Shown here: one piece after another, positions 1-64,000 of the stretch | How the letters are laid out: the number at the start of each line of letters is the position of its first letter | Position numbering within the stretch: position 1 is the stretch's first letter | Assembly (NCBI RefSeq): GCF_027921745.1 | Contig: NC_079238.1 | Location: 2,170,001-2,234,000 of the forward strand | Source: Schizosaccharomyces osmophilus | Taxonomy: Eukaryota; Ascomycota; Schizosaccharomycetes; Schizosaccharomycetales; Schizosaccharomycetaceae | DNA length: 64,000 nt | Direction of reading: 5' to 3' | Made by a program: the position numbers and the translations under genes | The notes under the pieces: model-generated | What the model was told of the DNA's origin: nothing | Seen by the model: only the letters and a program-made list of their open reading frames with translations | Databases searched by the model: none

Positions 1-61
1 GTAATTGGTGGGTACCTGGGGGGAAGAGGGTATTCTTTTGTATTTTCAGTAGTTCTACCGT

Positions 62-3000
62 TTAAGCGTTAACAAATATAATTCTGTCAAAAAAATTCAC
101 GTACAATTCTGGCTGCTGACTCATATTTAATCTCAGCCTACTTTGCAATAAATGTAAAGGTACAGACAATGAGTCCAATCCGAGTTCTTTCTCCAAACCT
201 AGTTCTCGTAATCCAAAGAAGTCATCGCCCGTATCATATGAAAATCCACCTGTAATAAATGAATCGCTATTCTGTCCAAAAATTGCATCTTCGTCATTCG
301 TAGTTGAAAGTGCTGGCCGTAGAAGCTCCACGAAATGTCTATGTAGCCTCTGATGAACTTCGTCTAGTTTAATCCCATAGCGTTTAATGTCATCAAAAAC
401 GTAAGAAACCAACGTCTCAGGACCGGAGACGCCTAGTTCTTGAAGGGTTTGACTGATTATTTCCTTAAGATTGTTAATACAGAGTTTGCATATCAACAAT
501 ATGGCAACTTACTTCTTTGGAATCCTTTTGCTTGTTCGAAATATAATTATCAATTAAGGTACCGGCATTTTTCATATAATCCGCTGCTACATCTGTCAAC
601 GCGTTCAAAGCCTCAGAATGGAATGCTAATCGGTTAGTAGCCAATACCGAAATATTTTACTTACAATCGAACCCAGCGTGGAAAAGAATTACTGAACAAA
701 GTTTCTTTATAATTCCATGTGCGACTGGTTGAAAATCGGAAACTCCTTCATAGTCTTGTGGAATATCTAATAAAATCGACTCTTCATTGGTGAAAGGAAT
801 ATTACTTCGATAATAATCAGAGTAAAACTATAATGTTAATAACTTTCTAGAAAAAAAATTCATACCGGCTGTGGGAGTTGCATCTGCTTGACTGTCTGTA
901 TTTTATTACAAAGCTTTCTTATCTGCTGCATTTTCGATATGTTTCTGTACATAGAAGAAGAAAGCCCTGGGGAATGTGAATTCATTTCCAAAAGTAGGTA
1001 ATTATTGCAGACTTCATCTTCGACTGGTCTAAAATTATTCCCGGCAAAATCATGGACGGGTATTCCTGAAGTTACATCGTATTCAAACAGATAGTTGTAA
1101 CTAGAATTTGTATTGGAGATATCCAATATATCACTTAAACTTTCAGAGGATGCAGAAAATTTTTCATAAGCTTTTTCTCTATTCATAAATGATGCCATGG
1201 CTTCGGGAGTCCTACAATACGAAGAGGAACTTTCTAAAGCATCCAAATTCCTTAACATATTCCTGTTGCGCAAAATAGATTCCACACGAGCAGATTTTGA
1301 ATCCTTCTTCCAAAATTCATGTGCAACGTCAGAATCAAATTTATCCTCAACAACTGTTTGTGCTTGAGTGGTATTTTCTTCTCCAGCGGAGAGCTTCTCC
1401 TCAGGGATTTCAGCAATATCAGAGGAAGGCTGCGGCTGTAAGCCTTCTTCCTTATTTTGTTGGTCATCTTCTTTTCGCCCTTGTTTTTCGCCCTCGTCAG
1501 GGCTGTTTGGGACGTCTGTGTGTACTTCTACAGATCGCTTGCTTTGTCCACCCCTTGATGATGTTTTTTTTGATGTAGTATGTTTAGATGTTTTTTCACT
1601 TGACTCTTCTAAACGGTCAGCGTAAGAAGTTTAATAGAACATACCTTCATCACTCTCAAGATCTGCTTCCATCAAAGTTTCATCGTAGTCTTTTCTAGAT
1701 TGAATAGAGATATCCGGAATGATATTAGCAAGCTCTTGCGACTTCTTCTTCATCATTAAAGCATGGATACGTAGTGGATGTTCCTACTCATATTAGAACC
1801 ATATCATGTAAAAATGACCATACCGGATGAGAGTTGTATGCTAAGCAATTAGACCAAATAAGCATTAAGTCATAAACAATATCTTTTTTACTGTTATACT
1901 GCAGCGCCTTTAATTTCCGAAGCATCGTTCCCAAATCCATAGGCTCTTTAATAACTGAAGATCCACGTTAATACTAAATATAACAACAAAAAATATGAAA
2001 TACCATTGTAATAGTCAGGTGCATCACGCTTGCTGACTTTGGTCAGAAAAGGCATGGAATGCTTAGTGTAGGAACGAAGGTCCATAATGACTTTTTCAGC
2101 TGCCTCATATAACTCTTCTTGACCTATTCTTTGCTCATTTGCCTAGAGCGTTAATACAAAGTCATTGTCGTATTCGTACCCATTTTGATCTGCTTTTTCG
2201 AACATCTGCCAATAGGTGCTTTATTTCAGAATCAGAAGCACCGACAACATTCCGGTTGCTTTCAATAAAGTTCAAAAGATTCTATTTTTTGAAAAGTTAG
2301 CGGTCCTTTTCCAATATAAACAATGAAACGAACCTTGAAATTTGCAGTTAAAGGTCCAAACTTGGAATGCAATTGCTAAATTCTAATTAGAAAACTGGAA
2401 AAACCTAGCGATAAGTTCATTGCATACAGAAAAATTTTCAGTCCACGAAGCACTGGAAGAACTTTGAGGAAATGAAGTTTTCGTAGGTGAAGAGGGTCCA
2501 CCATTGTTTATTTTCTCAACTTCTTCTTGATCTAGACAATCATCTTCCAGGGTATAATACACGTAATTATAGGCGATATTACTAAGGGCCTTGCTAGCTT
2601 CAATAGTGCTTGATCCTGAAACGTCTATTTTTCGGTGGTTAGCAAAACGAAAGGCAATTAGGTAGTTAATTACCCATATCATCGATATCAATGGACTCTA
2701 AGTCTACAAACGAAAGAGATGAAGCACCATTAAGTTCCTGTTTTTCGTCATTTTTTGGGTGATCATCATCGCTGTCTGGTTCGTCATAATCGTTCTCATG
2801 AATCTCTCGAGTAGAGCTCTTTTTCTTCAGTTCTTCTTCTTTTTCAATTCTATTTTCTTCAGTGAAGTGCTCGGTACTCTCACTTGCATGAGGCAGACTC
2901 CGTTCGTCTTCCTTAGTTACTTGAGTAGGAAGACTTTCAGCGTTTTCTGTAGCGTAGAATTCACCATGAATTTGAGCATCGTATAGCATACATCGACATC

Positions 3001-3256
3001 GAAAAAGGGTTGTCATATCTAAATCCTCATCTTCTTCACCGCTTCCTGAAATGTCTTTTGCGTCGCATAGTAAATCCCAGCTTTTCACGTTTATAAATCG
3101 ATTCCATAACCGTACATCATTAATGATATTTACATATTTACGTTTTTGTTCTGGAGTTAAATAAAGACTCCAATATTCGTTCTTCAGAAGCGCAATTGCT
3201 AACCTATGAAGATTTGGTTCGTCCAACGTCTTCGCGTCTTCAAAATTCCTGTCCAT
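62..3256 (-). CDS. spt7: SAGA complex subunit Spt7 (bromodomain protein), multi-exon
   Basis: Spt7 is a scaffold subunit of the SAGA histone acetyltransferase co-activator in the nucleus. The gene starts at the ATG at 3256 and ends at the TAA at 62-64, with several short introns, for example near 2620-2670, 2365-2395, 1760-1830 and 790-865. The first exon is acidic. A bromodomain is coded at about 1830-2080: it holds [15 protein letters not shown], then [12 protein letters not shown], then [11 protein letters not shown], which are the ZA-loop, PMDL and acetyl-lysine Asn (YN) signatures. The last exon (62-499) has a histone-fold-like segment (about 300-470) followed by a conserved tail, as in Spt7, which pairs with Taf10. 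Neighbours match S. pombe gene order (spt7, cct7, cdc20). Exact exon borders are uncertain; the identity is firm from the bromodomain plus synteny. Confidence 0.85.
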
Positions 3257-3807
3257 CCAATGCTAGTCTTAAGTTTTTTAACAAGACATTCAACACTATT
3301 ACTTATGCGTTAATGAGCTCGAAAATACCCTAAATCTCAAATCCCTAAACGTTATGGAGGTCGCGTTCTAATTACTTGGAATAGAGCACGGATGCTAAGG
3401 TAAGTACGAAGCCAGCTAAGGAGTGTTCATCAATAAATGTATATAGAATGGAAAAAAAGAAGAAACCCTTAAATAATAAAAATTGAAGTATATTTTAAAG
3501 ACGGATTTCATGAGTCTTTGTTGCGATGAATCGCTATAGAAATTACATCGCAGCGATCAATTTCCATTACTATGATGCACGATATAAAGAAGTTAGTACT
3601 ATAAAAAAGCGGATCCTAGTTCTCTAAATTACTTAAGAAAACCAATGAGAAATATGCGAGAAATACTTTTCATATGCAAAAAAAACATCAATTACTCCTT
3701 ACTAATCTTTAAACTGAATTTAATACATTAAAAAGAGGTGTATAAAAAGTAACCAATTTTTAGTTTTTTCCCGGCCTTCTCTTTTTAACAATCATCAACA
3801 TAGCACA
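3257..3807. other. intergenic between spt7 start and cct7 3' end
   Basis: About 550 bases of AT-rich DNA. It should hold the spt7 promoter and the cct7 terminator. No open frame of note and no recognisable RNA gene. A short possible stem (GCGATG at about 3520 with CATCGC at about 3547) is too weak to call. Confidence 0.5.
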
Positions 3808-5646
<1,839 letters not shown>

Positions 5647-6040
5647 TCTGTAAATTACTCAAATTCTAGTCGTTTGGTGCTTGGAAGAAAGGACGTGCAC
5701 GCATTAGTACTCTTTCAACCATAGTGGGAATTGTGAAAATCGCGTTACAACACGGTAAAGACATTGAAGAAAATATGAAAATTTGTCAGAATATTTGAAA
5801 ATCCATTTTTATTAAAAGTATATTTGTGTAAAAAAATGTATTTTTGGATACAGAGTGGTACAATCCTCATGCTTAATAAACCTTTAATATTTTATCCTCA
5901 CTAAGCATTATGCACATAAACATTCTAATGAAGTATACATCCTAATTTTAACAAGATTTAATAAAGCGACCTGCGCTTATTAATATTATTGATGCCGAAT
6001 CCTCAAAACCAAATTAAAAGTGTAACTGGTATAGCTGACA
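5647..6040. other. intergenic between cct7 start and cdc20 3' end
   Basis: About 390 AT-rich bases holding the cct7 promoter and the cdc20 terminator. Nothing else is recognisable. Confidence 0.5.
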
Positions 6041-9000
6041 TTATAACATGCCAGCTACCGATTCTGCAGTCGCTTTTAGAATCGAAAATTCATAAAAATC
6101 GGCCACTGCTTGATAAACCCTCAGCGTTTCACGGAATTTTTTGGGTGATATTCCTAACACCCATTCTCCACCGCATGTACAACGCGCCTTGAGGCCCCAT
6201 TCCTTTACACGTTTACATTTTGAACAGGTCAAATCTTGTACTTGGTACAAGACGAGCTGATGTTGAATATTGTCAATTAGGGTTTCTTCAAATACCCATC
6301 GATCAAAAGGTGAATTACATCCTTGACATGTCCACCCTGTTGGAAAACTCAAATTTCCAGACTCATTACGCTCCGGCCATAATTGCTCATGAAGACAAAG
6401 ATCGAAATCATGACCCATACCACACTGTCGACAGGAAATCTGTTCTAACCTGAGCTTTTGACTCGGATACTCAAAGAGTGCAATGGTAGAAAATTCACGT
6501 ACTTGCAGTACAGATAACAGAACTTTCTTTAATAATTGATTTTCTAGGCTTAAGTTTTCAGCCAAGCCATAGACAGCACACAGCATTTTAATAAATTCTA
6601 ACGGGACATTTGAAAACTTTTTGAAGGAACCTGGAAGTTTCGGAAACTGAGAGCTTTCCATAATTTCGTCATGTAGCCCCAACTCTTGGAATCTTCTTTG
6701 TAATGCGATAATTTGCCTTTTTAATGGAGGCATCATCTTTTCACTAAGAATACCTGCACCCAAACTTTGTAGTTCGGCTTCAGCTTCAGAAACATTTTCG
6801 CGGACTCGCATATTAGCGCTCTTTCCGTTTTGCTTCAAATACTTTTGTTTATATACTTCCTCAATAAACTCAACTACCCAATTTTGAAACTCGGGTTGGA
6901 CAATAGGAGGTAGATGACTCTTGATATGCCATGATACAACAGTTTCTGGGTCCTGTAAGGGACTAATCGCCAAGGTTTCTGGTAAAATCATCTTTCCACC
7001 ATAATTTACTGGATCCATCCATAACAAATAATCCCAATATTCTTGGATATTTAAATCCAGAAAGTGAAACAAGGGAAGAGTTTTAAGCGACTTTAGAATA
7101 TATTTCGTGTAAGATATAGCATTTTGAACAGTGGTCTTGGACGTTCCTATGATGATTCGATTAGTTGTGGCGTATACGATTTGTGCTCCAAGTCTTTTTA
7201 TTTCGGCAAGCAGTTGTAAAAATGTCTTTTTCATGACAACTTGTATATGGCTAACCAACAGTGGGCTATATAAATATGACTTTGAAGAGTTTATCCATCT
7301 TGCCAAATGTTGAATCATTAAGTCAGCTAGTGTGTTTCCACTTGCGGCTTCCTGCCACCAACCTTTTATGAGTTCTTTTAGTACAGGAAGGGAATGAGCT
7401 AAGCCCACTGAATCATACATTCCCAATCGAGCTTCCAAATCATCTGTTACGTTCGCGGTAAAGCCATCATTCAAGGCAGCCAAATCGTTCGCACCTTCTA
7501 TCTCATTAATCAAGGCCGAGTTGAGGACACTGCAAACAGCTAAATTTGAGAAAGATACATCTACACAGGCATTGGGATAGGCATCCGATCGATTAACCTC
7601 AAGCGAATCATTTGGACTGGCGACATGTAATACATCATCCTTCTCTAAACCACCCAAATCTGGCATCGGACCCTTATTCCACCATAATATTATATTTTGT
7701 TCCTTGAGTTTCCTTGCATATAGTAAATCAATGACATACTGAAGCTCGTCACTTTCGAAATTACAAAGTGGAATATCTCCGTATCTAGAAAGTTGTATAC
7801 GATGATTTATCCAAGCACCCACAGCTAGGAAATGTTGAATCATTTTCTTGGAAACGTATTGCTTCCAGGAAAGAGACTGGATCATTGTTTCACGGCGAGT
7901 GAGTATTGTGTAAGGCAATTCTTCTAACTGCTTAAGATTTGCTTCAAGCTTTTCGGGAGAGGTGGTTTCAATGACTAGCAAACTGTTTTTGGTTTTCGCG
8001 GAAAGGTACTGCAGTAATCTTTCGTCAATTAACTTATATGCTTTCTTTTCGTTTTTGCTATATGAAACCGAAAAAGTGATATCTTCAGGATACTCTATAG
8101 CCGAGACTTTTAGTACATCAGTATATTTATGCCGCAATTCATGATAAAGATCTTCTATTTGAGGAAAGGAGGTATCCTCACCCGAAAGACTGTCATAAAC
8201 GACAACTTCAGCTTTGGCTAAATGAGGGAGAAATAGACATAATACAAATCGTTGGTTCCATGAACAATGAAACGCGTATATGTAATTCATTTCAACACCC
8301 TCAAGGTATTTGACATCACTTTCGTAAGGGTGCACAAACATTTCAGGTTCGAACCCTGTTTCGAATGCTTTTCCTAAGGCTCCGGAAAGTGCATTGTTGA
8401 ATCTTCTGTGGCATCCAATGTGCAAAATCCCACGCTCAATAGGCTTTATCTTCGTCTCGTATATACCTTCTACTGATGGATGAGCAAATATCATCGATAT
8501 AGCATTCTTCTCATTCAAGTAAGTCTTCTCAGGTATTTCCAAACTGAATAGCTTATCAGAAACATTGCCATGCGGAAGGATGGCATTGCTTTTTTCAATC
8601 TTACAGTCTTCAATCTCAACATTCGGCAAATTATTGTCTTTGAAGCAAATAAATAATTTTCTCTGAAGGTTAAAACGAACTGAAGTCAGCCTATTATTTA
8701 TAATCACCCACGCATGCAAAACACCAGGACTGTCAGTGTTCCTTATTTGTACAATATGCCATAAGTTCTGATACATGCTTTCAGCCGATGATTTAAATAC
8801 GTTCGTAAATTGTCTAGATTGAAATCCAACAAGATGGCGTCTTCGAGTACGTACTTGTTTTTGGTAATTCCATTTTTTCTTTAGGTACTTTAACCATGTA
8901 CTGTACCCTTCAGCAATTGATACGGGTTTTTCGCTAAAGGAGACTTGGGTATCATTACCAGATGGTTGAGCGGATTTTCTTTTAGATACTCGAGCGATAG

Positions 9001-12000
9001 TTGGAGTTCGATTTGTACCTTGCGATCCAAAATCTTCAATATCGTTAAGCTGAGTTGTAGGAGGTACAGGAGCAGCGCTAAATATTGAATCAATTTTCTT
9101 CTGCTTATAACCCGAATTCAATGAAGCAAGCCGTTTATGCAACCAGTCAGGCAATGGGATTCGAGGTACGGGATTAGCGATCCTTTGTAAAGCTGCAGGA
9201 ATACTAATTAACTTTTGGACTACTGAACCTAGGCGTTCAATATAATAGTTCCAATCTAAGACATCTCGAATATCAATATTGTATAGATTATTGTTCTTCA
9301 ACCATAGCTGCAAAAAATGCCTTTTGACGGATTCTTCAGCTGAAAAAATAGCTATAGGAATGGCCCGCTCTGCAACAGGGCTTCCTTTGGGACTTGAAGA
9401 GATAATAAACTTACAAGCAAGACCCTTGTCTTTTACCATCTGATCACCCAAAAAATCAGCCAAACGTTTAGCGGTAGTAATGGATGTCGATTTTTGTGAT
9501 CCATATTCTGCAAGTGACTTCGACATACTTCGATTTTCAGAAATCAGTTCAAAAAGTTCGTCATCAGTTACGTCTTTTCCTTTTGTGAAAAGAACTTCGA
9601 GCCATGTATCCGCAACCGATGCAACTTCTTTGTAACACTCCTCAAGAGTTTCTCCCTTCAAGAAAATCTTGAAGATTTGCGATTGAAAGTCCTTGACAAG
9701 CTTTAATTCACCTCTTCGCTTAACTTCAAAACCTTTTAGTTCGGCCAAACTGCCATCAAAATTGAAAACAGCGTAACGCTTCTTTAAAGTTTTACCTTCT
9801 TCTTTAGAAGCTGGTAAAATCATTGCCCGATAAGGCCCGTCGACTTCAAAAAAAATACTATTTTCACTCGTGGTTTCGTATTCTAAAGTGTCCGGATTTT
9901 TAAGCAATGAGTATTGATGATTGGTAAATTTCTCATGAACTAAGTGATTCAACATAACACACGGATAAGAGATAAACACTTTTCCGCCGGACTTCCTCTT
10001 AAACTCAAAATTCTCCGGAAACGATTCTGGTAAAATGCACCAAATTCCATCGGTATCTAATTCGAGGGGACGTCCTGCTCGTTCAACAATTTGGCGTGCC
10101 ATTTGAATAATAGTAGCGCCTGTCAAACAAGTAATACCCGCCATCTCAATTGAGTACCAACGAGATCCCTTTCTCATTACATAACCGTAGAAAGAATTTA
10201 AGATGACTTTGTGGGCAAGTTGAAGCGAGTCATACAAAATTACCATTTTCTTGGCTTCCTCCAATTCAGCAAGACTACCAGAACTTGATCTGGACGAAAG
10301 GATTTTGTTCCACTTTTTCTGTAAGCCTTTGAAATCATATCGACGATCTCTGAACGCTTTTACAGTATCGATATAAAACGAATTTTCCTTTTGGCAAATG
10401 ATTGTTTCGCGTTCAATGACTTTATTATCATAAAGTCGATGGTAAACTTTTCGACTATAGTCAGCTAGACGCTTCTGTATTTTTTCGGCTCGTTCTGTGG
10501 GTGAAAGTTCGTCAAATGATCTGGAAGGACCAAAAGATGTCAAACTTGGGAATCTTTCGGTCTGCATGGCCGAAAGAATCATCTGATATTCATCTTTTTT
10601 AGGAGGGTGAAACTCACCTCTCCATGCCCACACCATTCGTCGATCACAAGTTTTATCCGGTACATTGAAATCACATGTAGCACAAAAGGATTCATCCTTT
10701 ACAGAATCAGGTTGTAAACGATTCGTAATCATGATATTAGGGTACATCGAAGCAACATCCAGATGATAAATTTTAGGCTTTTCTGATCGCTTAGGTTTAT
10801 CTCGTAAGTCGGATAACTTCGACATAATTTGAGATTTTACCTCCTCGTAGTCTTCTATATCGTCCATATCAATCTTGTTTTCTGTTACAATTGAGAACTG
10901 TAATGCTTTATCTAGCTGAGAAACCAGATCTTGATAGACAGCAGGATCCATATCAAACGGAGTAGGAATATCACTACGAAAGACACCACATTCTAAACTT
11001 TCAACATGACCACCAACATATGTTTCACTAGTAAGCATATGTCCGTCAAAAAATTTTTGAGGTGCCTCCACGTGTTTGTTGGGTAAAATAATATTGTTTG
11101 TAGATGCCTCTACGGTGAGCAATGTCTCACAAAGGGTACCAGTTCCCTTTCGCAAAACCTCGTCAGGGTTTAGAGGAATAATATTACAGAGGGAAAAAAT
11201 GAAAGGATGAACATACTTCATATAGAGATAATAAGTAGCGACAGCATCTGAAACTGAGTATTGTGCCAACGTCTGAGCTTTCTCACTAGCATAAATAGTC
11301 ATCAATTCAGGATCTAATTCCATAGGATTATAACCTAACTTGGCTACAGTAACTGCCTTTAAGCCTTGACTTCCCTGTGGTAAATAACTATCCCTTTTTA
11401 CCCAACGAAAAGCGTCCATGTGGGTACAATAGGATGATTTATATTCGTCCTCTGCGTCTCTGCTAAAACCGATTTCTTCTGCTAAATTCAAGCCATGAAA
11501 GGTAGTTCGAGCATCAACGAAAGGCCAATCGAAAAAATCACCGTTATAGGTGACTATAATGGTGGGCCTGGCGGATCTTATATGTTTAAAAAATCGATGT
11601 AACAAGCTTAATTCGTCTTGCTCGTTGAATATGATAAAAGGTCCTTCAAAGTCGGGCTTAGGAGTATAGTGGAAATCTTCTATATCTTCGCCAACAATTT
11701 CGCGATTCGTAATTAAGAAACCCTGACCGTCTACCATATAAGAAATCATCATAATTTTGTCGAATGAACTATCTGGGAATTTCAAAGGCAATTTAGTAGT
11801 TTCAATGTCAAACGCCATAATGGTTGGTTCTGCACGCTCAATACGAGTGGGAAGAGGGGCAACTTGTGGCTCTCCTTCATGAAAAGACACAGTATACCAC
11901 ATACCCACACGAATCTCAAGATCAATCAGAGTTCTAGCATGATATGGCACATCAAATTCGCGGAGATCCATAATATGGTCCATAGGATCATCATAGGCAT

Positions 12001-12628
12001 TGTCTAGAACCAAATCTTTGGAATCATTAAGAGGTGCATAGGTATTAAAAGCTTCTTCCTTGGCATTATTTGACTTTACCGCAGACATAAGGGTGCGCCG
12101 AACTGACTGAAGATCTGTTAAATTGTCAAACGTTAATTTCATGTACAGTTTTTTGTAACCAACTATGTGGTTTTTCAAATTCAAATCATCCTTGTATTCT
12201 CGTGAGATAGATTTTACAAGCCCAGCAAAATTTTTTTTCATGTACTCTTCTACATTTGTTACTTTCCCTTCTCGAGCTGCAATGTAGAAGTATGGAGCAT
12301 GAGGAATGGTAATACGGAATGTTTCACCGTCGTCCTCAATGAAGTAAAAGTCGACAGCGCTCAGTGTCGAGTTGAGCTTTTGGCTTTCAATAACGGTTGG
12401 ATGAACGTTCACTAACCAAGCTTCACGAGGTGGTCCACCTTCATAGGAGTTGAATCCCATGATTCGATCAATTTCATTTTTGCGATTGACATAGAACATG
12501 GGATCGCTTAGTCCATTTTCATCCGCCGATCTTTTTGCCTGACCCTCAAAGGCATTTGGGTTTTTATAAATATTTCGAAAAGACCTGGGAGGGAGATTGG
12601 AACGCTTACCAGAGAATTTGGGAGGCAT
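6041..12628 (-). CDS. cdc20: DNA polymerase epsilon catalytic subunit (Pol2/Cdc20)
   Basis: Leading-strand replicative DNA polymerase, also needed for replication initiation through its C-terminal half. It is a single uninterrupted reading frame of 2195 residues, close to the family length of about 2200. The N-terminal half carries the 3'-5' exonuclease (Exo I FDIETT near residue 275) and the B-family polymerase domain: HLDVASMYPNIM (motif A), CATCDF plus later Cys (Fe-S cluster region), ILNSFYGYVMRKGSRW (motif B) and LELDTDGIW (motif C). The C-terminal half is the inactivated second polymerase module. It ends in cysteine clusters CRQCGMGHDFDLC, CQGC and CSKC...CTCGGEW that bind zinc and Dpb2. 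The ATG at 12628 begins MPPKFSGKRSN. The S. pombe name cdc20 is not the APC activator of other species. Confidence 0.98.
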   Translation of the reverse strand: MPPKFSGKRSNLPPRSFRNIYKNPNAFEGQAKRSADENGLSDPMFYVNRKNEIDRIMGFNSYEGGPPREAWLVNVHPTVIESQKLNSTLSAVDFYFIEDDGETFRITIPHAPYFYIAAREGKVTNVEEYMKKNFAGLVKSISREYKDDLNLKNHIVGYKKLYMKLTFDNLTDLQSVRRTLMSAVKSNNAKEEAFNTYAPLNDSKDLVLDNAYDDPMDHIMDLREFDVPYHARTLIDLEIRVGMWYTVSFHEGEPQVAPLPTRIERAEPTIMAFDIETTKLPLKFPDSSFDKIMMISYMVDGQGFLITNREIVGEDIEDFHYTPKPDFEGPFIIFNEQDELSLLHRFFKHIRSARPTIIVTYNGDFFDWPFVDARTTFHGLNLAEEIGFSRDAEDEYKSSYCTHMDAFRWVKRDSYLPQGSQGLKAVTVAKLGYNPMELDPELMTIYASEKAQTLAQYSVSDAVATYYLYMKYVHPFIFSLCNIIPLNPDEVLRKGTGTLCETLLTVEASTNNIILPNKHVEAPQKFFDGHMLTSETYVGGHVESLECGVFRSDIPTPFDMDPAVYQDLVSQLDKALQFSIVTENKIDMDDIEDYEEVKSQIMSKLSDLRDKPKRSEKPKIYHLDVASMYPNIMITNRLQPDSVKDESFCATCDFNVPDKTCDRRMVWAWRGEFHPPKKDEYQMILSAMQTERFPSLTSFGPSRSFDELSPTERAEKIQKRLADYSRKVYHRLYDNKVIERETIICQKENSFYIDTVKAFRDRRYDFKGLQKKWNKILSSRSSSGSLAELEEAKKMVILYDSLQLAHKVILNSFYGYVMRKGSRWYSIEMAGITCLTGATIIQMARQIVERAGRPLELDTDGIWCILPESFPENFEFKRKSGGKVFISYPCVMLNHLVHEKFTNHQYSLLKNPDTLEYETTSENSIFFEVDGPYRAMILPASKEEGKTLKKRYAVFNFDGSLAELKGFEVKRRGELKLVKDFQSQIFKIFLKGETLEECYKEVASVADTWLEVLFTKGKDVTDDELFELISENRSMSKSLAEYGSQKSTSITTAKRLADFLGDQMVKDKGLACKFIISSSPKGSPVAERAIPIAIFSAEESVKRHFLQLWLKNNNLYNIDIRDVLDWNYYIERLGSVVQKLISIPAALQRIANPVPRIPLPDWLHKRLASLNSGYKQKKIDSIFSAAPVPPTTQLNDIEDFGSQGTNRTPTIARVSKRKSAQPSGNDTQVSFSEKPVSIAEGYSTWLKYLKKKWNYQKQVRTRRRHLVGFQSRQFTNVFKSSAESMYQNLWHIVQIRNTDSPGVLHAWVIINNRLTSVRFNLQRKLFICFKDNNLPNVEIEDCKIEKSNAILPHGNVSDKLFSLEIPEKTYLNEKNAISMIFAHPSVEGIYETKIKPIERGILHIGCHRRFNNALSGALGKAFETGFEPEMFVHPYESDVKYLEGVEMNYIYAFHCSWNQRFVLCLFLPHLAKAEVVVYDSLSGEDTSFPQIEDLYHELRHKYTDVLKVSAIEYPEDITFSVSYSKNEKKAYKLIDERLLQYLSAKTKNSLLVIETTSPEKLEANLKQLEELPYTILTRRETMIQSLSWKQYVSKKMIQHFLAVGAWINHRIQLSRYGDIPLCNFESDELQYVIDLLYARKLKEQNIILWWNKGPMPDLGGLEKDDVLHVASPNDSLEVNRSDAYPNACVDVSFSNLAVCSVLNSALINEIEGANDLAALNDGFTANVTDDLEARLGMYDSVGLAHSLPVLKELIKGWWQEAASGNTLADLMIQHLARWINSSKSYLYSPLLVSHIQVVMKKTFLQLLAEIKRLGAQIVYATTNRIIIGTSKTTVQNAISYTKYILKSLKTLPLFHFLDLNIQEYWDYLLWMDPVNYGGKMILPETLAISPLQDPETVVSWHIKSHLPPIVQPEFQNWVVEFIEEVYKQKYLKQNGKSANMRVRENVSEAEAELQSLGAGILSEKMMPPLKRQIIALQRRFQELGLHDEIMESSQFPKLPGSFKKFSNVPLEFIKMLCAVYGLAENLSLENQLLKKVLLSVLQVREFSTIALFEYPSQKLRLEQISCRQCGMGHDFDLCLHEQLWPERNESGNLSFPTGWTCQGCNSPFDRWVFEETLIDNIQHQLVLYQVQDLTCSKCKRVKEWGLKARCTCGGEWVLGISPKKFRETLRVYQAVADFYEFSILKATAESVAGML

Positions 12629-13365
12629 TAGAAATAAATAATTATTAATAAAAACAAAAGAAGAAAATGAAAATGAATGAAACGCAGCTTAAAAAAAAAA
12701 GAATGTTGGGAATATATCAAAAATGATAAGAAAGATGGAACGACCGTGAAAGAGAGTACTGTGAATTTGATAAGTATGGATAGGAATCGCCTTAGTTTAT
12801 ACAAAAATGCATTTGAGGTTTGCCAAGATGCCAAGTTTTGGGATGGTTGTTATGGTAATGAAGAAAAAGGTAGCATAGTGAGTGTGAAGACTAAGAAATG
12901 AAGAGCGCGTTCGCGTCGCGCTCCCTCAGAAAATAAACAGACTGAATATTCGTTTTTTTTTTTTGGTTTCGTTTCAATCTCATTTTTGTATTCCTAAAAA
13001 AAAATTCAATTGTGAGTCTCTATCATTTGGATGTTTAAGGTCGTGGAACTGCCTTGAACGACATAAATCAATACGCGTTTATGTCAAGCTTAGGTCGGTT
13101 GACTGAGGAAACATTGTTTGATCTTGCCTTGGAACAATTGGTAAAATACTTGTCGTTGAAAGGTTTCTTAGCATGGACAAGGAACTGTCAAATTCTTTGC
13201 CATTGATTTAGTTTTGGTTGAATCATTATTTTATTACAAAAGGTTTCAAAAACTTGTTAAAGCAGAGGATCTTTTTTTAATTCAATCTATATCGAAACTT
13301 GTGTTGTAAAGAACACCCTTGGCTATAGCTCGTGGCTTCCACCGGCCACTACAACAGTTTCCACC
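12629..13365. other. divergent promoter region between cdc20 and cox20
   Basis: About 740 bases. It contains MluI-box-like elements (listed separately), a GC-rich perfect hairpin at 12903-12923 (7-bp arms GAGCGCG/CGCGCTC, 7-base loop) and a run of nine or more T at about 12953. An open frame across 12677-12901 has no ATG of quality and no recognisable protein character, so it is not called. Confidence 0.5.
12906..13078. promoter_or_regulatory. candidate MluI cell-cycle box (MCB) cluster upstream of DNA polymerase epsilon
   Basis: A full ACGCGT lies at 13073-13078 and two overlapping-range ACGCG cores (minus strand) lie at 12906-12910 and 12912-12916. They are about 280-450 bases upstream of the cdc20 ATG. 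In fission yeast ACGCGT is the binding element of the G1/S factor MBF. That these sites act on this gene is inference; they could equally face cox20. Confidence 0.4.
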
Positions 13366-13878
13366 ATGAGTGAACAGAAGGAGCCTCAAGAAGGAAGCAT
13401 TATTCAGGCGTTTAAGGTAATATAATAAAATAGAATTCATTTGTATGAGGTTTACTAACTTGATTTGAATAGTCGTTAAGAACGGACGATTTCGTTCGTA
13501 TGCTTCATCATCCATGCTTTAAAGAATCCGCTATTACGAGTGTTCTCTGCGGTCTTGGTGTAGGTTGCATCCATTTGTTTATGAAAGGTAATTGGGATGG
13601 TTTGTCATGTTACGAAACGTGTCTGTGTTTTGATGACACTCCTTCATTTTTTTTTTGGCGGTTAGATTACTTACAGGCGTCTAGCACCTCGTAGTAAAGC
13701 TTTAAATTGGGGATTCGGCACATACTTTGGAATGAGTTTGGTTTCATGGGAAGGATGTAATTATCGTAAGCAATTGGAAACTCAAAACTTCAACATCCAA
13801 ATTCAAGAAGCAGCACAAGGACTCCCCAAGCATCGGACATCACGACCTACTGAAAATGATGATTCAAAAGATGCTTAA
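13366..13878 (+). CDS. cox20: cytochrome c oxidase assembly factor Cox20-like
   Basis: Small inner-membrane protein that assists Cox2 maturation. It starts at the ATG at 13366 ([11 protein letters not shown]). Exon 1 is 13366-13416, an intron with a TACTAAC branch site spans 13417-13472, and exon 2 codes [20 protein letters not shown], the first Cox20 membrane segment. The last exon, from about 13677, codes [20 protein letters not shown] and a YRKQLE motif, the second segment and loop. The order Pro-Cys-Phe-(Arg/Lys)-Glu-Ser, Gly-rich helix, basic loop, second helix matches Cox20/FAM36A. The second intron (about 13588 to about 13676) does not join in the conserved frame with canonical GT-AG ends: one base seems to be missing (see findings). 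It is the S. pombe neighbour of cdc20 and mug16. Confidence 0.75.
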
Positions 13879-13938
13879 TTCTCATACTGCATACACAAAA
13901 CTTGGCATACCATGCTATTGAATCAATTGCTCAGCTTA

Positions 13939-13980
13939 ATTCTTTGGTTAAAATTCTTTGGTTAAAATTCTTTGGTTAAA
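13939..13980 (+). repeat. three exact tandem copies of a 14-bp unit
   Basis: The unit ATTCTTTGGTTAAA occurs three times head to tail, just downstream of cox20. It is a short microsatellite-like array in the 3' flank with no evident function. Confidence 0.9.
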
Positions 13981-14113
13981 ATAATGATTCCATCTTTTTG
14001 GTGTTGGACTAGCCTTACAAACAAATAATCCCTGTAAAGAGGATTGTTTGTCTATAGAAGGCAAGGGCGGACAATCTTCCAATTTTTTCTATTCTGTCTG
14101 TTTTCTTTTTCAG

Positions 14114-14227
14114 ATGGTTCATACGGAAACCTGGCTGTATTTGATCGTTGGAATCCTTCTATTGCGCCTTGTACTCTTTACGGGTGATATGAGTCTGTGT
14201 TTTCTTGTAAAAATGCTTGCCAACTAA
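14114..14227 (+). CDS. possible 37-residue single-span membrane peptide
   Basis: ATG at 14114 directly follows a strong splice-acceptor-like sequence (a T-rich tract ending CAG), and the frame runs 37 codons to a TAA. The peptide starts MVHTETWLYLIVGILLLRLV and has one clear hydrophobic span, like tiny ER or mitochondrial membrane subunits. I do not recognise the family. It may be the last exon of a small gene or of an untranslated-leader transcript, or chance. Confidence 0.25.
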   Translation: MVHTETWLYLIVGILLLRLVLFTGDMSLCFLVKMLAN

Positions 14228-14441
14228 GATACTCTTATATCCACTACAATAAAAGTATACTCAACAAATGATGGTAACCTATGTTTCCTTAGTCAGCATC
14301 TTTGAGAACACAATGAGAAATATAGTTATTTTTGGACAATGGAAATTGCAGATTTTCCACCCGCAAGCAGTTTAGTTGTCATTGATGAGTTGAATTTCCC
14401 GTTTGAATTCATTTTTATATCAAGCAGTCTTCTCTCCGGTT

Positions 14442-14526
14442 GTTTCAATACTGCAGGTTGAAATAATGACCATTCGGATTTCAAAAAAGGCCCGAGTGTT
14501 TTCTTTTCAACCTGCAGTTTCGAAAC
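14442..14526. repeat. 22-bp imperfect inverted repeat with 41-base spacer
   Basis: The left arm 14442-14463 and the right arm 14505-14526 are reverse complements at 20 of 22 positions. They share a perfect 14-bp core, ACTGCAGGTTGAAA in the left arm and its complement in the right. It lies about 250 bases upstream of the tRNA gene. It could fold as a long hairpin in RNA or be the ends of a tiny transposon relic. No coding content explains it. Confidence 0.8.
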
Positions 14527-14773
14527 GACAGCGTATAGCTTGAGTGAGTAGACTACGGAAGTCGAGCGTGATGTCTGTATGTACTTGCCTTTCACCCAGC
14601 GTATCCAAACAAGAATTCATTTCGATTTCAATTCATAAGCAATTTTTAGGCTCGTAATGACCCAGTTTGAAGAACCCTTTTTCAAGAGTTTCCAAGTCTC
14701 TTTGCTTCGTTTTCATTCCTTTCTAAACTACAAATATGAATATATTGTATGCAATATTAGTGCTATCAACAAC

Positions 14774-14846
14774 GGCCTCGTGGCCCAATGGTCAAGGCGC
14801 CTGACTACGGATCAGGAGATTCCAGGTTCGACTCCTGGCGGGGTCA
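14774..14846 (+). tRNA. tRNA-Arg, anticodon ACG
   Basis: A 73-base cloverleaf. The acceptor stem GGCCTCG pairs with CGGGGTC (two G-T wobbles). The anticodon stem is CCTGA/TCAGG, around loop CTACGGA, so the anticodon is ACG (read as ICG), charging arginine. The T arm holds GGTTCGACTCC, which is also the Pol III B box. A T5 terminator follows at about 14850. No intron. Confidence 0.95.
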
Positions 14847-15166
14847 TTATTTTTGGCAACTTCAAATCTGCAGACTGCAGTAGTGATAAGCCAAGTTTTT
14901 GTTTTATGTCTTGGTAGCCTTTATTTTGCTACTGTTCAAAGCTGTTTACTTACTTGGAATTCATCGTGGTTTACTTGATTCTGCCGTATCTTTTTTTATT
15001 CTTCAATTTCGGTATTTTATATAACTTATTTCAGTAAATGTCGTTATTTGGATGTCATACGTTACCGTAGCTCTCGCTATTTGAGTCGGCTTCCTTCAAA
15101 AGGGCGTTCGTCCCTTTGCATAAAGCGTAAACAAACCTAGCAAGTTCCGATTTTGCGTCCTTGACG
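14847..15166. other. intergenic between tRNA-Arg and mug16
   Basis: About 320 bases. It holds the tRNA terminator and the mug16 promoter with a FLEX-like motif (listed separately). Nothing else is recognised. Confidence 0.5.
15127..15136 (+). promoter_or_regulatory. FLEX-like forkhead (Mei4) motif upstream of mug16
   Basis: GTAAACAAAC lies 31 bases upstream of the mug16 ATG. FLEX (GTAAACAAACA type) is the binding site of Mei4, the meiotic forkhead factor of fission yeast. mug genes were named for meiotic induction, so the site fits, but short forkhead cores also occur by chance in AT-rich DNA. Confidence 0.45.
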
Positions 15167-16192
15167 ATGTCTGCTTCAGTTCATAAAAAACTACGTTCTT
15201 TCAAATTATCCCAGATGGTATGGATTCTCGGGTGATGAAAAATTGCTAATTTTTCAATCTTTAGGATCTTGAACAATCATTATGGGACATGGCAAACCTG
15301 TTTCGTGCACCTCGCCGCGTTTATCGATCGATTAATTTACGAGTATGTAATCTCTAAGAACCCTTCTCGATGAGGACGAGTCGTAATGATCTGCTTTTTT
15401 CTAACACGCGTCTAGAAACGTATGCAAAACACTCTTTGCCCGAAAGACATCATATGAAAATACATGGGCTTCGTTTACTAATGCTTCATGCTATAGAAAC
15501 TATCAACCAGTATGGACGTGAAGACCTCTCATTTATCACCTTGTTTTCCAGTTTAATTATATTTACATCATTCTGTTGGGCCTTTTTTTTTGAAAGCTCT
15601 CTCAAAGGATACATTTCCCTTTTGTGTTCCATGCTGTTTGTCGATTTTCTGGCTGTTGGGGTCATCCTTTCCTCCATTTACTACTTTGTCGCAAAAAAGT
15701 TTCTTCTCAAGGGCATTTATCGGGAATCTGCATCCGTTGGTTCATTTCAAAATCAATTGGAATGGAAATATTGCTTTGATATTCATTGCAACTCTTTCTT
15801 TCCTGTCTTTGTACTTTTATACATTCTCCAGTTGATCCTTTTACCCATTATCAGCGGCTCAAATTTGTACGTGTATTTATTGTCTAGGTCTATGTCTTTG
15901 TCTCTAACCGACAAAAAGTGTTTCTCTATTTTTAGGAAACTCGCTTTATTTAGTTGCCCTTTGCTACTATACCTATTTAACTTTTATCGGATATCAAAGT
16001 ACGTGCTATTTTTTAAAAAAAAATCTATTGTGAGCTCTTTTTTCTAATGAATGTACAGCTTTACCCTTTCTAAAGGATACACACACTCTGTTGATTCCTA
16101 TACCCATGTTTCTCATTATGTGGGCTTTGTCACTCTTGGGTTACAACGTTCCTCAACACATTATTTCTGTGTATTTCAGAAATGATGCTTAA
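15167..16192 (+). CDS. mug16: UNC-50 / Gmh1 family Golgi membrane protein, six exons including a 4-base microexon
   Basis: Multi-span protein of the early secretory pathway, family UNC-50. The reading I infer is exon 1 15167-15217, exon 2 15265-15342 (DLEQSLWDMANLFRAPRRVY), a 4-base exon at 15416-15419, exon 4 from 15497, exon 5 from 15936 to 15998, and exon 6 ending in the TAA at 16190-16192. The microexon restores the family's conserved R-K-Q-T, followed by INQYGREDLSF. Later signatures are EWKYCFDIHCNSFFP, then a YLVALCYYTYLTFIGY helix in exon 5, then LPFLKDTHTLL. The exon 4 to exon 5 join (about 15894 to 15935) needs a one-base adjustment to keep the conserved frame (see findings). S. pombe mug16 lies at the same place. 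Confidence 0.8.
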
Positions 16193-16468
16193 TCACGGTT
16201 TTTTTTGGCAGTCATGGTTTCAATTCTGCTAATTGTTATTGAGCAAACCAAAGAAATGCAATTCAACGATCCTCTTCTCCTTCTTTGTATATTAACGTAC
16301 TTGTCATGTTTCCTTAATTTTTATAACGCGAAACGATTATTTGGACACTAATCAAATCTCAAAGAGAATTTACGAACATTGTCATTTTGTAACTTTTTAT
16401 TTTTTTATTACTTTCTTTCATACACTTCTTTTCGTCGTTTCTTCGTTGCTTCTTTCGTGAATTGCCTT

Positions 16469-17656
16469 ATGAATCGTAATTGGTTAACTACAAAAGTTTG
16501 GCTTGGTACGCCAGATGTGAATGTTTCCGATCAAGAAACCCCAGACCAATATTCTACGTTTTTAGGTGATTCTCCTGTATTTTTGGAAAATGTTTCCGTA
16601 AATCCAGATGATATTCGGTGCGGAAATTGTAACTCTTACTGTCGGTTTTTGCTTCAGTGTTATGCACCCATAGAAGGTGATGAAAGCAAAGAACGCGCGT
16701 TATACATTTGGGCTTGTCACGACCAGGCCTGTAGAAGATCGTCCAAATCGGTCATTTGCCTTCGTGGTGTTCAAGTGGTCCAATATTCAAAACAGGAAAC
16801 TGAACCACCTAAAAAGGCACCTGCCGAAGAAGTTTCAAAACCAACAAAAATCAATCCATTTACCTCTTCCTCTAGTAGTACCACAAAGGCTTCTAATCCC
16901 TTCTCTAGTTCTTTTTCTTCGCCAAATCCTTTCGCCTTGTCTTCTCAGCCGTCGTCTCCTTGCCCTGATCCGCCTAAGGATGAAAAGCATTTGATTAAAA
17001 CGCAGAATTCGTTTGCTGCTATGGCACTTACTGGTGCTAACAAGAATCCAGAAACGAAAAACTCTTCTTCCGATAAAGTATATGTTGACGCTCAGAATAT
17101 GCCAATTCATCCTCAAGTCACTACTACATATGATTATCCTATGATTCCCAAATTTCCAGGCATGTTTTTGACTCTTGACTCAGAATATTTGCCGAAGTCA
17201 TTAAAGGCAAAAGAAATGAAAAAAGGTTCAAGTTCTTTAAAGATACAGGAAACTATGGACTCGTATGGAAATTGGGATAATGAGTCTTATGAGAAATCAC
17301 CTGCTGTCTATGAAAAGGCTTTTCGGAATTTTACTGATCTTATATCACATAACCCTACTCAGTGTGTGCGTTATGAACGGGGAGGGAAGCCCCTCTTATC
17401 TTCTAGTAGAGATACCGTTGGAAAAATGTTTAACAACGCTGATCCTTACACTAATACTTTACCAGTATGTTCTCTTTGCAAGTCTCCGAGAATCTTTGAA
17501 ATGCAGCTTATGCCTTACTCCATATCTGTACTCGACGATGAGGTGGCAGAATGGTCTACAATCTTGGTTGCTACTTGTTCTGTGGACTGCAGACCACCAT
17601 TAAATAAGTATCAAGTTGGCTATGCAAAGGAATGGGTTGGTATCCAATGGGAGTAA
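16469..17656 (+). CDS. Tsr4/PDCD2-like 40S ribosome assembly factor
   Basis: A 395-residue single-exon protein of the PDCD2/Tsr4 family, whose members act as dedicated cytoplasmic chaperones of ribosomal protein uS5 (Rps2) and are needed for 20S pre-rRNA maturation. The start is taken at the ATG at 16469 (MNRNWLTTKVWLGTPD); the frame is open further 5' but has no other ATG. Family marks are the N-terminal WLGTPD block, the cysteine motif CGNCNSYCRFLLQCYAP followed by CHDQACRR, a Ser/Pro-rich variable linker, and the C-terminal domain with QCVRYERGGKPLL, VCSLCKSPRIFEMQLMP and the final WVGIQWE. It sits between mug16 and the GGA gene, as in S. pombe. Confidence 0.88.
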   Translation: MNRNWLTTKVWLGTPDVNVSDQETPDQYSTFLGDSPVFLENVSVNPDDIRCGNCNSYCRFLLQCYAPIEGDESKERALYIWACHDQACRRSSKSVICLRGVQVVQYSKQETEPPKKAPAEEVSKPTKINPFTSSSSSTTKASNPFSSSFSSPNPFALSSQPSSPCPDPPKDEKHLIKTQNSFAAMALTGANKNPETKNSSSDKVYVDAQNMPIHPQVTTTYDYPMIPKFPGMFLTLDSEYLPKSLKAKEMKKGSSSLKIQETMDSYGNWDNESYEKSPAVYEKAFRNFTDLISHNPTQCVRYERGGKPLLSSSRDTVGKMFNNADPYTNTLPVCSLCKSPRIFEMQLMPYSISVLDDEVAEWSTILVATCSVDCRPPLNKYQVGYAKEWVGIQWE

Positions 17657-17808
17657 ATGGGTTCATTAAAAGTTTATTTATGGTTTATCAAATGAAAATT
17701 ATCACTAGGTATGGCTGAAACTAAGATGAAGTTGAAGTTTATAAAAATGTATGACAGGACTCTTTTCATTAAGCCACAAGGGCACATATCACATCTATGG
17801 TAAATGTT

Positions 17809-19583
17809 CTAATTCAGTTTAACCGTCGACTGTCCCGTATGTTCTTCTTGGACGTTGTTCACGTAGTATGTAAACTTAAACCGCATAGGTAATTCAGGAG
17901 TATCCGTAGATACGTTGGAAACGAACATTTCCTGATGAATCCCATTTTGTTGCAACGGAGACAAGCGAGTGCCAGACTGAGGTTTTAATTCCAAAGCATA
18001 CTTTTTGGGTAAAGCAATAAAAGATTGTAAGTCTTCGATACTTTTAGAAGAATTGGAATTGGAATAAGTAGCAAGTAAAACATATCTTCCATCACAAACT
18101 TTTTTAGGTGCCAATTGGAACATCACATGTTCATTAGAAAAAACAGTAGTAGGCAAAACGTTGGTGCCTGAAGGATCTGCTTGGTGAGATGATAAAGACA
18201 TGTTTGAAAAGTTTTCAGACAGAGAAATTGCGCCCACAGCTGGAGGTGTTTCAGTTCTATCGACAGAGTTTGGTATACCAGTAGGCAAATGGAGAGGACT
18301 GCTATTCTGGACGAAGGGTATCTGAGCATTTGAAGTGTTGGGTTGTATAGATGAGCCAACATCTAAGTCTATTAGCAAGTCCATGGCAGACTGAGATGCA
18401 GGAGTGGGAGCCGGATCGGTTGCGATATTCTCATTTGCATCCTTAGAAAGGTTAGAGGTTGATTGAAGGAGAGAATGAGCATTCGAAGATGTATGCTGCG
18501 CAGAGTGAAAGTCGCCTTTCAAAAGATGGTCATATTGGCTGAGTAAAGCGAGAATTAAAGACTTAAGGTCTATAACGCTACTGTAATATTCATCTGAAGA
18601 GTCCAACTCTTCCAAAATCTTGTCCACTTTAATGACAGCAGCTTTGAGGGAATAAGCAAGTTCTTCGTACAAATCACCCGCGGTGAGCTTATCCGATTCT
18701 TTTATTTCATTAAGCATTTCACCAAAAAGGGAGGCTTTTCTCTTTACCTTTTCGAGCTCGACCAAGACATGTTCCTTGTATCGGCGTTTATGTTCGGAGT
18801 CATAACCGGCCATTACCTTCATAAGTTTGTTGGCTTCCATAAGATCGTGAGGGGTACCACGACGAATGTGCTCCTGAAGTTTGGCGGACATGGCATCGCG
18901 GTCTTCTTTTTCAAGTTCTTCAGCAGTTTTCAGCACTGATTTTTGACTTAACACAGCAAGGTTATCTTTTGCTATTTCAGGGAATGTATAACCTAAGAAT
19001 GTTAGAAATCAAGCACATGACATTCATTCAAACCGGTTAGTTTGCTTATTTTACCTTTGTAAGACAAGAGTCTGTGCATGTCTCGGATGAAACCTAGGTC
19101 TTCATTGTAACGATCGGTACGGCAAATGGTTCGTCGCCATTCTTCAATAAGAGAAAGGATCATAATCTGAATTTTATTTAAACGAGAGGGAGGCCTTTCA
19201 GGAAATCGACGGACGAATTCGTTGAGGAACTCTTTGGTAGCGATTTGCAAATGAAATGCATAACCACAGTTTTTCACACAAATATCGAGAAGCTAGAAGA
19301 ATGTAGGTCATTAGTATTGATTGCAACGATGTCTGAGGGTCATACATTCAGGGCTAGATAAGCTACTGTTGGATTTCGATCATTGACTTTTCTGACAATT
19401 GCGAAAGCAGCTTCACGAGGACTAGTAAAATGAAGGGTCAGCAAAATTCCAAACCTTAAAACAGGAGTATCTTCTTCTTCACTCATACATATTTCCCTGC
19501 GCTTGATTGATCAAGTCAGTGATGTCCAAGTTTAGAGCCAAGTCGGGCTCAAACGTGAATGGTTCCGTAGCATTTTCTGACAT
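17809..19583 (-). CDS. gga22: GGA-type clathrin adaptor (VHS-GAT-GAE)
   Basis: Monomeric adaptor that links Arf-GTP and clathrin for traffic from the trans-Golgi to endosomes. It starts at the ATG at 19583 (MSENATEPFTFEPDLAL). A VHS domain is spread over several exons (TDLINQAQ, then EAAFAIVRKVNDRNPTVAY, then LLDICVKNCGYAFH, then KIQIMILSLIEEWRRTI). A GAT domain with helical KLMKVMAGYD and SLKAAVIKVDKILEELDSS follows, then a Ser/Thr-rich hinge with an acidic DLLIDLDVG clathrin-box-like segment, and a C-terminal GAE ear. Introns lie near 19050, 19295-19345 and 19435-19500. Length is about 540 residues, normal for the family. The gene has a paralogue in S. pombe; the number 22 is chosen from gene order. 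Confidence 0.85.
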
Positions 19584-20087
19584 TAGCTTTTAGTTTCTTG
19601 AATCTTAACTTACGAATTAAACGGTAAAGCTTGCGTTTTGAACTCGACATGAATCCTACGTTTGAATTCCTCTTGGCGTTTGGAAACTCTTCTGCTCTTA
19701 CATCGCTCGCTCAAAGACAAAAGGTCGTATAGCGCAGTACGAACCACCATTCAATAAATGTTTAGAAAATCAATAGAAGTATCGTTAATTAACAAAGCAA
19801 CACTTATTTTTAGAAAAATGGAATTCTGAGAAAGAAGAACTGCTGACCTCTTTGAATCTCTAAAATGAAAAAATCAGTTAGTGTGTATGCACTAAGAATA
19901 CGTTTATTATAAAGCATAAGCTATAGTACGCACGAACTCAATTTTGTTTTCCTCGTAAATCAACCATTCTTAACTAACAAGAAACAAACGAACCTATTAC
20001 TCCTTGTTCAATCGTTTTCATATGATATCACTACGCTTATTTTATTGAAGATCAAACCTAGGTTGATTTCTCTACTCCTAAAGACAT
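19584..20087. other. intergenic between the GGA gene start and rps4 3' end
   Basis: About 500 AT-rich bases. It holds the promoter of the GGA gene and the terminator of rps4. Nothing else is recognised. Confidence 0.5.
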
Positions 20088-20876
20088 TTAAGCAAGTCCC
20101 TTAAGGGCACGTCTACGGTCACGCTCCTCAGTGATGCTGAGCTTGACACCCTTGCCCTTAGGCAAAGAGATCCAGCTCTTGTTGGTCTCACCAATAACGA
20201 AGACGTTGGAGAGACGAGTAGCGAACTCACGGTCCAAAGCATCCTTAACGTGGATGATTTCAAAGGAGCCAAGGTGATGTTCACGGTGAATGATGGTACC
20301 AACACGACCCATGTTACGGCCACCGGTGACCATAACTTGGGCAGAAGTATCAAACTTGATGAATCCTTCAATCTTGTTGGTTTCCAAGTTAAGCTTGACG
20401 GTATCGTTGACCTTGATCAAAGGATCAGGGTAGCGAATGGTACGGCCGTCATGAGTGACAATGAAGGGAATACCCTTGGCACCCAATTGGACACGCTTAA
20501 CCTTGCAAAGCTTGTACTTAGCTTCTTCAGCAGTGATACGGTGAACGGTGAAACGTCCCTTGATATCGTAAACAAGGCGGAAGTGTTCACCGGTCTTTTC
20601 AATACTGATGACGTCCATGAAACCAGTGGGGAAAGTGTTGTCAGTACGAACCTTTCCGTCGACCTTGATCAAACGTTGCATGAGAATAGCTCTAACCTCA
20701 CGACCGTTCAAAGCATACTTAAGACGGTTGCGCAAGAAGACGATCAAGGGAAGGCACTCACGAGCCTTATGAGGACCAGCAGAAGGCTTGGGTGCGTAAG
20801 TACCAGAAAGCTTGTCTAAAAGCCAGTGGTGAGGGGCGGCGACACGCTTTAAATGCTTTTTGGGTCCTCGAACCAT
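20088..20876 (-). CDS. rps4: 40S ribosomal protein S4 (eS4)
   Basis: Structural protein of the small ribosomal subunit. It is a single exon of 262 residues, the normal eS4 length, starting [20 protein letters not shown]. Other marks are the S4 RNA-binding region ([20 protein letters not shown]), the central [10 protein letters not shown] block, and the KOW-like [17 protein letters not shown] segment. The ATG at 20876 is chosen; the frame is open a little further 5' but only from a non-ATG codon. Codon use is strongly biased, as expected for high expression. A HomolD box lies about 50 bases upstream. S. pombe has several rps4 copies; position suggests the rps401 orthologue. Confidence 0.97.
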
Positions 20877-20925
20877 TTTTGGTGGATGCTGTTTCCTCAA
20901 GCCAAAATTTGGGCCTAATGCTATA

Positions 20926-20933
20926 TGTGACTG
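20926..20933 (-). promoter_or_regulatory. HomolD box of rps4
   Basis: The minus strand reads CAGTCACA, the HomolD box that replaces the TATA element in fission yeast ribosomal-protein promoters. It lies 50 bases upstream of the rps4 ATG. The HomolE partner (ACCCTACCCT type) is not visible nearby. Confidence 0.8.
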
Positions 20934-20973
20934 CTTTGCTTTCGTTTACTGAGAGTGTTATAAACTACAACGT

Positions 20974-20994
20974 ACTACCGTATAATACGGTAGT
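20974..20994. repeat. perfect 21-bp palindrome upstream of rps4 HomolD
   Basis: Ten-base arms (ACTACCGTAT and its exact complement ATACGGTAGT) around one central A. It lies 40 bases upstream of the HomolD box, where a HomolE element would be expected. It may be a binding site for a dimeric factor. Confidence 0.85.
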
Positions 20995-21307
20995 AAACTA
21001 CCATTCTGAAAGTTTAGGAATCAAAATAAACATAAGAATGCAAACTCCTGTTGGCATGGTATTGTAAAGTACACGATACAGCTAAAAAAATCGGCATTGA
21101 AATGAGAGTGTAATACATGCCACAGGCGAAGGCTTGTGTTTACAGAAGAATGCTTTGAGCTACACACAAATATATGGGATTCTGGTATACATAAGAAACA
21201 ATAAAATAATGTTATATAGTCGTCACTCGTAAATTTTTTAGAAAGTTTTTAAAGGATGTTGGGAGAAATTGATGAGAGAAAAGGAGGATCCAAAAAAAAA
21301 GAATTAA
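20995..21307. other. intergenic between rps4 promoter and mcs6 3' end
   Basis: About 310 AT-rich bases. Nothing recognised besides the expected mcs6 3' end signals. Confidence 0.5.
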
Positions 21308-22388
21308 CTAACTTACAAATTTTATGTTAGGACGCACAGAATTATTAACCTGGCGTTGCAAATCACTTGACACATGCTTGATGCCTTCCTCTCCACCCTT
21401 TTTGGGTAGTTCAGAAGGATGAGTAGGGCGTGGTAAACAGGAAAAGTAAGGATGTTCTAAGGCTTGTTGAGCCGTAGGCCTGCTGTAAGGATCATAATCG
21501 AAAAATTTCTTTAGTAGGTCCAATTCTTCAGTCCCAGCCGCCGAAAATAATGCTTCCATTCCTCCACTTGGGGGTGGAATGGCTTTCATGTCAACATAAT
21601 TGGGTAGTTGTTTCATCCTCTGCAAAACGGCCGGCTCCGGACTACCTAAAGCGCGGAAAATGACACTCAACTGATCCAAGTCTGTCTCACCTGGAAGATA
21701 AGGAGTACGAAGCATAAGTTCTGCGAAAATACATCCAACGCTCCACATATCAACGCCAGTTCCATAGCTTCTACAACCCATGAATAATTCCGGAGGTCTA
21801 TACCACCTAGTGATGACCTGGTGACTCATGTGATTAGGCATACCATAATCTCTAGAAAGACCAAAATCTGCTAGTTTTAAGACTCCATCGCTAGAGATCA
21901 GAAGGTTATTAGGTTTCAGATCCCGATGCAGGATAAAGCGAGAATGAATATGGTGTAAACCTCGAAGAAGCATAAGCATCCAGGCCTTGATATGTGCTGG
22001 TTGGAAAACGATAAACTTGTCCTTGATAAGCATTTCCAAATCACTGTCAAGAAACTCAAGGATGATATTAAGATTCGACTTGGTTGCGAATACATCCATC
22101 AACTCGATTACATTGACATGTCTCGTTTCCTTTAGAAATTTAATTTCACGTAAAGCACTCAAATCAATTCCGTCTTTGAATTGTCCCACTTTGATTTTCT
22201 TAATAGCGACTCTTCGGTTTGTTTCCTTCTGGCGACCTATACCACGTCTCGTTTAGTATTTGATAAATTAAAATATTAACAGATAATGACAATTCATCCA
22301 ACATACCTAAAAATACCACTGCATATGTTCCTTCACCTACTTTACGCTCTTTCACATAGGACCATTTGGTTGACTTTTCGATATCCAT
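21308..22388 (-). CDS. mcs6: CDK-activating kinase / TFIIH kinase catalytic subunit Mcs6 (CDK7)
   Basis: Cyclin-dependent kinase that phosphorylates the RNA polymerase II CTD within TFIIH and activates Cdc2 with cyclin Mcs2 and assembly factor Pmh1. Two exons (22307-22388 and 21308-22236, 70-base intron with TACTAA branch site) give 336 residues. Kinase marks are the glycine loop VGEGTYAVVFLG, Lys in VAIKKIKVGQ, catalytic HRDLKPNNLL, DFG in LADFGLSRDYG, and the activation segment HMSHQVITRWYRPPE. The CDK7-type NK/TRWYRPPE is present, and the T-loop residue aligned with CDK7 Thr170 is Ser, as I recall for S. pombe Mcs6. The C-terminus has the KGGEEGIKHVSSDLQRQ tail typical of this orthologue. 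Its partner gene pmh1 lies at 47.7-49.0 kb. Confidence 0.96.
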
Positions 22389-23401
22389 AACGTTTGCACT
22401 TATACTATCGAGCTTAAAGAAAATCCCAAAATACTTTATACTAATACAACTTGAGTCTCAAACCCTAGCATAAAGCTGCAAAGTTTCCACCCGTTGGGTT
22501 TTGAAGGTGTAGTGCTCGTTCCTCTTCTGAAGAAAGTACAGCTTTTGTAAAATTATATCTTTCTGGCTCTTTGCTTTTAAGAAAATAAAGAGTGGATAAT
22601 CTTTAATAAGTTTACTGATTTTGAATTTACTTTACCGTAACAGAACACAGATGCTACTTAATTGTTGCTAGTTTAGGTAGATAAATTTACATAAAGTTGT
22701 TAAGTCAGCAAATGTATAGTTAAGTTCCTATTCAATAGCTGGTTCTTCTATATGGTACTACCTAGAAAGCACTGCACTCTATAGCTGCTACAGTTAATAT
22801 ACTTAAGTCTTTGTTTGTTTACACTTAAGGGTAAGATCATCTTTGGGTACTAAAAGTGAGAATGGGATTGCCTTCTTTTAATTATAATTCAGCTAATAAT
22901 GATATGATTACCTGTATCAATTAGCATAGTTGTATAAACAACTGCGAAGCCAAAGGTGATTCAGCCTCAATTGAAGCAAACAGATATATTGTCGAAACTT
23001 AAAAGCTAAGTACTATTTCTCCTCTTCTTAAATAATTAGACGCCTATGTATCAAGGTCAATTACCTATAAACAGTCTCAATTGATGTCAAAAACCTGTAA
23101 CTCATGAGACAGCCGATTCCATCATCATAAGAACATAGTCTTTCAAAACAGTTCAAAAACCCACATGTCCCTCTCACTTGCTTCTAGTACTGCATTCAAC
23201 AACATATTCTTTTTTTGGATAAACATTGAATAGAGCATTTTTGATCAATATCCAAAGACATAAATCTCTTAATTCGCCCACAATCTAAGCGATTACCCAT
23301 TCATTCCTTTATTGCTCTTTCATCTTAAAAGCCACAATCGCACAGACTCAAGATACTTTCAATATCGATCTTCTTGACAATTTGCATAAATCAAATTGTT
23401 C
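22389..23401. other. 1-kb divergent intergenic region, mcs6/meu22, with FLEX motif
   Basis: An unusually long promoter region between divergent genes. On the minus strand 22810-22822 reads GTAAACAAACAAA, a perfect core of the FLEX element bound by Mei4. It lies about 580 bases from the meu22 ATG and 420 from mcs6. No open frame or RNA gene is recognised in the rest. Confidence 0.55.
22810..22822 (-). promoter_or_regulatory. FLEX element (Mei4 site) in the meu22/mcs6 promoter region
   Basis: A 13-base match to the FLEX core GTAAACAAACAAA on the minus strand. meu genes were named for meiotic up-regulation in S. pombe, which makes meu22 the likelier target. Function is inferred. Confidence 0.5.
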
Positions 23402-25177
23402 ATGACCTCCAGTTTTTACGAAGACATTAATACAAACCTTGAAAAGGCGATGCTTAAAGATACAGAAAGATCAAGTTCACCCCTCGACAAAAAATCTCCG
23501 AGTTTTGAGCATATCGATCATGACCTAGAAAGCAACGTGGAGGTTAAAACCAGCGAGGATGACAAAGGCCTAAAAAGACAGCTAAAGCCCCGCCATATGC
23601 GGATGATTGCAATTGGAGGTTGCGTTGGAACAGGACTGTTCGTTGGTTCTGGAAACGCATTAGCAGACGGCGGTCCAGCTAGCATTATCATAGCATTCAC
23701 TGTGATTGGACTCTATGTCTTATTTACCACAAGCGCACTTGCTGAGCTTTCAGTTCTCTATCCCGTCTCTGGTTCTTTCTATACATATTTCTCCCGCTTT
23801 ATCGATCCAGCATGGGGCTTTGCTGTTGGAATCCAATATTGGTTATCTTTTGCGGTTACAGTCCCATTAGAACTCACAGTGGCCCCCCTTATTATCAACG
23901 TCTGGCATGCCCCAGGACGTGCATCTGTATGGATTACAGTCTTCTATGTACTAATCATCGGGATCAATATATGGGGAACGAAAGGGTATGGCGAGGTCGA
24001 ATTTGTTTTGAGCATCGTCAAACTGATTGCCGTTTTCGGTTTTCTACTCCTTAGTATCATTATTGCCGCTGGAGGGGTACCGACAGATACCAGAGGTGTC
24101 ATTGGCGTCTCCTATTGGAAACCGCCTTTAACGTTCAATAACGGGATTAAAGGCTTTTGCGCAGTTCTTGTCATAGCAATCTTTTCACTTTCCGGTACAG
24201 AATTAGTAGGACTAGCAGCTGCTGAAGCAAAAGACCCACATAAGACAATCCCAAAAGCAGTGCGTCAAATATTCTGGAGAATTATCCTGTTTTACGTGCT
24301 AGCATTGTTTATGCTAACATTGGTTATACCTTCCAATAACCCGCATCTACGCACTTCTGGTGATTCTGAAGCTCTGTTATCGCCGTTTGTAATCGCCATT
24401 AGGTTAGCAAATATCAAAGCACTTCCAAGTGTTATGAATGCAGTGATTCTTAGCTCAACACTTTCGGTTGGTAATTCCGCATCATATGCGGCTTCAAGGG
24501 CGCTCTTCGCTTTAGCCAAGAATGGTTTTGCGCCAAAATTTTTGCTGAAGACGAATAAGAGAGGACATCCAGTGTATGCGATAATCATAACTCTATCACT
24601 CGGAAGCATTGCATACTTTACAGAAGCAGGAATCGGAGGAGCTCTTTTCGGATGGCTTTTGTCCATTTGCGGACTCTCCACTACGTTTATTTGGGGAAGC
24701 ATTTGTCTCAGTCACATTCAATTTAGAAGAGCATGGAAAGCACAAAATCATTCTTTAATAGAGCTTCCATATCTCAGTATGTTTGGAATTTATGGATCTA
24801 TTTATGGAGTTGTCATGACATTTATAGCACTTGCAGCACAGCTTTACGTGGCAATATTTCCAATTGATCGGGCGCCAAATCCTATTAGTTTCTTTCAAGC
24901 GTATCTAGCAGCTCCTCTATTGGTTATCAGTTACACTTCATGGAAACTTTTGAAAAAAACGAGCATTGTTAACGTAAACGAAATCAATCTTGAAGAGGGC
25001 ATGCAAGTTGAACCAAATGTTGAGCAACGAATAGAAGAAAAGCCTTTAGATGAAGATATTCTTCCCATGGTCCCAAGCAAAATGGATAGTGAGAAGAGCA
25101 GTCAATTTAGTATATGGCAAGATAAGGATGCGACGACTATCGTTACACCGGAGCCTATATGGCCTAACAAGTCTTAG
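23402..25177 (+). CDS. meu22: amino acid permease, APC/YAT family (Meu22-like)
   Basis: Plasma-membrane proton-coupled amino acid transporter of the yeast amino-acid transporter (YAT) family. Single exon of 591 residues from the ATG at 23402 (MTSSFYEDINTNLEK). The acidic cytosolic N-terminus leads to the family start KRQLKPRHMRMIAIGGCVGTGLFVGSG (given here as KRQLKPRHMRMIAIGG and GTGLFVGSG), then about twelve membrane segments. Also present are FSLSGTELVGLAAAEAKDP, the hallmark of TM6 and substrate binding, and SVGNSASYAASRALFALA. The C-terminal tail is acidic and hydrophilic. Substrate cannot be read from sequence. Gene order (next to mcs6) supports meu22. Confidence 0.85.
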   Translation: MTSSFYEDINTNLEKAMLKDTERSSSPLDKKSPSFEHIDHDLESNVEVKTSEDDKGLKRQLKPRHMRMIAIGGCVGTGLFVGSGNALADGGPASIIIAFTVIGLYVLFTTSALAELSVLYPVSGSFYTYFSRFIDPAWGFAVGIQYWLSFAVTVPLELTVAPLIINVWHAPGRASVWITVFYVLIIGINIWGTKGYGEVEFVLSIVKLIAVFGFLLLSIIIAAGGVPTDTRGVIGVSYWKPPLTFNNGIKGFCAVLVIAIFSLSGTELVGLAAAEAKDPHKTIPKAVRQIFWRIILFYVLALFMLTLVIPSNNPHLRTSGDSEALLSPFVIAIRLANIKALPSVMNAVILSSTLSVGNSASYAASRALFALAKNGFAPKFLLKTNKRGHPVYAIIITLSLGSIAYFTEAGIGGALFGWLLSICGLSTTFIWGSICLSHIQFRRAWKAQNHSLIELPYLSMFGIYGSIYGVVMTFIALAAQLYVAIFPIDRAPNPISFFQAYLAAPLLVISYTSWKLLKKTSIVNVNEINLEEGMQVEPNVEQRIEEKPLDEDILPMVPSKMDSEKSSQFSIWQDKDATTIVTPEPIWPNKS

Positions 25178-25331
25178 GACACAAAATAACTAGTTAAATT
25201 TATAATACTTTTTGGAAACCCACAGATTCGTTTTGCATAATCATTCTTTCATTCCCTTAGGAATAGAAATAGTGTTAGCATTAGTATTATATTCGATACA
25301 TCTATGCATATTCGTATTTATACGCAAAAGG

Positions 25332-26000
25332 TTAACGGAAGTTTTGATTATCTTCATTAGCTGTAGTCGACGATAGTTTACGTGAGAATAGTTGATCCAT
25401 CACTGTTTCTGCTGCATGGTTCATGATGTCCTCATTCGTGTTGGAATCTGAACCATTCAAAAAGATGCTAGAAGAATCTGATTCGTCTTTGGTAGGAAGG
25501 GAAACAAAAACATCATTTGGATTATTAAAAGCGTGATTGATTAAGTTTTCTAATCCGTTCATGTCGACAACGTATTTTTTGCTGTCGGCGAAGTAAATCT
25601 TCGCCAACTGTTTAACCAATGCCTTTTTTGAATTATACTCCTTTTTATAAATGTTATCCTGCTTCATTTGGTTGTGCAACTCTGCGTCGGGATCTGGCAG
25701 AGGGTAAGTATCGGGAGCAATTCCCGGGACTCGAATATCCACTCTTTCGTTTTTCTGCTTCACTGCTGCACGATGTCTTTGCACAGTATCCTTCAATCTT
25801 GCGGATGCTTCTTCACTGTGCTTCATGGCTGATTCAGCTTCTGCGGCATAGTCTTTTCGGGCAGCTCTGACTGCCTCCTTGTAATCGTGGCGCAAAAGAC
25901 CGGCATCTTTTTGGCACGGTCCTGTGCTTTGGAATCTTTTACAAAATGAGAAGACGATGGAAGTCCGAGAGGAACGTGAAAACTTGTTGATTGAGAGCAT
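25332..26000 (-). CDS. probable mitochondrial small-subunit ribosomal protein mS26 (Pet123-like)
   Basis: A 222-residue single-exon protein from the ATG at 26000 (MLSINKFSRSSRTSIVFSF). It begins with a basic, Ser-rich, mitochondrial-presequence-like stretch ending near RFQSTGP. The middle is a highly charged helix (YKEAVRAARKDYAAEAESAM). The C-terminal part holds YNSKKALVKQLAKIYFADSK followed by YVVDMNGLENLINHAFNNP. This pattern, a charged helix then a Leu-x-x-Tyr...Phe/Tyr-Val-x-x...Leu-x-x-x-Ile-x-x-x-Phe block, resembles yeast Pet123 (mS26). The assignment is from pattern memory and is moderate. Confidence 0.55.
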   Translation of the reverse strand: MLSINKFSRSSRTSIVFSFCKRFQSTGPCQKDAGLLRHDYKEAVRAARKDYAAEAESAMKHSEEASARLKDTVQRHRAAVKQKNERVDIRVPGIAPDTYPLPDPDAELHNQMKQDNIYKKEYNSKKALVKQLAKIYFADSKKYVVDMNGLENLINHAFNNPNDVFVSLPTKDESDSSSIFLNGSDSNTNEDIMNHAAETVMDQLFSRKLSSTTANEDNQNFR

Positions 26001-27612
26001 GTTGGAATTTGAAGTACCATAAACGATAGAAAACGAATGCAATTTTGGTTATGTGTACAAAAGAAATCAAAAAAAGGTTACCAAAGACTCCCAGTTTCGC
26101 AAAACGCGTAAAACAAATGTCAAGAAATTACTACAAAAAAACTTTGTAAACAAAAGACTCCAAATTAAATAATTCCTTGGAAAACCCTACCAGAAAAAAA
26201 CCGTTATTCTGCAGAGTGAATGGGTTTCGAGAATGCTATGGAGGTGCAAAGGTTAGGTAGAGCCTTAATCTCTTGGCAGTTCTTCTCATGTCCTCGTTTG
26301 GTTTTAGTGGACATGGCTAACGATGAGTAGTAGCGGCACTGTTCCTCTTGTTAAATGAGAATAGCGCTACGTAAAGCGCTTTCCTTGGTAAATAAATATA
26401 GTTATTGAATAAATTAACCAAAAAAATCACACCAAAGAAACGATGAATGAATCATTAGAAAAATCGTAAAATTTTTTTACTAATGAAAATAGAAATAAAG
26501 CTTATGGAGGAGTCTGTAGTGTTGAGAGCACCATAATAAATATTATGAAACGTAAACGTCTTTACAAATCCAATGAATGCATGCTATTGTATGAGGAATT
26601 CACAAAAACGAATATTACTTTCCATTAGTTATTGAACAAGAATACTACCGAAAAAGCACGAAATAAGATATTCCAAAATGGAATGCTTTTGCATTTGTGT
26701 TTTTGTTTACTAATGAAGGATCAAGACCATCGTTAAACAATTCCGTTTTCGCTGGAAGCATAAAGAAAAAATGAAATTCTTCTCTATGAAGCTAAACAAA
26801 TAATTAAAACCATTTTCATACATTTTTTTCGAATATACTATGTATTTTGTTCGACCCATTTCATATATATTACCCTTTTTTAACATATACAGGGTTAGGG
26901 TTGTCATCAAAAGTAGCTATAAAAGCGGTCTTACTCGCACTTATGTTTTCATTGTGCGTCAAAGCATTTTGCAAAAGCTAGCGTATCTGTTTCTTGCCTT
27001 TTACCAGAAACAGCCGTTTGCAAGGTGTGCTAATTTGACTGTTTAGTTTTTGTAACCCGTTTCTAAAGCTTTCAGCTTTAGGAAATCTTTACCAATGTTG
27101 GAGCATCGCTCTTGGATAGGTAATGGTTTTTTGAAGCTTAGTAGAAGCTTGGTTTACACTTGGTGCCATATTTTGTGTTTTATAAGTTTGGTGATACAGG
27201 TCTACGAAGAGTTTCTAAGTTTGTACTGGGTTTCTTGCTCTTCTGGAATGGAAGTATTTGACTTAGAAATAGAACAGATAGTAGTAAAAGGTAGCTTCTT
27301 TTTGAGATCGAACGAATGTCTTTTTAGTATGCGGTTTCTTTGTGGATTATGAGGTATAGTGTGTGAGGAAGTTTTTATTTTTTATTTTTTTAAAAACGTA
27401 GAGGAATAATAAGAATGGTTGATTGAAGCCTTTGTATGCTGAATGTATGTGTTCCAAATTAGTTTTTAGGTTTTTGGTTGGAGAGACAGCATTAGTTGGA
27501 AGGAGTATTTGAGCCAACGTTGTAGGAAATATTTATACACTCCTCCCTTTATGGAATCTTGTTGCCGAAATATAGCTGCTATTGTCTTCTTCTTTTCTCC
27601 TGCAAAACAAAC
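26001..27612. other. 1.6-kb gene-free stretch with possible structured RNA
   Basis: No convincing protein gene on either strand. Two short open frames (26840-27046, 27095-27352) look like random AT-rich sequence. Visible structure: a perfect 7-bp stem CATGTCC (26288-26294) with GGACATG (26310-26316); a 6-bp stem AGCGCT (26363-26368 and 26375-26380); and a hairpin around 27059-27085. A TATAAAAG-like box is near 26928. A noncoding transcript is possible but unproven. Confidence 0.45.
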
Positions 27613-28320
27613 ATGCAAAACCCTGAAAAAGAAAAAACAGAGCAATCAAGGGTGTGGACGGCGACAGCCGTAGGAACAGCAGCCGTGGTTGGTATTTGGG
27701 CTGTTTGGCGATTTCGGAGGTTTGAAACAGTGCATGATATCCCAAAAGTTATGTTCCCTAAACGAATGCCGGATCAAACTCGAAGCTTCCGATCGCTCTT
27801 TGGCTATATTACACGAGTTGGTGATGGAGATAACTTTCGTTTTTTTCATACACCTGGGGGATATTGGCTAGGATGGCACTGGTTGCGTAAAGTGCCTACC
27901 TCACGGTCTGATTTAGCTTCCAAAACCATTTCCGTTCGACTAGCCGGGGTGGATGCACCAGAATCCGGTCACTTTGGAAAGAAAGCCCAACCCTTTTCCC
28001 TAGAGGCCAAACAATTCCTGTCGAAGACACTGTTACACAGAAATGTTCGCATAACTCCGCTAAAGATTGACCAATACTCGAGACTCGTAGCTGGCGTACA
28101 GTACTATCCTATCTCTCATTTTTTCTGGAAAAGGGACATTGGTCCAGCTATGGTTCAGAAGGGGTTAGCTGTTGTGTATGATGGAACAGATGGAGTCTTT
28201 TATCCATCTTCGAAGGAACGCTTGCAATTCCTTGAAAAAAAAGCAAAGAAGAAACAGCTTTGTCTTTGGTCTCAGGGGAAGCATCTGGTACTACCGTCTG
28301 AACACAAGCGAAACAGTTAG
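27613..28320 (+). CDS. lcl3: Lcl3-like mitochondrial membrane-anchored nuclease (SNase fold)
   Basis: A 235-residue single-exon protein from the ATG at 27613 (MQNPEKEKTEQSRVW). One membrane span (TATAVGTAAVVGIWAVW) precedes a staphylococcal-nuclease-like domain: RVGDGDNFRFFHTPGG, then the catalytic-type SVRLAGVDAPESGHFGK (Arg and Asp), then LLHRNVRITPLKIDQYSRLVA with the second Arg, and AMVQKGLAVVYDG. This order is that of the fungal Lcl3 family, a membrane protein of mitochondria and the endomembrane system. Length is normal. It sits upstream of yap18, as in S. pombe. Confidence 0.9.
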   Translation: MQNPEKEKTEQSRVWTATAVGTAAVVGIWAVWRFRRFETVHDIPKVMFPKRMPDQTRSFRSLFGYITRVGDGDNFRFFHTPGGYWLGWHWLRKVPTSRSDLASKTISVRLAGVDAPESGHFGKKAQPFSLEAKQFLSKTLLHRNVRITPLKIDQYSRLVAGVQYYPISHFFWKRDIGPAMVQKGLAVVYDGTDGVFYPSSKERLQFLEKKAKKKQLCLWSQGKHLVLPSEHKRNS

Positions 28321-28730
28321 AGATCCCATATCCTCCGTTTCTGGTCAACCTTATGCATGGGCTCTTGAATTCAGTATCCGCATCGCGATGCATTCTCCCA
28401 AGAAAATGATGATCCATCATATTCGGAGTATATCATTCATTACCTAATTTCCCTTTACAAGCTATTTTTATTTTAAATCAATCTAACACCTGAACTCTTC
28501 TGCCTTTGTTTGTATATTAACGAGGACTACCAAGGGAACACTATCGGACACTATGTCCTGCTTAATTTCCATACTAACGGTTTACGAACCTCCGTAAAGG
28601 TCTGCTACTTACCATAAACAGAACGAACTCGAGTTGTAAACGATAGCTTTTAATTAATACTTTATTTTTTTATTTAATTTAAAAAACCTCCGTATATTGA
28701 AGGGATTCTTACTTGAGCAAGAAAGCTGCA
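28321..28730. other. intergenic between lcl3 and yap18
   Basis: About 410 bases, AT-rich, holding a terminator and a promoter. No gene or RNA is recognised. Confidence 0.5.
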
Positions 28731-30466
28731 ATGCCCCCTTCCAAATGGATGACTTCCTATGATCGAGCCGTTAAAAGTAAGTATTGATACATTCTATCAA
28801 ATGTTAACAGCAATGTCTAGAGGCTACAAAGATCAAATTAGCTGCTCCGAAAAGCAAACATGTGGAATTGATTTTGCAAGCTACATTTGAAGATCCTGAT
28901 ACACTAGATACAGTCATTCAGGATCTTTGTGAACGATTGAAAGATTCTTCATGGACTATCGTTTACAAATCGCTAATTGTATTTCATCTTATGTTAAAAG
29001 ATGGCTCCCCTGGCACTACGATTGTGGCTCTGTCCCAGCGTCCTCGTATTCTAGAAGTGGTGCGAGCATCCTCCTTAACAACCCAAGGTCAAAATATTTA
29101 TAATTATAGCAGATTCCTAAGTGAAAGAGTAAAGCAATATGGCCGTTTGGGTTTTGATTACGCTCAAGCGGGCGACGCAACCAAGAAAAAACTCAAACAA
29201 TTGACTGTCGATAAAGGTCTCATGCGCCATATAGATGGCATTCAGTCGCAGCTTAAAAGACTCTTAAAATGTCAGTTCCTTGTGGATGAAATTGATAACG
29301 ATATTACCGTGACCTCTTTCCGACTACTTGTTGGTGATTTATTAGTGCTCTTCAAAGCCATCAACATTGGCGTGATTAAATTGCTAGAGCATTATTTTGA
29401 AATGAGTCATACTGATGCAGAGCAATCCCTTCGTATATACAAAATGTTTGTCCGGCAGACCGAGGATGTTATAAACTTTTTGAGCACAGCTCGTTCCTTG
29501 GAATTCGTCACCAAATTTCCCGTTCCAAACATAAAGCATGCCCCTATTAGTTTAACATCCTCCCTGGAAGAATACCTACATGACCCCGATTTTGAACAAA
29601 ATCGTAACCAATATTTGAACAAAAAGACAAACCCAAATAAGTCTCGAGGTATTTTAGATCTATCCGAGACGTCTACGGAAGTACCGCAAGAAGGCAAAAA
29701 GGTGGAACCCTCGCTTCCAAAGGATAATACTTCATCTTTTGTGGATGAAATGTTACAAGAGGGAAACAATCTTCCCTTAAATTTAAAACAACCTTTTCTT
29801 TCTTTTAACCCGCCAAATAACTCATTTACTCCGCAACAATCTGCGCCAAATCCATTGAATCCTTTCCTTAATGCCTCTGCACCATATCAGTTACAACAAG
29901 CCCAAGCTGCTCCCATGGCGGTTCCCCAAATGACAGGAAATCCTTATGCTCAAATGCCATACAGTCCCCAAACGAATCCCTATAACCAAAATTTATCCCT
30001 TGCTCCTCCGATGCAAACTGGGCATGCTCCTTCACCAGTTACAAGTCCCTTCAATCCTCCAAATAGAGCACAGTCTGTAAACATTGATTATAGAAATCCT
30101 TTCCAAAACTATATGAATCTCAACCCACTTCAATCCCAATCGACGGGGTTTCAATCGCCTTCTATGACTCCTGGAGCCTTACAGAATCCCCCATCCTACT
30201 TTAATACTGAAACTCCACTATCATTTCCTGGAGCACCGAAGGGGGTACCAATGGATAGGCCAACACCTATCAGCGTTTACAATACGAATGCGAATTACAA
30301 TCCACAACCCCTAAGCCAGCAGAACACAATGAACTATCCCAACTACTCATCTCCTGCTCCCCTTAATGTCTCAAAAAATCCTTTTGCGGTCAAACAGTCC
30401 CAAGAGACTCAAAAGATAGCACAGAGTTCAATGACCGGCGAGTCAAAAAATCCATTCCGAATATAG
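28731..30466 (+). CDS. yap18: AP180/CALM-type ANTH-domain clathrin adaptor (Yap18)
   Basis: Endocytic adaptor that binds phosphoinositides, clathrin and EH-domain proteins at the plasma membrane. Exon 1 is 28731-28776 (MPPSKWMTSYDRAVK), intron 28777-28820 (44 bases), exon 2 to 30466; total 563 residues. The ANTH domain begins KATKIKLAAPKSKHVELI, the KAT..(5-6)KxK(x)H lipid-binding signature, followed by the CERLKDSSWTIVYKSLIVFH helix. The tail is Pro/Asn/Gln-rich with NPF motifs (NPFL near the middle, RNPFQNY, SKNPFAV and the terminal SKNPFRI), which bind EH domains. Length and design fit Yap1801/AP180. Confidence 0.92.
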
Positions 30467-31627
30467 TTGGTCTTGTTTTTATCCTGTACCGTTAGGATCT
30501 ATAGCTAGATATATTCTCATACGCATTTGTAATTATAACAATGTTAAGTTAAGTCTCTCCTTGGCTAATTTTACTTGAGGTCCCGTATATGCAAGTGTTT
30601 CATAACCTGCATCATCTGGTCGTTAGAAAAATATATCGTTCAACTATTCCTCGTACTGGTGAAATAATATGGTTTAGAGTATTGCATCTGGGTAAACCGC
30701 TAAACACCTTCTTTTGGACTTTATACCTTTTCAAATTCGTTCTACGTACTTATGCTCTAGCTTACACCTTACGGTATCCACGACAGTCATACTGTTTGCA
30801 TGCTCTTTCAGTACGAAGCAATTCTAGTTATTTAAATCAAGTGTTAAAGAACAAGCGGGCTTGTCCTCTAGCAATCCATGTACTAACATGGATTTTTTTC
30901 TTATTTCAGGTTTTCGGATTGCAACTTTAGCGTCGCCAATTTGGTTTATTTCGTATACAAGTCAATTAAAAGCTATTTGTTGCGTCAAATCTTTACGCTT
31001 ATTAGTTTGTGATGAAATATTAGACAAGTTGTCAATAGTATACCCCATTCGATTTTTTTTTCATGAATAATGTTTTTCAATTAAAATCTATGAACAGTAG
31101 GAATTGAAATGTTTCACTGGTGTTCATTCCCATATGCTACTTCACATATACTATAGACAAAGCACTCTATAGATAATCTTCGAAACTATTGTGATGATTC
31201 ATTGCAATTGTTCCGCATGAAAAAAACTGCTACTCTAGCTTCTTTTTGAAAAAATCCCTTTTTGTGTAAATGCTCTTTGTAGGTTTTTTTAATCATTTGA
31301 TCTTTTCTACTTCTTTTGTTTTAAAATTTATAAAAAAATTTCCTAAAACGGGAATGTACTTTTGAATAGAAAATGATATAAGACATTTTTGTGTTTGTAT
31401 TCTTACTTTGATTAATTTGAAGCTGTTAAGCCTTCTCAAATGCTGTCAATGGTTTGTTTATTCAATTTATGAAAAAAAATAATAAAGGCCTCTACTATTT
31501 ATTTACATTTATGTCTGTTGTTGTTTACTTACATTACCGAGTTTGATGTTAAAACCGGTGTTGAAGCAAATGTAAACAAAGCAATTCCAACTTCCTTTCA
31601 ACAATAACCCTCAATTCAATAGCAAAA
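30467..31627. other. 1.1-kb gene-free stretch before the septin gene
   Basis: No recognised protein gene. A plus-strand open frame at 30589-30930 starts with ATG but has no family features. At 30874-30893 there is an 8-bp hairpin (ATCCATGT/ACATGGAT, loop 4) followed by seven T; the same spot reads TACTAAC ... TTATTTCAG, a good branch site and acceptor, so a spliced noncoding transcript may pass here. From memory S. pombe has a NudC-like gene in this interval on the other strand; I see no trace of it. Confidence 0.45.
31521..31580. promoter_or_regulatory. two forkhead (FLEX-like) sites upstream of the septin gene
   Basis: TTGTTTAC at 31521-31528 (GTAAACAA on the minus strand) and GTAAACAAA at 31572-31580 lie 100 and 48 bases before the septin ATG, in opposite orientation. 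Mei4 drives sporulation-specific septins in S. pombe, so these sites are plausible regulators. Confidence 0.5.
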
Positions 31628-33068
31628 ATGAGATATGCTCCCAGATTTTATTCGAAGAAAGGCCAAAAGTTTCGTCTTATGGTCACTGGTTCCAGTTGTA
31701 CTGGATATCAATCCTGTATTAATGCTCTCTGCGAAAAAAGGATCTTAGACGAGCAATTGGAGGTGAATCCTGAAGAAGCTCACCTGGAAAGACCATTAGA
31801 GATTATAGAACATGAAGCAGGTATGTGGTTACCTAATTATTATTTTCTAATGTTGTTCAGACATCCAAGGAGAAGAATTCCGTGTTGCTTTAACTGTTAT
31901 TGAAGTCTGTGGATTTGGCGATATGCTTGATAGATCCTCAAAGTATGAGCTTCCAACATTTATTTAAACATACACTAATAACCTATAGCTTTGATGTTGT
32001 AACCGAGTACTTGGAAAATCAGCTTGACCAAGTTTTAGTTGAGGAGTCCAAGATTCGAAGAAATTCTAAATTTGTTGATAAGGTTAGAACTATTTTGTTT
32101 ATGTTGATATTAACTTGTAACAGAGAGTGGATGCTTTACTCTACTTCATTGAGCCGTATGGGCATTGTTTATCTGAATTTGATTTAGAAGCAATGAGACG
32201 CTTTTCCAAGAGAGTCAACGTTATACCTGTCATTGGAATTGCTAATGCCTTCACAAGGGAAGAATTGAGGTCTTTCAAGCGAAGGATTCTTCAAGAACTC
32301 GTAGATGAGAACATTCATGTCTTTGACTTCCCTTACGATGAAGACGAAGATGAAGATGAGGTTGTTGAAGAAAATAAGCGACTCCAATCGCGTCTTCCAT
32401 TTGCGGTGTCTGGTGCCGCAGTCGGCGATAATTTACAGGATTTCGACGAGCTTGCCAAACATTTCCCATGGGGAATTTTTAACATTGACGATCCATCGCA
32501 CTCCGACTTTGTAGATTTGAAAACCACTTTGTTCATCTCTCACTTACAACATCTGAAGTTTATTACTCAACAATATTACTATGAAACCTATCGTACAGAA
32601 AGGCTTTCTAATGCTTCATTGTCCTCTAATTCTTCGTATGTTAATTCCTTGAAACTCTCGACTCAGGTACTAACTAAGTATAGGCATTTGCTAGTCGACC
32701 ACGAAGAATCCAAACAAAGTGGATTGAAACCTCATGAAACGAATGAATTTGAAATCTATGAACAAACCTCTCATGCACCAATTAGTTCTCAATCGTCAGT
32801 CAAACATGCGCAGTCGAAGTCGGGTATTAATTCTGCTTCACCAAGTATTAAATCTAAACAAACTTTACAAAAGAGAGACTCTATTAAATCTACAACATCA
32901 AGTAAAATTAAAATTCCTCATGTTGAAACGAGTTTGCGTGAATTTCCCCAAAGGAATTCTTCCAAGAGAAACGCCCAGGTTAACGAAATTGGTGAAACCA
33001 AAGTGCTACAATCGGACGACGTTGCTCACGGTCGCTTTGAAAACGTTCCCTGTACCAGTACGAAATAA
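31628..33068 (+). CDS. spn7: sporulation-type septin with degenerate GTPase motifs (Spn7-like)
   Basis: Septin-family protein of 437 residues in four exons: 31628-31820, 31861-31942, 31989-32082 and 32124-33068. The start is MRYAPRFYSKKGQKFRLMV. The domain follows the septin order: P-loop region VTGSSCTGYQSCINALC, switch region VIEVCGFGDMLDRSS, FDVVTEYLENQLDQVL, VDALLYFIEPYGHCLSEFDLE, then VIPVIGIANAFTREEL. The C-terminal part has WGIFNIDDPSHSDFVDLK, a septin-unique element. The P-loop lacks the GKS lysine, and the AKAD motif is GIAN, so nucleotide binding is probably lost. S. pombe meiotic septins form the ring that guides the forespore membrane. Gene order next to ppk24 and cdc7 points to spn7. 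Confidence 0.8.
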
Positions 33069-33429
33069 TGGCTCAGAAACGTTTTTATGGCTCCCTCATT
33101 CAGCTCGTCGACATTCGCGCCCGTGAATGCAAGTCGTCTAACGTTCAATTAAGTGCTTAGTATATATTATTAGAAGTAAATAATTGATTTAATTGAGATT
33201 CCAAAAGTCTGTTCTTACATAAAGCTCTAGTTATATACGCCCAACGAAGAACTTGCATTCATTTCATATAACCAAGCAAAAGAATAAAGTGTACTAGGGA
33301 AACAAAATATTGTTCAAATGACAGTAAACATCGTTCTGGAATTACTCAAAATCAGTGATACATATTTCAGCACTGCAACAGGAGAATACGAAGTCTAGTT
33401 TCATAATTATACCATGATCCTTCTTCAAG

Positions 33430-34480
33430 AAATATAATATTTTGGTGAAGAAAGACGAATATTTTGAGCAATCGACTAAAACGAGGTCTTTAACCGACTA
33501 TGACCAGCTGCGTCGTATAACCAAAGAACAATGATCCGCAGCTAAAGATTTTGCCGTTATTCTTGGTTCATCCCTCAAAAATTATACTTCCAGAACTGCA
33601 AATACCAAATTCACTATTTTAAGGGCATCGCTGAAGGCTCAAGTCCTTCTATTTGCATTGTACATAATAAAGGCAGTATGGTTAGTACGCGGACAAGATA
33701 TTCCATAATCCATCTAAAAGCTACACCCATGAGTTTAGTATTGCCTGGTTTGAGAAAGAATGGACCGTTCATTCTCAGCAAAATCATATATATATCCCCA
33801 AAGCATACAGTCCGTGTGTTACAACAAACAATACATTAAATCGGCGTATGCGCTTAAACATAATTTATGAGCACTGCCAACAGGGGAACTTACTGAACCA
33901 CAATTTGGAAAGTAAATCAACAATGGAAGATGAATGTTGTTTCTAAAGCAAATCCTAAGGGCCGTGAACTACCTTTCACAAAAAATGGAATAGCTCATCG
34001 AGATCATAAACCGAAAAACATAATGGTAAGTTCCGATGGAAACCTGAAAATCGGTGATTCCGGAACAAGTAAAATAGTATAGACTAACAAGGAAGTTCAG
34101 TATCCAAGAAATTAATTAATGGAGCAGTGGGCAGCTTGGCATACTTAGCAGCAGAAGCATTCCACGAAGAAGGTGAGATGACCATATAAAAATTCACTTA
34201 ATTGAAGTGATTGAATAAAAAGTATAGAAAATTGTGGAATTCAAGCAAACCTTCGGCCATGTGGATTTTTATCATGGTCTTTTCACCGGGTATTCCCTTC
34301 CAATCAGCGAAAATGAAACAGAATATTTAGTCGATACATGCAGCTTTTAGAAGAAAAGGTTAAGAAAACTAGTACTCAACATCCAAGGCTTCGGGATCTA
34401 GCAGTAAGGACTTTACCAACTTTACAACTACTTCGGCGAATACCTCAGGGCGCAAAAAAAAATCATCCTAATTTTACTGG
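33430..34480 (+). pseudogene. ppk24: decayed Ser/Thr protein kinase gene, probably the ppk24 orthologue
   Basis: A degraded protein-kinase reading on the plus strand, cut by many stops and shifts. Recognisable pieces in order: KKDEYFEQSTKTRSLTDYDQ (about 33445), IIYEHCQQGNLLN (about 33861), FLKQILRAVNYLSQ (about 33940), then in another frame GIAHRDHKPKNIMVSSDGNL and KIGDSGTSKIV (about 33985-34080), and GAVGSLAYLAAEAFHEEGE (about 34125). These correspond to the hinge, the catalytic loop (HRDLKPEN now HRDHKPKN), DFG now DSG, and the APE-like segment now AAE. From memory S. pombe has the kinase ppk24 between spn7 and cdc7 on this strand. So this is loss of a host gene in place. Confidence 0.75.
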
Positions 34481-34985
34481 ACCCTGATCCCCAAAATTGA
34501 ACTTCTATAAATTCAGCCCTTCGTTTTCCGTAGGTACGCAAAATCGATTGCTGTTGTCCTAAGTCAACCCTTTCTTATCCTGAGTCTCATTTTTCTTCCG
34601 AGCTCCAAAAAGTTCTTTCTTGACGCATCTCAACCTGTTTATTTTATAAACAGCTTACCAAAAATTCATAATCGCTAGCGATTGCTGAGGAAGAACAATC
34701 AATGACTTGTTCAACCTTTCAAAAAAGCATAAATGAGCCAAAAGGGATAAAAACAACAAACTATATATAGAAAAGTAATGTTGAAATAATTAGGAAATTT
34801 CTACTTGCTTTTTTTTGGGAAAAGGGAACATATGAGTAGGTACCTGAATTCCAACTACCTTCGCTGTCTGATCAAATCACCCATAATAAATAAAGCAAAC
34901 AGTGAAGGCACTTCTAAGGGAAAAGGCTACTATTTTGGCTTTTTTCGGTTAAATATAATTATTTATTAAGCCTCTTTTTGAAGTC
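34481..34985. other. intergenic between kinase relic and cdc7
   Basis: About 500 AT-rich bases. It should contain the cdc7 promoter. The beginning may hold further unrecognisable remains of the kinase relic. Confidence 0.45.
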
Positions 34986-37900
34986 ATGCATAATTTTGAT
35001 CATGCGTCGAGCATAGTAAGCTAAATTTTGATTCTTTAAAGAATGTGTCACTGATCGTTCTATAGACATTGGGTGACTGTCTGGGAAAAGGAGCCTTTGG
35101 GGCTGTTTATCGAGGTTTAAATATAAAAAATGGTGAAACTGTTGCAGTAAAACGCATCAAGGTGTCCAAAATCATGAAAATGGATCTTTCCGTCATTAAA
35201 GTACGAAGCTCATTTTGTTTCAAAAACAAGGGAATTCTAACCGTGCGATTGCTAGATGGAGATTGATTTATTGAAAAACTTGGATGTATGGTTTCTACTG
35301 TTGTCGACTGAAAAAAACTAACAATACGATAGCATCCGAACATTGTAAAATACAGAGGCTCCTATCAATTTGATGATTCACTTTGTATTGTTTTAGAGTA
35401 TGCATAGTTGTAATCTCTCATACCAGACTAACGAAGTATGGTAGATATTGTGAAAATGGATCGCTGCATTCAATCTGCAAGAATTTTGGAAAGATACCTG
35501 AAAATTTAGTTGCTATATATACGTACCAAGTTTTACAGGGATTACATTACTTGCATAACCAGGGTGTTATTCATCGCGATATTAAAGGTGCAAATATACT
35601 GACAACAAAAGATGGAACAATCAAACTCGCGGATTTTGGAGTTGCAACAAAAATGAATGCTCTAGACGAACATAGTGTCGTCGGTAGCCCATATTGGAGT
35701 ATGCTAAAAACCGGTTTGTATATATGTTCTTTTTCTAACATAAACAGTGGCACCCGAAGTCATTGAGTTAATTGGGGCAACTACCCCTTCTGATATTTGG
35801 AGTGTTGGATGTACAGTGATAGAATTATTAGAAGGAACTCCTCCCTATTATGATTTGGATCCAACAGCTGCTCTATTTCATATGGTCAAGGATGAACATC
35901 CTCCCTTTCCTTCGAATATTTCATTATCAGCAAAGAGTTTTTTAGCACAATGCTTTCAAAAGGACCCAAATCTTCGAGTCGGAACAAAGAAACTACTAAA
36001 ACATCACTGGGTTACTGCTCATCAAACATCTACGAAATTTACAGATGCTATTGATGAAGTCCAAAAATACAACGAGCGAGTCAATGAGGACAACATGAAT
36101 TTTATAAACGAAACGACTACTCATAACATAAATCCAACTCTGCATTCTGATAGACAATGCTCTTATCATCCTCCTGAACCTCCCAGAACACCTCCGCCTA
36201 TCGAAACAGAGAGTAAGTGTTTTTAATTTTATTTGTTACTAACTTTCTTCTTCAGGATGCGATGTTTGGGATGACGAGTTTCAGGGTACTCTGAAAATTA
36301 ATAATGATGTACTGAAGAAATCTGAGCATTTCTTGAATTTTTATAATGATTTCAAGAGTAAAAATACTACTTCAAGTTCTACAAATTCATCCCCTTCTAA
36401 AAGCAAGAAATCTGTTAGTGTTGACCGGGGAAGTGAAGTTGTGGACTTTGTACAGAAACGCTCATCACCAGAATTATTGACGGTAAGTATTTATGATATC
36501 TTGTAATACTAATTGTTATAGCCGGCACTTAATAGATCCATCGATCTTCAGCAGACTCCAAAACATCACAGATACCTCTCAACTGGTAAGCTAATTTCGT
36601 TTTATTTTTGCTAACTTTTACAGAACTCAAAGAAGATGTTCCTGATGGTCTGGAAAAGTTCGTTGAAACCAAAAAGGATAGTGAATTCACTGATGTATTC
36701 CCTGCTTCATCGATTAAAATCCAGGGTCTTCGGAAAGAAAAAGGTTTGGGAACACTACTTTTAAATAAATCTTATAATTCCTGGAACAATGAGGATGAAG
36801 AAACCGATGATGATAATGAACTTTTCGATTCTCTTGATTCCGAGGCTGAGAACCTGAACATGGAAAATAATATTCTGCTGGATAAGCGATCTCGATTAGT
36901 TTCTTATTTGAAAGATATTTTGAAGGGATTAATTGAAAAAAAATTGGAAGATAGACCTCCTATTGTTACCCAAATCGTATGAGATTTATGTTTGAATTTG
37001 TTATGTTAATAAATATAGGCTTCGATTTTAACAGAGGACATAAGCTTAAAGGATGAATTAGTGAAAGCACATGGGATGCTTCCTCTTATTGAAACGCTGA
37101 GCGAAATCAATGATACGTCTTTACAGCTATTATTATTAAAACTCATCAACACGGTATGTACCCTTTAAATAATTCGTTAGCTAATTGAAAAGATTATTTA
37201 TGATAATTATTCAACGTTACACAGGTTCTGCTTCTCCGGCGGATTGTCTGTCGTGTTAAAGTTTTCTGAAAGATCCTACCCATGGGATTTTCGTTATGAA
37301 AGTGCTGTTTTCATTCAACAAATGTATAGAGCGTCATCATTGTCCCTTCAGATGTTTATTGGTGTTTCAGGAATTCATATTCTATTGTCGTTTTTAAAAG
37401 AAGATTATGCAAAAAGTAAAGATTTGGTTTTTGTAGGTGCTGAAGGATTATGGAAGCTACTTAGGCAGCAGGATTGTATACCAAAAAATGATGTTTGTCG
37501 TATAGTCGCACGTTCCGATGTTTTAGAACCTATGACAAAGAGTATGCTTAAGGCTTTGGCTGCGGATGACTCCTCTTCTCGACTTTGTTTATCGAGGCTT
37601 TGTGAAATATTGTTAGCACTATCTCAGTCGGAAACTTACGTTAAAGAAGCCCTTTTGAACGAAAACATTATTAGGAGAAACTTACGTATTCTTTTGTATT
37701 TACCCATTGAAGAGATGGTGATAATGTTGCAATTTATAAAGCAGATTTCTATGGTACCGTCGTCAATAAACTTACTCAGAAAAGTGCATTTAATACCCCT
37801 TTTAACGCACATACTCGGAGATCCGAAATTAAAAAATAACAGAAAAGAGATACGGAATGAATCACTGGCTACTTTGTTCAACATCTGCCGTTTAGATAAG

Positions 37901-38608
37901 AAATCACAGGAAAAAGCAGTTATTTCTGGAGCAATACCGTTATTACAGGAAACGGCTGTCAAAGACAAAATATTAAAGGAGTTTGCATTGCCAATCTTAT
38001 TGACACTTCCACAGTGTAGTCCTATATGCAGGCAGTACTTATGGAAAAACAAAGGGCTCGAATTTTTCCTTTCACTTTTGCAAGATTTAAATTGGCAATC
38101 AGCTGCTTTAGATACTGTATCTGTGTGGCTTCAATACGAATTTAAAGAAATACAGCATGCTCTTTTGGAAAAACGATATGTGCATCTAGTTCTTAAAGTG
38201 TTCTGTTCGGCCCAGTCTACTTCGTTTAATCGCTTGTTAGATGGAATTAGTAGAATATGCCAACTTTCCCCTAAACTAGCAGCGAGCTACGGCCAGCCTT
38301 TAGTTTTCCAAAAGCTAGGAGATCGTTTGTTACATGGAAAGCCCAAACCAATTACATTATTGAATGCTTTCCAAATGCTCAAATCCATGTGTGAAAGTAA
38401 TCCATCCTGCAAAGTGTACATCTCTCAAAATGACTTACCTGATTTAATCCATCAGCAAAGCCGAACTAGTGATTCCGTCTTGGTCCGGGAATTGGCCAAA
38501 GATCTTTTAAAGCAAGTGAAGAGCTCAAACATCCAGAGCAATCCCTCTATTTCAAAACCTGATATGCCTCCGCCAAAACGATCATCTAAAGCAGTTGCAA
38601 ATCGTTAA
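34986..38608 (+). CDS. cdc7: septation initiation network kinase Cdc7
   Basis: MAP4K/MAP3K-epsilon-like kinase recruited by Spg1-GTP to spindle pole bodies to trigger septum formation. About ten exons. Exon 1 is 34986-35015, then a kinase domain from [28 protein letters not shown], the small exon [77 protein letters not shown], and [21 protein letters not shown] Ser-rich linker follows, then the armadillo-like C-terminal half (37.0-38.6 kb; [35 protein letters not shown]). Introns are supported by good donors; the one at 37154-37192 is only 39 bases and joins LLKLINT to [17 protein letters not shown]. It matches the known Cdc7 domain order and length. Confidence 0.95.
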
Positions 38609-39285
38609 TGCTACAATTGAGCTTGTGAACTAAAGTTACAATATAATCTGAAATCTTTACAGATGTCTTAAGTTTGAGGTGACGGAGGCCTCTACATTAC
38701 TTGAGCATCTTTTCCGTTAATGTCTTCCTTATTAATGTTTTAGTTATGTTAATGAATTTTTTTGTACCTTTTGATGGAGCACTTGCTTAAATTAGTAAAT
38801 ATAAGACCATTTCATTTCAGAGAAGTAAAAAAGATTTGCTTTATACACATCTAAATTATTCCTAACATAAAATCCACTCCGCAAGTATAAAGGTGAATTA
38901 GTGGAATGTGCGATTTCAATCTTACAAATATTGAATGAGAAACTAACACTTACAATATATTTGAACTTTACTATTACAAAAATAAAATTACCAAGAAGTT
39001 TGGTAACTGATTTACTGTCTTAATAGAAAGTTTTGTCTCTGATTTATGCATGCCCTGACTTCATATTTTTTCACAAAAAACGTTCATTTCTATATCAAAC
39101 ACATTTAAGGGAAGAACTATTTATTTAGTGATAAATCTTTATTTTTTAAAAAAATTGTACATTCTCTTTAATTTCGAAAAGCAATAACCGATGCACAAAC
39201 TCAATTGCTATTGAAAGTACAGATCCAGAATCCATAGCTTTTGACCAAGGTTATTGCTAATTTCTTTTAAATATACCTATCTGAG
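38609..39285. other. intergenic between cdc7 and ral2
   Basis: About 680 AT-rich bases with the cdc7 3' end and ral2 promoter. Nothing else is recognised. Confidence 0.5.
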
Positions 39286-41106
39286 ATGCCTCATACAGCT
39301 TCAAATGCAACATTGAAAAATACGGTCAATGTATTTACTTCTTCACTTTTAACAAGTACAGGTCCCTTTCCAAAGCCGTCTATTGGAGAATCAATAGTAC
39401 AAAATGGTAATCATGCTTATTTATATGGCGGTCGTGACGCTGAAGATGGTACCCCCATGAACGATTTGTACTTCGTGGATTTGGAAACCGGCTCCTGGAA
39501 ACTGGTTGAAAATCAAGGACCTATAAAGCCTACTTTTCGATATTTCCATTCTGGGATTTTTTGGAATAACAATCTTGTCTTCTTCGGCGGAATTGGGTTT
39601 GACGAAGAGAATAATTCATTATGCAGTTTAAATTCGACCGAGATTTTTGATCTAGAAACCAAAACTTGGAGAGTTGTTCCACCCGAAGCAAGTAATTTTG
39701 CAAATACGGCTGACGCCGAAACGTTTACATGTGAACCTTTACCAAGGTATGGCCATTTGTACTGTGTTTTAGGAGATTATATGATTGTGTACTGTGGACA
39801 AGATCTCTCAAATAATTATATTGAACAAATCAATGCATTTGATTTGAGAACTGAGAAATGGGTTCATCGTTCTCCACTTGCATATCACTGTGGTGTTTAT
39901 AGGTCAAACTGTATATCATTAGATCGCGAAAGTGAATTCTTTCGATTTTGTACTTCTGAAGACGCTACTGAGCGACAGGACCAATTTGTTGGTTCGCTTT
40001 TATTTTATCTCAATTCAAATTTTGTTGACGTAAAACGTGAACTTATTTTATTAAAGCTGTACAAAGTGTCTGATGCTGAAAGAAACAAAGAGGGAATAGA
40101 TGAACGTGAAGGATATCACCCTGGTCTGTATTTTGAAGAAGAAAACGTAACTGAAAAATTTGTAGGCACGTCCATGCCTCCGGGACTTCGATTTCCACGC
40201 GTCTACATGGTTGGGGACAATTTAGTTCTTTCGGGAATATATCTCACTAGCTCTCGCCAGGCATTTGTCTTGTGGGTATATTCGCTGGACCGTGAAAACT
40301 GGATTCAATTAGATACCTTAGGTCTTTTAAATCACGGCTCATGGTTCAAATGCTTATGCATGCCTCAAAACAATCAGCTTGTTATTTTTGGGAACCAGAC
40401 GAGACGGCTTATACAAGACTATAATATCCGGCAGTCAAACTATGATAATGTAGTTTATATTGAGCTTGAAGCATACGGTGTATATAGAAGACCGAAAATT
40501 CCACATTATTCGGAAAGAAGCGAAAAATTAGGGAAGCTGCTATTGACTGGAGTAAGTGATATGGAAATTCTAACTCTTGATCGAAACCATATACCTTGTC
40601 TTTCCAAAATTCTGTATAAACGGTGGCCAAAATTTCAGAGATTGTTAGATCAAACTGCCGAAAATAATCAGGATGCCTTTCGAATGAGTCTTTCTGAACA
40701 CGGGCCTCAAGTGGCGGAGCTACCTTTTACACCTATAAACAGTACTGGAAGCCGAATGCTGTATATGCCTTACAGCTTTGAAACGTGCACTGCTTTTCTG
40801 TATTACTTGTATTGCGGAAAAATAAACGAATCCTACTTGTCAACGAAAACATTATGTAATTTATTAATTCTTGCCAAACACGATGAAGGAATGGAGACGT
40901 TTTTCCAATATATCGTACACCTTTTGCATAAAACGCTGAATCAAAATAACGTAAAAACTATCTATGAGATAGCCGTTTTGACAGGGGCCAAAGGACTTCA
41001 GCTTCGAGCATTAAGGAGGATCGCACGCATTGAACAAAATGGTGTTGCAATATCAAATCCTTCATTTTTGCCCAACTTGGAAAACCATGAACTACCCTCG
41101 TCCTGA
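39286..41106 (+). CDS. ral2: Ral2, Kelch/BTB protein of the Ras1 pathway
   Basis: A 606-residue single-exon protein. The N-terminal half has Kelch-type repeats (AYLYGGRDAEDGTPMNDLYF, then LVFFGGIGFDEENNS, LGDYMIVYCGQDLSNNYIEQ). The C-terminal third has a BTB-like stretch (MLYMPYSFETCTAFLYYLYC, then TKTLCNLLILAKH). S. pombe Ral2 has this length and design and is needed to activate Ras1 in mating and cell shape; its exact role with the exchange factor is not settled. The last 15 bases overlap the 3' end of med8 on the other strand. Gene order cdc7-ral2-med8 is conserved. Confidence 0.9.
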   Translation: MPHTASNATLKNTVNVFTSSLLTSTGPFPKPSIGESIVQNGNHAYLYGGRDAEDGTPMNDLYFVDLETGSWKLVENQGPIKPTFRYFHSGIFWNNNLVFFGGIGFDEENNSLCSLNSTEIFDLETKTWRVVPPEASNFANTADAETFTCEPLPRYGHLYCVLGDYMIVYCGQDLSNNYIEQINAFDLRTEKWVHRSPLAYHCGVYRSNCISLDRESEFFRFCTSEDATERQDQFVGSLLFYLNSNFVDVKRELILLKLYKVSDAERNKEGIDEREGYHPGLYFEEENVTEKFVGTSMPPGLRFPRVYMVGDNLVLSGIYLTSSRQAFVLWVYSLDRENWIQLDTLGLLNHGSWFKCLCMPQNNQLVIFGNQTRRLIQDYNIRQSNYDNVVYIELEAYGVYRRPKIPHYSERSEKLGKLLLTGVSDMEILTLDRNHIPCLSKILYKRWPKFQRLLDQTAENNQDAFRMSLSEHGPQVAELPFTPINSTGSRMLYMPYSFETCTAFLYYLYCGKINESYLSTKTLCNLLILAKHDEGMETFFQYIVHLLHKTLNQNNVKTIYEIAVLTGAKGLQLRALRRIARIEQNGVAISNPSFLPNLENHELPSS

Positions 41107-41771
41107 TTTCATAAATCCTAATATCTTTGTTAATGTTTGTTGAGCGCTCTGCTCTTCAAATGCTCTCTCTTTTTCTAATTCTTTTTGGTTAATTATTTCG
41201 CCTTGCAGCTCTTCCTGTCGGGTTACATATCCGGTCCAATTATTTTGTTCACGCTCTTGCATTAACAAATCTCTTGCTTCTTCCCATAATGTGTCTTGAG
41301 GAAGAGGCTGTTTTTGGTTCTTAGACTTCAGAGACGGATCATTTTCATACTCCTCTAGGGTTGTGGTCTCCCATTCTTCAACGACTGGAAGAGGACGAGT
41401 TCGCAGCAAAGTTGTAAGAAGCGGTTCTTGCTCGCGGACAGGAAATTCCTCAGAAGGGAAAATATTTGTAGTTCGTAAGCTTTGAAAATGGATAGCTAGA
41501 GTATTGCTTAAAGAATGGATTTGAGATAATAGAATATTAAAATTCTTATGAATCGTTGGCCTATTTCATTTATCAGATTAGTAGGAAACTTTCAATTATA
41601 TCAATCAATCATAATGAAGCTTTCTCTTCCAATGTAAACTTACCACGGAGCGAGCTGTTCCGTTTGGTGCAAAATTGCTAGGAAATGACTCAGAGAATGG
41701 ACGATCTGGGTAGTTCTTTGTCGAATCCCTTCTAAAGACTCAACAGCTTTTTCAGACGAAATAATATCCAT
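41092..41771 (-). CDS. med8: Mediator complex subunit Med8
   Basis: Head-module subunit of the Mediator of RNA polymerase II. Two exons: 41644-41771 (MDIISSEKAVESLEGIRQRT) and 41092-41560, separated by an 83-base intron with a GTAAGT donor; total 198 residues, the usual length. The N-terminal helix contains HSLSHFLAILHQTEQLAPWP and continues IHKNFNILLSQIHSLSNTLA, the Med8 helical bundle. The middle has FPVREQEPLLTTLLRTRPLP followed by VVEEWE, and the C-terminus is a long charged helix. The stop overlaps the end of ral2 by 15 bases. Confidence 0.9.
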
Positions 41772-41812
41772 TGGAAAAACTCAAGTTTACCTTTCAAGGC
41801 TTATACAGACGA

Positions 41813-42019
41813 ATGAATTCTTTTCAACGCGAGATTGACAACGAATTGCAAGCCGAACAGTCAAAACTATTACCAAAAATAGCAGAAAATTTTCTTCCTT
41901 TTTCAAGGATCGATACCAATGCTAAGGAATCTCCCGTTCACAAGTCAGAAAATACACTTTCCTTTATAACTCAGAAAAGCGATTTCCTGTTCTTGACTCA
42001 GTTCTACCAAACAATATGA
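41813..42019 (+). CDS. possible small protein, 68 residues
   Basis: Open frame from the ATG at 41813, only 41 bases from the divergent med8 start. It begins MNSFQREIDNELQAEQSKLL and is charged and helical in its first half. I recognise no family. Composition is protein-like, but this could also be chance inside the shared promoter region. Confidence 0.25.
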   Translation: MNSFQREIDNELQAEQSKLLPKIAENFLPFSRIDTNAKESPVHKSENTLSFITQKSDFLFLTQFYQTI

Positions 42020-42392
42020 ATTATATCACTTTGGTGCGTTATAACGAATAACAAATTTACTTTTCATTACGATAGTAAACAATGATGGAATCCTGTTGGA
42101 AACCTTTGTATTTTCAATATTATATAGCAAATATGAAGTGAGAATTCATGTTAAGGTGAATTCTAAACATATAGCTGGAAAAAGAAACCGATATTTGATG
42201 ACTATACTGACTCAAAGGACAAATCTCGTTTATGAGACCTCAACCATCGCATTATGGTATTCTTGACAAGAAACTTACCGAACGACATTCAAACCATTTC
42301 ACTTATCAAAAAATTGAATTCCCTTTTATTCCCTATTCTAATCTCTAGGTAGTTTCACGAACTTTTATTGCTAGCTGAAGTCGCATACCAAA
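42020..42392. other. intergenic before the EVE-domain gene
   Basis: About 370 bases, AT-rich. Nothing recognised apart from expected promoter sequence. Confidence 0.5.
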
Positions 42393-43378
42393 ATGGCAGA
42401 CACGGAAGAAAGTGGTCGAAAATATTGGTTGATGAAAGCTGAAGGCGAGCCTCGTATTGTTAAAGGGATTAATGTTGCTTTCACGTTTGAGATGCTGGAG
42501 AATATTACTAATGAAGGAAAGATGGAGTCTTGGAGCGGTGTCAGAAACTATGAGGCTCGTAATATGATTCGAGATCAGATGTCAGTAGGCGATTATGCGT
42601 TTCTTTATTGTTCAAATTGTAAATTCCCTCATATTCGAGGTAAGTGAATGATTTCGTCTTCGTCGCTAGAATACTAACAAAAACTTCAACAGGTGTAATG
42701 GAGGTAACTCACTTTTCAACATTAATGGATTTGGAAAGATTTGTGCATTTTCCTTCTTTGCAGAAGTTTATGAAATCTCTAAAGTCTTTGCAATGTTTAC
42801 CCATCCATTGAAAAATTTGGCATCCAATACATTTACTAACACAGTTATTGTTTAGATTTGCTCAAATCCTCATCCCGATGGTAAGTACTAACCGCTTAGC
42901 TGAAAGGTGTTTTAACAAAAATGAAGATTCTTGCTGGGACCCGAATGATCCCTATTATGATCCGAAATCAACAAAGGAAAAGCCCAGGTGGTATTCAGTA
43001 GGCGTACAATCGCGATATCCTTTGAAAAGGTCTGTAACTCTTAGAGAACTAAAATTGCATTTGAACGGAAAGCTCTCACAAATGTCAATGCTTAATCGGG
43101 CACGGCTTAGTATTTCAAAGGTTCGTCAAGAAGAATGGGATTTCATACATCAACTTGCTGAATTGCCCGAACCCGGTGAAGTACAAGAAGCAAGAGAGAA
43201 GGAAGATCAAAAGGAAAGGAAGAAGAGAGACCGACGGGTAGAGGACGATGGGAAGGAGGACAGCAAGCAGAAGAAAAGCAAAAGCCCCTATAACGCTGCA
43301 GCGGGAGACGACGATACCTCATTGAACACTATTAAACAAAGTAGAATCAAAGAATGCAATATAAAAACAAGCATATGA
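42393..43378 (+). CDS. EVE-domain (DUF55, thymocyte nuclear protein 1-like) protein
   Basis: EVE domains resemble YTH and PUA folds and bind modified bases in RNA or DNA; the substrate here is unknown. Exons inferred: 42393 to about 42640, an 11-base microexon at 42693-42703, then from about 42857 to 42880, then from 42927 to the stop. Conserved blocks are RKYWLMKAEGEPRIVKG, the WSGVRNYEARNMIRD aromatic pocket, VGDYAFLYCSNCKFPHIRG, ICSNPHPD joined to DSCWDPNDPYYDPKS, and RWYSVGVQSRYPLKR. The C-terminal tail is very basic and acidic (KERKKRDRRVEDDGKED), probably a nuclear signal. The third intron (42881-42926) was chosen because it gives the family's aspartate-rich join; a 19-base intron ending at 42899 would also keep a frame but is too short. 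Confidence 0.8.
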
Positions 43379-43473
43379 TTTTACTAGTATCTGCGAGCAA
43401 ATTATCAAAATTGAAACTACTTTTTTGTCTGTTGATTGTCATTTTATTTAAGACATTCCATTCCTGTCAGAGC

Positions 43474-45128
43474 TCATTTTCCAAGCTTGATGGTATTTTC
43501 CAGATCACACGACTTTTTGATTCCGATTACTTCAAGATTATGAATTAAGAACCTTTCTTCAAACAGCGCTCCCGATAATTGCTTTCCTTCTTCAAATGCC
43601 CCATGCCCAGCGTGTCTAAAAAATCCGTACTCTAGACTGTCATCGATGAGCATGTTTACTCCAGGACTTTCCACTAGCAAATCGTTCGTGACATGGTTCC
43701 GCCTTAGTCCAAAGCAGATGCCTAAAGTTTTATCGAATATACAGAAACTGGATTCCTTTCTTGTAGCACGAAACACTTGATGTCTTGGCCGAAGCTGAAA
43801 AAGAAAGGAATTTGAGTTACCGAAAAACTCAGATTGAGACTGTTTCCACGGAGTTGTTATGTACGCACCAAGAACAACTGGGGATTCTTCTACAGGTTCA
43901 TGATTTTCAAATAAGTCCAGTATTTCCGTGCATTGATGAGAATCATTTGAATACTTTTTAGGGTATTTATTTTCAAATGCCAATTGCCGAGAATTTCTTT
44001 TCTTCTCGGAAATCCTATGACCCTTAAACAGCAGGATAGTAGGTTCATTAAAATTTAATACGCGACGTTCAATTGCGGACATTGAGTAGCCATGATTATT
44101 AGAGTTAAAAAGACTAATCAAGTTTTTGTAATTGAACGAGGAATTGGGAATACATAAGCGCAATTGGGCATAAAGAAGAGGGTCTAAGACAGAGAAGGAG
44201 TTGAAACATAATTCATCAATTTGAGCCGGTTGAGCATGCGGTTGGGAATAAAGGATATAGTCAAATAGACATCCTAGATGATTGAGTAAGAACGGATTTT
44301 CGTCTAAAAAAGTCATAAAGTCATCGAAAAGCAAAAGCGGCGTGGACCCGTCTTTCTTCATCCCACAGATCAGAATATCAGCAACGTTTTCTGCTTTCTT
44401 GTAATATGGAATAGAAAATCTGTTTATATGGTTACCAATGGATTCCCCCGGCTGAAGATCGACTATACACAAAGCAAGTATACAGATTCGATGGAAGTTA
44501 GTAATTCGCATACGAGGAAAATGCTTGGCATCAGGCGTCTTTTTCCCCACATTTCGAACTGTCTTTCGATCGTAAGTTTCATTGAGTATACCCTTGTTTT
44601 CTTGAGGAATCGAGTCGCACCAACTTTGGAAAATGAGTGAATATCTTTTGTCCTCACTCCATACATTCCGATGTCTTTCCGTAATGCAAGCTATAAACCT
44701 TGCAAGAGCTGAAAATGTTAAGCAATCACGATTTCGATTATGAGAGCCAAAATAACAGGCTGCTCGATAAAAAAAAGAAGAAAGCTGCAAGGTATCAGGG
44801 ATTCCAAAAAAGGTAATGCTAAAGAACGAGCGTCAGTAACTGAACAGAAAAAAAAGAGTAATAGAGTAAATTGATCATTCTTTTCACTCTTGAGCTTACA
44901 AGGCATCTTCCGTCCAGACTTTCTCCCCATTTTCAAAACTTGCGAGGGCATTGAAGTTTTCTAACTATATTAGAGTCCCCAATTGCTAATTGCAAGGCTC
45001 ATACCTTTTAAATTATAACGTTCTAGAGGATTGAAGTTTTTTAAAAGAGAAGAAGTTTCCTGTATGTATGGTTTCAAAAGCTTAGGAGAAACCTCCGTAC
45101 TTCCTAGTAAAGCTTTGAGGTTTTTCAT
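43474..45128 (-). CDS. rtc5: Rtc5, TLDc-domain protein
   Basis: TLDc proteins bind and regulate the vacuolar H+-ATPase; yeast Rtc5 is a V-ATPase disassembly factor. Three exons: 45005-45128 (MKNLKALLGSTEVSPKLLKP), 44960 down to about 44900, and from about 44825 to 43474. Joins give YNLKENFNALASFENGEKVW and then FFGIPDTLQLSSFFYRAACY. The C-terminal TLDc domain is visible as PTILLFKGHRISEKKRNS, VVLGAYITTPWKQS, GNSNSFLFQLRPRHQVFRAT and the closing FLIHNLEVIGI. The N-terminus starts MKN rather than a myristoylation MG. Confidence 0.85.
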
Positions 45129-45519
45129 GTTTCTACCATCATTCCTCTTCACAAATGTAAGAAATTGGATTGTATTGAAAGTAGTGTTTTAGGGAAAATC
45201 ACTTTATGCATATAAATCATGATGTAAGGGAGTTTAGGTTCAATTAAGCGCAAGTAAATAATCACGAAAAAGTAAACACTCATGCATGAAGAGTTTACTT
45301 TTGGATTCGAAAAGACTCATAAACATACAAACTGAACAAAAAAAATAAAATTAAATATTAACGATAGTAATGTACAAATGCTTTCTCTATACTCAAAAAC
45401 AATAAACAACAGACAGAACCATGATATAACAACGAATAAAAAATAAAAGGAACGTTCCCTGACCGTTATTGAGAAAAATACACAAAGGACGAAGTGTTCG
45501 GAGAGGTTGGAAATCAGCT
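45129..45519. other. intergenic between rtc5 start and mis17 3' end
   Basis: About 390 bases, AT-rich. Nothing recognised. Confidence 0.5.
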
Positions 45520-46961
45520 TTAAATCGAAAGCCCTCGAAATACAGTATCGAGCAACTGTTTAAACTCCTGTAATTGCTCGTAGATGCCCCTTTCACCACA
45601 TAGGGCGTTCGAAAACTCGTTCAATGAGTAAATCTCTGCATCCTCAGAGGAATCGATATCATCAGTATCTAGCAATCGCTTGAGGGATTCACATTCTATT
45701 AAGAATTCATCCAAATTCTCTAATTTCTAATCGGATTAGTAAAGTAAGCGCAATAAATATACAAGAAGAATGTTCGTACTTGGGAAGTATCAGAGGTTTC
45801 TCGATAACTTAATCGCAAATTCTTCTTTTTATTCTGAAGAGCAAGTCTTTCCTGTCGAACGTTGGACAGCTCCTGTTGTAAAGCAAATTTTTCTTTCGCT
45901 GCCTTTCTAGAAGCTGAATATAGAGCTTGGTTTACGTCCAACAAATCAATGAATTCCAAAAGCCTTACGGAGACATGCTCACCAAAAGCATTTTTCACCT
46001 TCAAAAGATATGGATCTCCTGGTTCAATCTCTGCAAGCAGTTCCTGAAATAGCTGTTGTATTACGTCAAAACTATTCAGTTTCTTTTTCCCATTCGCGTT
46101 CTTGGATAGTTTCGTCAGTTCAATGCTCACCAATTCATCCGTTCCTTGCGGTGGTGAGAGCTCCTTAAAAGCCGAAGTTGTTTTTATTGGTAAGTTAACA
46201 GGAGGCACATTTTTGGGTAAATCTTCTCTTCCTATGTCTTTATCATGGATATTATGAACGGAAGATGATATTGGGGAGGGGATACGTTCTTGAGGAGCCT
46301 CTGAACTCACGAAGGCTCTGATGCTTGAGTCTGCATGCACAGCTTCATAGTTTTGTTCAGATTGCTGTTGTTCTAATAAAAGGGATTTCTCGTTTTCCTG
46401 CTGGTTACTCGGTGATTTTTCATTGGGACGATAAGGCTGAATGAAGGGTTCATACAATTTCCGAGCAGCCTCTTGCTTGGAACGTTTTTTAGCACTCTCT
46501 GTCTTTGCATAAGGCTGTCGCTTGGTTGTAGCTATATCACTTTTTCTAGCGGACGTATTTGGAGTCTGATCTTTTCGAGGCCGTCCTCGTTTTTCTCGCT
46601 TTGACGAGGAAGCTGGTTCGGGACGTCCCTGAGGTTTTTTTGGAAGCAACGATGCTATATCTTGATGTGCTTGTTGGGAATCATCTACTCCATTCACTGC
46701 CTGGGTGTCACCAGTGGCTGCTCCATTCAATGTATTCTTATTTTTACCACCAGGAGAAGTGGAAGAGAGACTACGATGCTCAGAATTTGAAGGGGAGGAA
46801 TTCATCTCTGTCAAAAGGTTTGGATCAATAGAAAACTCAACATCTTTAACTTTATACCGCCTAATAATCGTTAGCTTTTAGTACTATTCTTGAATATCAT
46901 ACTCAGCACCACGCATTCGCGCAGCTCTTCTCTGATTCACATCTTGAACATCTTCTCCCAT
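45520..46961 (-). CDS. mis17: kinetochore protein Mis17 (CENP-U/Ame1-like)
   Basis: Subunit of the Mis6-Sim4 inner kinetochore complex. A short first exon starts at the ATG at 46961 (MGEDVQDVNQRRAARMRGAE) and is joined over a 40-base intron with a GCTAAC branch site to RYKVKDVEFSIDPNLLTEMN. The middle is Ser/Gln-rich and carries an AT-hook-like KRGRPRK. The C-terminal third is helical (FDVIQQLFQELLAEIEPGDP, VRLLEFIDLLDVNQALYSAS, then a coiled coil). The last exon, 45520-45726, begins KLENLDEFLIECESLKRLLD. The intron is 45727-45779. The identity rests on layout, a basic N-terminal motif and gene order, since S. pombe mis17 lies between rtc5 and pmh1. Confidence 0.75.
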
Positions 46962-47707
46962 GATTTGATTAAATTCAGCAAATTCAGGTACCCATTACCG
47001 TCGACAGGATAATGGTTGTTGACGACGTTTCTGACCAGCCTTCTCAACAAACAACCACAATTTTAACATCTGAGCATATAAATAACCCAAATAAAGGAAG
47101 TTTTACTGTTTGATATTATCGTAGTTTATATTTATCCATGTTTTGCAATTAGAGAGTAAAAGCGTAAATACGAATTAAGTAGTATACAAAATTCGGTCTA
47201 ATTTAGCAATCGACATGTAACAAACGCGTTCTGAAACATCATCACTTATTACATAACAAGCTTTAATTTTTTATATCTTTGAGACATTAAGAGTGAAGGA
47301 ACATGAAACTATGAAACAATTCAGGCCTACCATATAACCATCATTTCTCTAGGTAACCGTATACAAATAGAAACCCTTTTATTTCAATTAGTAGGTTTAT
47401 GTTTCTTTCTAACCACGGTTTCGAGATTTATTTCCATCGTAGTTTGCGCTAAACACGCACAGCCTTTCATTTGCCTTCTCCTCCTCCGAGAGATTCCTAC
47501 TTCAGTATTCTCCTGAGCTTCCATAAACTATTTACTTTACAATCCAACATATTGAACTTCTTGTTAGCTTCAAAAAGGAAGAACCAAAGTGAAAGTCGTT
47601 CAATTGTACATAGTACGCTACACAAAGAATAATTTGGATTTCTATGACTCGAGTCGCTCTTACTGACACTTATTTGATTTAAGTAATAGATTTTTGTTGC
47701 TTTAACA
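46962..47707. other. divergent promoter region between mis17 and pmh1
   Basis: About 745 AT-rich bases. No open frame or RNA gene is recognised. Confidence 0.5.
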
Positions 47708-48970
47708 ATGGAGGATTCGGATGTACCAAAGAAAAATGGTATGCTTTGAATACTACGATGCTGAATATACTAATACAGTTCTAGACGAAAAATGCCCGCT
47801 TTGTCGAGCTGATCGTTACTTAAATCCCAATATGAAATTGCTCATTAATCCAGAATGCTATCACAAAATGTGTGAATCTTGCGTCGATGTATGGTATAAG
47901 AGACGTTCGTGTTTAACACACGCAAACAATCAAGAATCGAGTTGCTAATTACGGGTCTTAGAGAATCTTTACCACTGGACCAGCTGCTTGTCCGACTCCA
48001 GGATGCGGCAAAATCCTTCGAAAAGCCAAGTTTCGTGAACAGACCTTTGAAGATGCACAAATAGAACGGGAAATTGACGTTCGCCGGAGGATTGCTAAAA
48101 TGTATATAATTATGTCTTGAACTTATCTAACGATGACTCTAGCTTTAATAAGGGTCAGCAAGACTTTGAGTCCTTACAAGAATACAATGACTATTTGGAA
48201 GAAGTTGAGAATTTGAGTATGTTACCAAAAGGTCTGCAGTCTTTTATTTTATGCTAATTTTGTGCATAGCTTTCAACTTAATTTATCAAGTCGATGTCGA
48301 AGAAACCGAAAAAAGGGTCCAACAATACGAAAAACAAAACCGCGAGTCAATTGCACTTAACTCCGCACGAGCTGCAGCTGAATCTCGGTTGTTTGCTCAA
48401 AATGAAATTCTACTAAAGAAACAAAAACAAGAAGCTAGAGATGCTGTTGTTAGAGAACATGAGTTAGAACGAGAACGGCGAGAACAGGTTGAACAGCAAA
48501 TCATCCATGACTTGGCTACGTCTGGTAAAGATCCAAATAAAATTGTGAAACTTACAGAGACGCTCAAAAAGCATCGGGAAAAAAAAGATTCTCCACAGCT
48601 CGATCCTTCACGATCTTCTGCTTTGTATCCCGGTCTTCAAAACTTGGCCTTACGAAGGCTTAAAGAAGAGCAGATGCCTTTCAGCCCGCTTGCGGGTGAA
48701 CGAAACACAAGCAAATATTATGATTATTCTATTGAGAACTATAACGACCCGTATGTATTTCTGTTATCGAAAATCTTTGTGCTAATCATTTCTAGCTTTA
48801 TGGATAAAATAACCAAGGAACCAAACCGGTCAATTGGTTTTAGAGTGGAAGATTGTCATCTTCGTTGTTTATACGAAGCGTTTAGTGGTCTTGATTTCGA
48901 TCTTACAGAAATTAATCCCCCAACCAAAACCGACTCGAATGTTCAGGCAGCCACGATGAGTACTTCATAA
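47708..48970 (+). CDS. pmh1: TFIIH/CAK assembly factor Pmh1 (MAT1/Tfb3), RING protein
   Basis: RING-finger subunit that stabilises the Mcs6-Mcs2 kinase and tethers it to TFIIH. It starts MEDSDVPKKN at 47708; five introns. The RING reads CPLCRADRYLNPNMKLLINP, ECYHKMCESCVD, then after an intron the MAT1 extension RIFTTGPAACPTPGCGKILR. It is followed by FREQTFEDAQIEREIDVRRR and FNKGQQDFESLQEYNDYLEE, then a long coiled coil (about 48300-48560) and a C-terminal CDK-binding region. The RING Cys pattern and the ILRKxxFxxQxFED motif are diagnostic of MAT1. Its kinase partner mcs6 is in this same window. Confidence 0.95.
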
Positions 48971-49097
48971 CCATTTTTGTGTAAATAATACATTATAACT
49001 TTCTATAGTCTTTATTTTGCAACCACAAAGGATTTTTCCTTAAAACCAAAGACCAAATTTTATTCATACACAAAACCGTTAACCTAGAGCTTGTTCC

Positions 49098-49862
49098 TTA
49101 ATAAGGATTAAAACGTCGATTAACTTTAAGTTGTTCAATTCGTTGCTTATCCAATTCAAATTTGTGAGCCAAGCCTTGCAACTTCTTCTTTTTCTCGTTT
49201 CGTAATTGGAAACGGTAAAAGTCCTTGTGAATTCCTGTCTCTTTCTTCTTTTGTAAAAGCCTTTCAGCTTCTTCAGGATTACCAACCGATTGATGGGTAC
49301 CTCGAACAACAGGGATAAAACCATCTTCGTCGGGTTGATTTCTCAACTTACGAAGACGATTCTTCTCTGTTATTTCTTGGTTTGTTAATCTCTTCATATA
49401 CCCCTCAACACTTTCTTCCAAGACTTGAGCGTTGGGAAATTGTCGATCATATTTTTCTAAATAACCTATCATCAAAAAGTTAGCACATGCCAAACGATCC
49501 ACTTAATCCTTACGTTTTAGCCCTGATGATTGTGAGTAAACCCAAGGAATAGTTGTTGAGCTCTTTGAAGCTGCTTTTAACACATGTTTTACTTCAGCTT
49601 TTTCCAACAATTTCACGCGTAAATTTGTTCCTGCCTTTAATAGTCCTTGAATTGAAGGGTATACAGAGACAAGTCGTCCTCCTAATTTCGACATGGCATT
49701 TCGTAAAACTTTTTCAGTGGTAGTAACTGGAACGTTTACTAAATAAACAGATTTTTCTTCAGGATCTTCGCTGTCTGCTCTTAAAAAAATATTTTGAGCT
49801 TTTTCTGAATCATTTAGAGTAATTTTGAGCTTGATGAAGCCCTTTTCTTTCAATTTGTCCAT
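49098..49862 (-). CDS. rrp7: ribosomal RNA processing protein Rrp7
   Basis: Small-subunit processome component (UTP-C/CURI complex) for 18S rRNA maturation. Two exons: from the ATG at 49862 ([18 protein letters not shown]) to 49514, a 48-base intron 49466-49513 with GTAAGG donor and GCTAAC branch site, then 49098-49465. The N-terminal half has an RRM-like fold ([20 protein letters not shown]). The C-terminal Rrp7 domain is visible as [31 protein letters not shown] and the terminal [20 protein letters not shown]...NPY. The two open pieces would look like separate genes if the intron were missed. Confidence 0.92.
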
Positions 49863-50158
49863 AATTGGTGTAAAGGAAGGTGAGAGCGAAAACTATATGA
49901 GAAGTGGAATTATAGCGATGTATATGTAAGTATTATTATAGTGTTAAATGAAAATACTCATCAATTTTTAAAAATTTTGTATATTTTTAAAACTTGAAAT
50001 TCCTTATTGAGCAATTCTTTCCTTGGGTTACTTTCTGTCCTTGACAATGAAACAGCCCTTAACCAAGGTATAGGAGTAACGTGAAGCAATATAATAAAGT
50101 AATAAAATGCAGATTATAAAATCAAGCTACAGACCGAAGTGCGGAGAAGCTTTTTAGA

Positions 50159-50911
50159 TTAAAGCGTAGGCGATTCCCTTCGCTTGCCCTCTTTCATAAA
50201 TAACTTTCCAAACGTTTGTAGCTTCCTTAATTCAGTTTTAGAAGTTTTTTTATCAAATTTATCTCTTGCAAAGTTTTCCTTCAGAGGCAGTTCGTCGCTG
50301 ACACTGTCTCCATCAAACTGTGGCTCTTCAGAATTAGTTTTGCATTCTCTGGCAGACGAAGAAAAAGTTGAAGAATCCCTAGAATCTTTTGTAACCATTG
50401 GTTCATTAGAATCATCGAAAATGTTTATATCATTCAAAGGAGAAGTCTGGGGTTGAACATCAGTTATTTTAGTACCTAGATTTGTGGTAGAACCCATAAA
50501 CTGGTGCTGGGAAATATCAAACGGGTTTCTTATAGGAGTTGTAAATGCCTCTTTGGTATGTATGCTATCAAAGCTGCTATTCTTTTCCTCTTTTACATTA
50601 ATTGCTTTTGAAGGACTCATGGGATCATCATTATTCTTAGCCAATGTGGGCCGCTTTGTCTGTTTCTCTAAGTTGTTGTAAATTCGTTTGTTCTTGGCTT
50701 TCTTTTCTGAGCCTAGATTTGATTCCTCATTTTGTTGATTGATAGTAGAAGGAGTTAATGCATGTTCTGGCTCGTAAGTTACAATCGTTTTTTGTTTTAT
50801 GACTTCAGAGGCATCCTTTATAAGCTTTGATTTAGGCAAGGATCGAAACACTTGCTCAAATTTGGAGTCCACAAACTGATGTACGTAAGGATCTTTGGTA
50901 GAAATGGGCAT
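50159..50911 (-). CDS. mis20: centromere protein Mis20/Eic2-like (by synteny)
   Basis: A 250-residue single-exon protein from the ATG at 50911 (MPISTKDPYVHQFVDSKFEQ). Mostly disordered and rich in Ser, Asn, Lys and acidic residues; it holds FDISQHQF in the middle and a basic end. No domain is visible. The name is taken from gene order: in S. pombe mis20, a component of the Mis16-Mis18 group that guides CENP-A loading, lies between rrp7 and kgd2. Sequence alone would not give it. Confidence 0.55.
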   Translation of the reverse strand: MPISTKDPYVHQFVDSKFEQVFRSLPKSKLIKDASEVIKQKTIVTYEPEHALTPSTINQQNEESNLGSEKKAKNKRIYNNLEKQTKRPTLAKNNDDPMSPSKAINVKEEKNSSFDSIHTKEAFTTPIRNPFDISQHQFMGSTTNLGTKITDVQPQTSPLNDINIFDDSNEPMVTKDSRDSSTFSSSARECKTNSEEPQFDGDSVSDELPLKENFARDKFDKKTSKTELRKLQTFGKLFMKEGKRRESPTL

Positions 50912-51206
50912 AAACAAAAATTTTGAAATCAAAGATTTCCGTTGAGATGAAACTAAAGTATTATCTCTAGATCAAAGCCAAGCTTTTAATAAAGTTAGCA
51001 ATACGAGTTTTCAATGACACAGCTACAACCGAATACAGGGTTTTTAGTAATCCACTGAGGTCGTTCGATGGGGGTAAAAGGACGAGTTTGAGAAAGGGAA
51101 TTATACAAAGGAACTTTTGTTTGAAAAGCACGAAGGTGGTAAGCAAAGAATAAAAGAGATTGCACTTTTAATGACTTATAAATGTATATAAGCCGTACGT
51201 CGAAAC
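50912..51206. other. left edge of the 5S/wtf island
   Basis: About 295 bases without a gene; a TATATA-like element at about 51184 lies just before the first 5S copy. Confidence 0.4.
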
Positions 51207-51331
51207 GTCTACGGCCACACCTAGGCGAAAACACCAGTTCCCGTCGGATCACTGCAGTTAAGCGTCTGAGAGTCTCCTTAGTTCAATACTGTGGTTGGAG
51301 ACAACATGAAAATCCGGGATGCTATAGGCTT
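51207..51331 (+). rRNA. 5S rRNA gene, diverged copy
   Basis: It starts GTCTACGGCCACACCTAGG and ends with GCTATAGGC followed by T5, a Pol III stop. Compared with the second copy at 53755 it has several substitutions and a few extra bases in its 3' half, so it may no longer be functional. It is preceded by a TATATAAG element. Fission yeasts keep 5S genes dispersed through the genome rather than in the rDNA array. Confidence 0.85.
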
Positions 51332-51866
51332 TTTGCAATTCTTGTTCTTTTGTATGCAAGCATCCTGAAGAGTAATGAAAAGACCGGCGGACATCATGAC
51401 AAAAAATGCTTTACTTTCCAACATAAAGATATGCATTTCCAATCCCTTGTTAATTATCATTCAAAGAAACAGCATGGTTGTTTTGCCAAATGTTCCTTTG
51501 TTTACTTTTTGTAATAAACGACGACTCTTTTGAATTATACTATTACGAAAAGTTGCAATGAAAAACCAACGTTGAATAATCGTAACGAGGACTGTGACCA
51601 GTCAGTGACATAATGTCGCTGCTTTTATGAATTAAGACATGCGAAAAGCCATTACCAAGATTTTTTCAAAGTCGTATCTTTGGTTTTAAGGGAACACTCG
51701 TGTTGCAAGATTAGCTTGCTTTTTAAGCAAGGTCCAATTCCTTTTTCTGACAGAATTGTGAAGAGCGGAACCAGTTCCTACGGACTTTTCTCGGCGATTC
51801 AAAAGTTGATTTCGTTTAGAGGGTAAATATCGGTGCTATTTTTTGGTTTGAATTGCCATTGTAAAT
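51332..51866. other. spacer between first 5S copy and wtf gene
   Basis: About 535 bases; no coding frame. It should contain the upstream (long-transcript) promoter of the wtf gene. Confidence 0.45.
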
Positions 51867-53052
51867 ATGAAAAACAAATATACTCCTATTTCAGATTCTG
51901 ATGACTCTTCCAAAACGCTCAATGATGAAAAGTCAGATACGCATTCTGCAGATGGTACGCCTCCTCCGTATTCAGGTAAGATTAGTTGAAATAGAAAGGA
52001 AAGTTTGATTCTTTGTACCCTTGTTGGAACCGTTCATGATGGAAGAATCATGCTTGTTTATTTATTTGTTGGGCTTGAAATTAATAACCTTGTCGAGAAC
52101 TGTCAGCAAACATAATAGACACCTCTATCCTTTTCACAAACAAAGAAATATTACTAATACATTCATTAGCTTCAAATAAATTTATTGATTTAGAAATGGC
52201 TGATGGATCCGCTCAAAATTCCGCCCAAGATACTGTTAATAATACTAGGTCGAGTTCGATGGATAAGTGGCAGATAATAATGTACTTGTTGTTTTTTACA
52301 TCTTTTGTGTATATTATATTTTATGCTATTCTTCTTGTGTTATTTTTCACTTCCAAGGTTTCTGTGAATGCACAAGCCCTTTGGGGGCTTTCTGCTGGCT
52401 GTGCAGCATCCTTTGCATTGTTTCTGTTTGGTAAGTTAGCTATATCTTTTATTTTAAATGATCTAATAAGTATTAGCAATAACTCAAATGCCTAAAGAAT
52501 GGTTCACGCAGGCCAAAAAAGGGCTCACGCAAGCTGGAAGATTAACCAAAAACGTATTGTCAGCTATGTGTATCTCAGTATTATGTGTGTGTTTTCTCGA
52601 CGTCCTCGGTTTCACCGTGTATTATGCTGCAAAGAAGTTCACAGGATTTGAAAAGATAAACAATAATTTTTTCTATGCTGTTTGCTTTGTTAACTTTGTC
52701 TTGTTTCTTTATTTGACGAGTATGTCATACTCCCGTGAAATGTTCTAACTGTTCTAGTGAATGCAAATGCGCGTGAACGACTTAGATTAGTAGTCGTCGA
52801 TATAGGAAACGGTATAGGAAACGGAATAAATGGCTTAGGAAACGGCATAAATGGCTTGGGAAACGGAATAAATGGCTTGGGACACGGCTTGGGAAATGCT
52901 GTGGATCATATGTTCGGTATGTACACTTGGTAAATGCTTCCTATCACAAGGCGTTATTAACCAATTCAAAAGGAACAAATCGAGGAGATGAAGCACCTCG
53001 TAACGAAGAAATTGAACTTCAACCTCTTGCTGAGCAAAGGGCTGAAGTTTGA
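51867..53052 (+). CDS. wtf-family spore-killer gene; looks whole
   Basis: Member of the wtf gene family, selfish meiotic drivers of fission yeasts that are known to make a poison from a short transcript and an antidote from a long one. It starts MKNKYTPISDSDD and the first exon ends in a PPPYS (PY) motif, as is usual in the family. Five exons are visible. The second begins just before an in-frame ATG (MADGSAQ), the place where the short product of this family starts. Four hydrophobic segments follow. The fourth exon carries the short glycine/asparagine repeat (INGLGNG) typical of wtf genes. The reading frame appears whole. The family's Mei4-controlled internal promoter would lie in the first intron, where a loose CAGCAAACATA match is seen. 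It is flanked by 5S genes. Confidence 0.85.
52801..52899 (+). repeat. 21-bp in-frame tandem repeat inside the wtf gene
   Basis: About three units of 21 bases coding INGLGNG, with partial units at each end. Repeats of this kind vary in copy number between wtf genes, and their matching is tied to which antidote works on which poison. Confidence 0.85.
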
Positions 53053-53754
53053 GTTCTACCGAAGCCGCTTTCGTTCTTTACATTCGCTCCTTCTTTGGAA
53101 ACATTGATGTCAATTGCAGTCTACCAAGTTCCTGTATTCGCTTCCACAAAAGCTTGGATCAGATGAAACCAGCAGACTTTGATTGCTTTTCTCATTTCTC
53201 TTTCATGAATCTTCTTATTCGTTTCACGGCATCGTTCTTTTTCTGCATGAATAGACACCCTTTTTAATGATTATTTAATTATTCTGAGGAAAATACCATC
53301 GTAATTAACTAGTTTTTTCCTCAACACTGTGTCGTGTCTTTCATTAATTGTAAGAACGAAACTGATTACCGCCAGAGGTAAAATTCGTTCACAGCATAGA
53401 AAGTATAAATCTTCAGATTGGAAGAATCGATTGATGTAGTTTAAAACATTGAATTACCGTTTACTTTGGGAGTCAAGTCGACGGACCTTGATTCAAGTAG
53501 TACCCAATTTATATTAAGTAACATTTTCAACCCATAAACTCATACACTCAATTGATGCTCCTGCGACCATTATGTGAATCAATAAAAAAGAGAAAACAGT
53601 GTTTTCAAATATTATTCTTATGATTCGAAAGCATTCACCATTTAGCCATGAAGAATACCAGATAGAACTGAGTTGAATTGGATCTTGTAGTTCATCAAGC
53701 CAAATAAAAGACTGGATCATTATTGTATAAATATCTTTACAGACCGTAACAAAC
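53053..53754. other. spacer between wtf gene and second 5S gene
   Basis: About 700 bases with no recognised gene. A TATAAATA element precedes the 5S gene at about 53726. Confidence 0.45.
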
Positions 53755-53873
53755 GTCTACGGCCACACCTAGGCGAAAACACCAGTTCCCGTCCGATCAC
53801 TGCAGTTAAGCGTCTGAGGGTCTCGTTAGTACTATGGTTGGAGACAACATGGGAATCCGGGATGCTGTAGGCT
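53755..53873 (+). rRNA. 5S rRNA gene
   Basis: A 119-base gene, GTCTACGGCCACACCTAGG to GATGCTGTAGGCT, matching fission-yeast 5S rRNA as I know it, including TCACTGCAGTTAAGCGTCTG (internal control region) and GTTGGAGACAACATGGGAAT. A TATA-like box lies upstream and T6 lies just downstream. Looks intact. Confidence 0.93.
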
Positions 53874-54324
53874 TTCTATTTTTTGATTTGTTCAACGTAG
53901 ATTCGTGCTTGGAAATGCTTTTCTTAATTCCCTTCTTGTGAGACGTTACTCGACAAGTAACCGGGAACAAAAAAGGATTACGAATTGTGGATGTAATGAA
54001 ATTACAAATTTTTGATAAAAAACTCAACAATAATATAGTATTTATGCATTTCAATTAGTAGCTGCAGTAAGTCTTCCGTTTTCGATTTCTACTCATTGCC
54101 TTTGAGATGAGAAGTTAAATGCATGTCTTTTAATTGCGGTCATCAATTCAAATTAATACAAGGTTGTTTCTTAGTTTCAAGCCATTTCCAACTGAAATTG
54201 AAATAGCCAAATAAAAAAGAATATAGATAATGGTTCATCAAAGCAATTCATAACCGATTGCGATCTGCGTTAGCCGAAGAGTCTAAAAGACTAGAGTATA
54301 GAAGACAAATGAACGGATCTAAGT
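53874..54324. other. spacer between second 5S gene and the membrane-protein gene
   Basis: About 450 bases with no recognised gene. Confidence 0.45.
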
Positions 54325-55131
54325 TTAAGTAGTAGGGTTGATATCCGTCGGTGGAGGAGCCAGTGCATTGTCTCTTTGCTGATAGCTCGGAAGCGTAGGC
54401 GCTCTCGTGTGATCTGTTGAGCTAACAAAATCTAAACCAAGACAGGCTTAAAGAGTGAAATACAATACATAGCTCACACCGCAAATTATGATACCTACAC
54501 AGTACATCAAGGTACCTACGACCATACCAATGATTTTTCCAATAGCACTGAAAAGGAATGGAAAGACACAACCCATCAAGATGACCACATAAAGCAATCC
54601 TCTAACAGTTCCGAGAATAAATGAATGAAGGCCTAATATTTTTGTTAGTAAACAATCAAATGTATCGATAAATTGGATATGGTTGAACTCACAAAAAAAA
54701 GCAGCTAGAAATATTATGAATATCACAACATGAATCATTAGAGGATTTAAGGGCTACTTGTCCCAATCTTTAATGCCATCGACTAGAAAAGCATATGTTC
54801 GGAAGTAGCAAGATATTGCACAGACACACACCAAAGAGGGAATAATTGTAGATAACAGTCGTTGCGACTTCTCTTTAAGAACTACATTGCCGGGAAAATC
54901 CCCATTTAGGAATTGTAAAGCTTCACGTTTCCTTTCTTCGCAAAAGGAAGGAAAATCGCTTAATTGATCCATAAATATATCTTTCTTCTCTTTGACTTTC
55001 AAAGAACCTGAATTGGGTGATTTGTTTGTGTCCTGTGGTATGTTCAAAGGAAGTCCCTTTTCGAGATCATCATCGTAAACATCGGCATGGCTGTACGCAG
55101 GAAGATCGCTTGAAATATTAATACTAGACAT
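54325..55131 (-). CDS. unidentified multi-span membrane protein beside the wtf gene (possible wtf-associated family)
   Basis: Starts at the ATG at 55131 (MSSINISSDLPAYSHADVYD). The N-terminal part is cytosolic, with LPAY and an acidic DDDLEKGLPL that recalls the DLEKG of wtf first exons, then one membrane span (LLSTIIPSLVCVCAISCYF). A second block, 54738-54448, codes at least two more hydrophobic segments (FILGTVRGLLYVVILMGCVF). A last exon ending at 54325 codes a proline-rich tail with APPPTDINP. The exon joins could not be resolved with confidence, so whether it is whole is unknown. I recall that wtf genes of other fission yeasts are accompanied by wag (wtf-associated) genes; this could be one. 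It shows no other family mark. Confidence 0.5.
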
Positions 55132-56605
55132 TATTGTATACTTGAATGGCTCTTCAGCACTTCAAGCGTAACAGATTAGAGCAGTCGTAGTTTTCTTCTA
55201 ACTACAAAGCTTATTAATCACGATCAAATCAATTCAAAAACAAAGTCCAAAAACTCGTCCAACGGCAAAGAAATGAAAGAAAAAGATGCTGGCTCCTGCA
55301 AGAAATTTCGCATCACCAACACAGTGTCGAGTCACAAATCAAGTAACGCAATTCGTTAGCTTTGCGTTTATTTATATTTCTGTAAACAAAGCAGTTTTTA
55401 GAAAAAATCGTGCACACATTATGTTATTTTTTAAAAAAAAATAGTTTCAAGTTGTTGATTGTCGAAAATAACATATAACCGAAAGAGTCCTTTGGTTAAC
55501 CAAACCATAGAGAGAAATTTATGTAGGAGCGAATTGCATCTTGTGTAAACTTCCTAGACTTTTCTGTTTTTCTGTGTTTTCTCTTCTATTACTTTCTATA
55601 TGTATTCTCTACCATATCCATCTTATTTTTCAGTGTAGCTGTCTACCAGACTCTTTGTTTACTCACGGATCCCTTTCTAGTGAACTGTGCTATCCACGAC
55701 GACTCAATTCCTTACAAAAGCACACTGAAAAGCAAAGACGCAAACAGCAGCATTAGGAAATACGATGTAAAACAAATAAAAGCTGAAGAGACCTTTTCAT
55801 GTCCTATTTTTACCCTTGCTTGAGGCATCAAAACAAACATCATACTAGTATCATACTATAGGTTTGTTAGTACGGATGTTACCCCCACCTTCCTTCCATC
55901 CTCAGGAAGCCCAGCCCAGCCGAACCGTCCATCTTTCTCGCCAACCCATGACTGCGTAAACCGTGTGGGGGTAGTTTACTTCTGGCTGGTTTTTTTTTTG
56001 ATTTGGATTGATTAGAATTTCTTTTTTCATTCAGTATTTTTTTATTTATATTTCTTGCTTTCTTTTTCGTTTTCCTTATATAATGTTACCATTCGTTACC
56101 TTTTTCTTTATAATGTACGAAATATGATTGGCGACTGAAAAGCAAGAAACCGCTCTCGTGTCCAATAAAATGTCTTAAATAACTCTCTATACATGACGTA
56201 ATACTCACCTTTGTTCTATTCTTATCTCGGTAACCCATTCGTTTTCCTATGTACTCTAGTCCTTACGATTATATACTTGCTGCGCTTATATGCGGATCAA
56301 TCAACTGTGATATAATTATATTTGTACGAACACCTAGAAAACATATATATACGGAAGATGATGCAAAACCACTACCAACATTTTACCCTCCCCCATCATT
56401 TTTTCATTTTTGAAAAGTCAGGTTAAAGAGACATCTATGAGTGTACTATAAATGCTCTAATTGTGATTCTCTTTTTCTTTTAGTTTTGTACGAAGAAGCA
56501 CTTTTAGTTTTTTCGTATACGTTTGTTTAACCCATCACACCCATCTCATCTCGGATCCTTTTTTAATATAGAGACGAAAGATAAAACAGCAAAGACTAAC
56601 TCAAA
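55132..56605. other. 1.5-kb promoter region of kgd2 and right edge of the island
   Basis: No protein gene is recognised. It contains a pair of inverted GTGGGGGTA sites (listed separately), a GTAAACAAA forkhead core at 55382-55390 and a C-rich patch near 55908-55950. A long T/C-rich leader-like stretch precedes kgd2, which suggests a strong promoter with a long 5' leader. Confidence 0.45.
55880..55973. promoter_or_regulatory. inverted pair of GTGGGGGTA sites upstream of kgd2
   Basis: TACCCCCAC at 55880-55888 and GTGGGGGTA at 55965-55973 are exact complements, 76 bases apart. GTGGGG is the core read by C2H2 zinc-finger glucose repressors (Mig1/CreA type; Scr1 in fission yeast) and similar to stress elements. 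A role in glucose control of kgd2 is inferred. Confidence 0.4.
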
Positions 56606-57931
56606 ATGCCTTTGACTACTAGCAATTTACGTTGCCTTTCGAAACTGTTTGTTTCCCTTCAAACTGGACAACCCGCTGGATTTAGTCTTGCGAAACCCGC
56701 TGCTCATTTGGTTTGGAGACGGTTTGCCAGCACACAAATCAAGACCCCTCCTTTCCCTGAATCTATTAGCGAAGGTACCCTTGGTCAGTGGTTGAAACAA
56801 CCTGGCGAATATGTCAACAAGGATGAAGAGATTGCTAGTGTTGAAACCGATAAAATCGATTCTCCTGTCACTGCTCCCCTGTCCGGTGTATTAAAGGAAC
56901 ACCTTGTCTCCGAAGGCGATACGATTACCATCGATCAAAATATCGCTGTTCTCGACGACAGCGCTGAAGCTCCCAAGGGAGGCGCTGCTCCTCCCAAACC
57001 CGAGGCCGCTGATTCCAAGCCTGCCAAGGGCGGTGCCTCCGAAAAGACTGGTGCTTCCGAACTTGGTAATGCTGCCGAATCTGCTTCTTCCCCCTCAAAG
57101 CCTGCTCCTGATGCCACTGAACCCGAAAAAAAACCTGCTCCTAAACGGGAGGCTCCTCCTAAGCCTGTCTCAAAACCATCTCCTCCTAAGCCTGAATTCA
57201 CTGCTAGTACTGCCACTTTCTCCAGAAATGAGGAACGTGTTAAAATGAACCGTATGCGTCTTCGTATTGCCGAACGTCTTAAAGAATCTCAAACCCGCGC
57301 TGCTTCTCTCACCACCTTTAATGAATGCGACATGTCTGCTGTTATCAACTTCCGTAAGCAGTACAAGGATGAAATCCTCAAATCCAGTGGTGTCAAACTC
57401 GGTTTTATGAGTTTCTTCTCCAAGGCCTGCACTCAAGCTATGAAACAAGTCCCCGCTATCAATGGTTCGATTGAAGGTCCCGGAAATGGTGACACCCTCG
57501 TTTACCGTGACTTCTGCGACCTTAGTGTTGCCGTGGCTACACCGAAGGGTTTGGTCACTCCCGTCGTCCGTAACGCTGAAAGTTTGTCTCTTCTTGCCCT
57601 CGAAAGCGCCATTGCTAACCTCGGTGTTAAGGCTCGTGATGGTAAATTGGCTATTGAAGACATGGCTAGCGGTACTTTCACCATCTCTAATGGTGGTGTC
57701 TTTGGTTCCCTTTACGGTACTCCCATCATCAATCTCCCTCAAACCGCTGTTTTGGGCTTGCACGCTGTCAAGGACCGCGCTGTTGTTGTAAACGGCCAAG
57801 TTGTTTCCCGCCCTATGATGTATTTGGCTTTGACTTATGATCACCGTATGGTTGATGGTCGTGAAGCTGTTACTTTCCTCCGCTTGGTGAAGGAACACAT
57901 TGAAGATCCCACCAAAATGCTCTTAATTTAA
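56606..57931 (+). CDS. kgd2: dihydrolipoamide succinyltransferase, E2 of 2-oxoglutarate dehydrogenase
   Basis: Mitochondrial TCA-cycle enzyme core that transfers succinyl groups to CoA. Single exon, 441 residues. A basic presequence (residues 1 to about 40, ending near RRFAST) precedes a lipoyl domain with the lipoylated lysine in VETDKIDSP. A long Pro/Ala/Lys-rich linker (about residues 115-195) takes the place of an E3-binding domain, as in other eukaryotic Kgd2 proteins. The catalytic domain runs from MNRMRLRIAERLKESQ to the active-site motif YDHRMVDGREAVTFL. Codon use is biased towards high expression. It converges with plh1, 61 bases apart. Confidence 0.96.
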   Translation: MPLTTSNLRCLSKLFVSLQTGQPAGFSLAKPAAHLVWRRFASTQIKTPPFPESISEGTLGQWLKQPGEYVNKDEEIASVETDKIDSPVTAPLSGVLKEHLVSEGDTITIDQNIAVLDDSAEAPKGGAAPPKPEAADSKPAKGGASEKTGASELGNAAESASSPSKPAPDATEPEKKPAPKREAPPKPVSKPSPPKPEFTASTATFSRNEERVKMNRMRLRIAERLKESQTRAASLTTFNECDMSAVINFRKQYKDEILKSSGVKLGFMSFFSKACTQAMKQVPAINGSIEGPGNGDTLVYRDFCDLSVAVATPKGLVTPVVRNAESLSLLALESAIANLGVKARDGKLAIEDMASGTFTISNGGVFGSLYGTPIINLPQTAVLGLHAVKDRAVVVNGQVVSRPMMYLALTYDHRMVDGREAVTFLRLVKEHIEDPTKMLLI

Positions 57932-57992
57932 TGAATTTCATTAGTTTTCTGTATTAAATGAATGCTGATTTATAGAACAGCTTTAGGGTTTC

Positions 57993-60657
57993 TCATTTTT
58001 CAGGGTAGTCCAAATTGATTCTATTTACAATCTCACTGTCATTCATGGTCAGTACCAGTCTTTAATTGTAGCAAATTTGCATTACAACTTACAGCATATT
58101 AGATTCGCGATGGTCCTTTACCTCGTCTCCATGTCCTGAAATAATCTTCAAAACCATTTCCTAAATAGCCAAGTCAGTATCCAATTCATAAGAAGCTGCT
58201 TATTTCCCATACATTTAGTTCTGAATGTCCCAATATATCAACATGTTCAGCTGAACGAGGTCCGCCACGTAAATCAAATGAAGCAGGATCGTGACGGAGT
58301 TCATAATTAACAACACTTATATTTGCAGGATTGAATCTTTCTGTATTCCAAGCTTTGTTGCTCACAAAACCAAGAGCTATCAAAGGTAGAGTGCCATCAC
58401 CATCATCCATTACAATTCCCTAGCATAAATTAATATGCTTATAGCCAAAATACAATACTTACATTTTCAATCTTTGTTCCATCATTTACTGAGGAGTCTA
58501 TCACTGGATGTCCCTCGTCATTTTTGGAGTAAAAGTATCCACGCTCAGTCGGTTTTCCTACCCCATGAAAACAATAAATTTTCATGTCTGGGGCATATGG
58601 AAGGCTGGTCTAACAATTTTTTTAGTCATAAATTACTCAGTGGGTCGCCATACCTCAAGTGGATTAATCCATTTCGCTGGAATTTTGTTGTTACGTTCCA
58701 CTTCTTCTTTCGTCCAAGCTAATCCATGTGAATAATTAGTCTTAAGCATATTTTTAAAATCGTCACTTGTAACATTGTTCAGAAAGTCAAAGGCTTGCTC
58801 GGAATCAAACCGTGAATGAGGATCGGAAGCATCGTTTCTGTAATGTATCATGACACCATTAGACAAATCTCCAGAATCGTCATCGTCAGCAGCCTTTGAA
58901 TGTTAATATTCAATAAATACTTTCCCAGTCATACCCAGCTTGTATTTCCCCAAATGAGATTTCCTCCTTTAGGAAGCATTGAACTAACACCACCCATGGT
59001 TCGAACCATCATAGCTCTCTATTCAAAGTTAATAATTGAATTCAGCGAGACTTCACTTACCTCAGCTCTAGAAAAGAATTTCTCCAAACTGTAAAGATGG
59101 ATTAGTACAGTACGTGCAAAAATCGGACAAGCTCTTACCCATATACCGAAAATTGGTTTAATTGAGCTACCAGTTAGTTTTTAATTCCAAAAAAGTTTTA
59201 AAAGTTACCTGTATCTTTCATTTCTCCAGATAAAAGAGCGGATAATGTTTTGGGAGTGCCGATCAAAGAACCAGAAATCTAGTCAAATTAGTAAATTCGA
59301 GATTTTAAGAATTAGCATACATTAATAAAGCTTTCAATGTGGTCATTCACCCAGCTAGGTCCTCCGTTTCCAAATCCCTCAGCTTCCACCCATTTTAAGA
59401 AATAATATGAGACTTGGGATCCCATGGAATGAGAAATAAGTACAACCTTCCGGCCATGTACCAATTTACTAAATTCAATAAATAGCTTTATCGTTTAGCA
59501 ACAGAAATTACCCCCTCTCTTACCTTTAGCTTGCTAAAGTACCGGTCTCTTTCCTCCAAATTTGAGTATGAGAGTCGCCAATCGTAAGAAGCACTTAGCA
59601 TATTGTTCGGTTCATATCCTATTGCTGCAAGGTTTTCAATTATCTGATGAATTAGAAAACATGATTCCAATTATAAAGTCATCTTTTTACCTTGCTCCAT
59701 ATCCAGTAACCGGTAATAAAAAAATCAGCTAAAGCTATTTAGCAGCGAATGCGTATAAAACATACCAGCTTCAAATCCCTAAAAAGTTAATAAAGTTGAG
59801 GATGTCTTGCAAACATACCTGCGCAGCTCGAAGTTTTATGCCAGGAGGATCTAATCCAGTTTTAGGGTCTAACATCAAATGTTCCTGATAATAAATTAGC
59901 AACAAAAAAACACCTTAAAACATACCAGCCAGCATTGTTTATCAAGAAGCATGGCTTTTAGCATGGACCAACTTCCCTATTAAGTGTTAGTCAATTCTTC
60001 AAATTCCCCTGCTGATTTCCAAAAACGCAGATTATTTACCCATAGTCGTTTCCTAAAGTAAGAAACTCTTATAAATTAGAATCTTCATATTCTCGAACGA
60101 TTTTTCCTTACGAGCAATTCCTGAATGACCAACTTTCCAAGCCCGAGCTTATGACACCAGGTGTCTATTTTGGTTACTAAGGATTTTTCCAAGTTAATTT
60201 AATTTACCATAACAACAGGATAATGGTATGAATATCCTTCTTCACGCATATCCAATCCTACGTCTATTTCGGTGCTTAGTTGGGACCGAGTTTTTGAATC
60301 CATTGTAGACGATTCGTCAAACATATGATGCGAAAGAAATCCTTTGATATCTTCAAATAAGTCTGAGGATCCCAGCTTAGCGCCTAAAGCTTCCAAAGCA
60401 GTCGGATCGAAAATGCCATCATCGTTATGAACAGCAAAAATCAAGGCACCGCAGATTCCGATAATAGCACCTAAAATAAAATTCACGCGTCTTCCAAATT
60501 TTGGTTTTCGAAAAAGTCCTTTTTTCTTTCCTACTGCTTCAATTTTAGTCGCTTCCGGTTCAGTAACTCCAAAGGATTCAGTTTCTTCGGGAACTTTTAA
60601 GGATTTGTTGGTTTGTTCTTTATTTTTAACTCTTTTTTGCCGTTTAGTGATGGGCAT
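57993..60657 (-). CDS. plh1: phospholipid:diacylglycerol acyltransferase Plh1
   Basis: LCAT-family enzyme that makes triacylglycerol from diacylglycerol using phospholipid, ER-bound. It starts MPITKRQKRVKNKEQTNKSL at 60657. One N-terminal membrane anchor (VNFILGAIIGICGALIFAVH) is followed by a luminal domain broken by many short introns. Marks are YHYPVVMV(P) at the first exon end, the lid/trp region MLLDKQCW, LDPKTGLDPPGIKLRA, the lipase elbow ISHSMGSQVSYYFLKW (nucleophile Ser), and GDGTLPLIALGFV with the catalytic Asp, then DILGHSELN with His. A final intron with perfect GTAAGT donor and CTGAC branch site joins KDHRESNML to a last exon ending INLDYPEK, stop at 57993-57995. About 15 exons, about 620 residues. 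Confidence 0.9.
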
Positions 60658-60818
60658 TTTGACGGATATGAAGAAACTGGTTCACAATTCCTTCAGGAAC
60701 TGACTCTTTGACTCTTAACTTCTGCTATTATTAGACAGCAGAATCGTTTGTTTCGATTACGCTGTATTACGTTAGTAAACATATATTCATTGAAAGTTCT
60801 ATTATGATTTATCTTGCA

Positions 60819-60941
60819 TTAGTTTTGTTTTTCTTTTTCTGCTTTACTTGTAAATTTCTTTGATTGAATGTTGATTTTGGATTCGGGAAAAGAGGTTTCT
60901 GCGTTACTTCCAACAAAGTCGAGATTATCTTCTAACAATTC
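60819..60941 (-). other. candidate 3'-terminal exon of cnd1
   Basis: A 41-codon open stretch preceded by TTCTAG, starting ELLEDNLDFVGSNAETSFPE and ending in a basic AEKEKQN before TAA. It would join in phase to the cnd1 frame through a donor GTATAAC at 61005, but the cnd1 codon just before that donor is a TGA (see findings). Confidence 0.35.
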
Positions 60942-61005
60942 CTAGAATATATTATTATACATAAGCCATTAATGACCAAAATTATCTTCTATAACCAAGT
61001 TATAC

Positions 61006-64000
61006 TCAAGTTCGGAAACCATCATCCAACTGTTTTTGAACTTCATCAGATTTGTGAGGTAATAAAGAAAGCGCGTAAGCAACATGATTCCATTGCCTCT
61101 GACTCTTGCACCGAAGTAAGCGTGCAGATAGACGTTCTGTTAATTGTTTCGTATAACGCTCTTTTTCAATGAAGGACATTAGGAATCTGACGATGTGTTT
61201 AAACTTCGTATCCTCTTCGTCTTGATCCTCTGAACTTTTAGATAAAACACTAAAAATATCAATGAAATTATTGTATACAGAGTTATCTTTGGCTGAAAAG
61301 TCCGTAAAGAACATCCTAGCTAAATCAGCAATTCGAGCATCTTCATCCTCTAATGACCTTGCCATAATACCCAGTTGTCCCTTCACTTTAATCTGACCAG
61401 CCAAAATTAAGAATGCAAGAGTCATGAAACAAGTTTTTTTCACGGATGGATCAGGATCCAACAGTCTTCTGTATAGAAACTCGGAAATTTCATCAATAAA
61501 ATGGTTAAAGCAAACGGTCAAATCTGCCAAGGCAATTACGAGATTATTTCTGATCAATGGATTGTCGCATTTTTCCAATATTGTAATAAGTAATGGTAAA
61601 TTTTCCATACAAAAGTTATTTGACAAGCACATAAACTTCGCTAATGTCAACGAAGATGCAACCAACAGACTATCATTATGAGATCCCGTATGATGCGAAC
61701 AAACTTCTACTACCAAAGGAGCGAAACGAGACAATAACGAATTTTCTCCATACAGCAATTCTCTTTCACGGATGAATGTCATAGCCTCAGCAAAATCATC
61801 TTCACTTGTTCCAGTAATTAAATCAAACTCGGATTGGTTGGCACTTTTATCATTGGATTCAGTGGGGTTTTTCTCGGCATCTGCTTTTCTTCTTTTAAAT
61901 TCGGCCTCGCAATACTCAATGTAAACAAGTTGTTTTATAGCAACATGTCCGACAACAAAAATAAGATGGGCAAACTGCGTAGAAGCATTTTTCTCTTGCT
62001 CTGGTATATTTACGTCTTCGTCCATAGCATCTTCGTTGCTGTGTTCAGTAGCTTTCGTTCTTTCAAATAAATTCTTCGTTAATAAAATAATCACGTTTGT
62101 ACAGAGTTCATCAGGGTGCTTTGAAACCGCATAAATAGCGTCGATGATTTGTTCTTGAAGTCCAAACCATTCATCGGATGTGGAAGGCCTCAGCAATAAC
62201 ATGCAAAGCTTTTGACAAACTACATGAGAATTTTGAAATGTAATAACAGAAGCATTAGGAGAACTCTTTGATATTCTCTTGATGGTTATACAACTATATC
62301 GAGCAAGGACTAAATCGTCCAAGCCAGGAGCACCAAGTCCGATCTGTACCAAATAATCCAAACCTTGAATAATTATATCGTTGTTTCCTAGTGCAAGCAT
62401 ACTCAAAACGATTATTGCACCGCGACGCTGTGTTCTCGATATGTCCTTCTTCACATAACTATAAACCTGCCATAATTTAGTAACAACCAACGCAGGGAAA
62501 TAGTCTTGTTTCATTAAAATTGATAACATTTGTTCAAGCGACGTTAATTCAGCAAGACTCGAATCGTAAGTCAGAGATATTAAGTTTCTGGCCATGTAAT
62601 TAGCACGATCGTTTGCATCGCTTCCAGGAGGAGGTTGAAAAAATAGACTCTTATAGCAATTTAAAACGTGATTTTGTATACTGTTTCCTTCATCAGAAGT
62701 TCCTTTCACCCATATCAAATGAATCATTCGTTTGATATATTGTTTAGCAAAAGATAAATAAAAGGAACTGCAACAAACAAAGAAATCCATAGCTTCAATA
62801 ACCTCGCTCTTATTCTTTGCCGATAAAAGCTGACTTATAATTTTCGCTCCTTCTTCCAGAGTATCTATAAACTTAAGTGCTTCAACGTAAAAACGCTTGG
62901 TTAAATTAATTTTAACGATATCTTCGGCAGGAACAGAATCCGCGTATGCATTCAATGGGTCTTTTTCTTGGCTGCTTTCAAGATCCATAGATGCATTATC
63001 TTCCTCATCACGTATCATAGTAGCGTCTTCGAGTAAATTCTCATCAACACTACTTTCATAATCAGTGCTGGTAACGACGCGTTTTGGTTGAAGTGAACGC
63101 AACTGCTCTTCAACGAAACTGAGACCTTCTTCCCATACGCTTCTTGTAAGTATACCATTATGCATCACAGAAAATGGATGAGTGGTTAACAGCTTGGAAA
63201 AGAGTCGAATCGCGTTTCTTCGGACATGACTAGAACGATCTTGCATACAACGGATCGTAAGTTCTGCAATTTCTTGTCGCTTTTGAGGATACTTGATAGG
63301 TAACTCGAAAATCCGAACAAATACTTGAAGGATTTTTGTGCGACAATATGGACTGATGTCCAACAATCTATCTTCCAAAACTTCAAGAATACTTTGAACG
63401 TTTGAGGAAATGGACTCGGAATTATCTTCTTCTGAATCATCCTGAATAAGGTCAAGAATCACATTTCCAATCACTTCAATGATGGCGCATCTAAGTGTGT
63501 AGGATTCAGAATCTAGTAATTTTGTCAACAAGGTCAATTGCTTAAAGCATAAGTTCGGTAACAAAGAAGAGAGGTGAACCAGAAAAAGAGATACCTGTTT
63601 AGGCCCTTTTACATCGTTTTCACTGAATTCCAAAGAGCAAAGGGTATGAAGAATACCTTCAGCCAAAGGCGAAAATTCGTATCTCACTGTAGTTAGATGA
63701 ACCAAGTCGGCAAGATATTCAGCAAGATGCTCAAAATACTGAAGACTTTGTATAATTCGGGTTTCGGCAGCAGCAGTTTGGTGGTGATATTTCACTGCAA
63801 GGCTAATTAGGTCAAACATCCGTACTCTGAAGCCACTGTTTTTCATGTTTATTTCACTTTCCATCAAAGTATACACTTGTTTTAGAAAAAGAGAAATAAA
63901 CATATCCCTTTCAGAAGACGTGGTCCATACACGAGATAGCTTTTTCTGGAAAAGATTGCTGACGGAATCCAGAAAAGAATTTACGTGGATAAGACCATTC
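61006..64000 (-). CDS. cnd1: condensin subunit Cnd1 (CAP-D2), 5' end beyond window
   Basis: HEAT-repeat regulatory subunit of condensin. One long exon is open from 61006 through the right window edge; the ATG lies beyond 64000, so the first roughly 150-190 residues are missing. Marks are many HEAT helices, HVRRNAIRLFSKLLTTHPFS (a conserved CAP-D2 block), acidic insert SMDLESSQEKDPL, RGAIIVLSMLALGNNDIIIQ, and the region DPDPSVKKTCFMTLAFLILA with GQIKVKGQLGIMARSLEDED, which is diagnostic for Cnd1/Ycs4. The frame ends KQLDDGFRT. A possible extra 3' exon lies at 60819-60941. It is next to plh1, as in S. pombe. Confidence 0.93.
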   Translation of the reverse strand, partial: NGLIHVNSFLDSVSNLFQKKLSRVWTTSSERDMFISLFLKQVYTLMESEINMKNSGFRVRMFDLISLAVKYHHQTAAAETRIIQSLQYFEHLAEYLADLVHLTTVRYEFSPLAEGILHTLCSLEFSENDVKGPKQVSLFLVHLSSLLPNLCFKQLTLLTKLLDSESYTLRCAIIEVIGNVILDLIQDDSEEDNSESISSNVQSILEVLEDRLLDISPYCRTKILQVFVRIFELPIKYPQKRQEIAELTIRCMQDRSSHVRRNAIRLFSKLLTTHPFSVMHNGILTRSVWEEGLSFVEEQLRSLQPKRVVTSTDYESSVDENLLEDATMIRDEEDNASMDLESSQEKDPLNAYADSVPAEDIVKINLTKRFYVEALKFIDTLEEGAKIISQLLSAKNKSEVIEAMDFFVCCSSFYLSFAKQYIKRMIHLIWVKGTSDEGNSIQNHVLNCYKSLFFQPPPGSDANDRANYMARNLISLTYDSSLAELTSLEQMLSILMKQDYFPALVVTKLWQVYSYVKKDISRTQRRGAIIVLSMLALGNNDIIIQGLDYLVQIGLGAPGLDDLVLARYSCITIKRISKSSPNASVITFQNSHVVCQKLCMLLLRPSTSDEWFGLQEQIIDAIYAVSKHPDELCTNVIILLTKNLFERTKATEHSNEDAMDEDVNIPEQEKNASTQFAHLIFVVGHVAIKQLVYIEYCEAEFKRRKADAEKNPTESNDKSANQSEFDLITGTSEDDFAEAMTFIRERELLYGENSLLSRFAPLVVEVCSHHTGSHNDSLLVASSLTLAKFMCLSNNFCMENLPLLITILEKCDNPLIRNNLVIALADLTVCFNHFIDEISEFLYRRLLDPDPSVKKTCFMTLAFLILAGQIKVKGQLGIMARSLEDEDARIADLARMFFTDFSAKDNSVYNNFIDIFSVLSKSSEDQDEEDTKFKHIVRFLMSFIEKERYTKQLTERLSARLLRCKSQRQWNHVAYALSLLPHKSDEVQKQLDDGFRT

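What the first reader, a model, noticed from the sequence alone, without database searches (positions are those of the whole stretch)
50912..55400. Accessory 5S-wtf-5S island inserted in an otherwise conserved gene block
Between mis20 and kgd2, which I recall as adjacent in S. pombe, this genome carries about 4 kb with two 5S rRNA genes, one whole-looking wtf gene and an unidentified membrane-protein gene. wtf genes are meiotic drivers, and 5S genes that flank them give repeated sequence for ectopic recombination and spread. The rest of the 64-kb window is nearly collinear with S. pombe, so the island stands out as the mobile part.
Basis: partly seen in the sequence, partly recalled or inferred. 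Interest (0 to 1): 0.7.

Follow-up and report, generated by a model that had tools for sequence, protein, structure and literature searches.

The report
Known 5S-flanked selfish gene in yeast
This is a likely spore-killer gene of a fission yeast sitting between two 5S ribosomal RNA genes, next to a broken gene of a little-known membrane-protein family; the arrangement is of a type already published for this species, here with clear marks of DNA copied between distant chromosome sites.

Summary
Window 51207 to about 55404 is made of repeats found elsewhere in the genome: 5S (with an insertion) / 5-exon wtf with open frame / 5S / broken membrane-protein gene. The genome fits the S. osmophilus type strain CBS 15793T. 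The wtf-5S association, spread of wtf genes to 5S genes, and a wtf presence/absence difference ascribed to 5S-5S recombination are already published, for this species too. The core finding is known.

Added here: (1) the unidentified gene is not the published 'wag' by position or profile. It is a pseudogene of the Pfam DUF999 (PF06198) family, called S. pombe specific and mapped near telomeres there. Here it is a second 5S-linked family: 11 of 12 copies in hand lie beside a 5S gene or relic. (2) The wtf locus is a mosaic: its 5' part shares a deletion junction with two other loci, while exons 2-3 are about 99% identical to a chromosome-2 locus with a different junction. (3) 44 clean 5S copies show all four combinations of two variants, suggesting exchange inside 5S genes.

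Presence/absence at this locus elsewhere could not be tested.

The parts
51207..51330 (+). Left 5S rRNA gene copy, insertion-bearing (5-nt insertion, several substitutions); TATA-like run just upstream
   Evidence: Rfam RF00001 67.6 bits; 58-copy alignment; TATA-like run read by eye
51331..51413 (+). 5S-proximal spacer ('lead'); ends at a wag-deletion junction (about 51413-51419) of the same kind as in L044, and spanned by L003
51414..51866 (+). wtf upstream region, repeated at other wtf loci
51867..53052 (+). wtf gene, open frame: exons 51867-51975, 52194-52430, 52498-52719, 52758-52916, 52973-53052; long (antidote-like) product 268 aa with PPPY motif
   Evidence: splicing and translation; model projected on 14 copies
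52196..53052 (+). Predicted poison-isoform start: in-frame ATG at the start of exon 2, 231 aa
   Evidence: family feature from PMC9562144
52148..52800 (.). Tract nearly identical to the chromosome-2 wtf in L037 (G000:C2:2292176-2293372), introns 2 and 3 included: probable gene-conversion tract
   Evidence: best segment 51949-53063
52758..52916 (+). Exon 4 with GNGINGL-type 7-aa repeats
   Evidence: IGNXXXG repeat published for S. osmophilus
53053..53754 (+). wtf 3' flank up to the right 5S gene, repeated at other wtf loci
53755..53873 (+). Right 5S rRNA gene, canonical, haplotype C12-T67-A108, identical to 5S copies in five other loci in hand (L013, L018, L019, L020, L050)
53874..54448 (-). 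Downstream region of the DUF999-type gene, repeated with it next to other 5S genes
54449..55131 (-). DUF999-type membrane-protein pseudogene (premature stop at codon 126, second stop at codon 228); convergent with the 5S gene
55132..55404 (-). Upstream region of the DUF999-type gene; right limit of repeated DNA

Best explanation
The island is a composite of two 5S-anchored dispersed repeats of S. osmophilus: a 5S-wtf unit whose wag gene was deleted, and a 5S-DUF999 unit with a dead gene. The wtf gene has the anatomy of a driver: a long product with a PY motif from exon 1 (antidote) and a short product from the exon 2 ATG (poison). It probably came to this site, or was rewritten here, by ectopic recombination (gene conversion or circle integration) using dispersed 5S genes and other wtf copies as homology. 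Shown: anatomy, multi-copy nature, 5S anchoring, mosaic sequence. Inferred: deletion (rather than later gain) of wag, 5S as the entry point at this very site, and driver activity.
For: 5S anchoring: 28 of 39 wtf clusters have a 5S within 3 kb, random mean 1.7. Matches of the 51000-51600 query start within 6 bases of the 5S start or to its right. Mosaicism: the 5' part has the wag-less junction seen in L044 (C2) and aligns continuously with L003 (C1), whereas exons 2-3 are about 99% identical to L037 (C2), whose junction differs. Best segment 51949-53063 has 15 substitutions in 1096 sites against 90.9% identity outside; 0 of 2000 shuffles reach the score; likewise against L018, 52534-53620, 29 in 1038 against 82.1% outside. 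5S exchange: among 44 clean 5S copies all four combinations of sites 12 and 67 occur (CTA 11, TTA 9, CCG 8, TCG 15, CTT 1), and T67 copies are the ones near wtf (15 of 21 against 4 of 23, Fisher p = 0.0006). The order 5S-wtf-5S-DUF999 occurs at 8 of 39 wtf clusters (coordinates). Published: where wtf is lacking at the orthologous site, relatives have a 5S gene in 11 of 12 (S. osmophilus against S. cryophilus) and 5 of 6 (S. octosporus) comparisons; ectopic recombination among wtf genes of this species.
Against: No orthologous site from another isolate or species was in reach, so insertion at a pre-existing 5S here is unproven, and loss elsewhere is possible. The position shuffle ignores uneven constraint along the gene. 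The four 5S haplotypes could in part come from repeated mutation, and related copies are not independent in the Fisher test. 11 of 39 wtf clusters have no pattern-level 5S within 3 kb, though some of these have insertion-bearing 5S copies (L012, L045, L046). No exact FLEX motif in intron 1; none of the 31 intact S. osmophilus wtf genes in print has a confident one. No Pfam WTF (PF03303) match in the genome, but that search rang in no control either.
Confidence: 0.85

Rival explanations
1. Old resident locus: the wtf gene has sat here since before S. osmophilus split from its relatives. Later gene conversion from other wtf genes made it look recent, and the 5S genes are only neighbours.
For: Conversion can overwrite old genes (PMC9562144 passage). 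41 of 42 wtf loci of one strain are shared by the other. The left 5S gene is insertion-bearing and 90% identical to the right one, so the flanking pair is not freshly duplicated.
Against: Published synteny finds a 5S gene at most orthologous sites without wtf. The unit has the same wag-less junction as another locus and aligns through it with a third.
Confidence: 0.3
2. The wtf is an inert or antidote-only copy, so the island is a passenger and not an active driver.
For: No exact FLEX motif in intron 1, and the neighbouring DUF999-type gene is dead.
Against: Open frame of five exons, in-frame ATG at the start of exon 2, PPPY motif, repeats. Lack of FLEX does not preclude the short transcript in S. 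octosporus.
Confidence: 0.35
3. The right-hand gene is simply a wag gene as published, and the island is a 5S-wtf-5S-wag tandem that lost its second wtf.
For: The gene is convergent with a 5S gene, multi-copy and often near wtf genes. Its N-terminus has LPxY and DLEKG motifs like the wag-type ORF.
Against: wag is described as lying between wtf and the upstream 5S; a different ORF family is found there. Profile comparison of the two gives E = 0.04, probability 1.3. Of the sequences scanned, only this family matches DUF999.
Confidence: 0.15

Closest known systems
5S rDNA-wtf units of S. osmophilus and S. octosporus (De Carvalho et al. 2022, PMC9562144)
   Same: 5-exon wtf with in-frame exon 2 ATG, tandem orientation with flanking 5S genes, repeated intergenic sequence
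   Different: Nothing categorical; this locus is of the wag-less type and is followed by a 5S-DUF999 unit
5S-mediated presence/absence of wtf31 and ectopic recombination among wtf genes in S. osmophilus (Jia et al. 2023, PMC10085805)
   Same: Tandem 5S genes flank the wtf; patchwork identity between wtf copies
   Different: No presence/absence shown for this locus; the junction marker and the 5S haplotype analysis are additions made here
DUF999 (PF06198) family, called S. pombe specific, mapped near telomeres of chromosomes I and II in S. pombe (PMC6048312, PMC7712723; passages)
   Same: Intact relatives in this genome exceed the Pfam cut-off; a multi-copy, recombining family
   Different: Here also at interior sites, beside 5S genes; the window copy is broken
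wag gene family (PMC9562144)
   Same: 5S-linked, multi-copy, N-terminal tail with PY-type motifs
   Different: Sits between wtf and the upstream 5S; no significant profile similarity to the window gene

Membership tests
wtf killer meiotic driver | Five-exon structure with open frame | tested here: met
   Exons of 109, 237, 222, 159 and 80 nt, 268 aa
wtf killer meiotic driver | In-frame alternate ATG at the start of exon 2 | tested here: met
   ATG at 52196, 231-aa product
wtf killer meiotic driver | Single PY motif in the antidote N-tail, as stated for S. osmophilus (PMC10721834, passages) | tested here: met
   One match only, PPPY, in the exon 1 part
wtf killer meiotic driver | 7-aa repeats in exon 4 (IGNXXXG type) | tested here: met
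   IGNGIGNGINGLGNGINGLG...; published repeat
wtf killer meiotic driver | FLEX motif in intron 1 (present in part of the family only) | tested here: not met
   No exact match. Not a defining feature in S. osmophilus: 0 of 31 intact genes have a confident one
wtf killer meiotic driver | Match to Pfam WTF (PF03303) | tested here: inconclusive
   No match at E up to 10 in this genome, and no control genome rang; none for the spliced product. The most similar S. pombe-S. octosporus wtf pair in print shares only 16%
wtf killer meiotic driver | Spore killing and antidote activity | not testable with these tools
   Needs crosses
DUF999 (PF06198) | Profile match above the gathering score | tested here: inconclusive
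   Met by relatives, not by the window copy itself. L042 copy 29.6 bits (cut-off 25); 4 of 9 genome hits over the cut-off, the window copy not among the nine. The window fragment alone scores 15.8, but the window protein read through its stop is 79% identical to the L042 protein
wag | Located between wtf and an upstream 5S, divergent from wtf | tested here: not met
   The gene lies downstream of wtf and outside the 5S pair, convergent with wtf
5S-mediated spread of wtf | Lone 5S at the orthologous site of a relative lacking wtf | not testable with these tools

The most novel reading that the evidence does not exclude
In S. osmophilus, dispersed 5S genes act as a shared dock for several fast-evolving membrane-protein families (wtf, wag and DUF999), which are copied together and reshuffled by recombination inside the 5S genes. 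DUF999, known as a subtelomeric S. pombe family, is an old companion of wtf loci, possibly hitchhiking on drive or modifying it.
Probability: 0.3. Interest if true: 0.5.

Novelty: already known. Interest (0 to 1): 0.3.

Why it matters
The island is a clean example of how a selfish gene family spreads through ordinary repeated genes, already established in print. The additions are modest but testable: DUF999-type genes are not confined to S. pombe and lie beside 5S genes, often at wtf loci, and the deletion junctions and 5S haplotypes give discrete markers for tracing which locus donated to which.

Tried and rejected
Common origin of wtf, wag and DUF999: the three share N-terminal PY-type motifs, wag and DUF999 share DLEKG, and wtf and the intact DUF999 copy share a C-terminal EEIELQ. 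Profile comparison does not support it: wtf-DUF999 E 0.054, wag-DUF999 E 0.04, wtf-wag E 0.0009 over 13 residues with probability 23 (shallow alignments). Left as unproven.

wtf identification through Pfam: no match for the spliced product or in the genome. A retrotransposon gag search as a species marker gave nothing and rang in no control, so it says nothing. The wtf stretch 51860-53060 has no near match in the plasmid collection.

Single deletion origin for all wag-less units: not supported; two different junctions are seen among the five short units printed.

Structure prediction was not tried: a spliced protein is not a contiguous reading of the window, and a single-sequence membrane model would be poor.
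Full report
What is there. The window is G000:C1:2170001-2234000. The genome's contigs of 5,565,604, 3,504,162 and 2,342,500 bases fit the three chromosomes of the S. osmophilus type strain CBS 15793T, given as 5.57, 3.50 and 2.35 Mb (PMC10085805, section 23 read); the third is 2.34 rather than 2.35 here. The tools named no species, so this is an inference from size and content. Rfam finds two 5S genes in the region, both +. Between them a five-exon wtf gene has an open frame of 268 aa, a PPPY motif in the exon 1 part, an in-frame ATG at the start of exon 2 and seven-residue repeats in exon 4. Projection of the same model onto 14 other copies gives frames that reach the normal end in 11 of 14; L015, L019 and L038 do not. 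Splice dinucleotides are kept at most but not all projected sites, with CG or GG at some projected acceptors and GG at one donor.

The third gene. The - strand gene at 54449-55131 has a premature stop at codon 126 and another at codon 228, where the intact copy in L042 reads on. The copy in L050, beside another 5S-wtf-5S locus on chromosome 1, has a stop at the same place, and a third copy at C1:3519786 also has one TAG (not fetched, place not compared). A dead gene was therefore probably copied with the island or spread by conversion. The intact relative in L042 matches Pfam DUF999 at E 7.9e-7, over the curated cut-off. A genome search with that family lists nine places, four over the cut-off. 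All nine overlap matches of the DNA search with the window gene; the window copy itself is not among the nine. Of the 12 copies in hand (window, L017, L020, L024, L030, L031, L034, L035, L036, L042, L049, L050), 11 have a convergent 5S gene or 5S relic on the 3' side; L035 does not. L031 and L036 were fetched for their 5S genes, so they favour this count; without them it is 9 of 10. Other papers describe DUF999 as S. [quoted passage not shown] Seven papers in the library mention DUF999 (listing). The term does not occur in the main text of PMC9562144, PMC10085805, PMC10721834 or PMC12930445. The link of DUF999 to 5S-wtf loci was thus not found in print by these searches; supplements were not seen.

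Already published. PMC9562144 (outline; sections 5, 7, 10 and 19 and part 1 of section 6 read; passages) reports that 33 of 42 S. [quoted passage not shown] PMC10085805 (sections 18, 23 and 29 read, passages of others) reports one presence/absence case ascribed to tandem 5S genes and ectopic recombination between wtf copies.

Unit types. In 7 of 8 upstream spacers examined, wag-type ORFs lie between the upstream 5S and wtf; L047 has none. The window and five other loci lack them (rows 1-6: L001-L006, of which L002, L004, L005 and L006 lie in L044, L019, L038 and L037). The junctions differ: the window and L044 join the 5S-side spacer to the promoter at a short TTCC-like microhomology, while L037, L019 and L038 have another junction. 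L003 aligns continuously across the window's junction.

Mosaic. Best matches along the island change: L003 and L044 for the left 5S and spacer, L018 and L020 for the promoter, L037 for exons 2-3, L018 around exon 5, then L019, L020 and L018 in the 3' flank. Against L037, 7 difference columns fall in 52100-52799, introns included, and 13 in 52800-52899, the exon 4 repeats. The best segment is 51949-53063 with 15 substitutions in 1096 sites; outside it identity is 90.9%, and 0 of 2000 shuffles reach the score. Against L018 the best segment is 52534-53620, again 0 of 2000. Since L037 carries the other junction, the window gene combines two unit lineages. A discrete marker thus agrees with the identity profile.

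5S genes. Of 58 5S copies aligned from the loci in hand, 44 are 119 nt long and 14 are longer through insertions. All 14 lie in loci with wtf or DUF999 matches. Among the 44, sites 12, 67 and 108 give haplotypes CTA 11, TTA 9, CCG 8, TCG 15 and CTT 1. T67 copies have a wtf match within 3 kb in 15 of 21 cases, C67 copies in 4 of 23. This suggests a wtf-travelling 5S lineage, a resident lineage, and exchange between them; repeated mutation is a weaker alternative. The sample covers the fetched loci only. The pattern search found 82 5S genes in the genome, the Rfam search scored 47 of 362 candidates, and PMC9562144 gives 107 for the other strain.

Architecture. The order 5S-wtf-5S-DUF999 is seen at 8 of 39 wtf clusters: the window; C1 near 1.10, 2.51, 2.72, 3.52 and 5.13 Mb; C2 near 0.99 Mb; C3 near 1.98 Mb. 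The window, C1 1.10 (L020, where the inner 5S is insertion-bearing) and C2 0.99 (L030) were read in sequence; the rest rest on match coordinates, with a part of C1 2.51 in L050.

Mechanism. Most likely the island formed when a wtf unit entered, or was converted at, a site already holding a 5S gene, perhaps a 5S-DUF999 site like L049, where no wtf match was found. It was then reshaped by conversion from other loci. The wtf should act as a poison-antidote driver; its near twin on chromosome 2 may encode a matching antidote. The first statement is inference supported by published synteny; the driver action is inference from family knowledge.

Verdict. The identity of the third gene and the junction and 5S markers are small additions.

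Noticed in passing
G000:C1:2582479-2582602: A 5S copy 94% identical over the full 124 nt of the window's insertion-bearing left 5S, with no wtf match nearby: possibly a scar of a lost wtf unit.
   Followed up: no
L009, L011, L048 (near chromosome ends): Lone 5S genes keep about 60 bp upstream that resemble the wtf 3' flank (82-84% over about 60 bp).
   Followed up: no
window 22812-22822: An exact FLEX (Mei4-site) sequence on the - strand, expected 0.09 times by chance (8 of 100 shuffles had one).
   Followed up: no
window 26958-27071 and 14774-14846: U5 spliceosomal RNA gene and a tRNA gene by Rfam.
   Followed up: no
L042 2286-3004: Intact DUF999-type protein (299 aa) with an IGN-type repeat and a C-terminal EEIELQ motif, both reminiscent of wtf; profile comparison does not support homology.
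   Followed up: partly
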